Made by a program: the position numbers and the translations under genes
Assembly (NCBI GenBank): GCA_903905455.1
Contig: CAIVGN010000125.1
Span: forward strand, 1-44,717
DNA: 44,717 nucleotides
From: an uncultured Archangium sp.
GTDB taxonomy: Bacteria; Myxococcota; Myxococcia; Myxococcales; Myxococcaceae
Reading direction: 5' to 3'
Notes under the pieces: generated by a model
Databases searched by the model: none
What the model was told of the DNA's origin: nothing
What the model saw: only the letters and a program-made list of their open reading frames with translations
In this document: positions 1-44,717 of the stretch, in pieces
Numbering within the stretch: position 1 is the stretch's first letter
How the letters are laid out: each line of letters starts with the position of its first letter

Positions 1-549
1 CGCGCGCCCGTCGCCGTTCTTGTCCGACGAGTAGCTCGACATGTCCTTGGCGGGCTCGGTGTTGAAGCGCAGCAGCTTCACCTGGGGCCGGCCGGCAGCG
101 TCCTTCCAGACCATGGCGAGGCGGTCGTCGTACTTGCCCGCGCCGCCGTTGGCATTGGTGTTGGTGGGGGTGCGCAGGCCGACGAGGTTGAACTGGTGGG
201 GGCCGGTCTTGAACTTGCCCCCGGCCTGCTTCACGAGGTCCTTGAAGTGCTCGTACTGGGCGACGGTGCCGCGGGGCAGGCGCTCGAGGCCCACGCGACC
301 GGGCTTGCCGTTGGCGGGCGGGCGCGGCGGCGCGGTGGGCCGCGGCCGGGGACGGGCCGGGGTGGTGGTGGCGGCGGCCGGCTTCCTGGCCGGGCGCTCG
401 ATGCCGTCGGGCACGTGCAGGGTGCGGCCGGCGATGATCAGGTTCGGGTCGGCGATGTGGTTGGTGCGGGCGAGCGTGGCCACCGTGGTGTCGAAGCGCC
501 GCGCCAGGGCGGACAGCGTGTCTCCAGGGCGGATGCGGTAGGTGCTCAT
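1..549 (-). CDS. LysM-domain protein, C-terminus cut by window edge
   Basis: The reverse strand is open from an ATG at 547-549 to the window edge, 183 codons with no stop. Residues 1-48 form one LysM module: it begins MSTYRIRPGDTLSALARRF, continues with TTVATLARTNHI and ends with LIIAGRTLHVPD. LysM binds the glycan backbone of peptidoglycan. A Pro/Ala/Arg-rich linker follows (about 50-85), then the start of a second domain with GRVGLERLPRGT and later KYDDRLAMVW. There is no signal peptide; in myxobacteria such proteins are often cytoplasmic or exported by other routes. The second domain is not recognised; a peptidoglycan hydrolase or phage-type domain is possible. It is divergent from the gene at 629, with about 80 bases between the starts. 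The LysM call is secure, the overall function is not. Confidence 0.85.
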   Translation of the reverse strand, partial: MSTYRIRPGDTLSALARRFDTTVATLARTNHIADPNLIIAGRTLHVPDGIERPARKPAAATTTPARPRPRPTAPPRPPANGKPGRVGLERLPRGTVAQYEHFKDLVKQAGGKFKTGPHQFNLVGLRTPTNTNANGGAGKYDDRLAMVWKDAAGRPQVKLLRFNTEPAKDMSSYSSDKNGDGRA

Positions 550-628
550 GGATCCATTCTCCGGCGGGCGGGGGCGCCGGTGTCGAGAATGTGTGTCTCG
601 AGGTTTTACAACTGGCATCGTGCGTCAG

Positions 629-1228
629 ATGCAGACCTACACCGTGCTGCGGGTGACGTCCGGGGGCGAGGTGGTGCTGTTCGAGGGGCACGTGCGGCGG
701 TTGGGTGAGGCGAGCCGCGAGGCCGTGCGGTCGTTCGGCCAGGCGGCGGTGCCGGGCATCTACCGGGTGACCTGGGATGGGCGCGCGGTGCAGGCGGAGG
801 CGCGCGGGGCGTCGCGGTTGGTGGAGGGGATGCCGGTGCGCCTCGTGGTGTCGCCGTACGTGGATCAGCGGGGGCGGTTCGCCAAGCCGGCGCCGCCGTC
901 GGGCTACGACGCGGTGCGGGTGGCGGGGGTGGCGACGTTGCTGACCGACGCCCCGGGCCGCGAGGTGTACGAGTCGTGCAGCGCGTCCGTGGTGGCCTGG
1001 GACGGCGAGGTGGTGGTGCTCCCGCCGGAGGACGCGCCCGGGGTCGCGTCGGTGGCCGAGGCCGCGGTGGTGGCGCGGGTGCCGCACCGGCGGGCGCGGG
1101 TGTTGGTGACGGAGCCGTGGCCGTGGGTGTTGATCAACGCCGTGGTGGGGACGTGCGGCATCGTGGTGCCAGGGCGACCGGGGTTTCCGCCGCACGTACG
1201 TGCGTGGCTCGACGATGCGTTGAAGTGA
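629..1228 (+). CDS. Class IV aminotransferase-like protein
   Basis: 199 residues from the ATG at 629; an in-frame GTG at 620 is an alternative, and neither has a strong ribosome site. The order of motifs fits fold type IV PLP enzymes (branched-chain aminotransferase and aminodeoxychorismate lyase family): an N-terminal LFEGHVRRLG, a candidate PLP lysine K86 in RFAKPAPP followed by YDAVR, a Glu-Ser-Cys-Ser segment (115-118) where the family has E-x-T/S-x-S-N, and a C-terminal LINAVVGTCGIVVPG where it has F-x-T-N-S-x-x-G. At about 200 residues it is shorter than usual (270-300), so substrate loops are reduced and activity is uncertain. Family membership is inferred from this motif order. It could be a degenerate relative without catalysis. 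Confidence 0.6.
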   Translation: MQTYTVLRVTSGGEVVLFEGHVRRLGEASREAVRSFGQAAVPGIYRVTWDGRAVQAEARGASRLVEGMPVRLVVSPYVDQRGRFAKPAPPSGYDAVRVAGVATLLTDAPGREVYESCSASVVAWDGEVVVLPPEDAPGVASVAEAAVVARVPHRRARVLVTEPWPWVLINAVVGTCGIVVPGRPGFPPHVRAWLDDALK

Positions 1229-1551
1229 CGGGGTGACGCGAGGCGTGGGTCGGTGAAGGCAAAGGCCAAAGCCATGGGAAGCGTGGGGATCGTGGGGTTC
1301 CTGCGCCGTGCCCGGGTTGATCAGCCCCTCGGCCCGAGCGCGACGGTGACGGGTCCGTGCAGGCTTCGTCCCGGGGAATGCACTCTGACGGACTCGGTGG
1401 TGGTGGGCACCCCCACGGAGTCCGTCAGTGTTGATGAACCGAGACGCCGCGCCTTCGCGGGGCTCGCGCGTGAGGCGCACGGCCGACGACCAGCGAACGA
1501 CCGCCACCCTTCAGGCCGCTGTTGGTTCCCGCACGTCCGAGTTCCCCCGCC
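1229..1551. other. Intergenic region holding one copy of a palindromic repeat
   Basis: This stretch lies between the 3' ends of two converging genes. No convincing reading frame was seen. Its main content is the 44-bp palindrome at 1385-1428 with its upstream satellite GTGCAGGCTTCG at 1357-1368, both matched by a second copy near 21.5 kb. Confidence 0.6.
1385..1428. repeat. Dispersed palindromic repeat, copy 1
   Basis: Arms of 20 bases (CTGACGGACTCGGTGGTGGT against the complement of ACCCCCACGGAGTCCGTCAG, 18 of 20 paired) enclose a 4-base loop. The copy at 21480-21523 has the same length and nearly the same sequence, including the invariant 3' arm. Both are preceded by GTGCAGGCTTCG and followed by TGTTG and then CGAGACGC. 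It sits between converging genes, so it could also act as a bidirectional transcript end, although no T tract follows. Confidence 0.8.
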
Positions 1552-2787
1552 CTACCCGCCGATCAACGAGCTCGCCGCGGCGATGAACTGCTCAAACCCC
1601 GCCCCCAACACCGGCACGTCCAGGTACTCGGTGACGAAGCGCCGATCCTTCTGCTCGTAGTCGGGACACACGAAGGGGTGCTCATGCACGCCCAACGTCA
1701 ACTCCTCGACCCGCACCCCGGTCTCGCGGTGCTTCCCACGCAACGTATTGAACACCGCCCCCGCGGGGATGACCTCGTCGTTGGTGTTGGAGATCGCCAG
1801 CAACCTCGGCGCGAGCTCCTTCAGCCGCGCCTCCAGCCTCGGCCGCTCCTTCTCTTCCCCGAAGAGCGCCCGGAACCACCGCCCCTCTTCATGATCAGCC
1901 AGCCAGTGCGCCAGCCGGTCGTTGGCGAGCCGCGAGGTGAAGCGCACGTACAACTTCATCAGCGCCACCTCGCACGACATGTCCATGATCAGCCGCGACG
2001 ACAGGTGCGTCGAGCGCATCGCCGCGCCCGACTCGAACAACACGCAGCGGCTCTTCTCGAACAGCCCGTCCTGGTTCCCCAGCATCAACCCCAGCGCCAG
2101 GTACCCGCCGGCCGAGTAGCCCAACAAGTCCACCTGCGCGTCGGCCGCGACGTACGGGTGCTGGCCCGCGCGGATGCTCCGCACCAACGCCACCACGTCG
2201 CCGTAGCTCTCGACGCCCCCCCAGAAGAACCGCTCCGGGTGCCGCTCCAGGCGCTCGCTGAGCACGCAGTTGTACGGGTGCACGTTCTCGTTGCCCGGCA
2301 CCTGCCGCCGCCGCGCGAGGTGCGCCTCCAGGCTGCGCCCCCACGGCGGGTGCACCCGGTTCACGTGGAACGAGAGCGGGAACAAGGCCACCGCCGCGCC
2401 GGTGTTGCGCCACAACTGAAACGCCCACGGCACGTACTTCGAATAGCTGCGCTCGTTGAGCCCGTGCAGCAGCACCACCAGGTGCTTCGACTTCTCCCGC
2501 GGCCCCTTCGAGAGCGCCCGCAGGAACGGGTAGCGGAAGTCGAGGTTCGCGGTGATGTCGCAGTCGGCCGTGCCGTCCAGCGCCGGCTCACCCTTGAACT
2601 CGAGCCCATGCTCCGCGCACTGGTACCCGTGGTGCCCGAGCAGGTGCCGGCTCTGCGTGGAATGAAACGCGAGGTTGTAGACCTCCGCCCCTTCCTCGGG
2701 GAACGAGAGCGGCGTGGCGTCGTCCCAGCCTTCGGTGCGGCGAATCGCCTGGGCGATCCGCTGGTAGTTCGGGTGAACCAGCGTCAT
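1552..2787 (-). CDS. Alpha/beta hydrolase, DUF6051-like
   Basis: 411 residues from the ATG at 2785-2787, which has GAGGGA 7 bases upstream; the frame is open further upstream, but that part runs through the divergent TetR gene. The alpha/beta-hydrolase core is visible: the oxyanion strand VVLLHGLNERSYSKY (about residues 117-131), the nucleophile elbow GYSAGGY, the acid region SNTNDEVIP and a late catalytic histidine in GVHEHPF. There is no signal peptide, so it is probably cytoplasmic. I recall the family as DUF6051; the substrate is unknown (ester or lipid hydrolysis is plausible). It is transcribed divergently from a TetR regulator, with two tandem operators in the 77-bp gap, so local TetR control is likely. 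Confidence 0.8.
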   Translation of the reverse strand: MTLVHPNYQRIAQAIRRTEGWDDATPLSFPEEGAEVYNLAFHSTQSRHLLGHHGYQCAEHGLEFKGEPALDGTADCDITANLDFRYPFLRALSKGPREKSKHLVVLLHGLNERSYSKYVPWAFQLWRNTGAAVALFPLSFHVNRVHPPWGRSLEAHLARRRQVPGNENVHPYNCVLSERLERHPERFFWGGVESYGDVVALVRSIRAGQHPYVAADAQVDLLGYSAGGYLALGLMLGNQDGLFEKSRCVLFESGAAMRSTHLSSRLIMDMSCEVALMKLYVRFTSRLANDRLAHWLADHEEGRWFRALFGEEKERPRLEARLKELAPRLLAISNTNDEVIPAGAVFNTLRGKHRETGVRVEELTLGVHEHPFVCPDYEQKDRRFVTEYLDVPVLGAGFEQFIAAASSLIGG

Positions 2788-2821
2788 GGAATTTCCCTCA
2801 AGCGGTGCGCCGCGTGCTTGG

Positions 2822-2850
2822 TTACCAGCCGGTAACTTACCCGCCGGTAC
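2822..2850. promoter_or_regulatory. Two tandem TetR-type operators
   Basis: Two copies of TTACC-N4-GGTA(A/C) lie in tandem 15 bases apart: TTACCAGCCGGTAA at 2822-2835 and TTACCCGCCGGTAC at 2837-2850. They sit in the gap between the divergent hydrolase (start 2787) and TetR gene (start 2865), where autorepression and target repression would both be possible. The dyads are seen directly; binding by the adjacent TetR protein is inferred. Confidence 0.7.
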
Positions 2851-2864
2851 TAACGAGAAACCAC

Positions 2865-3488
2865 GTGAAGCGAAAGCCACGAATGACGGCGGCCGAGCGC
2901 CGCGCCCAACTGCTGAAGGTCGGTCGCGAGGTCTTCGCCACCCACGGCTACGACTCGGCGCTGCTCGACGACATCGCCCAGCGCGCCGGGGTCTCCAAGC
3001 CCATCGTTTACGAGCACTTCGGCGCGAAAGAAGGGCTCTACGCCGCCATCGTCGACCGCGAGATGGAAGACCTCGTGGCCCGCGTTTCACAGTCAATCGA
3101 CAGTGGAACGCCCCGGCAGCGCTTCGAGGGCGCGGTGTTTGCGTTCATGACCTACACCCGCGAGGAGCCGGCAGGCTTTGCGGTGCTGGCCCGCGATGCG
3201 CCGACGTCCCTGGGGCGCCGCGGCTTGACCCGCGTCATCGACGATCTCGCGCTGCGCGTGAGTGACTTGTTCCGCCACGAGTTCGAGCGCGCCGGCTTCG
3301 ACCCCGACATCGCGCCCATCTACGCCCACGCCCTGGTGGGCATGGTGACGCAGGTCGGCCAGTGGTGGGCCACCGAGGGACGCCGCGTGCCGGTGGAGTA
3401 CGTGGTGCAGCACGTCTCGGCCCTGGGGTGGATGGGCCTGCGCCACCTGCCGAAGATTCGCCCGCCCAAGCCGAAGCGACGGAAGTAG
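2865..3488 (+). CDS. TetR/AcrR family transcriptional regulator
   Basis: 207 residues from the GTG at 2865 (VKRKPRMTAAERR); the in-frame ATG at 2883 would give 201. The N-terminal helix-turn-helix is typical of TetR: AQLLKVGREVFATHGYDSAL, then DDIAQRAGVSKPIVYEHFGAKEGLYAAIVD, with the YxHFxxKE signature. The C-terminal ligand domain (about 75-200) is helical and resembles the subgroup whose members end in a tryptophan-rich region (VGQWWATEGRRVP). It probably represses itself and the divergent hydrolase gene through the tandem sites at 2822-2850. The inducer is unknown; a lipid-like ligand would fit the hydrolase neighbour, but this is a guess. Ten bases separate it from the MoeB-like gene downstream. 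Confidence 0.92.
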   Translation: MKRKPRMTAAERRAQLLKVGREVFATHGYDSALLDDIAQRAGVSKPIVYEHFGAKEGLYAAIVDREMEDLVARVSQSIDSGTPRQRFEGAVFAFMTYTREEPAGFAVLARDAPTSLGRRGLTRVIDDLALRVSDLFRHEFERAGFDPDIAPIYAHALVGMVTQVGQWWATEGRRVPVEYVVQHVSALGWMGLRHLPKIRPPKPKRRK

Positions 3489-3497
3489 AGGGACGGG

Positions 3498-4598
3498 ATG
3501 GACGCCCCCTTCACGCCCGACGAGGTGCGCCGCTACAGCCGCCACCTCATGCTCCCCGACTTTGGCGCGCGGGGTCAGAAGAAGCTCAAGGCCGCGCGGG
3601 TGTTGATCATCGGCGCAGGGGGTCTCGGCTCTCCGGCGGCCATGTACCTCGCGGCGGCCGGCGTGGGCACCCTGGGGCTGGTCGACTTCGACGAGGTCGA
3701 CGTGAGCAACCTGCAGCGGCAGGTGCTCCACGGCACGCCCGACGTGGGCCGCCCGAAGGTGGACTCCGCGAAGGATCGCCTCCACGCCCTCAACCCCCAC
3801 GTCACCCTCGTTCCCCACCGCGAGCGGTTGACCCGCGACAACGCGCTCGCGCTCTTCGCCCCGTACGACCTGGTGCTCGACGGCACCGACACCTTCGCCA
3901 CGCGCTACCTGATCAACGACGCCTGCGTGCTCACCGGGAAGCTCAACGTCTCGGCCAGCGTGTTCCGCTTCGAGGGGCAGGTCTCGGTCTTCGGGGCGAA
4001 GGGTGGGCCGTGTTACCGCTGCCTGTACCCGGAGCCTCCGCCTCCCGGGCTCGTGCCCTCGTGTGGTGAGGGCGGCGTGCTCGGCGTGGTGCCCGGGGTG
4101 GTGGGCACGCTGCAGGCGACCGAGACGCTCAAGCTCATCGCCGGTCTCGGGGAGCCGCTCATCGGCCGGCTGCTCGCCTTCGATGCGCTGGAGATGCGCT
4201 TTCAACAGTTCAAGGTGAAGCGCCGCGCCGACTGCCCGGTGTGTGGCGACGCGCCCACCATCACCTCGCTCATCGACTACGAGGCGTTCTGCCAGGTGAC
4301 CCTGCCCGAGGTGCCCGCGGTGGACGCGGCGTGGGTGAAGGCGCGGTTGAGCGACGTGGTGTTGCTCGACGTGCGCGAGGCGGGGGAACGCGAGATTGAG
4401 GATCTCCCGGGCTCCCGCTCGATTCCCCTGGGCCAGCTCGAGGCGCGCTTCGGCGAGCTGCCCACCGACGTGGACCTCGTGGTGTTCTGCCGCGTGGGGG
4501 AACGCAGCGCGCGGGCGGTGGCACTGCTGCGGCGCGTGGGCTTCGAGCGCGCGGTGAATCTGACCGGTGGCATTGCCGCGTGGGATGAGGAAGGTTGA
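3498..4598 (+). CDS. moeB: MoeB/ThiF adenylyltransferase fused to rhodanese
   Basis: 366 residues. Residues 1-250 are a ThiF/MoeB/UBA-type adenylating domain: the entry helix RRYSRHLMLPDFG, the nucleotide loop GAGGLGS (39-45), D63 and the NLQRQ element (71-75), and two zinc pairs, CYRC (172-175) and CPVC (246-249). C189 in PSCGEGG matches the conserved catalytic cysteine. Residues 270-366 are a rhodanese domain with LLDVRE and the active-site loop CRVGERS (C331). This MoeZ/Uba4 layout activates the C-terminus of a small ubiquitin-like sulfur carrier (MoaD, ThiS or CysO type) with ATP and then transfers sulfur from the rhodanese cysteine. No carrier gene is in the window, so which pathway it serves (molybdopterin, thiamine or cysteine) cannot be told. 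Confidence 0.93.
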   Translation: MDAPFTPDEVRRYSRHLMLPDFGARGQKKLKAARVLIIGAGGLGSPAAMYLAAAGVGTLGLVDFDEVDVSNLQRQVLHGTPDVGRPKVDSAKDRLHALNPHVTLVPHRERLTRDNALALFAPYDLVLDGTDTFATRYLINDACVLTGKLNVSASVFRFEGQVSVFGAKGGPCYRCLYPEPPPPGLVPSCGEGGVLGVVPGVVGTLQATETLKLIAGLGEPLIGRLLAFDALEMRFQQFKVKRRADCPVCGDAPTITSLIDYEAFCQVTLPEVPAVDAAWVKARLSDVVLLDVREAGEREIEDLPGSRSIPLGQLEARFGELPTDVDLVVFCRVGERSARAVALLRRVGFERAVNLTGGIAAWDEEG

Positions 4599-4603
4599 GC
4601 TCC

Positions 4604-4963
4604 ATGCACATGGCTGCGCTCGTCGTCTCTGGTCTCGTCGCGGTGCTGCACCTCTACTTCCTCACGCTGGAGATGTTCCTCTGGGAGAAGCCGCTGGGGC
4701 TCAAGACCTTCGCCATGGACGCGCAGAAGGCCCAGCTCACCGCGCAGCTCGCGAAGAACCAGGGGCTCTACAACGGGTTCCTCTCGGCGGGCCTGGTGTG
4801 GGCCATCGTCCACCCCGATGCGAGCGTGCAGGTGCAGTTGCTCCGCTTCTTCCTCGGGTGCGTCATCGTCGCCGGCGCGTATGGCGCGGCCACCGTGAAC
4901 AAGCGCATCTTCTTCGTGCAGGCGGTGCCGGCCATCGTGGCGTTGGGGCTCGCGTCGGTCTGA
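4604..4963 (+). CDS. DUF1304 family small membrane protein
   Basis: 119 residues from the ATG at 4604, chosen because AGGAAGG at 4588-4594 is well spaced for it; the TTG at 4595 would leave no spacing. Four hydrophobic segments: AALVVSGLVAVLHLYFLTLE, the region around YNGFLSAGLVWAIV, FFLGCVIVAGAYGAATV and AVPAIVALGLASV. The motif EMFLWEKP and the internal QGLYNGFL are hallmarks of DUF1304 inner-membrane proteins. Function is unknown. It starts 5 bases after the MoeB gene and probably shares its transcript. Confidence 0.88.
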   Translation: MHMAALVVSGLVAVLHLYFLTLEMFLWEKPLGLKTFAMDAQKAQLTAQLAKNQGLYNGFLSAGLVWAIVHPDASVQVQLLRFFLGCVIVAGAYGAATVNKRIFFVQAVPAIVALGLASV

Positions 4964-4999
4964 AGCCCGGCAGTGGGAAACACAGGGGGTCGGGGGCGC

Positions 5000-7216
5000 A
5001 TGCGATGGCCAGGGTTGGTGCTGGTGATGATGGGTTGTGGCGGGCCGCAGCTCGAGCACGTCGCGGCCTTCGACTTCGGTGACGTCGCGCTGGGACAGTC
5101 GCGCACCTCGACCCTGCAGGTGATCAACCGTGGCCCGGGTGCCGCCGCGCTCGAGCTGCTGATCAACGGCGACGGATTTGCCCTCGACGAGACAGCGCGC
5201 ACGCTCGCGCAGGGGGAGTCGACGCCCCTCGTGGTGCACTTCACGCCCGCAGACCTCGGACCGCAGCTGGGTGCGCTGACCCTTCGCCGCGGCGACCACG
5301 AATCAACAGTGTCGCTCACCGGACGTGGCACCGGGCCTCGCCTGCAGGTCGTCAGCGAGGTGGTGCTCGAGCCCATCGCGCTGGTCGACGGCCAGCAGTT
5401 CCCCATCGTCGCCGTGCCGCTCGTCGTCACCAACGTCGGCACCGCGGGCTCGGAGCTGCACCTCGAGTTCCCCGACACCGACGACCCGGAGCTCTGCGTG
5501 GGCTCGTTCGACGGCCTCGGCACCTGCACCCCGTGGAGCCCTCCCCAGGCGGTCGCCGTGGGGCAACCCGTCACCGTGCCCGTGGAGGTGCGCCCCATGA
5601 CGGCCAGCGCCCGCATCTGGAGCGTGGCGATTGGCTCCCGTGAGCCCGGCGCCCGCGTCGAGGTGGTCACGGTACGCGCCCTCGTGGAGCGCTTCGTGCC
5701 GTGCGCATTCAGCGGCCCCTCGGAGGTGCTCCTGGACACGACCTCCGTGCCGGTGACGCTCACGCATCACGGCGACGGCCCGTGCCTGGTGCGCTCGGCG
5801 ATGGTCGAGTCGTCCTCTGCGGGCAGCTTCTTCCTCGCGCCTCCCGTGTCCGAGTTCCCGCTGCGGCTCGAGCCCAATGGGCCCCTGACGTTGTGGGTCG
5901 CAGCGCGCCTCGATGCGCCTCGAACGGCCACGGGCGTTCTGCGGGTGACGCCCGCCGCTGGCAACGCGCTCGAGGTGTGGCTCTCATTCAAGCCGCCCGA
6001 CCTCTCGAACTGCCTCGTGGTGTCGTCCAGCGCCGTCGACTTCGGCCAGACCAAGGTGGGCTGCTCCTCTGGCAGCCACTCCTTTCAACTCACCAACACC
6101 TGCTCCACGCCCATCACCCTCGAGAGCGTGACGCTCGCTTCCGCTGCGGGCTTCCCACCGGGCTCACCGGGCTGCCCAGGGAGCGCACCGTGCAACGAGT
6201 TCTTCCTCACCAGCGGTGCGCTCCCGGGGACGGTGCTCGCGACGCCGTTCGACACGGTCTCGATTTCCGCGAACTACCGGCCGCTCGACGAGGGCGCTGA
6301 CGTGGGCGCCGTCAGCGTGGTGGTGCGGGACGCAGGAACGTGGGTGGTGTCGCTGCAGGGCCAGGGTGACCAGTTCGTAGAGCAGGTGGACACCTTCCGC
6401 GTCGAAGAGCTCCCCGTGGTCGACGTGTTGGTGCTGGTCGACACCTCGCCCTCATTCACCGCGGGACGCCCGGCCATCCGGGCGAACCTCGCCGCGTGGC
6501 TGTCGAGCAACTACCCCGCGTGCCTCGACCTGCGCTGGGCCTTCGCGCCAGCGGACGGCGCGCCGGACGCAGGGGTCTCCTTCGCGCTCAACGACGCTGG
6601 CAGCGCGTGGACGTCGTCCCTCGAGCCCAACTTCGCTGGCCTCGCGCTCTCGGCCTTCGACGCGCTGCCTGCCGGCTCGGAGATCGAGGCGTGCATCGGC
6701 CCCGCGGCCGCGCTCATGCAGAACGTCCCGCCGCGCGATGGAGGCCAGTACCCGAGCGCGTTCTCCGGGGTGTGCCTCACCGACGCGCTCGAGCAATCAC
6801 CGACGCCGCTGGCTTCGCTGTGGCAGTTGCAGGGGCGGCTCTCCTCGCAAGCGTTGACCACGTGGAGCGCGGTCACGGGCCTCTCGTCTTCCAGGTGCGC
6901 CATCGAGGCCGCGGACGATGGGGTCCACGCCACGCTCGTGCGGGCGGCCTACGGCGTGCGCGAAGACCTCTGCGCGCCGCAGTGGTGGAACGCCTTCACG
7001 CCCTTGAGCTCCCCAAACTGCCAGAGGCCGGCGTCCTATTTCCTCACGGAGCGTCCGGCCTCCGGGACGGTGGTGGTCCGCATCGACGGCGTCGTCATCC
7101 CGGCACCCGACTGGTCGTGGGATGTCACCACCAACGCAGTCTCGTTCGTGGCGGGTCACGAGCCGGCCCGCGGCTCGACCATCGAGGTGAGGTACTCGGC
7201 CGTCTGCGTGCCGTGA
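5000..7216 (+). CDS. Large lipoprotein with choice-of-anchor D/ASH repeats and a vWA-like domain
   Basis: 738 residues from the ATG at 5000 (MRWPGLVLVMMGCGG), a short signal peptide with a lipobox ending at Cys13. An upstream in-frame GTG at 4973 is less likely because it would bury the signal. After the cysteine come immunoglobulin-like modules of the ASH/choice-of-anchor D type: FDFGDVALGQSRTSTLQVIN near the start and VDFGQTKVGCSSGSHSFQLT near residue 350. From about residue 473 a von Willebrand A-like segment begins, VVDVLVLVDTSPSF, with the DxSxS metal site (DTSPS). It is probably a surface-anchored adhesion or scaffold protein. The C-terminal 70 residues have a small beta-rich end (VVVRIDGVVIPAPDWSWD) resembling the end of the CglB-like protein at 33491-34726 (YLAVVIDGKPVPAADDTWRY). 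Confidence 0.8.
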   Translation: MRWPGLVLVMMGCGGPQLEHVAAFDFGDVALGQSRTSTLQVINRGPGAAALELLINGDGFALDETARTLAQGESTPLVVHFTPADLGPQLGALTLRRGDHESTVSLTGRGTGPRLQVVSEVVLEPIALVDGQQFPIVAVPLVVTNVGTAGSELHLEFPDTDDPELCVGSFDGLGTCTPWSPPQAVAVGQPVTVPVEVRPMTASARIWSVAIGSREPGARVEVVTVRALVERFVPCAFSGPSEVLLDTTSVPVTLTHHGDGPCLVRSAMVESSSAGSFFLAPPVSEFPLRLEPNGPLTLWVAARLDAPRTATGVLRVTPAAGNALEVWLSFKPPDLSNCLVVSSSAVDFGQTKVGCSSGSHSFQLTNTCSTPITLESVTLASAAGFPPGSPGCPGSAPCNEFFLTSGALPGTVLATPFDTVSISANYRPLDEGADVGAVSVVVRDAGTWVVSLQGQGDQFVEQVDTFRVEELPVVDVLVLVDTSPSFTAGRPAIRANLAAWLSSNYPACLDLRWAFAPADGAPDAGVSFALNDAGSAWTSSLEPNFAGLALSAFDALPAGSEIEACIGPAAALMQNVPPRDGGQYPSAFSGVCLTDALEQSPTPLASLWQLQGRLSSQALTTWSAVTGLSSSRCAIEAADDGVHATLVRAAYGVREDLCAPQWWNAFTPLSSPNCQRPASYFLTERPASGTVVVRIDGVVIPAPDWSWDVTTNAVSFVAGHEPARGSTIEVRYSAVCVP

Positions 7217-7683
7217 GCCGCGCGGGGAGGCCGCGAAGACGGGTCGATTTCACGCACCTGGGGGAGGCCGGGGCCCCGATGTTTTCCGGCCGTCATCACG
7301 GATGACGAAAGCGTAATCCCGGGTCTACAGACCCCGGTTTTCACCTTCGCGGCCACCGTTCAGACGCCCCGCTGCGCGCGCCATACGCGCAACGAAAGTT
7401 GAACTCGCGAGCAACCGACCCCGCCCGGCCCGGGGCCTGCTTTCCCCAGGGTGACCGCCCCAGCGCGTTTGAACGCGTAGACCCGGGTGTACGGATTGGT
7501 CATCCGTGATGACGCTCGGAAAACAACGAGGGGGGAGCGCTCTCCTTTGCCGAAGCGTGTGTCCCCCCGTGCACCCAGGGCCCGGGCCGCGGGGCACGCG
7601 CGCCCTGCTCGCAGCGCACGCCACCCATCGACCCGCTCACCCCAGGGCCTTTCCCCGCCCGAAAACCGTGGCAGGGTCCGCCC
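7217..7683. other. Intergenic region with a 244-bp inverted-repeat element
   Basis: No gene is recognised in these 467 bases. Most of the region is the element at 7281-7524 bounded by 48-base inverted ends. The last 160 bases before sixA show no motif I can name beyond GC-rich sequence. Confidence 0.6.
7281..7524. repeat. Element with 48-bp terminal inverted repeats (MITE-like)
   Basis: The left arm (7281-7328) runs from GTTTTCCG through GTCATCACGGATGAC to CCCGGGTCTAC. The right arm (7477-7524) is its reverse complement without gaps, with about 40 of 48 positions identical. Each arm contains the palindrome GTCATC-N3-GATGAC. Just inside are two further hairpins: GGGTCT-AC-AGACCC on the left and CGCGTT-TG-AACGCG on the right. 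The 148-base centre has no coding potential. No clear target-site duplication is visible next to the arms. It could be a non-autonomous mobile element or a pair of mirror-image regulatory sites. Confidence 0.75.
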
Positions 7684-8142
7684 ATGGAACTGACCCTCGT
7701 CCGCCATGCCCCCGCCCACGACGGAGCCGACGACGCCGCCCGCGCCCTCACGCCCAAGGGCCGCGCCCGCTTCGAGCGTTGCGTCGAGACCATGGACCAG
7801 CTCGGCGTGCGCTTCGACCGCGTCCTCCATTCTCCCAAGGTCCGCGCCGTGGAGACGGCCGAGCTGCTCCTGCCCCTGTGCGACGGAGAGCTGGAGGAGA
7901 CGCGGCTGCTGACCAAGGCCCCGAAGGAGCCGATGCTCGCCCTGCTCAAGAGTGATCGCCTCGCGCTCGTGGGCCACGAGCCCTGGCTGACTTCGCTGCT
8001 GGCCTGGCTGGTGGTCGGCGACGTACGTCGCGCTGATGCCTTCGAGCTGAAGAAGGGCGCGGTGGCCCGCCTCGAGGGTGAACCGAGCCCCGGCCACATG
8101 CGCCTCGTGGCGCTGTGGACGCCGAAGCTGCTGCGCCGGTAG
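7684..8142 (+). CDS. sixA: SixA-type phosphohistidine phosphatase
   Basis: 152 residues, typical for SixA. It is a member of the histidine phosphatase (phosphoglycerate mutase-like) superfamily: the phospho-accepting H8 in LVRHAPA, the HSPKVRAVETAE segment (49-60) with a phosphate-binding arginine, and the second catalytic histidine in LVGHEPWL (H98-E99). SixA removes phosphate from histidines of Hpt domains or phosphotransferase proteins in the cytoplasm. The next gene is a CHAD protein, a pairing (or fusion) known from other bacteria and suggestive of phosphate or polyphosphate metabolism. The ATG at 7684 has no strong ribosome site. Confidence 0.9.
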   Translation: MELTLVRHAPAHDGADDAARALTPKGRARFERCVETMDQLGVRFDRVLHSPKVRAVETAELLLPLCDGELEETRLLTKAPKEPMLALLKSDRLALVGHEPWLTSLLAWLVVGDVRRADAFELKKGAVARLEGEPSPGHMRLVALWTPKLLRR

Positions 8143-8168
8143 GGAAGGCGAGCTGATCAGGAAACTCG

Positions 8169-8209
8169 GCCCCTCACCCCGGCCCTCTCCCCGCTTCGCA
8201 GGGCGAGGG
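8169..8209. repeat. GC-rich REP-type palindrome, copy 1
   Basis: The segment CCCCTCACCCCGGCCCTCTC leads into a stem with GGGCGAGGGAGAG across a TTCGCA loop. The reverse complement of 40212-40249 matches it closely (CCCCTCACCCTG, CCTCTCCCCGC and GGGCGAGGG are shared). It resembles the CCCTCACCC/CCTCTCCC repeats scattered between genes in many high-GC proteobacterial and myxobacterial genomes. It lies between sixA and the CHAD gene. Confidence 0.7.
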
Positions 8210-8260
8210 AGAGCGGAAGATCACCGCGCCGACGCCCGCCCCGGCGTATGGTGCCCGCCG

Positions 8261-8845
8261 ATGGCACGCATTCACGCGACGAAGTGGCTCCAGAAGCTCG
8301 ACGAAGCGCGCGCCCAGGCGCTCGCCGGCACCCCCGATGGCATCCACGACGTGCGCGTGGCGACCCGCAAGCTCCGCGCCTGGCTCTCGCTGAGCGGCCA
8401 CCCCGAGCCCCTCATCGAGGAGCTCCGGTGGCTGGGCCATCAGCTCAGCGCCCTGCGCGACCTCGACGTGCTCGACGAGACGCTCACCGACGACGCCCGC
8501 CGCCGCCTGCGCCCGCCGGCCATCGACCAGGCCCACGCCGCCCTCAACTCCGAGCGCTGGCGCATCCTCCGGGCCGCCCTCGACGCCACCCGCGCCCCCC
8601 GCATCCACGACGCCAAGCGCGAGCTGCGCCGCATCGAGCGCGAGGTCATGGGCCTCAAGCTGACCCTCGACCCGGCCTCCATCCACGCCCGCCGCCGCGG
8701 CCTGCGGCACCTGCGCTACGCCCGCCGCTGGCTCGACCTCCGCTCGCCGGAGTTCAAGGCCGAACAGGTGGCCCTGAGCGCCCTGTGCGACCTCTTCGCC
8801 CTCGAGCGCTTCGCCGCCGCCCACGACCCGGCCAGCGCGCCCTGA
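8261..8845 (+). CDS. CHAD domain protein
   Basis: 194 residues from the ATG at 8261. The conserved histidine, arginine and lysine face of CHAD is clear in GIHDVRVATRKLRAWL (H29, R32, R36, K37), followed by LGHQLSALRDLDVL and a second set in IHARRRGLRHLRYARRWLDL. CHAD is an all-helical domain that binds inorganic polyphosphate through these basic residues. At 194 residues it is shorter than the usual 220-300, so the last helices may be trimmed. It probably works with the upstream SixA; the REP palindrome lies between them. The C-terminus (AAAHDPASAP) is low-complexity. Confidence 0.9.
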   Translation: MARIHATKWLQKLDEARAQALAGTPDGIHDVRVATRKLRAWLSLSGHPEPLIEELRWLGHQLSALRDLDVLDETLTDDARRRLRPPAIDQAHAALNSERWRILRAALDATRAPRIHDAKRELRRIEREVMGLKLTLDPASIHARRRGLRHLRYARRWLDLRSPEFKAEQVALSALCDLFALERFAAAHDPASAP

Positions 8846-8852
8846 GCGGGCC

Positions 8853-9212
8853 TCAGGGCACCACGCCGGGACAGCTCACCGCCCCGTGCAACCGCCTGTC
8901 ATTCCAGCTCAAGGCATCGCCGACGAGCGCCGCCGGGCCCTCCCGGAGCTCGCCGTCGCTGACCGCCGTGAGGGTGCCGCCGTCGACACTCCAGCTGCCG
9001 GCTTCGGGGCGAACGAGCCCGCCGACCTCCGTGAGCCAGAAGCCCCCGTCGGCCGCGAAGGTGGCCACCACCTCGCTGTCGATGCCGAAGGCGCCCCACG
9101 TGCCCACCACGTCCCGGCCGAGGTCTCCCGTCGCCGCCACGCTGCGCGCCTTGCACGGAGCCCCGCACCCCAGCGCCAGCACCGTCCCCAAACACCCCAG
9201 AATTCTTCGCAT
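8853..9212 (-). CDS. Small putative lipoprotein
   Basis: 119 residues. The N-terminus MRRILGCLGTVLALGCGAPC is a lipoprotein signal with lipobox ALGC. The mature part is about 100 residues, beta-rich, with GTWGAFGIDSEVVATFAADG and GSWSVDGGTLTAVSDG. This pattern is typical of small lipocalin-like META or DUF-type lipoproteins in which a measured 'GTW...' strand is followed by 'L...D...G.L'. No specific family is claimed. It converges on the CHAD gene with a 7-bp gap and is divergent from fabF. Confidence 0.7.
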   Translation of the reverse strand: MRRILGCLGTVLALGCGAPCKARSVAATGDLGRDVVGTWGAFGIDSEVVATFAADGGFWLTEVGGLVRPEAGSWSVDGGTLTAVSDGELREGPAALVGDALSWNDRRLHGAVSCPGVVP

Positions 9213-9356
9213 CCGCCCACTTTGTCACGAACGCTGACACCCATCAGCGGTCCCGCATGAACTGCACCACCTGAAGACGGGTATCTGGGCTCAACCAGTG
9301 GTACTCGACCCGCGCGCCAATCGAGGCGCGGAAAATCGCAGCAAGAGGAGCGTGTC

Positions 9357-10613
9357 ATGAGGCGTGTCGTCGTTACCGGAATGGGCCTCGTCACACCGCT
9401 GGGCGTCGGCGTCGAGCACGTGTGGAAGCAGTTGCTCGAAGGCAAGAGCGGCATCCGCAACATCACCAGCGTGGACGTCAGCGACCTCCCCTCGAAGATC
9501 GCGGGCCAGGTGCCCCAGGGCAAGGGCCCCGGCGAGTTCGACCTCGAGACGTACTTCGACGTGCAGGAGCGCCGCCGCCTCGAGCCCTTCCTCCACTACG
9601 CCATCGCCGCGGCCACCGAGGCCGTGAAGGACGCCGGCTGGGACAGCCCCTCGGAGCTCGAGCGGGAGCGCACCGGCGTGCTGCTGGGCTCGGGCGTGGG
9701 CGGCATCGAAGGCATCGCCGACACCGCGATCACCCTCAAGGAAAAGGGCCCCCGCCGCGTCTCGCCCTTCTTCATTCCCATGGTGCTGATCAACCAGGCC
9801 TCGGGCCTGGTCTCGATGCGCTTTGGCTACCGGGGCCCCTGCCACGCGGTGGTCACCGCCTGCGCCACCGGGGCCAACGCCATCGGCGACTCGGCGCGGC
9901 TCATCCAGTACGGCGACGCCGACGTGATGATCGCCGGCGGCACCGAGGCCGCCACCGGCCGCATCGCGCTCGCGGGCTTCGCGGCCATGCGCGCCCTGTC
10001 CACCGGCTTCAACGAGCGCCCCACCGAGGCCTCGCGCCCGTGGGACAAGGACCGCGACGGCTTCGTGCTCGGCGAAGGGTCCGGCGTGGTGGTGCTCGAG
10101 GAGCGGGAACACGCGCTCGCCCGCGGCGCCCGCATCTACGCGGAGATCACCGGCTACGGCATCTCCGGCGACGCCTACCACCTGAGCTCCCCGGAGCCCG
10201 AGGGCGCCGGCGCCCAGCGCGCCATGAAGACCGCGCTCGGCCACGCCAAGCTGCGCGCGGACCAGCTCGGCTACATCAACGCCCACGCCACCTCGACGCC
10301 CGTCGGTGACCCCGTGGAGCTGCGCGCCCTGCGCCACCTGCTGGGCGACGCGGTGGGCAAGACCTCCATCTCGTCCACCAAGTCGAGCATCGGCCACCTC
10401 CTGGGCGCGGCCGGCGCGGTGGAAGCCATCTTCACCGTGCTCGCCCTGCGCGACCAGGTTGCCCCGGCCACGCTCAACCTCGCCAACCCCGAGGGCGGCG
10501 AGGGTCTCGACCTCGTGCCGCTGACCCCCAAGCAGCGCCGCATCGACCACGCGCTCTCCAACTCCTTCGGCTTCGGTGGGACCAACGCGGCACTGGTGAT
10601 GAGCCGCGCCTGA
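9357..10613 (+). CDS. fabF: 3-oxoacyl-ACP synthase II
   Basis: 418 residues, the usual FabF length, with AGAGGAG upstream of the ATG. It is a thiolase-fold condensing enzyme of type II fatty acid synthesis that joins malonyl-ACP to an acyl chain. The catalytic triad is complete: C169 in VVTACATGANAIGD, H310 in NAHATSTPVGDPVE and H347 in KSSIGHLLGAAGA, with K342 in the same segment. The start MRRVVVTGMGLVTPLG and the end NSFGFGGTNAALV are textbook. No acpP, fabG or other fab genes are adjacent, so this is a solitary copy that could serve housekeeping or a secondary lipid pathway. It is followed by kinase relic DNA. Confidence 0.97.
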   Translation: MRRVVVTGMGLVTPLGVGVEHVWKQLLEGKSGIRNITSVDVSDLPSKIAGQVPQGKGPGEFDLETYFDVQERRRLEPFLHYAIAAATEAVKDAGWDSPSELERERTGVLLGSGVGGIEGIADTAITLKEKGPRRVSPFFIPMVLINQASGLVSMRFGYRGPCHAVVTACATGANAIGDSARLIQYGDADVMIAGGTEAATGRIALAGFAAMRALSTGFNERPTEASRPWDKDRDGFVLGEGSGVVVLEEREHALARGARIYAEITGYGISGDAYHLSSPEPEGAGAQRAMKTALGHAKLRADQLGYINAHATSTPVGDPVELRALRHLLGDAVGKTSISSTKSSIGHLLGAAGAVEAIFTVLALRDQVAPATLNLANPEGGEGLDLVPLTPKQRRIDHALSNSFGFGGTNAALVMSRA

Positions 10614-10647
10614 CGGGCGCTCATCCCCGTCGACTTCAGATCAGCTC

Positions 10648-10774
10648 GAGCGCACCTACGACCCCTTTTCTCCACCAAGAGCAAGGGCTGCTGCGCTGCG
10701 AATCGAAGGTCGGCGTGGGCACCACCTTCGACGTCTACCTGCCCATGGGCGCGTCGCCGAAGAGCACCTCGTAG
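10648..10774 (+). pseudogene. Histidine kinase C-terminal relic
   Basis: The forward strand encodes, across at least one frame change, the last motifs of a HATPase domain. ERTYDPF at 10648-10668 continues one base out of frame as FSTKSKG (10668-10688), the usual xDPFFSTKxxG F-box. Then the frame CESKVGVGTTFDVYLP (10697-10744) matches the terminal G2/GTTF-x-x-YLP strand. The stretch that should lie between them (GxGLGLxxxHGIVxxHGG) is missing. It ends at TAG 10772-10774. The order is right for one kinase 3' end with an internal deletion. It overlaps the end of the converging thioredoxin-like gene. Confidence 0.7.
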
Positions 10775-11100
10775 GGCCGCTCGATGCTCTGGGCCACGGC
10801 GTCGAGCGAAAACGACCGCGTGAAGCGGGCGCTCTCCTTGCCCCCGAACCAGGTGATGACCGTGGGGAACACGAAGACCCCCAGCTGGGCAAAGAGCTCC
10901 GGCGAGTCGCTCTGCGAGACCACGGTGTGCCGCACCGCGGGGAAGCGCTGGTGGAGCATCGCCTCCAGCTTCGGCGCGACCGCCTCGCCCACGTGACACG
11001 ACGACTCGGTGAAGAGCACCACCAGGCCCGGCGCCTCGACGATGAGGTCCTCGAGCAGGTCCTTCACCGCCTCGTGACTCGACAGCTGGAGCTGGCTCAT
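10735..11100 (-). CDS. Thioredoxin-like protein with a single active-site cysteine
   Basis: 121 residues from the ATG at 11098-11100 (MSQLQLSSHEAV). The thioredoxin fold is visible: LVVLFTESSCHVGEAVAPKLEAML, then VVSQSDSPELFAQLGVFVFPTVITWFGGKE with the cis-proline after VF. Where thioredoxins have CxxC there is S-S-C-H-V-G-E, so only one cysteine remains and classical disulfide reduction is unlikely. It may act as a monothiol or chaperone-like member. The last residues (FGDAPMGR) are encoded within DNA that, on the other strand, is the histidine-kinase relic, so the natural C-terminus may have been replaced. Confidence 0.8.
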   Translation of the reverse strand: MSQLQLSSHEAVKDLLEDLIVEAPGLVVLFTESSCHVGEAVAPKLEAMLHQRFPAVRHTVVSQSDSPELFAQLGVFVFPTVITWFGGKESARFTRSFSLDAVAQSIERPYEVLFGDAPMGR

Positions 11101-11217
11101 GCGCTTTCGAGCGCGGGGGTGGGACCGAGGGTTCGCGGTGCGGTGTACGGCGCGCGGCAAAAGTGATCACTCCGGCCCGCACATGAATGCCGCGAAAGGG
11201 AGGCACCACGTACGAGC

Positions 11218-11844
11218 ATGTCCCTCCCGTTGCTGCTGGTGCTCGCCTCGCTGATCACCGAACCGCCGCCGCCCCCTCCGCCGATGGTGAGCGCCACGCC
11301 GGAGACCCCCACGAGCGACGGCCCGCGGTGGCAGGTGACCGCGCTGGCCACCGCGAACGTGCCCCTGGCGCTGACGGGCAGCGACTTCCTGCTGGGGCTG
11401 CGCGGGGAGGTCGACGTGTGGCGCATCAGCGCGCTGCTCACCTTCGACCGCACGGGCACCACGCCGCTGACCATCGCCGAGACCCGCCACTGGACCGGGC
11501 TGCTGGGCTCCTCGCTGGTGCTCAACAAGTACGCGCGGGTGCGGGCCCTGGGCGGGGTCAGCGCGCTGTCCACCGACACCACCTCCCAGTTCGGGCCCTC
11601 GCTGGGCACCACGGCGCGGATCGGCTGGTCGTTCCTCGCGGCCGAGGCCGGGGTGGTCTTCACGCCCTTCGGCTTTCGCCAGCTCGACGCGCGGGTCGAG
11701 GCGGTGCTCAAGGGCGGGGTGTTCGAGCTCCACGCGGGCTACCGGGCGCGCTTCGTCGACGCCTCGGCCACCGGCACCCTCGCCACGCTCTTGGGTTCCG
11801 CGCCGGTCGCGGGGCCGTCCATTGCCCTGGGGGTGTCGTTCTGA
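11218..11844 (+). CDS. Secreted protein, likely small outer-membrane beta-barrel
   Basis: 208 residues from the ATG at 11218. The N-terminus MSLPLLLVLASLITE is a plausible signal peptide, followed by a Pro-rich stretch (PPPPPPP). The rest alternates short hydrophobic strands and turns (ADVWRIS-like, LLGSSLVLNKYARVRALGG, AEAGVVFTPFGFRQLDARVEA) and ends in the aromatic residue F (ALGVSF), as outer-membrane barrels often do. No family is recognised. Its stop and that of the converging gene are back to back in one TGATCA. Confidence 0.65.
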   Translation: MSLPLLLVLASLITEPPPPPPPMVSATPETPTSDGPRWQVTALATANVPLALTGSDFLLGLRGEVDVWRISALLTFDRTGTTPLTIAETRHWTGLLGSSLVLNKYARVRALGGVSALSTDTTSQFGPSLGTTARIGWSFLAAEAGVVFTPFGFRQLDARVEAVLKGGVFELHAGYRARFVDASATGTLATLLGSAPVAGPSIALGVSF

Positions 11845-12960
11845 TCAGCGCGTCAGCGCCTTCAACTCGTCGAGCCGCGTCTGCTCGTCATCGGGAATGA
11901 AGGTGCCCGCCGAGCCGGTGTACCCAAGGGTCACGCGCTCGGCCAACCGCTCGTAGCAACGCTTCGCCAGCGGGGACCTGGGGTTCTCGCGCACGCAGGC
12001 CTCGTAATAGAGCTCGTCCACGTCCCACCACAGGGGCGAGCGCAGCCCACCGGCACAGGTGCCGAGCAGGAACAGCGCCTCCCCGCGCGTCTTGAGCTTG
12101 GGGTTCTTCGCCAGCGCGAGGTTCAAGTACCCCGAGGCGCGCAGCCACAGCACGTCCTTGCGGTCGTCACCGAACAGCGAGCCCCCGTTGGCCTTCGTCA
12201 CCAGCGCCTGGGCCTTGGCGAAGAGCACCTCGGGCTTCGCGCGCTGGGCGTCGAACTTCTCTGCTCGCCAGTCGGCGACGTCGCGCTTCCAGGTGGGCAC
12301 GTGGCTGCGGAAGAACTTCGGGAGGTCTTCCCGCGCCCCGACGCGGTCCAGCAGCGCCGCCGTGGCCACCGGGTCGTCCTTCACGCGCACCAGCAGGGTC
12401 AGCGAGTCTTGCAGCGCCCGCGAGAAGGCGGCGAAGTCGGTGAGCTTCGCGTCGAGCACCTTGCCGTACTCCACCAGCGCCGCGTCGAACTGCCGCGTGG
12501 AGACGAGCACCGTGGCGCGCTCCACGCCGGTCAGGCCCAGCGCGTCGAGGCGCTCGAAGCCGATGGCGAAGCCGCCGCTGGCCCGCTCGCGCGCGTGGCA
12601 GGTGACGCACAGGCTCATCAGGGTGCGCACCCGGGTGCCGACGGAGCCGGGCTCGTGGGCGTCGAAGCGGCGCTGGGTCTCGGCGGCGTAGCGCCCGAGG
12701 AGCGACGAGAGGGCCGCGGTGGCGGGCTCCTGCGCCTGCGCGTCGGCGGGGAAGGCGTGGGCGAGGTCCTTGAGGCGCCCGAGGTCTTCGGAGATGCGCG
12801 GGGCCTGCGCGGGGTCGGTCAACGCGCTCGGCTTCGCGGCCGCCTCCTGCAAGCGCACCAGCGCGGCGAAGGCCTCGCGCATGGACGACTTCGTGTCCAA
12901 CGTCGCCGGGCCCGCGTCAGCCGCGCCCAGCACCACCACCGTCAGGACCGAGAGGAGCAT
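11845..12960 (-). CDS. Periplasmic protein with one c-type haem motif
   Basis: 371 residues from the ATG at 12958-12960; a GTG at 12963 is possible, but the TGATG junction with the upstream gene favours the ATG. The signal peptide is MLLSVLTVVVLGAADA. One haem-binding CVTCH lies near residue 118 (MSLCVTCHARER), after a four-helix-like region, which suits a cytochrome c'/562-type bundle with haem at the C-terminal end. Residues 150-370 are helical and repeat-like, including AFFLLGTCAGGLRSP-like text and YYEACVRENPRSPLAKRCYERL, reminiscent of TPR units. The electron partner is unknown. It is translationally coupled to the membrane protein upstream (one-base overlap). Confidence 0.75.
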   Translation of the reverse strand: MLLSVLTVVVLGAADAGPATLDTKSSMREAFAALVRLQEAAAKPSALTDPAQAPRISEDLGRLKDLAHAFPADAQAQEPATAALSSLLGRYAAETQRRFDAHEPGSVGTRVRTLMSLCVTCHARERASGGFAIGFERLDALGLTGVERATVLVSTRQFDAALVEYGKVLDAKLTDFAAFSRALQDSLTLLVRVKDDPVATAALLDRVGAREDLPKFFRSHVPTWKRDVADWRAEKFDAQRAKPEVLFAKAQALVTKANGGSLFGDDRKDVLWLRASGYLNLALAKNPKLKTRGEALFLLGTCAGGLRSPLWWDVDELYYEACVRENPRSPLAKRCYERLAERVTLGYTGSAGTFIPDDEQTRLDELKALTR

Positions 12961-13415
12961 CACCGGGCACTCAAGACCGGCAACAGCGGTCGCGCGAGAT
13001 CACGGGCGGCATCGAGGTGCTCCATGCGGCTGGTGCGGCCTCCGTCATCGGCGAGCCAGGTGCGGGCCGCGGCGATGAACGGGGTGAACTGGGGCTCCTC
13101 TTCGATGAGGAACAGCAGGCGCTTGAGCGAGACCTCGTCTTCTTCGTCGAGCGCCTCTTCGAGGGCGACGGCGACGGCCTTGCCCGCGCCCGGGGTCTTC
13201 AGGCGCCAGGCCTCGAGGGCCGCGCTGACGTCGGCCTCTTCACGGCGGCGCTGGGCCCGGAAGAAGAGCGTGAAGGAGAGGGGCACGATGGCCAGCGCCC
13301 AGAAGAGCAAGGCGCTGAGCTTGGCCACCGTGGAGCCGGGAAACACGGCCGCCGCCAGGATCACCAACACGCCCGCCGTCGAGGCAAACCAGAGTCCGAG
13401 AAGTACCCGTCGCAT
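12960..13415 (-). CDS. Small membrane protein with two N-terminal TM helices
   Basis: 151 residues from the ATG at 13413-13415. Two hydrophobic helices lie at 5-25 (LLGLWFASTAGVLVILAAAV) and 33-52 (KLSALLFWALAIVPLSFTLF). A basic stop (RAQRRR) and an acidic, helical cytoplasmic part follow (about 55-151; EEALDEEDEVSLKRLLFLIE). No family recognised. Its TGA overlaps the ATG of the haem protein gene by one base, so the two products are probably made together; a membrane helper or anchor for the haem protein is possible. Confidence 0.7.
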   Translation of the reverse strand: MRRVLLGLWFASTAGVLVILAAAVFPGSTVAKLSALLFWALAIVPLSFTLFFRAQRRREEADVSAALEAWRLKTPGAGKAVAVALEEALDEEDEVSLKRLLFLIEEEPQFTPFIAAARTWLADDGGRTSRMEHLDAARDLARPLLPVLSAR

Positions 13416-13541
13416 GGCTCCCCCTCGGAGCAAGGCGCACGCCATGTCGTCTCGTAGGGAAACCCTGCCCCGCTGCGCAATTGTTGCGGCGGCGAGGTGG
13501 CTTCTGCGTGCGCGCCTCCCCGGAAAGATAGAGTGGCCGCG

Positions 13542-15044
13542 ATGAGGCTCCTGCCGTGGCTCGTGGTGCTGGGGTTGGCGTGCGCACCCGCGGCGGAGGA
13601 GCCGGGCCCCTCGGTCGTGCAGCAGGCGGTGTTGCCGCCGCTGGACCCGAACCCGGCGGCGACTGGAAACAACGGCGACGAGCTGGGCACCTCGCTGGCG
13701 GCGTGCCCGTCGGCGATTCCCCCGGTGATGGTCGCCGGGGCCCTGGGTCTCTCGGGTGCGTGGAAGTCGACGACGGGGTCGATGCTGCGCGCGGCCGACG
13801 CGGGCTTCGGCGCGGTGGTGGCCTGCGAAGGGGCCGATGGCGTGGTGGTCGGCGGCCCGGGCGGGCTGCTGCGCTTCAATGGCACGGCGTGGATCACCAT
13901 CGACACCGGGCACCCCTACACCGCGGTGGCCTCAGGCCCGGGCGTGCCGACCATCGGAGCGGGCGGGAGCACCACCTTCGCGTTCTCGACCCCCATGGCC
14001 GTCAGCTTCAAGAACATCGCCGGGGCGAGCGACGTGCGCGCGCTGTCGTGGCTGTCCGGGTCGGCCTTCGCGGTGGGCAGCGTGGGGAATGGCGCGGTGC
14101 TGATCTACGACTGGGACGGCGGTTTTCCGACGGCCCGGCAGACGATCTCCGGGGGTTCGGCGGTGGGGTTCGGTCGCGCCCTGGCGTTCGGTGACGTGAC
14201 GCCGGCGAACCCGGGCCGGGAGCTGATCATCGGCGCCGAGGGACAGGTGTTCATCTACTCGCTGGGCGGCACGCACTTGAACACGCTGACCGGGACGCCG
14301 ACCTTCGGCACCTCGCTGGCCATCGAGCCGAGTGTGTTCCCCCAGCTCGACGCGCTGTGGGTGGGAGAGCCCGGGGCGAACACCGTGCACCGCTTCATCG
14401 GAGACGCCGGGGAGCCGCTGCCCTTCGCCGGGGTCGGGCCGGTCTCCTTCGGACAGTCGCTGGCGATCTCCGGGGGCGGGCAACTGTCCATTGGTGCACC
14501 CGGGTATCCCGACGCGCAGAAGAAGGGCGCAGTCTTCACCTACACCCCCGCACGCAGCACGCTGGTGGCCCAGGTGCAGGTGTGCGGGACCCAGAACAGC
14601 GCCTGCCCGAACATCAACTGCACCGCCTCGACGTGCCTGGGCGGCGTGGCGTGCGTGGCGCCCCTGGTGCTGGATCCCTGCCCCGCCGGCATGCAGTGCA
14701 TGGGCAACGTCTGCAAGGTGGTCGCCATTGGGGTCGATGCGGGCATGCAGGTCGATGCGGGGGAGATCATCGACGCTGGTGTGAGCACCGACGCGGGTGT
14801 GAGCATCGACGCGGGTGTGAGCATCGACGCGGGTGTGACCATCGACGCGGGTGTGAGCATCGACGCGGGCTTGATCACCGACGCGGGTGTGAGTACCGAT
14901 GCCGGCCTCCCGCCCGGTGATGCAGGGGGCGAACCGGAGCGCATCCAGTTCACCTCCTGCGGTTGCTCCGGGGGCGCCGCGGTGCCGACGTTGATGCTGG
15001 GCCTGCTACTCACGCGACGCTGGCGTCGCCGCAGCCACGACTGA
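13542..15044 (+). CDS. Surface lipoprotein with FG-GAP-like repeats, DAG repeats and MYXO-CTERM
   Basis: 500 residues from the ATG at 13542 (MRLLPWLVVLGLACAP), a lipoprotein signal with lipobox GLAC. Residues 40-340 hold repeated beta-blades of the FG-GAP/integrin-like type (GFGRALAFGDVTPANPGREL, FGQSLAISGGGQLSIGAPGYP), which form a beta-propeller. A Cys-rich stretch follows (CGTQNSACPNINCTASTC). Then comes a run of (I/S)DAGVS hexapeptides and the tail CGCSGGAAVPTLMLGLLLTRRWRRRS, which has the MYXO-CTERM pattern: cysteine motif, hydrophobic helix, arginines. Such tails are known sorting signals cut by myxosortase-like proteases. It is probably displayed on the outer surface. The DAG repeats act as a flexible stalk. 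Confidence 0.88.
   Translation: MRLLPWLVVLGLACAPAAEEPGPSVVQQAVLPPLDPNPAATGNNGDELGTSLAACPSAIPPVMVAGALGLSGAWKSTTGSMLRAADAGFGAVVACEGADGVVVGGPGGLLRFNGTAWITIDTGHPYTAVASGPGVPTIGAGGSTTFAFSTPMAVSFKNIAGASDVRALSWLSGSAFAVGSVGNGAVLIYDWDGGFPTARQTISGGSAVGFGRALAFGDVTPANPGRELIIGAEGQVFIYSLGGTHLNTLTGTPTFGTSLAIEPSVFPQLDALWVGEPGANTVHRFIGDAGEPLPFAGVGPVSFGQSLAISGGGQLSIGAPGYPDAQKKGAVFTYTPARSTLVAQVQVCGTQNSACPNINCTASTCLGGVACVAPLVLDPCPAGMQCMGNVCKVVAIGVDAGMQVDAGEIIDAGVSTDAGVSIDAGVSIDAGVTIDAGVSIDAGLITDAGVSTDAGLPPGDAGGEPERIQFTSCGCSGGAAVPTLMLGLLLTRRWRRRSHD
14772..14906 (+). repeat. 18-bp tandem repeat coding DAGVS(I/T)
   Basis: About seven and a half units of GACGCGGGTGTGAGCATC lie in frame in the lipoprotein gene, with single-base variants (GACCATC, GAGCACC). 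The run is long enough for slippage, so unit number may vary between strains. Confidence 0.85.
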
Positions 15045-15076
15045 GTTAGCGAACGAGGCGAAAGACGAGGCCTCAG

Positions 15077-15406
15077 ATGAAGAGCAAGAGTGAAGCGAAG
15101 CTGAGCAGCGGAAACGTATTCAAGGATCTCGAGATCGCGTCCCCGGAGGAGGCACTCGCGAAGGCAAAGTTGACGTCCCGAATCGCGGAGATCATCGCCA
15201 GCAAGGGATTGACCCAGGCCGCCGCGGCAAGACTCCTCCGCATCGATCAACCGAAGCACTCGGCCCTGCTCCGCGGGCGCCTCTCCGGATTCTCAACGGA
15301 GCGCTTGATGCGGTTTCTGACGGTGCTCGGCAGCGACGTGCGGATCGTGATTCACCACCGCCCGCGCGCGCGTGGCCCAGGACACCTCGCGGTCATCGCC
15401 GGCTGA
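15077..15406 (+). CDS. XRE-type helix-turn-helix protein, antitoxin-like
   Basis: 109 residues. A helix-turn-helix is clear at about 35-85: ARIAEIIASKGLTQAAAARLLRIDQPKHSALLRGRLSGFSTERLMRFL-type text, that is, KAKLTSRIAEIIASKGLTQ, AAAARLLRIDQPKHSALL and GRLSGFSTERLMRFL. It is the COG5606/HTH_37 type usually encoded just after a RelE/HigB-like toxin, with the TLG(S)DVRIVI end common in that group. No toxin gene lies on either side: upstream is the DAG lipoprotein, downstream a DUF6968-like gene after 136 bases without a gene. It may be a solitary antitoxin or a plain regulator. Confidence 0.85.
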   Translation: MKSKSEAKLSSGNVFKDLEIASPEEALAKAKLTSRIAEIIASKGLTQAAAARLLRIDQPKHSALLRGRLSGFSTERLMRFLTVLGSDVRIVIHHRPRARGPGHLAVIAG

Positions 15407-15542
15407 CGTTTCACGCTCGGGCATCGCGAGCGTGGGTGGCGCTGGCCTTCGCGCCCGCCACCACTGAAGACAGGAGCGCGACGTTTCCAACGAGTGGGCC
15501 CGGCTGCAGAGGCACAACTGAGGCCGTGGGGGGCATGAGCAA

Positions 15543-15998
15543 ATGAGGAAGACGACCGCGAAGAAGGCTGCAGCCACGATGAGGCCCGTCTCAGAGGAGC
15601 CCCTCATCTTTGGGCGGATCATCGCCGAACGGGAATACCGGGTCGGTCGGCAGAAGCTCCTCCTTCAAATTGGCACGCCCCACAGGGCGAGCTGGAAGAC
15701 CGATTTCTACTGCCCGTTTCGTTTCATTCGCGCGGGGAAGGCCGAGACCGACAGGACCTTCGGCCTGGACGCGGTCCAGGCGTTGATGCTCGCGTTCGAC
15801 CTGATCAAGGTCCTCCTCGAGACCACTTCGTCCACGGTCTCCTGGGCCGCCAGTGAGCGCCCGGGTGACGTCGGAATCTACAAGCGGCTGACGACCGGCC
15901 TCGGCATGGACTTCGACCGCGGCCTCGAGCGCCTCGTGGAAGACGCGGTTCTCCGGCGAAGTCGCGAGCTGCAGCGAAGGCCCCGCCCTGATTCCTGA
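15543..15998 (+). CDS. DUF6968-like protein
   Basis: 151 residues from the ATG at 15543. After a basic N-terminus (MRKTTAKKAAATMRP) comes a compact domain, about residues 22-95: RIIAEREYRVGRQKLLLQIGTP, TDFYCPFRF and the motif GLDAVQALMLAFDLIKVLLE. A Gly-x-Asp-Ala-x-Gln-Ala-Leu helix following a C-P-F strand resembles DUF6968. The C-terminal 50 residues are charged and helical. Cytoplasmic; function unknown. The name is from memory of the motif, hence moderate confidence. Confidence 0.6.
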   Translation: MRKTTAKKAAATMRPVSEEPLIFGRIIAEREYRVGRQKLLLQIGTPHRASWKTDFYCPFRFIRAGKAETDRTFGLDAVQALMLAFDLIKVLLETTSSTVSWAASERPGDVGIYKRLTTGLGMDFDRGLERLVEDAVLRRSRELQRRPRPDS

Positions 15999-16028
15999 CT
16001 TCCTTCCCAGTCGTGCGAGCGTGCCCCC

Positions 16029-16316
16029 ATGCGCACCTCGAGCATGCTCGGCCTGTCGGGCGGTTGGTTGCTGACGGCCCTCCTCTGCGCCCTCGACGTC
16101 GGCCCGGCCGACCCGCTGTTCTTCCCTTCCCTGGCCCTGGGCCTGCCCGCGGTGGTGGGGTTGGCCATCGCGGTGCGCGCGCAGCGCCAGAAGCCCGAGC
16201 CGGTGCAGCTGTGGCGCCTCCTGGGCTTCGGGGTGCTGGGGGTCGCGGTGGTGACGCTCTCCATCCTCGGCATCCTCGCGGCGCTCTTCGGGGGGCAGGT
16301 CGCCTCGCCTCCGTGA
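16029..16316 (+). CDS. Small multi-pass membrane protein
   Basis: 95 residues. Three hydrophobic segments: LGLSGGWLLTALLCALDVG, FFPSLALGLPAVVGLAIAV and LLGFGVLGVAVVTLSILGILAALF. A positive loop (RAQRQKPEPVQLWR) lies between the second and third. No family recognised. It stands alone between the DUF6968-like gene and the M36 peptidase gene, in the same direction as both. Confidence 0.55.
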   Translation: MRTSSMLGLSGGWLLTALLCALDVGPADPLFFPSLALGLPAVVGLAIAVRAQRQKPEPVQLWRLLGFGVLGVAVVTLSILGILAALFGGQVASPP

Positions 16317-16403
16317 GCTGATTCGCCCGCAGCCCGCACGCTTGCTACAACCCGCCGCCTCGTCAGGCGCCCGGGCCCGACGACCACGGAAGTCAGGTCT
16401 CGC

Positions 16404-18746
16404 ATGCGTCAACTGCTCGTCGTCGGTCTCCTCCTCTCGCTGGGCCTGTGGAGCGGCTGTGAAGCGCTCGCCCCCGCCCCGGCCGCCCGCTCCTCGAGCG
16501 ACGCGCTGTGGAACGAGCCGAGGTCGCGGCCGCAGCTCCTCTCCGGCGTGCTCTTCCGCTCGGAAGGCGACGCCGAGCGCGCCGCCCGGGACTTCCTCGC
16601 CAGCCGCGCCGCCGAGTTCCACCTCGACGGCGCCGGCAGCTCGCTGACCCTGGGCACCACGCGCACCGGCCTCGCGGGCACCTACCTGCGCTTCGCCCAG
16701 CAGCAGGCCTTCGCCGGCGAAACGCTGCCCGTCTTCGACGCCGAGGTCATCGTGCTGGTGCAGGACGACGGCAAGCAGCGCGTGGTGCGCGCGGTGAACC
16801 TCGAGCACCAGGACGACGCGTGGCGCGTGCAGCCCGAGGGTGACCTCGGCGCCGGCCCGGCCCTCACCGCCGCCCGGCTCGCGGTGAAAGTCGACGGCCC
16901 GCTCTCCGCCGAGCCCACCCTCACCCGCGGCGTCTACGTCGGCCAGGCCGGCACCCCGCGGCTCGCCTGGCGCGTGACCCTGGCGCTGGAAGAGGCCTCG
17001 CCGCCGCACGACTGGTCGGTCTTCATCGACGCGGCCACCGGCGCCGAGCTCGGGCGTCGCGACGGGGTGCACTTCCAGGCCACGGTCACCGGCAGCGGCT
17101 ACGTCTTCGACATGAACGCGGTCGCCTCGACCAACGACCTGACGCTGGTCGACGGCAACAACGCCACCACCGCGGCCCTCGACGCCGCGCGCTTCCTGGT
17201 GCCCCTGCCGCGGCTCGACGGCTCGGGCTTCCTGCGCGGCACCTATGCCGACGTCGGCACCCGAACCACCAACGCCCGCGCGCAGTCGATGACCAACGAG
17301 TTCCTCTTCACCCGCGCCGACCTCGGCTTCGAGCAGGCCAACACCTACTACCACCTCGATCGCACCCAGCAGCGCGTGCAGGCCCTGGGCTTCACCAACG
17401 TGAACAACCGGGTGCAGGCGGCCACCGTCGACGCGCAGACCGCCGACAATTCGTTCTACACGGCGGGCAGCAAGCGGCTCTCCTTCGGCACCGGCGGCGT
17501 CGACGACGCGGAGGACGGCGACATCGTCACCCACGAGTACGGCCACTCCATCCAGGACAACCAGGTGCCCGGCTTCGGCGGCGGCGACGAGGGGGCCATC
17601 GGCGAAGGCTTCGGCGACTACCTCGCGGCCTCGTTCTCGCTCTCGCTCGCGCCCGACGCGGGGCACCGGCAGCTCAGCGACCCGGCCTGCATCGGTGACT
17701 GGGACGGCACCAGCTACGCCACCACCACCCCCAAGTGCCTGCGCCGCGTGGACGGCACCAAGCACTACCCCGAGGCCGAGGCCAACGAGGTGCACGACGA
17801 CGGCGAGATGTGGTCCGGCGCGCTGTGGAAGCTCCGCGCGACGCTGGGCCCCGACCTGACCGACACCCTGGTCCTCGAGGCCCACTTCATCATGGGCAAC
17901 AACAGCAGCTTCTTCACCGCCAGCCAGGCGATGATCACCGCCGACGCCATGCTCAACGCCGGGGCCAACGAGGCCGTGGTGCGCCGCACGATGATCCACC
18001 AGGGCCTCTCGCGGCTGATCACCGCTCCGGCGCCCGCGGGTCCGGTGATCAGCCTCCCGGTGTCCATCGGGCCGCAGCGCGACGCCGCGGGCAACTACCG
18101 CTCGAGCACCGACGAGGTGCGCACCGTGACCGTGCCCGGCGCCGCGGGGCTGCTGCTCCACTTCGTGCGCCTGGACCTCGAGACCAGCAACCAGTGCCTC
18201 GCGCAGCACTGCGACAACGTGTACCTCACCAACGCCGCAGGCGACCTCTTCCAGGTACTCGGCGGGGCGCAGCAGAACGTGACCTCCGTGGCGGTGCCCG
18301 GCGACACGGTCAACGTGCGCCTCGTCAGCGACAACTCGCAGGTGCGCTTCGGGTACCAGATCGACCGCGTCGACGTGCTCGGCGCGCCTGACGACGCCGG
18401 GGTGCTCTTCGACGGCGGGGTGGACCTCTTCGACGCCGGTCTGCCCCCGGTCTTCGACGCGGGCGTGCGGGATGCCGGCATGCGCGACGCCGGTGGGGTC
18501 CCGCCGCCCTTCGATGCCGGGCCGTCACCGTCCTTCGACGCCGGCCCCGTGCCGCCGCTGCCCACGGATGCGGGCACGACCGACGCGGGCACCTCCACGG
18601 GGACGCGCACCATCGGCGCCCTGGGGACACAGCAGCTCAAGCCGGTGCTCAACCGCGGCTGTGGTTGCGGCGCGACCTCCGGGGCCGAGGGCTTTGGCCT
18701 GCTGGCGCTGCTCGGGGCCTGGCGCCGCCGCCGCGCCCGCGGCTGA
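16404..18746 (+). CDS. M36 (fungalysin-like) metallopeptidase with DAG repeats and MYXO-CTERM
   Basis: 780 residues. The signal MRQLLVVGLLLSLGLWSGC has a lipobox. The propeptide region (about 40-210) has an FTP-like segment (RDFLASRAAEFHLDG, FAQQQAFAGETLPVFDAEV). The zinc site HEYGH (377-381) in DIVTHEYGHSIQDNQVPGF and the third ligand E401 in AIGEGFGDY, 20 residues later, identify a gluzincin of the M36 type, cutting proteins outside the cell. GEMWSGALWKLR and MIHQGLSRLI follow. A beta-sandwich lies at about 560-660, then DAG repeats (DAGVLFDGGVDLFDAGL-like) and a MYXO-CTERM tail with CGCG, the helix GFGLLALLGAW and RRRRARG. The likely role is surface-held or processed secreted proteolysis of prey or matrix protein. 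Confidence 0.92.
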   Translation: MRQLLVVGLLLSLGLWSGCEALAPAPAARSSSDALWNEPRSRPQLLSGVLFRSEGDAERAARDFLASRAAEFHLDGAGSSLTLGTTRTGLAGTYLRFAQQQAFAGETLPVFDAEVIVLVQDDGKQRVVRAVNLEHQDDAWRVQPEGDLGAGPALTAARLAVKVDGPLSAEPTLTRGVYVGQAGTPRLAWRVTLALEEASPPHDWSVFIDAATGAELGRRDGVHFQATVTGSGYVFDMNAVASTNDLTLVDGNNATTAALDAARFLVPLPRLDGSGFLRGTYADVGTRTTNARAQSMTNEFLFTRADLGFEQANTYYHLDRTQQRVQALGFTNVNNRVQAATVDAQTADNSFYTAGSKRLSFGTGGVDDAEDGDIVTHEYGHSIQDNQVPGFGGGDEGAIGEGFGDYLAASFSLSLAPDAGHRQLSDPACIGDWDGTSYATTTPKCLRRVDGTKHYPEAEANEVHDDGEMWSGALWKLRATLGPDLTDTLVLEAHFIMGNNSSFFTASQAMITADAMLNAGANEAVVRRTMIHQGLSRLITAPAPAGPVISLPVSIGPQRDAAGNYRSSTDEVRTVTVPGAAGLLLHFVRLDLETSNQCLAQHCDNVYLTNAAGDLFQVLGGAQQNVTSVAVPGDTVNVRLVSDNSQVRFGYQIDRVDVLGAPDDAGVLFDGGVDLFDAGLPPVFDAGVRDAGMRDAGGVPPPFDAGPSPSFDAGPVPPLPTDAGTTDAGTSTGTRTIGALGTQQLKPVLNRGCGCGATSGAEGFGLLALLGAWRRRRARG

Positions 18747-18784
18747 ACCGGGGCGACAACGCAGGCTCATTTCTCCGAGTGATT

Positions 18785-18809
18785 CCTCTCCCGAGACGAA
18801 CGGGAGGGG
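18785..18809 (+). terminator. Stem-loop after the M36 peptidase gene
   Basis: CCTCTCCCG and CGGGAGGGG pair over nine bases (one wobble) around a 7-base loop AGACGAA, 39 bases after the peptidase stop and 43 before the reductase start. No T tract follows, so it is a weak candidate for an intrinsic terminator or a processing site. Confidence 0.4.
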
Positions 18810-18851
18810 TGTGGTACAGGCACGCTCCTCACCTGTCGCAAGGAGTGTCCC

Positions 18852-19889
18852 GTGGGTTTCCTGGGCTCGTTGTTCAAGAAGAAGACCCCCGCGCCGGCAC
18901 GCCCGGCCCCCCCGGCGGCGCTGAGCTGGCGCACCACCGCGGTGACCCGCGAGACCCCCTCGAGCATCAGCTTCGAGGTCGACGCCACCATGGACTTCAA
19001 GGCCGGGCAGTTCGTGCTGCTGCGCCCGACCGCCGCGCTGCCCTGGCGCGCGTACTCCTTCAGCCGCGGCCCGGGCCTGCCCCTGCGCCTCACCGTCAAG
19101 GCCGTGCCCAACGGGGCGGTCTCGCCGTACCTCACCACGAAGCTCGCAGTGGGCGACGTGCTGGAGGTCAAGGGCCCCTACGGCCAGTTCGTGCTCCCCG
19201 CGACCTTCCAGCGGGCGCTGTTCATCGCCGGCGGCTCGGGCATCACGCCCTTCGTCTCCATGCTCCAGGCGCAGGAGAAGCTCGGCTGGCCCACGCCCAT
19301 CACCTTGCTCGACTTCAACCGCACGGCGACGGAGCAGATCCTCAAGGCCGACCTCGACGCGCTGCTCGCCTCGAGCGGCGGCAAGCTCGAATTGGTGCAC
19401 GTACTCGACGACGCCACCAGCGGCCCCAAGGGCCCCCCGACGAAGGACAACTTCCTCGCGCTGTTCGCCGGCCGGGAGAATCCCGACGTGGTGGCCATGT
19501 GCGGCCCCGAGCCGATGATGGATTTGGCCCGCGCGGTGGTGCTCGAGCGCTACCCCGGCGTGACCCTGCTCGAAGAGAAGTTCAGCGTGGCCCACGACGG
19601 AGACCCGGCCGGCGCGAGCCACCAGGTCGAGTTCGTCCAGGACGGCAAGTCCAAGACCTTCCCCGTGAAGGAAGGCGAGCACGTGCTGGCCGCCGCGCGG
19701 AAGGCCGGCCTCAACATGTCGGCGGGCTGCGAGATGGGCGCCTGCGGCGTGTGCCGGGTGAAGGTCGTCTCCGGGTCGGTGCAGGTGCCTGACGACGCGT
19801 GCCTCTCCGACGGCGAGAAGGCCGACGGCTACGCGCTGGTGTGCGTGGGCACCGTCAAGGGCGACTGCAAGATTGAACCGGCGCCCTGA
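18852..19889 (+). CDS. Ferredoxin-NAD(P)-type flavin reductase with 2Fe-2S domain
   Basis: 345 residues from the GTG at 18852, which is preceded by AAGGAG. Domains: FAD-binding barrel (about 22-115) with the RAYSFSR flavin motif (R-x-Y-S), NAD(P)-binding domain (about 115-245) with FIAGGSGITPFVSM and MCGPEPMM, and a C-terminal plant-type ferredoxin domain (about 255-345) with C293, C298, C301 in CEMGACGVCRVKV and C331. It moves electrons from NAD(P)H through FAD to the iron-sulfur cluster, like the reductase parts of HmpX/VanB/CntB-type oxygenase systems. No oxygenase gene is adjacent. The basic N-terminus GFLGSLFKKK is not a signal peptide. A membrane protein gene follows 13 bases later. Confidence 0.93.
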   Translation: MGFLGSLFKKKTPAPARPAPPAALSWRTTAVTRETPSSISFEVDATMDFKAGQFVLLRPTAALPWRAYSFSRGPGLPLRLTVKAVPNGAVSPYLTTKLAVGDVLEVKGPYGQFVLPATFQRALFIAGGSGITPFVSMLQAQEKLGWPTPITLLDFNRTATEQILKADLDALLASSGGKLELVHVLDDATSGPKGPPTKDNFLALFAGRENPDVVAMCGPEPMMDLARAVVLERYPGVTLLEEKFSVAHDGDPAGASHQVEFVQDGKSKTFPVKEGEHVLAAARKAGLNMSAGCEMGACGVCRVKVVSGSVQVPDDACLSDGEKADGYALVCVGTVKGDCKIEPAP

Positions 19890-19902
19890 GCTTTCTCGAC
19901 CG

Positions 19903-21069
19903 ATGAGCTCCCTGACTCCTTCCCGCTACTACGCGCGCGTCTTCGGGCTCGCCACGGCCGTGGTGCTGAGCTTCCTGCTGGTGCGGCTGCTGCTGCCGTT
20001 CGCCGCGCCGATGATGTGGGCCTTCCTGCTGGCCTTCATGCTCCAGCCGGCGAACAACCGGCTGCTCACGCGCTGGCCGACGAAGCCCGGGCTCGCGGCG
20101 GGGCTGCTCACCCTGGCCTCGCTGGTGGTCGTCGCCGGGCCCATCACGCTCTTCGTCTTCGCCTTCCTGCGCCAGGCGACGGACCTGCTGACGCGGTTCC
20201 AGACCCAGGCCAGCGAGCGAAAGCTGCCCGCACTGCAGTTGGTGCTCGAGCTGGCGCCGGTGCAGGCGCTCCTCACCCGGGCCGGCGAGTTCACCTCGCT
20301 GTCGAAGGAGCAGATCCTCGCCTCGGCGAGCGACGCGGCCCAGGGCGCGCTGCAGCAGGCGGCCTCGCTGGGCGGCACGGTGGTGCTCGGCGCGTTCAAC
20401 GTGCTGACCCAGTTCGGGTTGACGCTGTTCCTGCTCTTCTTCTTCCTGCGCGACGGCAAGGGCATGTTGCAGCTGGGCATCCGGTTGATCCCCATGACCC
20501 GGGCGCGCAAGGACGACCTCGCCGGCACGCTGGGCGGCGTCACCCGCGCGGTGGTGCTGGGCACGCTGGTCACCGCCGCGGTGCAGGGCTCGCTGGTGGG
20601 CATCGGCTTCGCCATCGCCGGGCTCCCTTCGCCCCTCGTGTTCGGCGCGGTCGGCGCCATGGCCTCGCTCATTCCCATCGTGGGCACCGCGCTGGTGTGG
20701 GTGCCCGCGGCCATCACCCTCGTGGCCCAGGGCAACAACGGGTGGGCGCTGTTCCTGACGCTGTGGAGCGTCATCCTCGTGGCCGGCAGCGACAACGTCA
20801 TCCGGCCGTTGATCATCTCCGGCCGCTCGAACGCCTCGACGCTGCTGGTGTTCATCGGCCTGCTCGGCGGCATCGGGCTCTTCGGCTTCGCCGGCATCTT
20901 CATGGGGCCTCTGGTGCTGACCCTCGTGGCCACGCTGCTGCAGTACGCAGACCAGGAGCTGCCGCGCACCTCGGGCGGTTCGGCCCCGGTGGTGCTGGTG
21001 GAGTCGGCGCCGGCCGCGGTGACCGAGCCTCCGGCGGAGAAGAAGGAAGAGACGAAGGTCGATCGCTGA
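19903..21069 (+). CDS. AI-2E family transporter (PerM-like permease)
   Basis: 388 residues from the ATG at 19903 (MSSLTPSRYYARVFGLAT); an earlier in-frame TTG at 19873 overlaps the reductase gene. About eight hydrophobic segments occur in the pattern of the AI-2E/PerM family: paired helices near the start, a soluble central region (about 95-150), then helices including GTVVLGAFNVLTQFGLTLFL, the long VTAAVQGSLVGIGFAIAGLP, LIPIVGTALVWVPAAITLVA, DNVIRPLIISGRSNASTLLV and FAGIFMGPLVLTLVATLL. DNVIRPLIISG and IPIVG are family signatures. Transported substrates vary in this family (quorum signals, ions), so none is assigned. The C-terminal 35 residues are acidic and soluble. Confidence 0.92.
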   Translation: MSSLTPSRYYARVFGLATAVVLSFLLVRLLLPFAAPMMWAFLLAFMLQPANNRLLTRWPTKPGLAAGLLTLASLVVVAGPITLFVFAFLRQATDLLTRFQTQASERKLPALQLVLELAPVQALLTRAGEFTSLSKEQILASASDAAQGALQQAASLGGTVVLGAFNVLTQFGLTLFLLFFFLRDGKGMLQLGIRLIPMTRARKDDLAGTLGGVTRAVVLGTLVTAAVQGSLVGIGFAIAGLPSPLVFGAVGAMASLIPIVGTALVWVPAAITLVAQGNNGWALFLTLWSVILVAGSDNVIRPLIISGRSNASTLLVFIGLLGGIGLFGFAGIFMGPLVLTLVATLLQYADQELPRTSGGSAPVVLVESAPAAVTEPPAEKKEETKVDR

Positions 21070-21294
21070 TCAGGAACGGCGAAACGGAACTGGGGTGCGC
21101 GGGCGGGCATGGGGACTTCGCCCTGCTCGACCCGGCCAGCCTCGCGACGCCGACGCTGCGTGACGCGGGTGACTCACGCTTCGACGCGCCAGATACGCGC
21201 GCGGGTCTCCGAGAGCATCAACCAGTGGGCGTTTGCGCGGCTGCGCGAGGCGGCGCGCCGTCGGCCCTGCGGCGGAGCGGCGCGCACACGTCGG

Positions 21295-21321
21295 GTTGAC
21301 GTCGGCGTGCAGGCTTCGGTG
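21295..21321 (+). repeat. 27-bp direct repeat, copy A
   Basis: Identical over 27 bases to 21450-21476; it contains GTTGACGTCGGCG and GTGCAGGCTTCGGTG. The satellite motif GTGCAGGCTTCG also precedes the palindrome at 1385. Confidence 0.9.
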
Positions 21322-21449
21322 TGTGTCGCGGCGGGCCAGGTCTCGCAGGAGCGAGGCGTGGGTGTTCATCCAAAAGGCATTGGGGACCGAGGGGGGGGCA
21401 CGGCGTGAGCGCGTTGCTCGTCGCCGACAGCCCCTCGCCGCGAGCCGCT

Positions 21450-21476
21450 GTTGACGTCGGCGTGCAGGCTTCGGTG
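21450..21476 (+). repeat. 27-bp direct repeat, copy B
   Basis: Second copy of the 27-base repeat, three bases before the palindrome at 21480-21523. Together they form the complete element; copy A carries only the satellite part. Confidence 0.9.
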
Positions 21477-21479
21477 ACA

Positions 21480-21523
21480 CTGACGGACTTTGTGGGGGTC
21501 AGCACCCCCACGGAGTCCGTCAG
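21480..21523. repeat. Dispersed palindromic repeat, copy 2
   Basis: The arms (CTGACGGACTTTGTGGGGGT with the complement of ACCCCCACGGAGTCCGTCAG) pair over 20 bases, the only two differences being T opposite G, which are wobble pairs in RNA. The loop is CAGC. It matches the copy at 1385-1428 in length and arm sequence. Those compensating wobbles suggest that RNA pairing matters. Confidence 0.85.
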
Positions 21524-21685
21524 TGTTGCGCAATCGAGACGCAGCGCGGGGAGGGGCCCGCACGGCCTCCGCACCCATCCCTCCCACGCGCCCCATGGCT
21601 GCTTCTTTCCGACGCCCGTCACGCGATGACGACCGACGCTGCCCTGCACCTCGCGGAGCGACTCGAGCAGCGCACAAACGTCGTT

Positions 21686-21713
21686 TTGACAAAGTGGGTG
21701 CCTGCTTTGTCAA
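21686..21713. promoter_or_regulatory. Perfect 9-bp dyad TTGACAAAG-N10-CTTTGTCAA
   Basis: TTGACAAAG and CTTTGTCAA are exact reverse complements with 10 bases between. Both half-sites read TTGACA, the -35 consensus, in the two directions, and a further CTTTGTTGA follows at 21714. No gene start lies close downstream, so its partner is unknown. It could be a regulator operator, a divergent promoter pair, or part of an element end. Confidence 0.5.
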
Positions 21714-21852
21714 CTTTGTTGATGCGGTGCGAGACCCCTGCACCCTCCGCGCCCCCGGGCCAGGGACGCGCGCGCGCCGGGTTCGCGGGGCACGTTCGCG
21801 ACGAGCACGGCCGAGGCCCTCGCCCGCCCACCACCCTCCAGGCCGCGGTCGC

Positions 21853-22548
21853 TCAGCGCTTGCTCTTCACCGGGGGCTGCACGTCGTCGCGCACGAACAA
21901 GCGCACGTCCCACAGGCAGTCCTTCTGCGGCGCCTCGACCACCGTGTACTCGCCCACCCAGTTGGCGTCGGCGAGGTCGGCCTTGAGCAACTCCAGCCCC
22001 TTCTTCGCCTTCTCGAGATCGCGCCCGCAGAGCTCGATGCGCGACTTCTTCGTGTCCGTGTCCGAGCGCCCGCCGATCCACACCACCGTCGCGTCACGGC
22101 CGCGGTTCTTGCCGATGAGGTGGTCTTCGATGGCGTGCATGGCGCGCAGGTTCGCGGCGTTCGAGAGGATCTCCGTGCCGATGCGCGGCTCGCAGCCGAG
22201 GTAGTGGCAGTAGTACGCGCCCGACTGGAAGAACGGCACCGGCGCCGTCGACGAGAGCAGCATGGCGCGCGCGGCGGCCACGGTGACGTTCGCGGTGTAG
22301 TCCTTCTTCGCGTCCTTGCAGGTGGGCCCCTTGCAGCCGGTGACCTTCACCTCGATGGTGTCGCCGTTCATCTTCCACGCGCCGGACACCACGGTGTTGC
22401 CCTTGGCCTTGTCGAGCTGGTGCCCCTCGTACACGCCCTTGCTGCGCAGCTGGATGTACTGGGTGGCGTCGCCGATCTCCGAGTTGTCGATGAAGTCGAG
22501 GGGCGTGGGGAGCTGCGAGAGCGAGAGCGTCAGGAGCGCAGTCAGCAT
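21853..22548 (-). CDS. Secreted or periplasmic protein of unknown family
   Basis: 231 residues from the ATG at 22546-22548 (MLTALLTLSLSQLPTPLDF), which has a short signal peptide; an ATG at 22563 would add five residues. The mature part has a GDTIEVKVTGCKG strand-turn with paired cysteines (GCKGPTCKDAKKDY), a second pair in YYCHYLGCEP, and a C-terminal half with IDHLIG-like NRGRDATVVWIGGRSDTDTK that resembles an OmpA-like peptidoglycan-binding fold (GRSDTDTK and a later LEKAKKGLELLKA helix). The OmpA-like suggestion is only a resemblance. It lies downstream of the ATPase gene on the same strand after a 30-base gap. Confidence 0.65.
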   Translation of the reverse strand: MLTALLTLSLSQLPTPLDFIDNSEIGDATQYIQLRSKGVYEGHQLDKAKGNTVVSGAWKMNGDTIEVKVTGCKGPTCKDAKKDYTANVTVAAARAMLLSSTAPVPFFQSGAYYCHYLGCEPRIGTEILSNAANLRAMHAIEDHLIGKNRGRDATVVWIGGRSDTDTKKSRIELCGRDLEKAKKGLELLKADLADANWVGEYTVVEAPQKDCLWDVRLFVRDDVQPPVKSKR

Positions 22549-22578
22549 GGTGCCGGGGACCATACCCGCAAAGCCGCG

Positions 22579-24261
22579 TCAGCCAGCCGACAGCTGCTCC
22601 CAGCTCAAGAAGCCACGCAGCTCCTCGAAGGCGATGACGCCCTCCTTCACCAGCTCCAGCGCGTGCACCCGCATCTGCACCAGGCCCGCGCGCAGCGCCT
22701 CGGCGCGCAGGGCATCGGGCGGCTGCCGGGCGGCGATGGCCAGGCGCAGCGCGGGGCCCACCTGCAGGTACTCGGCGATGGCCACCCGCCCCAGGGTGCC
22801 CCGGGCCCGGCAGTGCGCGCAGCCAGTCCCCTTGAAGGCGCGGAACCCGTCGGGCGGGCCCTCAGGGAACACCTCGCGCAACAGCTCCGCCGACGGCTGG
22901 TGCGGCACCCGGCAGCGCACGCAGATCCGCCGGGCCAGGCGCTGCGAGAACACCGCCAGCAGCTCGCTGGCCACCGAGTTGGGGTGCATGCCCAGGTCGA
23001 GCAGCCGCTGCGCCGCGTCGACGCTGTCGTTGCAGTGCAGGGTCGAGAGCACCAGGTGCCCCGTCTGCGAGGCGCGCAGGGCCTCCAGCGCCGTCTCCTG
23101 GTCGCGGATCTCCCCCACGAGGATGACGTCGGGGTCTTCGCGCACGAAGGCGCGCATGGCGTCGGCAAACCCGAAGCCGATCTCCGGCCGCACGCGCGAC
23201 TGCTGCACGCCCGAGAGCGAGTACTCGATGGGGTCTTCGACGGTGATCACCTTGCGCGTGGTGTCCCGCGCCAGCAGCTGCAGCCCCGCGTAGAGCGTCG
23301 TCGACTTTCCCGAGCCCGTGGGCCCCACCACCAGCACCAGCCCCGCCGGGCTCTCCAGCAGCCGCCGCATGGCCCCCGCGACGTGGGGCGAGAAGCCGAT
23401 GGTGTCGAGGTCGAGCTTCGCCTGCTCCTGGGGCAGCAGCCGCACCACCGCGTGCTCGGCGTGCAGCGAGGGCTGGGTCTGCACGCGCAGGTCGTAGACC
23501 TTCGGGCCCGCGTGCACCTGGTAGCGGCCGCCCTGCGGCAGGCGCCGCTCCGAGATGTCGAGCTCGGCGGAGATCTTCAGCACGTTGATCACCCCCGCGT
23601 ACTGCCCCGGGGTCAGCGCGTAGTGCGCCACGTCGAGCAGGTCTCCGTCGACGCGGAAGCGCACCCGGGTGCGGTCCGCATAGCGCTCGAGGTGAATGTC
23701 GCTGGCCCGCTCGGCCACCGCGTCGGCCACGATGGCGTTCCACAGCGAGACCAGCTCGGTGTCGGGCCGCGTGCTGCCCAGCAGGTCCACCCCCGAGTCC
23801 ACCGCGCCCACCGCCCGGTGCGGGCCGGCCTGGCCCAGCTCGAGGGCCGTCACCAGGCGCCGCAGCTCGGACGGGGGTAGCAACGAGAGCGCCACTTCGC
23901 CGGCCGACAGCGCCCAGGCCAGCTCGTGCACGTCGGCGTCGGGCTCGGTGCTCACCGCGTGCACCACGTCCCCCTCGCGGCGGAAGGGCACCAGGTTGTG
24001 CGCGTCGAGGAAGCGCCGCGACACGCCGCGGAAGAGCGCCGGGTCGACCTGGCGCAGCACCTCGTCGAGGTCCGCCAGCGGCAACCCCGTCTGCCGCGAC
24101 AGCGCCCGGTACACCGAGCGCTCGTCGAGGGCCCCGGTGCGCACCAGCTTCTCGCCCAGGCGCCCGGGCTCGCCCTTCACCTCAGCCGCGGCGACCTCCA
24201 CGTCTTCCCTCAAGGCCCCGGCGTCGACGAGCAGGTCTCCCAGGCGCAGCCGTCGGGTCAC
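22579..24261 (-). CDS. PilB/GspE-type secretion ATPase
   Basis: 560 residues from a GTG at 24261, whose GTGA overlaps the stop of the upstream gene. The N-terminal region has an MshEN/GspE_N-like unit (RLRLGDLLVDAGALRED; GEKLVRTGALDERSVYRALS). The ATPase core has Walker A GPTGSGKST (313-321), Asp box VITVEDPIEYSL, Walker B DPDVILVGEIRD (376-387), His box GHLVLSTLHCND (401-412) and the tetracysteine zinc site C447, C450, C481, C484. It powers assembly of type IV pili or type II secretion pseudopili by ATP hydrolysis at the inner membrane. No other secretion gene (PilC, PilT, GspF) is near, so it is an orphan motor, possibly a specialised paralogue. Confidence 0.92.
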   Translation of the reverse strand: MTRRLRLGDLLVDAGALREDVEVAAAEVKGEPGRLGEKLVRTGALDERSVYRALSRQTGLPLADLDEVLRQVDPALFRGVSRRFLDAHNLVPFRREGDVVHAVSTEPDADVHELAWALSAGEVALSLLPPSELRRLVTALELGQAGPHRAVGAVDSGVDLLGSTRPDTELVSLWNAIVADAVAERASDIHLERYADRTRVRFRVDGDLLDVAHYALTPGQYAGVINVLKISAELDISERRLPQGGRYQVHAGPKVYDLRVQTQPSLHAEHAVVRLLPQEQAKLDLDTIGFSPHVAGAMRRLLESPAGLVLVVGPTGSGKSTTLYAGLQLLARDTTRKVITVEDPIEYSLSGVQQSRVRPEIGFGFADAMRAFVREDPDVILVGEIRDQETALEALRASQTGHLVLSTLHCNDSVDAAQRLLDLGMHPNSVASELLAVFSQRLARRICVRCRVPHQPSAELLREVFPEGPPDGFRAFKGTGCAHCRARGTLGRVAIAEYLQVGPALRLAIAARQPPDALRAEALRAGLVQMRVHALELVKEGVIAFEELRGFLSWEQLSAG

Positions 24262-24740
24262 TTCGACGTCTCCGGTTCGGTCACCCCCACCAGGCGTTGC
24301 GGGTTGACCAGCAGGTCCTCGAAGTAGAGCGCCGCGTTGTCCGCCCACACCTTCACGTTGGCCTTCTTCACGTGGATGAAGCCCGTGGTGTGCTGCACGA
24401 AGTCCGACAGCCGCAGGCTCGTCGCGAGCGCCAGCGTTCCGTCGACGGAGCCGCCCGGCAGCAGCAGCGTGGCGCTCACGTCGTGGCGCTCGAGCGGCGA
24501 CGGGGGCGGGATCGCCTCCGGGGGCACCGCCACCAACAAGGTCTCGCGCTGCGAGAGCTCGAGGAACGGCAAGAGCCCCACCTTTGCCATCACCACGTCG
24601 GTCAGCGGGTACCAGCCGTGGTGCGCGAGGTACTCGCTGAAGGCATGGAGCTTCGCGAGGTGGAACTGACCCTCGAGCCAACCCGCGCCGGTCAACACCC
24701 GGGCGTGCACGGCCTGCTGCGGTGGGTGGGTGCTGTTCAT
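24258..24740 (-). CDS. Conserved protein coupled to the secretion ATPase
   Basis: 160 residues from the ATG at 24738-24740, with GGAGCG upstream (MNSTHPPQQAVHARVLT). It has a compact beta/alpha pattern: ARVLTGAGWLEGQFHLAKLHAFSEYL, then LTDVVMAKVGLLPFLELSQRETLLVAV and a second half with GGSVDGTLALATSLRLSDFV followed by GFIHVKKANVKVW. No named family is assigned. The 4-base overlap with the ATPase GTG suggests coexpression. The two halves look alike (G-x-[LFV]...L-x-x-[FL]...V), so an internal duplication is possible. It may act as a regulator of the motor; this rests on gene order only. Confidence 0.7.
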   Translation of the reverse strand: MNSTHPPQQAVHARVLTGAGWLEGQFHLAKLHAFSEYLAHHGWYPLTDVVMAKVGLLPFLELSQRETLLVAVPPEAIPPPSPLERHDVSATLLLPGGSVDGTLALATSLRLSDFVQHTTGFIHVKKANVKVWADNAALYFEDLLVNPQRLVGVTEPETSK

Positions 24741-24842
24741 GCCCCGGCGCTCCTTCAAAGGCTGTACCGGGCGGTCCGCGGCACATTCCGGGCGACTGCA
24801 GGGGTGGGCTCCGCAAGACGTGCGCGGTACAACGCAGCCCAC

Positions 24843-25277
24843 GTGTCGGTGCTCGAGGTCTACAGCGACGGCTCAGGGGAAGAGCGCGTGGGTCGGCCCG
24901 GGGGCTGGGCCTTCGCCATCGTGCGCGACGACGCGGTGCTCGCCACAGGCCAGGGCCACGCCGCGCAGACCACCTGCCTGGTGATGGAGCTGGAGGCCGC
25001 CCGCGCCGCCCTCGCCGCGGTGGTGCGCCGGGGCTGGCACCGGGGCCACGAGGTGGTGTTGATCAGCGACTCGAGCATCGCCCTGGACATCGCCGCGGGC
25101 CGCTTCTTCCCCAAACCCCCGCGCTACGCCGCCCTGTGCCGGGCCCTGCGCGAGGTGACGCTGCGCTCCGGGGCCACCACCCGGTGGGTGCGCGCGCACT
25201 CCGGGGACCGGTGGAACGAGCACGTGGATGCGCTGTCCCGGGCGGCGCGAACTTGTCCGCCGCGCGCGCTGACGTAA
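24843..25277 (+). CDS. rnhA: Ribonuclease HI
   Basis: 144 residues from the GTG at 24843 (VSVLEVYSDGSGEE). The RNase H active site is complete: D9 in YSDGS, E49 in LVMELEAAR, D76 in LISDSSIAL and D129 in NEHVDALS, with the loop histidine H119 in RAHSGDRWNEH. It cuts the RNA of RNA-DNA hybrids in replication and repair. The usual T-N-N-R-M-E-L before the glutamate is replaced by T-T-C-L-V-M-E-L, a small departure. Divergent from the ATPase partner gene with about 100 bases between. Confidence 0.92.
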   Translation: MSVLEVYSDGSGEERVGRPGGWAFAIVRDDAVLATGQGHAAQTTCLVMELEAARAALAAVVRRGWHRGHEVVLISDSSIALDIAAGRFFPKPPRYAALCRALREVTLRSGATTRWVRAHSGDRWNEHVDALSRAARTCPPRALT

Positions 25278-25305
25278 CATCGGCGCCTCTCGGGGGTCGT
25301 TCCGC

Positions 25306-26715
25306 ATGGCCATGCCGTTCGCAGCGCGGTGGGAAGTGTCATCACTGCGCTGGAACCACGGCACCTTCGTCGAGGCGGCGAAGGTCAAGCCGCTGCTCGA
25401 CCAGGGCACCGGCGACTGGTGGGTGGAGCGCCCGGTGCTCGACCTGAAGGAAGCGCACGTGGCCCGGGTGCAGCGCCGGTGGTGGCTCGCCGCGGCGCTG
25501 ACCTCGCCGGCCTGGCCCTCGCTCATCGACGCGGGCGAAGACGGCGGTCACCCCTGGGCGGTCATCGAGTCTCCGGGGCGGCGCACCGACGGCACCTTCC
25601 CCTTCCCCGACCCGCAGCTGGCGTTGCGCGCGGCCCGGGGGCTGGCCCTGGGCGTGGCCGAGGCCGAAGCCATCTTGCTCAAGCACTGCACCTCGCCCCA
25701 CCTCTCGGTGCGCGCCTCGATGCTCGGCCGCGACGAGAGCGGGCGGCTGCGCTTTCACCTCGCGGCCCTCGACCCCGAGCCCGACCACGGCTTCCCCACC
25801 ACCCCCGCCACGTGGATGTGGACCGCCGAGGAGCTCTTCGGCCAGCCGCAGCACGCGCGCTCCAACGTGTACTCGCTGGCGTGGTTGCTCACCCTGATGC
25901 TCACCGGCCGCTCGCCCTACGGGGTGACCACCGAGGGGCAGTCCGAGAGCCAGCGCCGCGAGACCCTCAAGCCCCTGGTGGCCCACGGCAAGCTCTCGCT
26001 GGCGCTGCCCGAGTCCCTCAAGGCCGTCGAGCCGGTGCTCCGCCGCGCGCTGTCCTTCAACCCCGCGCAGCGCTTCGCCAACGCCGCCGCCTTCGCCGAG
26101 GCGCTCGCGGCCCTCGCGCCGGGCACGCCGCAGCCCCGCACTCCCGCGACGGTGAAGCTCGACGTGCCCGCCCTCGACCCGCGCTACGAGGCCCTGCCCC
26201 CGCAGCTCGAGGGCCGGCTGCTCACCGCCACCGACGACTCGGTGACCTGGGGCGAGCTGGCGAAGGAGCTCGACCTGGGCCGCTCCCCGCGCGCGAAGCT
26301 GCTGCGGGGCGACACGTCGGTGCAGGCCGAGCTCACGCCCGAGGTCGAGGGCGAGCGGCTCGAGCTGACCTGGCGCCACGGCTACGTGCGGGCGATGACG
26401 GTGCACCCGGCGAACGCCAGCCGGGTGGTGGACGGCGAGACCCGCTCCTTCGAGCTGACGGCGTTGCTGCAGCACCCCAGCCTGCGCTTCTTGAACGAGC
26501 TGGTGCTCGCCGGCCCGCTGCCCCACGCCAAGGTGTGGCTCACGGCGCTGCAGCGCTACGGCCCACCGGCCTTGCGACGCATCACCACGGCGTCCATCAC
26601 CTCGACGGACGCCGTGGCCGTGGACATCGCCTTCCGCTTCCCGCGCTGGACGTGGGTGTGGAGCACGCCCACCGCGCCGAGCGGCGGGCTGTTCAAGCGG
26701 CTGTTCGGGGGTTGA
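25306..26715 (+). CDS. Serine/threonine pseudokinase-like protein
   Basis: 469 residues from the ATG at 25306 (a second ATG at 25312). The first 270 residues follow the layout of bacterial Ser/Thr kinases, but with lost catalysis. The N-lobe region WWLAAALTSPAWPSLIDAGED takes the place of the nucleotide-binding lobe. LKHCTSPHLSVRASMLGRDESG stands where a kinase has H-R-D-L-K-P-x-N, FHLAALDPEP where it has DFG, and TPATWMWTAEELFG where it has the APE segment. The helical end is conserved: SNVYSLAWLLTLMLTGRSPYG and PVLRRALSFNPAQRFANAAA match kinase subdomains IX to XI. Residues 280-469 are a separate beta-rich domain. Pseudokinases act as scaffolds or allosteric partners. Family assignment is inferred from the IX-XI pattern. 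Confidence 0.75.
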   Translation: MAMPFAARWEVSSLRWNHGTFVEAAKVKPLLDQGTGDWWVERPVLDLKEAHVARVQRRWWLAAALTSPAWPSLIDAGEDGGHPWAVIESPGRRTDGTFPFPDPQLALRAARGLALGVAEAEAILLKHCTSPHLSVRASMLGRDESGRLRFHLAALDPEPDHGFPTTPATWMWTAEELFGQPQHARSNVYSLAWLLTLMLTGRSPYGVTTEGQSESQRRETLKPLVAHGKLSLALPESLKAVEPVLRRALSFNPAQRFANAAAFAEALAALAPGTPQPRTPATVKLDVPALDPRYEALPPQLEGRLLTATDDSVTWGELAKELDLGRSPRAKLLRGDTSVQAELTPEVEGERLELTWRHGYVRAMTVHPANASRVVDGETRSFELTALLQHPSLRFLNELVLAGPLPHAKVWLTALQRYGPPALRRITTASITSTDAVAVDIAFRFPRWTWVWSTPTAPSGGLFKRLFGG

Positions 26716-26958
26716 TCAGCAGCGCGACAGCGTCATCAGCGCCAGCCGCATCTCTTCCCACGGGCTGCCCAGGGCAAAGCCGCGGGTGTCGTCGAGGAGG
26801 CGCTTGGCTTCGGCCGCGTTCACCGGGCCCGCGACGAGCGCCGTGAAACGCGAGACCAGGGTCACCACCGCCGACGAAGCGTCGGGGTCGGTGCGGAGGT
26901 ACCACTCGAAGTAATTCTCAAGACGGCTGGCGACGGAACGAACGGTCTCAGGCTGCAT
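26716..26958 (-). CDS. Small cytoplasmic protein of unknown function
   Basis: 80 residues from the ATG at 26956-26958, with a good GGAGG ribosome site. It is all-helical in appearance: TVRSVASRLENYFEWYLR, SSAVVTLVSRFTALVAGP and EAKRLLDDTRGFALGSPWEE. There is no signal peptide. Its stop and that of the converging pseudokinase gene are back to back in one TGATCA (26713-26718). Not recognised. Confidence 0.7.
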   Translation of the reverse strand: MQPETVRSVASRLENYFEWYLRTDPDASSAVVTLVSRFTALVAGPVNAAEAKRLLDDTRGFALGSPWEEMRLALMTLSRC

Positions 26959-27135
26959 TGAAGGGCCTCCCCGTGTTGACGTGCACTGGTCTGACGCAGA
27001 TGGAGCCGATTTACCGGCCCCGCTTGACAGTGTGACGGGGTGATCGCCGCCGCGCAGCGACTTCTTGGGGTGCGATCTCCGCACACGTGATCTCACCCGC
27101 AGCAGATACGGGCACTTACGTCGCTGGGCTGGGTT

Positions 27136-27969
27136 TCAGGGCGCGAGAAAAGTGCCGCTCGCCGCGTCCGGGTGCACGGGCACGGTGCGCTGGCCGATGA
27201 CCGAGCCGCCGCGGGTGGCCGTCACTTCGACGCGCGAACCGGGCACGTTGAAGAGCACGAGGTCGCCGGTGGGGCCGGTCGCGGTGAGGTTGGTGGTGGG
27301 CAGGCCGCTCGCGCCGACGTAGCGCACCACGCCCGCGTCGCCGGTGGCTACGACCTGCGCGCCTTCGACCGGGTGGCCGTCGCAATCGACGACGGTGACC
27401 GCGAGCACCGCGAGGCCGTCACCGAGGGTGACGTTGGCGATGGCCGCGGCGAGGGCGCGCGTGGAGCTGTCGAAGAGCACCAGGTCGAGGCCCGCGCGGT
27501 CGTGCCGCCAGGGCGCCTCGGGGGCCGAGTACGAGAGGGAGAACCCCGCGTCGGCGTCGAGCACCGTGGCGCGCACCTCGCCGTCGACGGGGGCGCAGCC
27601 GGCGTCGAACGCGAGGCGGAACACGCCGCCGTCACCGGAGCGCGTCGAGGCGAGCACGGCGCCTTCGAGGGTGAGCAGCTCGACCTGCACGCCGGGCAGC
27701 GCGGTGCGCGTGAAGCCTGCCTTGGCGGTGGTGCCGGTGACCACGAACTCGGCCTGGCCACCGGCACCGGGCTGCTGGCCGCGACAGGAGAACACGAAGC
27801 CCCCGTCCCAGCCGGCGTCGACCGAGGCGTCGAGCGGATCCGCCAGGCACACGGGCGCGACGGCCTGCGGGCCGGGATCGGCAGGCGCCGAGGGGCCGGC
27901 GTCGGGGACGTCGCTCTTCCCACAACCGAGCGACAGCACTGCGAGCACCGCGGCGGCTGTCGCGCGCAT
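27136..27969 (-). CDS. Lipoprotein with CnaB/carboxypeptidase-regulatory-like repeats
   Basis: 277 residues. The signal MRATAAAVLAVLSLGCGKSD has the lipobox LGC. A DAG linker follows (VPDAGPSAPADPGP). At about 70-150 and 180-270 there are two beta-sandwich units of the carboxypeptidase-regulatory type: GVQVELLTLEGAVLASTRSG and AVTVVDCDGHPVEGAQVVATGD, each with the G-x-V/A-x-G-A-x-V turn pattern followed by T-x-x-x-G. Such domains are extracellular and structural. The protein is held on the membrane by a lipid. The gene lies 5 bases after the repeat protein gene at 27975 on the same strand. Confidence 0.8.
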   Translation of the reverse strand: MRATAAAVLAVLSLGCGKSDVPDAGPSAPADPGPQAVAPVCLADPLDASVDAGWDGGFVFSCRGQQPGAGGQAEFVVTGTTAKAGFTRTALPGVQVELLTLEGAVLASTRSGDGGVFRLAFDAGCAPVDGEVRATVLDADAGFSLSYSAPEAPWRHDRAGLDLVLFDSSTRALAAAIANVTLGDGLAVLAVTVVDCDGHPVEGAQVVATGDAGVVRYVGASGLPTTNLTATGPTGDLVLFNVPGSRVEVTATRGGSVIGQRTVPVHPDAASGTFLAP

Positions 27970-27974
27970 GGGCT

Positions 27975-28895
27975 TCAGCTCGCCAGCGCGATGCCGCGGG
28001 CGGACAACTGCGCCTTGACCGTCGCCTCGGCGGCGAACCAGTCCTTCACCTGCGAGCCACCGCGGAACTGGCGGCGCTTCGCGAGGTTGAAAGCCTCCTG
28101 GCGAACGAGCTGCTCGAGCTCACCGGTGGAGATGGTGCGGGCGGGGGCGGCGGCCTTCGTGGCGGGCGCAGACGACTTCGTGGCGGGCGCAGACGACTTC
28201 GCGGCAGGCGCCGACGACTTCGCGGCAGGCGCAGACGACTTCGCGGCGGGGGCAGACGACTTCGCGACAGGCGCGGATGCTTTCGCGGCGGGCGCGGACG
28301 ACTTCTCGACGGGCGCGGACGACTTCTCGACGGGCGCGGACGACTTCTCGACGGGCGCGGATGCCTTCGCGGCGGGCGCGGACGGCTTCGCGGCGGGCGC
28401 GGACGGCTTCGCGGCGGGCGCAGACGCCTTCGCGGCGGTCGCGGCGACCTTCTCCACGGGCGCGGACGACTTCACGACGGGCGCGGAGACCTTCTCCGCG
28501 GGCGCCGACGACTTGGCGACGGGCGCAGCGACCTTCTCCACGGACGCGGCAGCCTTCACGACCGGCGCGGTGGCCTTCTCAGCGGGCGACGACGACTTGG
28601 AAGCGGGCGCGGGGGACTTCGCGGTCGCAGCGGAGGCCTGCTCAGCGGGCGCGGACGACTTGGCGACGGCGGCAGACGCCTTGGCGACGGGCGCGGCGGA
28701 CTTCGCGAGCAGCTCGACGAAGGGCAACTCGGGGGCCGAAGGAGGCGGGGCCTTGACCATCGTCATGCGGGCGCGCTTCACGGCGCGCTTGGCGCCGGTG
28801 GTGACCTTCGCCTTCGGGGCGGCGACGCTCTTGGCGGCCTTCGCCTTCGGGTTGGCCTTCGACTCGGTCTTCGACTTGTTGTTGGTGCTGGTCAT
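27975..28895 (-). CDS. Lysine/alanine/proline-rich repeat protein with DUF2934 C-terminus
   Basis: 306 residues from the ATG at 28893-28895, preceded by GGGGGAGCG. A basic N-terminus (MTSTNNKSKTESKANPKAK) leads to a histone H1-like tail made of heptapeptides of the form K-S-S-A-P-A-A (about 24 units). The C-terminus, ELEQLVRQEAFNLAKRRQFR and then SQVKDWFAAEATVKAQL, matches DUF2934, a short helical domain with V-x-x-x-A-[FY]-x-x-[AY]-x-x-R and D-W-x-x-A-E. The acidic side of DUF2934 and the strongly basic repeat suggest a nucleic-acid or envelope-bound protein, but no function is known. The repeat is likely to vary in length between strains. Confidence 0.85.
   Translation of the reverse strand: MTSTNNKSKTESKANPKAKAAKSVAAPKAKVTTGAKRAVKRARMTMVKAPPPSAPELPFVELLAKSAAPVAKASAAVAKSSAPAEQASAATAKSPAPASKSSSPAEKATAPVVKAAASVEKVAAPVAKSSAPAEKVSAPVVKSSAPVEKVAATAAKASAPAAKPSAPAAKPSAPAAKASAPVEKSSAPVEKSSAPVEKSSAPAAKASAPVAKSSAPAAKSSAPAAKSSAPAAKSSAPATKSSAPATKAAAPARTISTGELEQLVRQEAFNLAKRRQFRGGSQVKDWFAAEATVKAQLSARGIALAS
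28158..28690 (-). repeat. 21-bp in-frame tandem repeat coding K-S-S-A-P-x-x
   Basis: The forward strand shows a 21-base period such as GCAGACGACTTCGCGGCGGG, with substitutions every few units. It encodes the AKSSAPA heptads of the repeat protein on the reverse strand. It is not a CRISPR: there are no unique spacers. Confidence 0.85.
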
Positions 28896-28992
28896 GACGC
28901 GCTCCCCCGGAGGCTGCAGTGGCCCGTGATGGGCGTGCGGGGCCGTGCCTTCGCACAGCCGATCGGTGGAGTGCAACGGCCGTGGGGTGCAA

Positions 28993-29784
28993 TCAGGCGC
29001 CGAAGCGGTACCCCGAGAGCGCGATTCCCTCCAGGCGGTCGGCATAGACGCGCTGGCTCGGCTCACCGGCGGCGGCGCCGGCGACGACGAAGAGCGGCGC
29101 GAGGTGCTCGCTCCGGGGGTGCGAGGCGAGGGCCGCGGGCGCCGTTTCCCAGCGGGTGAGCTGGTCGTCCCGCGTGATCGCGTCGGCCGCCATGGTGTGG
29201 GTGAGCCACGCGTCGAAGCGCTCCGAGTCGGGGCCGCCCCCGCTGAAGAAGCCGCGCATGTGGTGGTAGCTCATGCCGCTGCCGATGATCAGCACGCCCT
29301 CGTCGCGCAATGGCGCCAGCGCGCGACCCAGGGCGAGGTGCTCGGCCGCGTCGAGGCCGGTCCGGAGCGAGAGCTGCACGGTGGGCACGTCGGCCGCAGG
29401 GAACGCGAGCTTGAGGGGGATGAACACCCCGTGGTCGAAGCCGCGGTCGCTCTCGGCGCTGGTGATGCCTTCGGCGCCGAGCAGCAGTTGCACCCGGGAG
29501 GCGAGGGCCGGCGAACCGGGGGCAGGCCAGGTGAGCTGGTAGGTGTGCGGCGGGAAGCCCGAGTAGTCGTAGATCAACGGAGGCTGCACGCCGCGAGTGA
29601 CCGTGGGCACGCCGGTTTCCCAGTGCGCAGAGATGACCAGCAGCGCCTTCGGGCGCTCGGGCAACGTCGAGGGGAAGCCGCGCAGGAACGCCGCCATGGC
29701 GTCCCATAGGCCGGGCGGGCCCATGCCCTCCATGAAGAAGCAGGGGCCTCCTCCATGGGGAATGTAGAGCGTGGGCTGGCGCAC
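28993..29784 (-). CDS. ygiD: DODA-type extradiol aromatic ring-opening dioxygenase
   Basis: 263 residues. It belongs to the LigB/DODA superfamily: TLYIPHGGGPCFF with the first zinc/iron ligand H, LLVISAHWETG with the second (SAHWE), the HGVFIPL segment (FDHGVFIP) and HPRSEHLAPLFV with the third. The usual length is about 260. Members open catechol rings (4,5-DOPA dioxygenase) with one non-haem metal. A DoxX-like membrane gene lies 3 bases upstream on the same strand, and an HxlR regulator faces them, the common arrangement for stress-induced quinone/catechol detoxification. The preferred substrate is not shown by the sequence. Confidence 0.93.
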   Translation of the reverse strand: MRQPTLYIPHGGGPCFFMEGMGPPGLWDAMAAFLRGFPSTLPERPKALLVISAHWETGVPTVTRGVQPPLIYDYSGFPPHTYQLTWPAPGSPALASRVQLLLGAEGITSAESDRGFDHGVFIPLKLAFPAADVPTVQLSLRTGLDAAEHLALGRALAPLRDEGVLIIGSGMSYHHMRGFFSGGGPDSERFDAWLTHTMAADAITRDDQLTRWETAPAALASHPRSEHLAPLFVVAGAAAGEPSQRVYADRLEGIALSGYRFGA

Positions 29785-29787
29785 CGG

Positions 29788-30195
29788 TCAGCTCCCGCGG
29801 GGCGCGATGGGGGCGGCGCTCAGGCGGCCCCAGGCGATGAAGGCCGCGATGGCGCCGAGCACCAGGGCCGGCACGGCGTGGGCCGCGTCGCCTTCCATCA
29901 CGTGCGTGCCGACCGCGAGCACCATCACCAGCGCCAGGGCGGCCCCGGCGATGCCCGTGAGCTTCGGCTGAATGCGGGTGAGCGCGGGGAGGATGAGACC
30001 GATGGCGCCGAGCACCTCGGACAGGCCGATGAAGCGCGGGAGCCACTCGTGCCCCTGCACCCAGGACATCTTCGTGGCGAGGTCGGCGATGGGGGTGAGG
30101 AGCTTCATGCTGCCGGAACCGAGGAAGGCCACGGCGAGGAGGACCTGGGCGATCCACAGGCCGATGTTGAGCTTCTTGTTGGGGGCAGGCGTCAT
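29788..30195 (-). CDS. DoxX family membrane protein
   Basis: 135 residues from the ATG at 30193-30195, with GGAG upstream. Four hydrophobic helices: LNIGLWIAQVLLAVAFLGSG, FIGLSEVLGAIGLILPALT, GIAGAALALVMVLAVGTHV and VPALVLGAIAAFIAWG. The motif LAVAFLGSGSMKLL and HEWLPRFIGLSEVLGAIGLI are typical of DoxX-like proteins. DoxX-type proteins are membrane partners in redox stress. It is cotranscribed with the dioxygenase gene that begins 3 bases later. Confidence 0.9.
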   Translation of the reverse strand: MTPAPNKKLNIGLWIAQVLLAVAFLGSGSMKLLTPIADLATKMSWVQGHEWLPRFIGLSEVLGAIGLILPALTRIQPKLTGIAGAALALVMVLAVGTHVMEGDAAHAVPALVLGAIAAFIAWGRLSAAPIAPRGS

Positions 30196-30212
30196 GGCGA
30201 TACTCCGGGCTA

Positions 30213-30231
30213 GTACGGTTTGGTAACTTGC
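30213..30231. promoter_or_regulatory. Possible HxlR operator
   Basis: AGTACGGTTTGGTAACTTG lies between the divergent doxX-like and hxlR genes and is an imperfect dyad of the form AGTAC-N7-GTAACT, as in many HxlR sites. It would let the regulator control both sides. Confidence 0.4.
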
Positions 30232-30276
30232 AGGCTCATCTACAACCACCCCAGCGCGCCGCAAGGAGGCACATCA

Positions 30277-30657
30277 ATGTCACCGCCCCGAAAAGAGAGC
30301 TGCACCGCCGTGCGCGAGGTCTTGAACCGCGTGGGGGACAAGTGGAGCGTCTACGTGGTGGGCGCGCTGAGCGAGGGGCCGATGCGCTTCAACGCGCTCA
30401 AGCGCAGCATCGACGGCATCTCGCAGCGCATGTTGACCTTCACGCTCAAGAGCCTGGAGCAGGACGGCCTCGTGACGCGCACCGTATACCCCACCGTGCC
30501 CGCGCGCGTGGACTACGAGCTGACGAAGATGGGGCTCACGCTGCTCGAGCCGGTGCAGGCGCTCGTGGAGTGGGCGCAGGTGCACCAGCCGGCCATCCAC
30601 GCGGCGAGGGAACGGCACCGCAAGAAGCAGGAGAAGGTGCTCAAGGCGGCGGCGTGA
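30277..30657 (+). CDS. HxlR-type winged-helix regulator
   Basis: 126 residues from the ATG at 30277, with GCAAGGAGG at 30261-30269. HxlR signature: SCTAVREVLNRVGDKWSVYVVGALSEGPMRFNALKRSIDGISQRMLTFTLKSLEQDGLVTRTVYPTVPARVDYELT in outline; short motifs are VGDKWSVYVVGAL, RFNALKRSIDGISQRMLT and LEQDGLVTRTVYPTVP. It has a cysteine at position 9 (KESC), which in this family can sense electrophiles or quinones. It probably controls the divergent doxX-ygiD pair. A basic tail (RHRKKQEKVLKAA) ends it. Confidence 0.93.
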   Translation: MSPPRKESCTAVREVLNRVGDKWSVYVVGALSEGPMRFNALKRSIDGISQRMLTFTLKSLEQDGLVTRTVYPTVPARVDYELTKMGLTLLEPVQALVEWAQVHQPAIHAARERHRKKQEKVLKAAA

Positions 30658-30762
30658 GGATGGGCTTCGAGGGTGGCGGTTGCCCCTCGGGCTGGTGCCG
30701 CGACGGAAGCGGGCAGCCCCGCGGCGCGAGCGCTCCGGTGACCGGGTGATGCAGGCTTCGGC

Positions 30763-31446
30763 ATGGGGTTGATCAATCGCCGGCGCGTAGGGGTCGGGCT
30801 CGTCGTCGCGTTCGGCGCGGTGGTGGCCTTCGTGGCGCTGGGGCCCGGTCGTCCGGTGCCTCCCGGGTTCGTGTCGATCCGGAAGGCGCCCTCGTTCCAG
30901 GACGCGGCGCTGCTGGAGAAGGCCTGGGCGCTCCCGGTCGCGGCGAAGTATCCACGCCCGCTGATCTCCCAATCGAACCCTTCGGCGTGTGGACCCACGA
31001 GCGTGGCGAACGTGCTGCGCTCTACGGGCGTGGAGGCGACGTCGGATCAGGTCGCGGCCCATGGCGTCGGCTGCTTCGCGGGGATCTGCACCATGGGACT
31101 GACGCTGGGGGAGCTCGCCTCCGCGGCGACCGCGAGCGCCCCGGGGTGGACCATCACCACCCTGCACCCTTCGAGCGTCGAGGCGCTGCGCGAAGAACTG
31201 CGTCACGCCAACGAGGAAGACCGCCGCTACGTGATCAACCTGCACCGCTTCCCGCTGTTCGGCGCGGGTGGAGGCCACCACTCGCCCCTCGGCGGCTACC
31301 TCGAGGTGGAGGACCTGGTGTTCGTGCTCGACGTGAACGCGAGCTACGGGCCGTGGCTGGTCTCGACCTCGCGGCTCTACGAAGCGATGGATACGACGGA
31401 TGACTCGAGCGGCGAAAAGCGCGGGCTGCTCGAGCTCCAGCGCTGA
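30763..31446 (+). CDS. Phytochelatin-synthase-like protein
   Basis: 227 residues. The N-terminal helix at about 10-27 (GVGLVVAFGAVVAFVALG) is a signal anchor. The papain-like catalytic triad of the phytochelatin synthase family is present: C76 in SNPSACGPTSVANVL, H172 in GGGHHSPLGGY and D190 in VLDVNASYGPWLV. Bacterial members (Nostoc PCS-like) hydrolyse glutathione or related peptides and take part in metal or thiol handling; many lack peptide synthesis. A satellite repeat motif (TGATGCAGGCTTCGG) sits directly before the start. No metal gene lies next to it. The ATG has no strong ribosome site. Confidence 0.88.
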   Translation: MGLINRRRVGVGLVVAFGAVVAFVALGPGRPVPPGFVSIRKAPSFQDAALLEKAWALPVAAKYPRPLISQSNPSACGPTSVANVLRSTGVEATSDQVAAHGVGCFAGICTMGLTLGELASAATASAPGWTITTLHPSSVEALREELRHANEEDRRYVINLHRFPLFGAGGGHHSPLGGYLEVEDLVFVLDVNASYGPWLVSTSRLYEAMDTTDDSSGEKRGLLELQR

Positions 31447-31532
31447 TCAGGGAGGGGCACGTGGGGGTCGAGCAGGGCCACCGCCCCCGTCCCGCCCGCG
31501 TTCCCCATGGCTGTTGCCGTTCCCCGCTCCAC

Positions 31533-32327
31533 TCACTTCGGTGCCTGGTTCTGCACCAACCGCTCGAGCACGCCAGGCAGGAACCGCTTCATGCCCAGCG
31601 CCAGGCGCTCCTTGCCCACGAACCTCCCCACGTACACCTCCGACTTCTTGGCGCTCACCGCGGCGATGATCTGCCGGGCGGTGGCCTCGGCCGAGAAGCC
31701 ATTGGCGATGTCCTCCCCGGTCCGATTGGTGGGCGACCCATCGGCGGTCAGCGCGTTCTTCGAGACCTCGGTGGCGATGTAGCCGGGGCAGATCATCGTG
31801 ACGGAGATCCCCTCCTTCGCCACCTCGGCGCGCAGTGAATCGAAGAACCCATGCAGCGCGTGCTTCGACGCGCAGTACGCGGAGCGGAGGGGGGTCCCCA
31901 CCTTCCCGGCGACGCTGCTGATCACCACGAACTGCCCCTGCTTCGCCGCGAGCATCGAGGGCAGCACCGCGCGGGTCAGGGCCACGGTGCCGAAGTAGTT
32001 CACCTCCATGATGCGCCGGTGCACGGCCATCTCGGTGTCCTTCACCAACGAGCGCTGGCTGATGCCGCCGTTGTGCACCACCAGGTCGATGCGCCCGAAG
32101 TGCGCGAGCACCCGCGGCACCAACCCCTCGAACGCATCGCTCTTCGCGAGGTCCAGGGGCAGCACCAGCACCTCGGCCCCGGCGCACCGCGCAGCCACGC
32201 GCGCCAGCTCTTCCGGCCGGCGCGCAGAGAGCACCAACTTCGCCCCGGCCGCGGCGAACCCCACGGCCAATTCCTCGCCGATGCCTGACGACGCACCGGT
32301 AATCCACACCACCTGTCCTGGGAGCAT
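31533..32327 (-). CDS. Short-chain dehydrogenase/reductase
   Basis: 264 residues. Rossmann motifs: TGASSGIG (10-17), the DLAKSD adenine site, NGGISQR (N-x-G-G), and the catalytic YCASK with a serine in VVISSVAGKVG. PGYIATEVSKNAL is the C-terminal substrate loop. It resembles the DHRS7-like classical SDRs that reduce ketones or alcohols with NAD(P). The substrate is unknown. The next gene (10 bases upstream) is the macro/deoxyribosyltransferase-like fusion, transcribed in the same direction. Confidence 0.92.
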   Translation of the reverse strand: MLPGQVVWITGASSGIGEELAVGFAAAGAKLVLSARRPEELARVAARCAGAEVLVLPLDLAKSDAFEGLVPRVLAHFGRIDLVVHNGGISQRSLVKDTEMAVHRRIMEVNYFGTVALTRAVLPSMLAAKQGQFVVISSVAGKVGTPLRSAYCASKHALHGFFDSLRAEVAKEGISVTMICPGYIATEVSKNALTADGSPTNRTGEDIANGFSAEATARQIIAAVSAKKSEVYVGRFVGKERLALGMKRFLPGVLERLVQNQAPK

Positions 32328-32337
32328 GGGCCGAGGT

Positions 32338-33351
32338 CTACGCGGTTGCGCCCAGCGTCGCCAACTCCGCGGCCAGCAAGGCCTCGAGCTCGCGGATGTT
32401 CCGGTAGATCAGGCACCGGTGCCCCTTCACGTCGAAGCGGAGCTCGTTGACGTCGCGCGCGAGCAGCACGGTGGGCACCTTCGACGCCCAGGCGTAGCCG
32501 ACCTCCAGGTAGACGTTGGGGTTGGCGCCGGTGAGCTCGGCCACCACGACCTTCGCGGTCTCGATGCGCCCGAGGATGCGCTGGATGATCAGCCCCTCGA
32601 ACACCGCGGCGTCGACGCGCTCGCACAACAGCCCCGCGCCGTGCACGGGCGTCTGGATGCCGTAGTGAAAGACGTCCTCGAACTCGGGCGCAAAGGGCAT
32701 GGCCACGAAGGCGTGCGGCTGGTGGCCCACCGCGCGGGTCCCATGCGTGGGCAGTGAAGGAGGCACCGGCGCGGCGCCCACCACCGGCCGCTCCACGCGG
32801 AAGCCCTCGCCCACGCCGATCATCGACACCCCGACGAGGCCCGCGAGCTTGAGCGCGAGGGTCTGCTGCAGCCGCTGGGCGCGCCCTTCGCGCTTCTCGA
32901 TGATCACCACGCGCTCGAGGCCCGGCGGCAGGCGCCCGTGCTGCACGGCGTCGATCAACCCACCGGCGAGGGCGAGCACCGCCTCGCCTTCATCGAGCCC
33001 GCAGTTCGCCCCGTGCACCGTCATCGCCACCGAGCGCACCGGGGTTCCGCGCGCCTGGAGTAACTCCAGCGCCCGCGACGCGAAGCGCCGCACGTCGTGG
33101 TACCCGAGCGCGAAGAGGGGCACGGTGCCCACGAAGAGCACCTCGCGCGCGGCCAGGGCGCCCTGCGACGGAATGAACCGCCCTTCCCCGTCGTCCGCCT
33201 CGAGCGCGCGCTTGCCGACGCCCACGCCCTGCAGCCGCCCGGCGACGAGCCCGTCAGACGAGTGAAACCCCTGCGCGTGCTTGACCACCACCACGTCGGC
33301 GTCCACCTCGAGGAGATCGCCCTGCACCACGGAAATTTCGACGGAGCTCAC
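32338..33351 (-). CDS. Macro-like domain fused to a deoxyribosyltransferase/TIR-like domain
   Basis: 337 residues from a GTG at 33351 (VSSVEISVVQGDLLEVDADV). Residues 1-165 resemble macro and leucyl-aminopeptidase N-terminal folds: the VVVKHAQGFH turn, the VHGANCGLDEGEAVLALAGGLIDA helix pair and VVIIEKREGRAQRLQQTL. Residues 212-337 are a nucleoside 2-deoxyribosyltransferase/TIR-related module: HAFVAMPFAPEF, AKVVVAELTGANPNVYLEVGYA with E283 in the place of the nucleophilic glutamate, and HRCLIYRN. This type processes or senses nucleotides. The fusion suggests a nucleotide-signal (NAD/ADP-ribose-like) stress or immune protein. Both domain assignments are pattern inferences. The ORF lies between an SDR gene and cglB. 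Confidence 0.65.
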   Translation of the reverse strand: MSSVEISVVQGDLLEVDADVVVVKHAQGFHSSDGLVAGRLQGVGVGKRALEADDGEGRFIPSQGALAAREVLFVGTVPLFALGYHDVRRFASRALELLQARGTPVRSVAMTVHGANCGLDEGEAVLALAGGLIDAVQHGRLPPGLERVVIIEKREGRAQRLQQTLALKLAGLVGVSMIGVGEGFRVERPVVGAAPVPPSLPTHGTRAVGHQPHAFVAMPFAPEFEDVFHYGIQTPVHGAGLLCERVDAAVFEGLIIQRILGRIETAKVVVAELTGANPNVYLEVGYAWASKVPTVLLARDVNELRFDVKGHRCLIYRNIRELEALLAAELATLGATA

Positions 33352-33392
33352 GCGCGCACTGTACCTGCAGGGACGCGAGGCATGATGCACGG

Positions 33393-33490
33393 TTGAGGTT
33401 CCTGACGGTGTCCGTGCTCGTGCTGGCCCAGGCGCCGGCGGTGCTGCAACTCCGCCCCGATGACGGGGTCCGCGGTCCCCTGCAACTGAC
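33393..33490 (+). pseudogene. Possible truncated secreted-protein gene
   Basis: From TTG 33393 the forward strand reads LRFLTVSVLVLAQAP and then AVLQLRPDDGVRGPLQLTH, a plausible signal peptide plus the start of a mature protein, and it then runs into antisense cglB sequence at 33491. A cut gene start is the simplest reading. Its frame could also be chance, as long open frames are common at this GC content. Confidence 0.3.
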
Positions 33491-34726
33491 TCACAGCGTC
33501 TCGACGATGCGGAACACCACGTCGACCGGCGCTTGCGGCGTGGAGTTCTCGAGCCGCTGACACAGCGCCCCCTGGAACGTCACCACCTGGGTCGCGTGCT
33601 CGTAGCGCCAGGTGTCGTCGGCCGCCGGCACCGGCTTCCCGTCGATGACCACCGCGAGGTAGCGCGGGTCGCTGGGCCTGGCCTCGAGCACGAACTCGCA
33701 GGGCCTCGGGTTGATCACCTCCGAGATGCGCGCCAGCGCCGCCGTCAACTCCCCCGCGTTGCGCGCCGAGAAGAACCGCTGCGCGCAGGTGAAGGTCGAC
33801 GCGTCGCAGGCCCCGCCGCCACACTCGGCGCTGGTCCCGCCGGGGCACGCGCGGGCGAAGCCGCCGACCTCGGCCATGGCGTTGAGCACCTCGGGGCCCT
33901 TGCCGCGCGAGACCTCGGCGCCGAAGCCCACCACGATGGTGCGAAGGCCCTTCGCCTTGAGCGCCGCGACGTTCTCCACCGCGCCGCCTTGATCCAGGCA
34001 GGCGATGTGGCAGCGCGCAGCCCCGGTGCACGACTGCTGGGTGCAGGCGCAGGCGGCGATGCGGGCCGTGGAGCAGGTGTCGCCGCAGTCGCACACGTTG
34101 ACCGGGTTCGCGTCGCGGCAGTTGGGGAGCCCGTCGGTGAGCAGCACCACGAAGTCCTCGCGCGCGTCGTTGGGGTCCGAGAGCCCGCTCACCGTGCCCA
34201 CGAAGGCCAACGACGCGCCGGTGGGGGTGCCGCCGTTGGGGTCGGGGTAGCGCTGGAGCAGCTCGTTGACCGCCGCCGACGCGCTGCGCAGCGAAGCATC
34301 CGTGCCGTCGTCGTTTCGCGTGGGTGCGGCCAGCGGCGCGTTCACGTTCGAGGCGGCCTTGCACGACTCGCCGTTGACCGGCTGCGGGAACACGGTGAGG
34401 CCGATGCGGCCCAGCGCGCCCTGCTGGGCGAGGAAGTCGCCCATGGCGGCCTTCATCTCCGAGACGCGCGTGGGGCAGCTCGCCGCGCACTTCGTCGCCG
34501 CCGAGGTGCCACAGCCGGCGGCGCAGCGGGGGTCGGTGTCGTCGGTGGGCAGCAACATCGAGCCCGAGTTGTCGACCAGCAACATGATGTTCGGCTTGAG
34601 CCGCTTGTTGGCGCTCAGGGTGTGCTGGGTGGTCTGCCCCACGGTGAGCGGGGTCACCCGCTCGAAGTCGTAGGTCTGACACCCCGCCAACACCACCACC
34701 GCCCAGACCGGAACCAGTCGACGCAT
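33491..34726 (-). CDS. cglB: CglB-like adventurous-gliding lipoprotein with vWA domain
   Basis: 411 residues from the ATG at 34724-34726, chosen over the GTG at 34732 because GGGGAGG is well spaced for it. The signal MRRLVPVWAVVVLAGCQTYDF ends in a lipobox at Cys16. Then come KPNIMLLVDNSGSM with the DxSxS metal site (D-N-S-G-S), REDFVVLLTDGLPN later, and many cysteines (CGTSAATKCAASCPT; CDCGDTCSTA; CACTQQSCTGAARC), giving an alpha-I/vWA-type adhesin braced by disulfides. The C-Q-T-Y-D-F-E start and size match CglB of myxobacteria, the outer-membrane gliding adhesin that contacts the substratum and can be swapped between cells. It is recognised from memory of the family. No other agl or cgl genes are in the window. 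Confidence 0.8.
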   Translation of the reverse strand: MRRLVPVWAVVVLAGCQTYDFERVTPLTVGQTTQHTLSANKRLKPNIMLLVDNSGSMLLPTDDTDPRCAAGCGTSAATKCAASCPTRVSEMKAAMGDFLAQQGALGRIGLTVFPQPVNGESCKAASNVNAPLAAPTRNDDGTDASLRSASAAVNELLQRYPDPNGGTPTGASLAFVGTVSGLSDPNDAREDFVVLLTDGLPNCRDANPVNVCDCGDTCSTARIAACACTQQSCTGAARCHIACLDQGGAVENVAALKAKGLRTIVVGFGAEVSRGKGPEVLNAMAEVGGFARACPGGTSAECGGGACDASTFTCAQRFFSARNAGELTAALARISEVINPRPCEFVLEARPSDPRYLAVVIDGKPVPAADDTWRYEHATQVVTFQGALCQRLENSTPQAPVDVVFRIVETL

Positions 34727-34793
34727 GCGCACCTCCCCGAAAGCACCCTTTCGAGGATGAGTGGCGCGCGGCGTTTCGTTCCGTTGCGGTGTT

Positions 34794-35297
34794 TCAGCGA
34801 CCCTTCGACAGGGCCGCGCCGATTTCGCGGGTGACCTGGTCGTTGATCTTGTGCGCCGCGTAGTTCCAGTCGCGCGACGAGCCGACGGAGCCGGCGCCCT
34901 GGAAGACGATCTGCCCCGGGCCGGAATACAGGACGTGCTGCGTGTCGAGCACCATGGAGCCCGCGCCCCAGCCGACCATCATGCGCGCGGCCTTGCTGCC
35001 CGGGTTGTAGTTGGTGACGCGCATCACCAGCAGGAACCGGTTGGGCCCCGGCACGAAGGTGTTGGGGTCGTTGGTGGGCACCACCGCGTAGCCCGCGTGG
35101 GTGAGCATGTTGCGGAGATCCGGCTCCATGTACTGCATCACCTGCTCGACCTGGTCGGCGTTGGGCAGCCGGGTGGCGCGGTCGAAGTACACCTCCACGG
35201 TGTACGCCGAGCCGTCGGCCGCGCGGGCGCCGTGGTGACCGGAGCAAGAGGTGAGTGCCAACAACGAGAGCGCTGCGAGCGAGAGGAGGGTCTTCAT
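34794..35297 (-). CDS. DUF4410-like lipoprotein
   Basis: 167 residues from the ATG at 35295-35297 (MKTLLSLAALSLLALTSCSG), with AGGAGGG nearby. The signal has a lipobox L-T-S-C. The mature part, RFLLVMRVTNYNPGSKAARM and MVGWGAGSMVLDTQHVLY, then AAHKINDQVTREIGAALSK, has the shape of DUF4410 (a GxGA turn after a VTxYNxGSKxxR strand and a final helix I-N-x-x-V). The role is unknown; cell-envelope. It stands alone between two reverse-strand lipoprotein genes. Confidence 0.7.
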   Translation of the reverse strand: MKTLLSLAALSLLALTSCSGHHGARAADGSAYTVEVYFDRATRLPNADQVEQVMQYMEPDLRNMLTHAGYAVVPTNDPNTFVPGPNRFLLVMRVTNYNPGSKAARMMVGWGAGSMVLDTQHVLYSGPGQIVFQGAGSVGSSRDWNYAAHKINDQVTREIGAALSKGR

Positions 35298-35347
35298 GGC
35301 GCGCACGCTCGCGCGACTCCCCGGGCGTGGCGAGCGCAATCTTTTCT

Positions 35348-36283
35348 TCAGGGCACCGACGTCAGCTCGTAGTCGGCGGTCAGCGCGTAGTGGTCGCTGC
35401 CACCCCAACCGCGCCCGTCCTTCCACACGTGGGCGGACCGGGGCACCACCGCGCCCGCGGCCGTGGAGGCCTGCAGCAGGTGGTCGATGGCCTCGCCGCG
35501 GCCGTTGAAGAAGTACGTGGCCTGATCAGCCACCGGGAGATCCGCCGCGGCGCGCAGCAGCCCGCCGTTGAGCGTCAACGCGTCGAGCGGCGGAGAGCCC
35601 GGCGAGTCGTTCAAGTCACCACCGAGCACCACCAGGGCCGCGGGCTCGTCCAGCGCGCGCTGGTCGAGGATGACGCGCGTGGCCACGGCCTCGGCGAGGC
35701 GGCGGCCCGGGTCGTCGCTCACCTTCGAGCGGAAGTGCGCGGCGAAGAGCACCACCTTCGTGCCATCGACCGCGCGCACCTGCACCTCGAGCAGCTCGCG
35801 GCTGAAGCTGGTGAGGCTGCCGTCGGCGCGGGCGAGGTTCACCAGGCGCCGGTGTCCCACCACCTTCTCGATGGCCGTCTTCGAGAGCACCGCCACGTCG
35901 ACCGAGGCGGGCGTGCCGAGCTCCCCCAGCACGCCGAAGGGCATGGCCGGGCCCAGCCGGAGCAGCAGCGCGTCGAGGCAGGCCTGGGTCTCGACCTCTT
36001 CCAGCGCCACCGCGTCGGCCTCGAGGCTGAGGATGGCCTGGGCCAGCTGGGCGGTGCGCGCCTCGAAGGCCTGGGGGGTGGCCTGCTCCTCGTAGTCGGT
36101 GGGGGTGCAGGCGCCGGTCTGGCACTCGGTGTCAAAGAACCGACGCACGTTGAAGGTGGCCAGGCGCACCCGCGGCCGCGACGGCGTCACCCCGGCGTCG
36201 ACGCCCATGGGGTCGGGCTCGGGGGAAACAGCCGGGTCGGCGCAGGCCGAGAGGGCGAGGAGAGCCAGGAAGAAGCGGGTCAC
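35348..36283 (-). CDS. Endonuclease/exonuclease/phosphatase-family lipoprotein
   Basis: 311 residues from the GTG at 36281-36283 (VTRFFLALLALSACADP), a lipoprotein signal with lipobox LSAC. EEP fold motifs: VRLATFNVRRFFDTECQTGA (N of the N-V motif), DAVALEEVETQACLD (the metal-binding E in LEEVE), VVLFAAHFRSK with H (AAHFRSKVSDD), GGDLNDSPGSPPL (the GDxN active site) and GGSDHYALTADYEL (the SDH end with the catalytic H). These are phosphodiesterases that act on nucleic acids, lipids or inositol phosphates outside the cytoplasm. The frame is open further upstream but would hide the signal. Confidence 0.9.
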   Translation of the reverse strand: MTRFFLALLALSACADPAVSPEPDPMGVDAGVTPSRPRVRLATFNVRRFFDTECQTGACTPTDYEEQATPQAFEARTAQLAQAILSLEADAVALEEVETQACLDALLLRLGPAMPFGVLGELGTPASVDVAVLSKTAIEKVVGHRRLVNLARADGSLTSFSRELLEVQVRAVDGTKVVLFAAHFRSKVSDDPGRRLAEAVATRVILDQRALDEPAALVVLGGDLNDSPGSPPLDALTLNGGLLRAAADLPVADQATYFFNGRGEAIDHLLQASTAAGAVVPRSAHVWKDGRGWGGSDHYALTADYELTSVP

Positions 36284-36705
36284 CCCACGTTCGTACCACT
36301 CGTGCGCGCAGAGTTCGTCGACGACGCAGATTTCGCAGGGCTGATCAGCGCGCTTTCGAGTGTTCTCGCGAGATTCACTGTCGGCATGACGAATGCTCCA
36401 GTGTCCGGCATCACACGAAAGGGAACGCAAAGCCGCAACGCAGCGCCAACCCCCACACGAGAAGCCGGTACCCATCCCGACCTCAAACGGTGAGTCGACA
36501 GCAGAGAAACGCACGGTCCGGTGAACGTGCACCAAGCAGCCGCAATAAGAGGTCTCAGACCCAGCGGCTGAGTGAAGGTCGGACGTACGCCCAGGTAGCG
36601 GGATCCAGATCGCGCATCAGCAGTCGCGCGCAACGGAACCGAAACTCCAGCGTGCCTCCGGCCTTTACGTTTTTCTGGGCAGGCCCCTGTGGTAGCGGCG
36701 CCCGC
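36284..36705. other. 422-bp gap without a recognised gene
   Basis: The 5' ends of an EEP lipoprotein gene and a DUF2079 gene face away from here. The middle (about 36360-36680) has fewer G and C than its surroundings and no frame looks like a known protein. A reverse-strand open frame at 36555-36821 with a basic content (RFRCARLLMRDLDPATW) was considered and not called. The region may hold the divergent promoters, but none can be named. Confidence 0.5.
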
Positions 36706-38127
36706 GTGAGCGGTGCTTCCCCCCGGCAGCTCGGCTGGTTCTTCGCGACCTTCGCGGCGCTCTTCGTGACGCTCGTCTCGGTGCCGGTGTGGCTGCGCGC
36801 GACGGGCTTCGGGTTCGCCAACTACGACTTCGGCATCTACAGCCAGGCCGTGGCGCGGTTGGCCGTGGACCCGCCCAACCCGTGGCTCAGCGGAAGGCAG
36901 TTGCACCTCTTCAACGATCACTTCGACCCGGTGCTCTTCCTCACCGTGCCCTTCGCCCGCCTCTTCCCCGCGGCGAAGGTGGGCCTCGTCTTCGAGTCGC
37001 TCAGCGTGCTGCTCGCGTTGCTGCCCTTGATGTGGCTGGCCCGGGAAGGCCGGCTCTCGTTGCGGGGGCTGTGGTTGCTGGGCGCGCTGCTGTCCTTCGG
37101 CGTGGGCGTCACCCTTTCGGTGAACTTCCCCGTGCACCCCACCACCTGGGCCCTGGCGCCCATGGCGTGGCTGCTGGCGGCGCTGCTGCTCGAGCGGTGG
37201 CGGACGGCCCTGGTGGCGCTGGTGCTGCTGCTGGCGTGCAAGGAAGAGTTCCCCTTCGTGGGCCTGGCCCTGGCTCCCTTCGTCTTCGCGCGCGCGCCGC
37301 GGAAGGTCGGCTTCGCCTTCGCCGGGCTCTCGCTGGCCTGGGGGGTGTTCGCGCTGGTGCTGCGGCCGCGGCTGTTGGGCGAGGTGATGCCCTACGAGAG
37401 CGTGCCCTTTCGTGGGCTGGAGGCGGGCCTCGGGGCCTTCTTCGCCCAGCGCCTGGGCCGGGACCCGCTGCTCGCCATGGGTGACCTGGTGGGGGCCTTC
37501 CTGCCGCTCGCCGCGTGGCTGACCTGGGAGCGCGTGCGCCACGGCGTGCGCGTGGGGCGCGCGGGCTGGTGGCTGGCGGCCGCGCTGGTGCCGATGCTGG
37601 GCATCCGCTTCCTCGCGATGGCGTGGCGCGAGCACTACGGCGCGGTGGTGGTGGCCGCGGCGGTGCTGGCGTTGGCGGCGATGCTCGAGGGGCGCCGGCC
37701 TCCCTGGTGGGTATTGATCAGCACCCTCGTGTTGTTGATCACCACCAACGAGAACCTGCTGCGCCGCGACCTGCTGGGCCTTTCGGGCACGCAGGGCTGG
37801 GCGGCGTCGGCGGGCTGCAGCGACGCGCCGGGCCGTCGCCAGGCCGTCACCCAGGCGTTGGAGTTGATGCGCTCGGCGCCCGGGCCGCTCTTCGTCAGCG
37901 GCAATCTCCTGCCGTGGCTCGCCGAGCGGGGAGACGTCTATGCCTTCGGTGGTCCCCAGCCGCCCGAGGTCAGGCCACACTCGGTGCTCCTCGAAAGACC
38001 CCCCTGCGGCGACACGTGGGCGATGCCGTTGGCGGAGCGCGAGGCGTTGTACGCGCGGTGGCAGGGCGAGCCCGGGGTGACGGTGCTAGTAGATGACGAG
38101 TCTGTCTTCGCTGCAGTGGTGCCTTGA
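36706..38127 (+). CDS. DUF2079 multi-pass membrane protein
   Basis: 473 residues from the GTG at 36706 (VSGASPRQLGWFFATF); the frame is open upstream but that part is Arg/Ser-rich and unlike the family. About 12 hydrophobic helices. The motif FGFANYDFGIYSQAVARLA and HFDPVLFLTVPFARLFP are DUF2079 signatures (related to the GT-C glycosyltransferase-like and arabinofuranosyltransferase families). The last 100 residues are a soluble extracytoplasmic part with paired cysteines. It may transfer sugars or lipids to the envelope. The DUF2378 gene begins 8 bases after it and probably shares its transcript. Confidence 0.85.
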   Translation: MSGASPRQLGWFFATFAALFVTLVSVPVWLRATGFGFANYDFGIYSQAVARLAVDPPNPWLSGRQLHLFNDHFDPVLFLTVPFARLFPAAKVGLVFESLSVLLALLPLMWLAREGRLSLRGLWLLGALLSFGVGVTLSVNFPVHPTTWALAPMAWLLAALLLERWRTALVALVLLLACKEEFPFVGLALAPFVFARAPRKVGFAFAGLSLAWGVFALVLRPRLLGEVMPYESVPFRGLEAGLGAFFAQRLGRDPLLAMGDLVGAFLPLAAWLTWERVRHGVRVGRAGWWLAAALVPMLGIRFLAMAWREHYGAVVVAAAVLALAAMLEGRRPPWWVLISTLVLLITTNENLLRRDLLGLSGTQGWAASAGCSDAPGRRQAVTQALELMRSAPGPLFVSGNLLPWLAERGDVYAFGGPQPPEVRPHSVLLERPPCGDTWAMPLAEREALYARWQGEPGVTVLVDDESVFAAVVP

Positions 38128-38135
38128 GGAGCCCG

Positions 38136-38675
38136 ATGCACGGAGGATGCGCGTCAGCCGCCGTCGACAGCTCGTTGTTCGAGGCGCTGTTCCGCGTGGC
38201 CGCGCCTGAAGGGGTGTTGGCCGAGCGCTTGATGACCCTGGGCATCGAGCCCTCGCACCTCGCGCAACGCTACAGCGGCGCGCAGTGGACGCAGGCCCTC
38301 GACGTGTACCGCGCGCACCTGTTCCCCGCGGTGTTGGCGCACGAAGGCAACCGCAAGCTGGGCCGCGCGCTGGGCGAGGGCTACGGGAGCACCCTCACCG
38401 GCCGGCTCTTGCTGGCGACCTTCTCGATGTTGAGCCCGCTGCAGTTGCTCCGGCGCTGGCCGCGGTTCATTCGCATGGGGCGCACCGACGTGGTGATCAA
38501 CGTCACCGAGACCGGTGACCGCTCGGCGAGCATCGCGTCCCTCGACCCGGCGGCGGTGCCCATGGAGATCAACTACGGGCTGTTGGAGTTCGCCTTCGAG
38601 CGCATGGGCGAGCGGGTGACGCTGGTCAGCGAGAACGGGAGCAACGGAGAGATGGTCGTGCACTGCACCTGGTGA
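38136..38675 (+). CDS. DUF2378 family protein (myxobacterial paralogue family)
   Basis: 179 residues from the ATG at 38136, with GAGGAG 38126-38131. The fold pattern matches DUF2378/TIGR02265, a family expanded in myxobacteria: SSLFEALFRVAAPEGVLAERL near the start, WTQALDVYRAHLFPAVLAHEGNRKLGRALGEGY-like text (short form DVYRAHLFP and GNRKLGRALGEGY), VVINVTETGDRSASI and a closing VTLVSENGSNGEM. DUF2378 has a heme-NO/V4R-like relationship in outline and may bind small ligands. No partner gene is shown. Confidence 0.87.
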   Translation: MHGGCASAAVDSSLFEALFRVAAPEGVLAERLMTLGIEPSHLAQRYSGAQWTQALDVYRAHLFPAVLAHEGNRKLGRALGEGYGSTLTGRLLLATFSMLSPLQLLRRWPRFIRMGRTDVVINVTETGDRSASIASLDPAAVPMEINYGLLEFAFERMGERVTLVSENGSNGEMVVHCTW

Positions 38676-38696
38676 AGCCTGTAGCCTCGCGCGCCT

Positions 38697-39230
38697 ATGA
38701 ACGGTGCGTTGTTGGCCGCGGGCGCAGTGAAGCTGTTCATCGGCATCGGCCTCGGTGGGCTGGGGGTGGTGCTGGCGTGGAAGCTCCTCTCGAGGTTGCT
38801 GGGCTCCGACGGCGCGTCGCTCGAGGACAACCCGGCGGCGGGCCTGCTGCACGGCAGCGCGCTGGTCTCGCTGGGCATCCTGGTGCGGCAGGTGCTCGCG
38901 TCGCTCTTCGACACGCTGGACGTGTTCCTGCTGCGCGGTGACTTCGTGAGGACCCTGCCGCGGGTGCTGGTGCTGGGCGGGGTGCACATCGGGCTCGCGC
39001 TGGGCCTGGGCACCACGCTGCTGGCGTTCGGGGTGTGGCTGTTCAATCGGCTGACGCCGGGCATCGACGAGGTGGCCGCGGTGCGGGCCGGGAAGCTGGG
39101 GCCGGCGTTGGTGCTCAGCGGCATCTTGGTGACCCTGGCGTTGCTCGCGGCGCCGGGCCTCGAGGCGTTGTTGTCGGGGCTCATTCCCTACCCGCAGCTG
39201 CCGGAAGGTCTCGGCATCCCGCACTCATGA
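38697..39230 (+). CDS. DUF350 membrane protein
   Basis: 177 residues. Four hydrophobic helices: AAGAVKLFIGIGLGGLGVVL, AGLLHGSALVSLGILVRQVL, VLVLGGVHIGLALGLGTTLL and ALVLSGILVTLALLAAPGLE. The loop LTPGIDEVAAVRAGKLGPAL and the N-x-L-x-P-x-I-D-E pattern match DUF350 (YjfL-like) inner-membrane proteins. Its ATGA overlap with the next gene at 39227 indicates coupled translation; the two products may act together at the membrane. Confidence 0.85.
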   Translation: MNGALLAAGAVKLFIGIGLGGLGVVLAWKLLSRLLGSDGASLEDNPAAGLLHGSALVSLGILVRQVLASLFDTLDVFLLRGDFVRTLPRVLVLGGVHIGLALGLGTTLLAFGVWLFNRLTPGIDEVAAVRAGKLGPALVLSGILVTLALLAAPGLEALLSGLIPYPQLPEGLGIPHS

Positions 39231-40153
39231 GGTGGGCGTCGGGGCCAGGGCAACCGCCCGCGCGCTTCGTGGCGCCTCCACCGCCTCCGAAGAAGGGGTG
39301 GGGGTGCTTTCGCGTGGTGATGGTGTTGCTGGTGGGGTCGTTCTTGTTGTGCTGCTGCCTGGTGTCGGCGGTGGCCGAGAGCACCGAAGATCCGCTCGAC
39401 TGGGACCACGTCAACAAGGTGGTGCCGGCCGACGTGGGGCCGAAGACGTCGCTGGGGGTGGCGCTGGTGCCCGACGACCTGTCGCCGTCGTTGGCGCGGC
39501 ACTTCGCGTGGCGGCAGCGCCTGGACGCGTGGGAGCTGGGCTACGGCGTCTCGGGTGACGTGCACCAGCAGGTGGAGGACGACTTCGCGGCGCTGGGGAG
39601 CCGGTTCCACTACACGTCGGGCGCGGGGAACGCGTTCACGTGGTCACCGCCGGCGTCGTGCCTGCGCCACGAGTGGGAGTGCGTGTTCGAGGCCCTGGCG
39701 CACGACAACGCGGAGGACCTGGCGCCGCTCAGCGCGTTGTTCCGGCGCAAGCAGCAGCAGGAGCAGCTCGACGCGCGCGAGGTGACGGAGCTGGTGGTGG
39801 GCTTCGTGCAGAACATCAAGTACCGGCTGCCGACGGAGGACACGGCGGCCTTCGGGATGTTGCCGCCGGCCATCGTGGTGGCGGACGGGTCGGGGGATTG
39901 TGATTCGAAGGCGCTGTTGGCGGTGGTGTTGCTGAAGCAGCTCGGGGTGGACGCGGTGGTGTTGCTGGCGTCCGGACTGGGGCACGCGGCGTTGGGAGTG
40001 GCGTTGCCGGTGACGGGGAAGAAGTTCGGCGGGCGGGGGCAGACGAAGTACGCGTTCGTGGAGGTCACGGCGCCGGGGTGGGCGTTGGGGGCGGTGCCGC
40101 CGGAGTACGACGTGGCGAATGCGTGGAAGGTGGTTCCGGTGGTGATGCCCTGA
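39227..40153 (+). CDS. Transglutaminase-like protein with N-terminal TM helix
   Basis: 308 residues from the ATG at 39227, which overlaps the DUF350 stop. One membrane helix lies at 28-47 (VVMVLLVGSFLLCCCLVSAV) after a Pro-rich cytoplasmic start. The rest is outside the membrane. The catalytic region is VADGSGDCDSKALLAVVLLKQLG with the nucleophile C (GDCDSK), then GHAALGVALP with H and the acid in VEVTAP. It is a transglutaminase-like cysteine protease of the kind found next to DUF350 and other envelope proteins. Substrate unknown. The family is recognised from the C-D-S-K, H and E/D order. Confidence 0.8.
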   Translation: MRWASGPGQPPARFVAPPPPPKKGWGCFRVVMVLLVGSFLLCCCLVSAVAESTEDPLDWDHVNKVVPADVGPKTSLGVALVPDDLSPSLARHFAWRQRLDAWELGYGVSGDVHQQVEDDFAALGSRFHYTSGAGNAFTWSPPASCLRHEWECVFEALAHDNAEDLAPLSALFRRKQQQEQLDAREVTELVVGFVQNIKYRLPTEDTAAFGMLPPAIVVADGSGDCDSKALLAVVLLKQLGVDAVVLLASGLGHAALGVALPVTGKKFGGRGQTKYAFVEVTAPGWALGAVPPEYDVANAWKVVPVVMP

Positions 40154-40178
40154 GTCGGGGTGCGGGGGTGGGGGCGAT

Positions 40179-40193
40179 ACCGTGAGTCACGGT
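40179..40193. promoter_or_regulatory. Perfect 15-bp palindrome ACCGTGA-G-TCACGGT
   Basis: Seven bases pair exactly across one central base, between the transglutaminase-like gene and the REP repeat. It could be an operator or a transcript end; nothing else distinguishes these. Confidence 0.4.
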
Positions 40194-40211
40194 GGGGCTG
40201 AAGGAGTCACA

Positions 40212-40249
40212 CCCTCGCCCCGCGCGCGGGGAGAGGGCAGGGTGAGGGG
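40212..40249. repeat. GC-rich REP-type palindrome, copy 2
   Basis: Reads CCCTCGCCCCGCGCGCGGGG and then AGAGGGCAGGGTGAGGGG; its reverse complement closely matches 8169-8209. It lies just before the small gene at 40272, in the opposite orientation to copy 1. Confidence 0.7.
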
Positions 40250-40271
40250 CCGGCCTGGCTACACTGCCCCG

Positions 40272-40622
40272 ATGCTGACCCTGCGCCTGTTCCACGGCCG
40301 ACGGAGCCCGGAAGAATCCCTCGCGGATTGGGGCCAGGAAGGTCCGACGCTCGGCCCGTTCGAGTCGCTGCACCTGACCTACGGCACCCTGCGGCTCGAT
40401 GAAGGTATCGAACTCCCACTGATCAACGGGCTGATCCACCACGAGGGCGTGCACTACGCGGACGCGGAGATCACGGAGACGCCACCCATCACCCTGCCCA
40501 CCCAGGCGCTCGACACCTACCGCAAGCAACTCGCAGTCTTCGTCGACGCGGTGCGAGAGACGGCGGGCGACGACACGGCCGAGGCCATCCACCGGGCGTT
40601 GGCGAACGTCGTGGTGCGCTGA
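40272..40622 (+). CDS. Small conserved protein of unknown function
   Basis: 116 residues from the ATG at 40272 (MLTLRLFHGRRSPEESLADW); upstream in-frame sequence runs through the REP palindrome and is not coding. Pattern: ADWGQEGPTLGPFESLHLTYGTL, LINGLIHHEGVHYADAEIT, then a helical end (TYRKQLAVFVDAVRE, AIHRALANVVVR). It resembles proteins described as conserved hypothetical in myxobacteria. It is the last gene before the restriction module. Confidence 0.6.
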   Translation: MLTLRLFHGRRSPEESLADWGQEGPTLGPFESLHLTYGTLRLDEGIELPLINGLIHHEGVHYADAEITETPPITLPTQALDTYRKQLAVFVDAVRETAGDDTAEAIHRALANVVVR

Positions 40623-40682
40623 ACGCCGTCCTGGACGAGATCCCCGCGCCTGGCATGCTCCGCGCCAAGCGGGAGAACGTCG

Positions 40683-40730
40683 ATGTGCCCCCGCGTGACT
40701 CTCGTGATGGGGAAGGGCGTGCATGACTGA
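40683..40730 (+). other. 15-codon open frame overlapping the mcrB-like start
   Basis: ATG 40683 reads MCPRVTLVMGKGVHD and stops at 40730, 8 bases into the ATPase gene in another frame. It could be a leader peptide coupling translation, or the stump of a gene cut by insertion of the module. Too short to judge from sequence alone. Confidence 0.25.
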
Positions 40731-42282
40731 CGTAGAGCGAAGCAATCAACCGTCGAGCACCAACACGGCAGACCAGGGGGGGCAACTGAACCTGGTGCCC
40801 GGACACCTCGCGCCCCTACTCGACGCGTGTCTCAGGGACTTCACCGAAGCCGGTATCTCCATTGATCGCGCGCTGCTCGCCCGATTCGCGGCCTCCTTGT
40901 TGGCCAAGCGCTTCGTGTTGCTGACCGGGCTCTCGGGCTCGGGGAAGACGAAGCTGGCCCAGTCCATCGCGACGTGGCTGACGAGTCCCGCAGGAACCCA
41001 GGGTGACCCGTTCACGCCGGGTGCGGCGATTCCAGCCGCGAACATCAACTATGTCGTTCGCAGCGCGGACTCGGTGTCCGTCGAGTTCACGAACCCAGAC
41101 CTGGTACGAGTCGCACTCCCACGAGAGCTCATCGGCGAGTGGGTGGCGTGTATCGAAGAAAACGGGTTCACGGACTCCACGCCGGCGCGGACGATCCGGG
41201 AAGCGGCGTCGAACGACAGCCGCTACTCCTCGCAGCTCCATTCGTTTGAAACCCACCTTCGCGCCGCCGCCTTCGCCGTCATCCGCGCGAGGACGAGCAC
41301 ACCGACGAGCGCCCACCCCTACGCAGTCGTCTCCGTCGGCGCCGACTGGACCTCGAACGAGGCCATCGTCGGCTACCCGGACGGACTCGACCCCACTCGG
41401 TACGTCAGGACGCAGGCGCTCGACGTCATCCTCAGCGCCGTCGAGAACCCAGGAACTCCGCACTTCCTGATCCTCGACGAGATGAACCTCTCGCACGTCG
41501 AGCGCTACTTCTCAGACGTGCTTTCGGCGATCGAATCGGGCGAGCCGATCATTCTCTACAAGTCGACGAGCGCTGAACTCCGCAGCGGCGTGCCCACCTC
41601 GGTGCGACTGCCGCCGAACCTGTTCATCATCGGCACGGTGAACGTCGATGAAACGACCTACATGTTCTCGCCGAAGGTCCTCGACCGGGCGAACGTGATC
41701 GAGTTCCGCGTCGAAGAAGCCGAATTGAGCGCCTTCCTCGGAAGGCCCCGCGCCATCCAACTCGAACGGCTCGCCGGTCGGGGCGCGCGCTTCGCTACCC
41801 AATGGTTGCGCGCAGCTTCCTCAGAGATCTCCCCGCGCCCCAACGAGGAATTGAGCCAGGAGCTGATGCTCTTCTTCCGGGTGCTGCAGCAGCAAGAAGG
41901 AGAATTCGGGTTTCGCGTGGCCAAGGAGATCATCGCCTTCACCGAGTGGCACCAGCAACTCGGTGCGGAGGATGAATCAATCAAGACTTCGATGGACGCG
42001 CAGATCATCCAGAAGCTGCTCCCCAAGCTGCATGGGTCGCGGCAGAAGCTCGAGCCAACGCTGTGGGCGCTCGCTTCGCTGTGTGACTTCCGCGACGTCG
42101 GAACCAAGATGAACGAACTCGAGGCGCGCGCAAAGAAGGCGGCGTCGTTCGATGATCAACTCGACCCCCTTCGTGACCTGCCCACTCCTTCGCGGCCCAG
42201 GTATCCGCTCTCCTTCGACAAGATCCGCCGCATGATCAAGCGCCTGCACGCCAACGGATTCACCTCGTTCTCCGAGGCATGA
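40723..42282 (+). CDS. McrB-like AAA+ ATPase of a restriction module
   Basis: 519 residues, with GGGGAAGG upstream of the ATG. Walker A GLSGSGKTK (69-77), Walker B FLILDEMN (248-255) continuing SHVERYFSDVLSAIESGE, and a sensor/arginine segment IIGTVNVDETTYMFSPKVLDRAN about residue 305. These are the signature of the McrB/MoxR-related AAA+ branch (VDE-T-x-x-F-S-x-K-V-x-D-R-A). The N-terminal 65 residues carry no DNA-recognition domain I can name, so it may rely on its partner for specificity. The downstream gene overlaps by 4 bases (ATGA). Together they form a two-gene McrBC-type, modification-dependent defence module; McrB-like rings move DNA and activate the partner nuclease. Confidence 0.9.
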   Translation: MTDVERSNQPSSTNTADQGGQLNLVPGHLAPLLDACLRDFTEAGISIDRALLARFAASLLAKRFVLLTGLSGSGKTKLAQSIATWLTSPAGTQGDPFTPGAAIPAANINYVVRSADSVSVEFTNPDLVRVALPRELIGEWVACIEENGFTDSTPARTIREAASNDSRYSSQLHSFETHLRAAAFAVIRARTSTPTSAHPYAVVSVGADWTSNEAIVGYPDGLDPTRYVRTQALDVILSAVENPGTPHFLILDEMNLSHVERYFSDVLSAIESGEPIILYKSTSAELRSGVPTSVRLPPNLFIIGTVNVDETTYMFSPKVLDRANVIEFRVEEAELSAFLGRPRAIQLERLAGRGARFATQWLRAASSEISPRPNEELSQELMLFFRVLQQQEGEFGFRVAKEIIAFTEWHQQLGAEDESIKTSMDAQIIQKLLPKLHGSRQKLEPTLWALASLCDFRDVGTKMNELEARAKKAASFDDQLDPLRDLPTPSRPRYPLSFDKIRRMIKRLHANGFTSFSEA

Positions 42283-44552
42283 ACGCCGCCCCGGCTGAGA
42301 TCAGCGTCCCGTGCTTCGACCTGTCCAACCGCCTGGTCGCGCGAGTTCGGATCGCGGCGGTGGAGGGTCGCCCCGAGTCGGTAAGGGAACTCTGCGCAGC
42401 GGACGCTCGGCAACACCTCGAATCGAGGTGCCAGGTTCGTGAGGGCTACGTCTACGAGTATCGGATCGAAGACGCCCGCTCCGGGTGGCGCGTGCTTCGC
42501 GACAGGATCGTCCAGCCCAACGCGTTCGATGCGACTGCGGGCAGAATCGACGCGACCAACAGCACTGGATTGGTTCTCGTCCAACTCACGAACGACCAGG
42601 GCCAGGTCGCCAAGGGTGAGCTGGAGGTCATCTCCGCCAAGCTCGACTACCGAACGCAATACCGGACCATGATCGATGACGTCGCCAGCGAGGTCGCCAG
42701 CCTCGTCGTCGATCGCCTCTCCGATGATCGCGTGCGGATGAAGCCCACGACGAGCCCAGGCACGTCGTCGTTGGTCGTTCGAGCCGAGTTCTTGGTGTCT
42801 CTCATTCAGTCGACGAGGTTCCGCGCTTCGGTGGAGCGGATTCTCAGTTCGCCCGAGCGCAGACTCATCGAAGAGGAACGTCTCGTGCCGATAACGCGAT
42901 GCGGCCGGGCCTCCTCAAGTCTCGCGCGGCAGCTCGTCGGTTCGGGCCGCAGACAGATGGTCGCCCCGGGCCATGCACTGACCGCGCTCGGACTCAGCAG
43001 TGTACCCACCCATGTGCAAGCGGCCCAGCGCCGCGAGACGGTGGACATCGAGGAGAACCGCTTCGTCCGACACGTACTCGAGCAGTTCGACGCGTTTCTC
43101 GAGAAGGTCGAGCGAGCCTCACCCGAGGCCCTTCGTCTTCGCAGCGCTTGCCGCCACGCACGCGCGCAGCTCGAGTCCTGGCTCGACCACGCCGTCATGC
43201 GCAAAGTCGGCGCGCCGCAGCGACTGCCCATCGGGAGCCCTGTTCTTCAACGAAGGGACGGGTACCGCGAATTGCTGGGAAGCTGGATCCTCTTCAACTC
43301 GACCTCCGTGATCACCTGGCTCGGGAGCGACGACGTCTTCTCGGTCGGCCGACGCAATCTCGGCGCGCTCTACGAATACTGGGTCTTCTTCAAGCTGCTC
43401 AAGGTCTTCAAGTCGCTGGTACTCGTCACCGAGTCCCCCGGTCGTCGCTTGACCGCGGTGTCCTCGCGAGGGGTCGAGCTCACACTCAAGCGAGGCACGG
43501 CGGCCACCTTCGACGGAACGTTCAACGTGGGTCGGCCGCTTCGCGCGCGCTTTCAGTACAACGCGACCTTCGGCAAGTCAGGGGACCCCAGCCAGAGAGG
43601 GAGTTGGACGCGCTCAATGCGTCCCGATTTCACCTTCTCCATCTGGCCGGCAGAGATGTCGCTCGAACAAGCCGAACGTCTCGAGTCGACGATCCATGTG
43701 CACCTCGACGCGAAGTACAAGATCGAGCGCGCGGTGCAGGTCTTCGGTGAGGAAAACGAGATCATCGGGGACGACGCCAAGCCCGACTACACGCGAGACG
43801 ATCTTCTCAAGATGCACGCCTATCGGGACGCCATCCGCCGTTCCTACGGAGCCTACGTCGTGTATCCGGGGCGCGGTTCACAGGAGACGTTTCCGTGTTT
43901 CCACGAACTCCTGCCCGGCCTCGGCGCCTTCCCACTCGTACCCGGTCAGGGCCCGGATGGAACGGCTGCGGTCGCTCGTTTCCTGCGAGAGGTGCTCGAA
44001 CATGCGAGCGAGCGGACCAGCGCGCGCGAACGACTAAGCTTCGAGAGGTATCGCACCCATTCCGAGAGGCGCTTGTCGGTTCGGGACGCGATGCCTGAAC
44101 TTGCGCCTGATCAGCGGCGCAGTGTCCCCCCAAGTGAGCGTGCGGTGCTCGTTGGCTGGTGTCGAGGCGATGATCACGAACGATGGGTCCGCCGCGCCGG
44201 CCTCTACAACTTCCGGGCTGGCGAACGCCGGGGCGCGCTGAGGCTGTCGCCGGAGGTCCTGCGCGCTGAGTTCGTCTTGCTCCATGGGACGAGGGGCGCG
44301 TTGCCGGGCCTCCTCGCGGTTCGACCGGGAGACTTCCGTGTGCTGACGCGTCGGCAGTTGCTCGAGGAGGGGTACCCATTCCAGGGGCCGCTCGAAGACC
44401 TGTACTTCGTACTCGACATCGAGGGAGAGCCGACCTTCGCCGGGATGGAGATCGACATCGTTCGTCTCGACCTGACGCCCGAGAACCGCACCGGCACTCC
44501 AACCCACCGCCGCCTCGATGAGATCCTCGCGGCGCGCGCGGTCAGTGGTTGA
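42279..44552 (+). CDS. DUF2357/DUF524-type PD-(D/E)xK nuclease, McrC-like partner
   Basis: 757 residues. It overlaps the ATPase gene by four bases. The DUF2357-like N-terminal part (about 30-340) has an extended beta/helix layout. LGALYEYWVFFKLLKVF is the helix before the nuclease fold. The PD-(D/E)xK core is RPDFTF with D450 and then VHLDAKYK with D477 and K479 (D-x-K in place of E-x-K), followed by the helical LLKMHAYRDAIRRSYGAYVVYPG typical of DUF524. The last 140 residues (VLVGWCRGDDHERWV, then YNFRAGERRGALRL and AEFVLLHG) form an extra domain that looks like a PUA/EVE-type fold and could read modified DNA bases. Its specificity is not shown. Confidence 0.88.
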   Translation: MNAAPAEISVPCFDLSNRLVARVRIAAVEGRPESVRELCAADARQHLESRCQVREGYVYEYRIEDARSGWRVLRDRIVQPNAFDATAGRIDATNSTGLVLVQLTNDQGQVAKGELEVISAKLDYRTQYRTMIDDVASEVASLVVDRLSDDRVRMKPTTSPGTSSLVVRAEFLVSLIQSTRFRASVERILSSPERRLIEEERLVPITRCGRASSSLARQLVGSGRRQMVAPGHALTALGLSSVPTHVQAAQRRETVDIEENRFVRHVLEQFDAFLEKVERASPEALRLRSACRHARAQLESWLDHAVMRKVGAPQRLPIGSPVLQRRDGYRELLGSWILFNSTSVITWLGSDDVFSVGRRNLGALYEYWVFFKLLKVFKSLVLVTESPGRRLTAVSSRGVELTLKRGTAATFDGTFNVGRPLRARFQYNATFGKSGDPSQRGSWTRSMRPDFTFSIWPAEMSLEQAERLESTIHVHLDAKYKIERAVQVFGEENEIIGDDAKPDYTRDDLLKMHAYRDAIRRSYGAYVVYPGRGSQETFPCFHELLPGLGAFPLVPGQGPDGTAAVARFLREVLEHASERTSARERLSFERYRTHSERRLSVRDAMPELAPDQRRSVPPSERAVLVGWCRGDDHERWVRRAGLYNFRAGERRGALRLSPEVLRAEFVLLHGTRGALPGLLAVRPGDFRVLTRRQLLEEGYPFQGPLEDLYFVLDIEGEPTFAGMEIDIVRLDLTPENRTGTPTHRRLDEILAARAVSG

Positions 44553-44584
44553 TTCGCCCGTCACTTCCCCCCCACAACGCCCCC

Positions 44585-44662
44585 TTGCGCATCGCCATCC
44601 TCGGCCCCGGCTCCATCGGCAGCACCGTGTCCTTCCGGCACGCATGCGTGAGAGCGAGCTGA
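44585..44662 (+). pseudogene. 25-codon stump of a ketopantoate reductase gene (panE/apbA)
   Basis: From TTG 44585 the frame reads LRIAILGPGSIGSTVSF and then HACVRAS before a stop at 44660-44662. The first 17 residues are the Rossmann start of PanE/ApbA-type reductases (x-R-I-A-I-L-G-x-G-x-I-G-S), after which the sequence changes abruptly. A gene truncated just after its NADP-binding loop, 32 bases after the nuclease stop, marks the edge of the restriction module. Confidence 0.6.
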
Positions 44663-44703
44663 CCTGAGCCATAGGGTCCCGCGGTGAACCAAGGGGCACG
44701 ACG

Positions 44704-44717
44704 ATGGCGCAGAGGCA
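44704..44717 (+). CDS. Start of a further gene, cut by the window edge
   Basis: An ATG at 44704 with AAGGGG 8 bases upstream reads MAQR and is then cut off. A start is supported only by the ribosome site. Confidence 0.3.

Follow-up and report, generated by a model that had tools for sequence, protein, structure and literature searches.

What could a single small protein do with a macro domain at one end and a deoxyribosyltransferase-like domain at the other? The question is raised by a gene in the window, the whole stretch of 44,717 nucleotides from an uncultured Archangium sp. that was analyzed here. A preliminary description, made from the sequence alone, had proposed that such a protein could be a one-gene immune or stress system that both makes and senses a signal. 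We followed up this proposal with structure prediction, profile searches and a survey of relatives and their neighbors.

The gene and its two folds

We found that the open reading frame at 32338-33351, noticed in the preliminary description, is a real gene. It lies on the minus strand (33351 to 32338), begins with GTG, ends with TAG and encodes 337 amino acids; an alternative GTG start is possible upstream, at 33390. The plus-strand frame across the same interval is interrupted by stops. GC content at codon positions 1, 2 and 3 is 77, 44 and 94%, respectively. The difference between 94% at third positions and 44% at second positions, in a genome of 70% GC, fits a true gene. Conservation points the same way. 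A scan of GTDB genomes gave 99 candidate relatives, 80 of which were kept, and nearly all of these match most of the query and have the same domain order. The fusion is a conserved family.

A gene for a short-chain dehydrogenase (SDR; 31533-32327, minus strand) lies 10 nt downstream, and the two genes are possibly co-transcribed. The SDR gene is not conserved as a partner. The other neighbors in the window include a gene for a vWA-type protein, and a motif scan of the window's called ORFs found no TIR box. About 7.4 kb away there is a gene pair that looks like McrBC (40723-44552, plus strand). One gene encodes an AAA+ protein with a Walker A motif and a weak PDB match to the McrB GTPase subunit (E = 0.0023); it overlaps by 4 nt the gene for a 757-amino-acid protein with a DAKYK nuclease-like motif. 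On the minus strand, an ORF at 27975-29066 has long alanine/lysine/proline repeats of the type APAAKSSAPAAKxSAPV, with a composition like that of histone H1.

An AlphaFold2 model of the protein was built on an alignment of 55 members (alignment A1) and then used in a structure search (VIA). The model had a mean pLDDT of 94.3 and a pTM of 0.92. Prediction for both halves had been suggested as a check, and it gave a macro fold at the N-terminus and a DNPH1 fold at the C-terminus. Residues 1-172 (32836-33351; these and all coordinates below within the gene are on the minus strand) are a macro domain of the M17-aminopeptidase-N type, with pLDDT of 91-98 per block and Z of about 16 over 154-172 residues. 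Residues 211-333 (32353-32721) have the DNPH1/RCL fold of DNPH1/NDT-type N-glycosidases (DrHyd); the match to human DNPH1 had a Z of 16.9 over 121 residues at 2.0 A. The two are joined by a less conserved linker, residues 173-210 (32722-32835), in which pLDDT falls to 76 around residues 201-210. We found no segment resembling a transmembrane helix in the protein (the highest 19-residue Kyte-Doolittle mean was 1.55), and no match in it to a Pfam SIR2 or SLOG model.

The macro half had been described as macro- or aminopeptidase-N-like, and both parts of that description hold. In the structure search it matched macroH2A1.1, the second macro domain of PARP9, OiMacroD and the N-domain of PepA with Z of 16.3-16.5. 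A profile of residues 1-172 (A2) matched an M17 aminopeptidase (L147, M17 by Pfam) with an E-value of 1e-16, and the Pfam model M17_N matched weakly, in 8 of the 55 members. In all, the A2 profile found the module in three other settings: M17 leucyl aminopeptidases (L147), a macro-CHAT protein from Micromonosporaceae (L146), and lipase-macro-CHAT proteins from Myxococcaceae (L103-L107). The module is thus a recurring hub that effector domains surround: it is followed by CHAT or DrHyd, and preceded by a lipase, caspase, CHAT or TIR domain or by none. The lipase-macro-CHAT proteins, found in several Myxococcaceae genomes, have 1050-1130 amino acids, an LCAT-like lipase and the macro domain in the middle; each is possibly a two-effector cell-death protein.

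The conserved residues of the macro half differ from those of MacroD/YmdB-type macrodomains. The catalytic Asn of the NAAN motif and the GGG loop are absent, and the consensus has K-x-A-Q and Y-G-x-D. K24 (33280-33282), an invariant column in A1 aligned to VNAA- of YmdB, takes the place of the first Asn of NAAN; the last position of that motif is usually Gln. The other conserved element in A1 and A2 is a T-x-HG-x3-GLDE-x-EA loop at the position of the macro phosphate loop (residues 111-124; 32980-33021), in which T111, G114, G118, D120 and E123 are invariant and H113, L119 and E121 are at least 90% conserved. A similar HGxG loop is present in the M17 protein L147 and the macro-CHAT protein L146. 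These residues look like a distinct, conserved pocket or interface. Because the macro half lacks NAAN and is nearer to M17 N-domains, an ADP-ribose ligand is only putative; of the proposed link to ADP-ribose the macro fold stands, but the motif of the ADP-ribose hydrolases is missing.

The active site of the enzyme half

The C-terminal half had been called deoxyribosyltransferase/TIR-type. The first term was borne out. The Pfam model Nuc_deoxyrib_tr (NDT) matched 55 of 55 members (best E-value 1.1e-5), in agreement with the DNPH1 fold. The second holds only loosely, since the domain is TIR-like but not a canonical TIR. No Pfam TIR or TIR_2 model matched the window protein at E-values up to 10, and a CAP12-TIR model matched only 3 of the 55 members (best 0.033). 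Identity as a canonical TIR was dropped after the Pfam and fold searches. The PADLOC profile 'Effector TIR' (PDLC00733) also matched all 55 members, covering 67 residues of the window protein (252-318) at 1e-11. The FVAMPF...NPNVYLEVGYA module, with a Glu in the position of the nucleophile, is present as described.

Residues were mapped to human DNPH1 (sequence checked against PDB 8os9) from three agreeing MAFFT alignments together with the strong structural match. Sequence searches gave less: an hhalign comparison of the C-domain profile with the single DNPH1 sequence had a low probability (0.3%), and PDB sequence searches alone were weak (best E-values 0.02-0.07). In DNPH1, Glu104 is the nucleophile, Glu55 activates water and Asp80 protonates the leaving base (PMC10603095). 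E283 (32503-32505), the catalytic glutamate, is invariant in the 55 aligned members and falls at Glu104. It also aligns with the Glu of the CMP hydrolase MilB, the residue changed to Ala in PDB 4ohb. E244 (32620-32622), likewise invariant, falls at Glu55. Two other positions are changed in all aligned members. The invariant F215 (32707-32709) is found at DNPH1 Tyr24, and I259 (32575-32577; I, L, M or V in the family) at Asp80, a loss of the general acid that is known from sequence alignment and not from superposition of side chains.

At the position of the Tyr of NDTs and DNPH1, which is linked to 2'-deoxy specificity, NADase TIRs carry Phe or Ala (PMC11204291). Loss of Asp80 would be tolerable, we infer, if the leaving group were nicotinamide. 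The combination of F215 with an aliphatic residue at 259 thus points to a ribonucleotide substrate with a leaving group that needs no protonation, of which NAD+ is the simplest. By its active site, the enzyme half would cleave an NAD-like ribonucleotide and seems better suited to be an effector than a maker of signals.

Relatives, fusions and distribution

The macro-DrHyd fusion is an old full-length family, and its non-myxobacterial members are 33-44% identical to the window protein over the full length. Three members have an additional domain fused in frame at the N-terminus: a caspase-like domain in a Methanosarcina MAG (L032; Pfam C14 just over the cut-off), a CHAT domain in a Methanothrix MAG (L036), and a TIR domain in a Saprospiraceae MAG (L047), which matched the PADLOC ThsB profile at 4.4e-58. 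The CHAT and TIR members have no methionine at the start of the macro domain, so they are not two overlapping genes misread. All three fused members come from MAGs and lie with L038 in a single part of the tree, which has moderate support. A TIR-DrHyd fusion that has no macro domain was also seen (L169:1486-2451; Pfam TIR_2 7e-28, NDT 4e-8).

We found TIR genes within 5 kb of 4 of 47 non-myxobacterial loci (L041, L063, L065 and L075). The background, 336 occurrences of TIR_2 in 273 Mb from the 47 non-myxobacterial genomes, predicts 0.48 such loci (P about 0.0016, an optimistic value because TIR was picked after it had topped the list of neighbor families). At L041, an HsdM-like gene (assigned by eye), the macro-DrHyd gene, and genes for SIR2-TIR and nSTAND1-WD40 proteins stand together, a clear defense-type neighborhood. 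No CD-NTase was among the 25 PADLOC families listed for 143 neighbors. The proposed link to immunity is therefore upheld in part: the fusions and the TIR neighbors (4 loci vs 0.48 expected) agree with it, whereas many copies in Myxococcaceae are in a conserved, ordinary neighborhood.

We looked for a conserved operon partner and found none, apart from the syntenic neighbors in related myxobacteria and, in Chloroflexi, a SLOG/LOG gene that accompanies three copies. That gene, of about 200 amino acids, closely follows each of the three copies (L071, L072 and L077), and in one of these genomes (L072) the macro-DrHyd fusion occurs twice in tandem (L148). The Accumulibacter copy is adjoined on one side by a protein with RelA/SpoT-like, LSDAT and RyR domains (L075:9086-11854) followed by a TIR protein, and on the other by a TIR-bearing WD40 protein. 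A DUF4062 protein adjoins the copy at L043.

The distribution of the gene is patchy. In the family of the window it was present in 62 of 96 genomes, nearly always as a single copy. In Myxococcus, Corallococcus and Pyxidicoccus it is near-universal and single-copy, in a conserved neighborhood with D-serine dehydratase, prolyl oligopeptidase and similar genes. Elsewhere, not counting the genome that supplied the seed, it was found in 1 of 150 Micromonosporaceae, 0 of 193 cyanobacteria, 0 of 250 Chloroflexota and 0 of 246 Acidobacteriota; in Planctomycetota, 1 of 245 genomes had a relative, and this was macro-only. On supported branches of the tree, members from different phyla are mixed, for example Gallionellales with Chlorobiaceae and Nostocales with Vicinamibacteria, which would fit lateral transfer. 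Origin from a phage or plasmid was considered and rejected: tblastn gave partial, mostly C-terminal matches of less than 60% identity, none covering 80% of the query. IMG/VR had four partial matches and no full-length copy.

The genome of the window has a decayed second copy of the macro half (G000:C16:15919-16551; 1500-2130 of L082), 72% identical. It breaks off at a stretch that resembles another near 361-480 of L082, a pattern of the kind that a mobile element leaves. Two TAG codons interrupt its frame; it is a truncated pseudogene, and we rejected it as a second system.

Possible functions and comparison with known systems

The reading we favor, tentatively and at close to an even chance, is that the protein is a single-chain sensor and effector of NAD- or nucleotide-centered conflict, in immunity or programmed growth arrest. 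The macro domain would be the switch, binding a ligand of nucleotide type that is produced upon infection or stress. The DNPH1-like domain would serve as effector: a glutamate-dependent N-glycosidase with an active site adapted to ribonucleotides that have a charged leaving group, NAD(P)+ being the simplest. Activation would then deplete NAD+ and the cell would stop. The protein would work as ThsA does, with a ligand-sensing domain and an NADase, in one small chain, and in some lineages a signal-making TIR or an extra executioner (caspase or CHAT) would be fused in front. Because the macro module is found beside interchangeable executioner domains, the simplest notion is that the macro half is the switch and the DrHyd half the effector. 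Several observations count against this: the stable, ordinary-looking neighborhood in Myxococcus, Corallococcus and Pyxidicoccus, the good conservation of the sequence across phyla for an immune protein, the confinement of the fusions to MAGs in one part of the tree, and the lack of NAAN in the macro half, which leaves nucleotide binding putative. It is possible, and on the doubtful side, that the family is more specifically a single-gene, Thoeris-like NADase, in which an M17-N-type macro switch gates a DNPH1-derived NADase that stands alone in myxobacteria and is joined elsewhere to a ThsB-type TIR or to caspase or CHAT.

The main rival is that the protein is a housekeeping or stress N-glycohydrolase of nucleotide or NAD metabolites, for sanitation or salvage, with the macro half only assembling the oligomer or binding substrate, as in M17 N-domains and DNPH1 dimers. 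Most Myxococcus and Corallococcus genomes keep one copy of the gene in a syntenic position, which fits such an enzyme, as do the high conservation, the absence of full-length copies from the phages, plasmids and IMG/VR entries searched, and the roles of DNPH1 and MilB in sanitation or biosynthesis. In contrast, the rare and patchy occurrence beyond the family (0-1 in 150-250 genomes, seed not counted), the fusions to caspase, CHAT and ThsB-type TIR, and the replacement in every member of the Tyr24 and Asp80 of the sanitation enzyme make a metabolic role the less likely reading.

We consider it improbable that the enzyme half makes an ADP-ribose-type signal that the macro half binds in order to recruit separate or fused effectors (TIR, caspase or CHAT). 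DrHyd/ARC enzymes can make cyclic ADP-ribose (PMC9503650), Thoeris macro domains bind ADPR and IAD (PMC11204291), and if the fused caspase and CHAT domains are executioners, as they appear to be, the DrHyd half would be left to make the signal. However, most members stand alone and have no conserved effector partner, the ThsB-type TIR of L047 is already a signal maker, and the C-terminal slot of macro-CHAT is held by an effector and not a synthase. Of the one-gene signal-and-sense system first proposed, then, the one-chain fusion and, from relatives, a link to immunity stand, but the active site fits an effector better than a signal maker. Very improbable is a role in scavenging or antagonism (self-protection or anti-defense, for example), in which the macro half would capture nucleotide signals or modified nucleotides and the protein would destroy them: both folds handle nucleotides, and in virus-host conflicts macro domains cleave ADP-ribose derivatives, both soluble and conjugated (PMC9503650), but the full-length protein was not found in phages and the fusions to executioners would be left unexplained.

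If the protein is a sensor and effector in one chain, then two swaps in the active site turned a sanitation fold, that of DNPH1, into an NAD-cutting executioner, and the M17-N macro module, best known from leucyl aminopeptidases, is a switch common to several cell-death proteins. The NAD-centered immune repertoire would gain a one-gene system, and a concrete question would be the ligand of the M17-N-type macro pocket.

Each domain class is known from NAD-centered conflict systems (PMC9503650, PMC7159879, PMC8195603). A full-text literature search found neither the fusion nor the Tyr-to-Phe and Asp-to-aliphatic signature; a 2015 survey of nucleotide-centered conflict, outside the scope of that search, may list the architecture. 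The family shares with DNPH1/RCL and MilB the NDT/DrHyd fold and the nucleophilic Glu, and with DNPH1 the second Glu; it differs from DNPH1/RCL at Tyr24 and Asp80 and in the fusion to a macro domain. The macro-type module is the same in M17 leucyl aminopeptidase N-domains and M17_N CHAT proteins (profile A2 matches both), but the window protein has no aminopeptidase domain and has K24 where the M17 example L147 has Asn. The CBASS 'Effector TIR' proteins (PDLC00733) pair an N-terminal sensor with a C-terminal effector, as is proposed for the window protein, but here the profile match is limited to part of the enzyme half, and no CD-NTase was recognized among the 25 listed neighbor families. Swarozyc and DUF4062 TIR-like NADases (PMC13174449) belong to the class of TIR/NDT-related, Glu-dependent NADases, in which the window protein would fall too; they are another family with another architecture.

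The closest comparisons are with Thoeris. In TM-macro Thoeris (ThsB TIR plus ThsA macro), the macro domain is a nucleotide sensor (PMC11204291) with an NAD-handling partner, and L047 carries a ThsB-type TIR in the same chain. In contrast to TM-macro Thoeris, which has two or more genes, the system proposed here has one; its protein has no transmembrane segment, its macro domain is of the M17-N type, and it has an NDT-type C-terminal enzyme that is absent from ThsA. The predicted logic is that of the SIR2-SLOG ThsA, a ligand-sensing domain and an NAD-cleaving domain in one protein, with a macro domain in place of SLOG and a DNPH1-like domain in place of SIR2.
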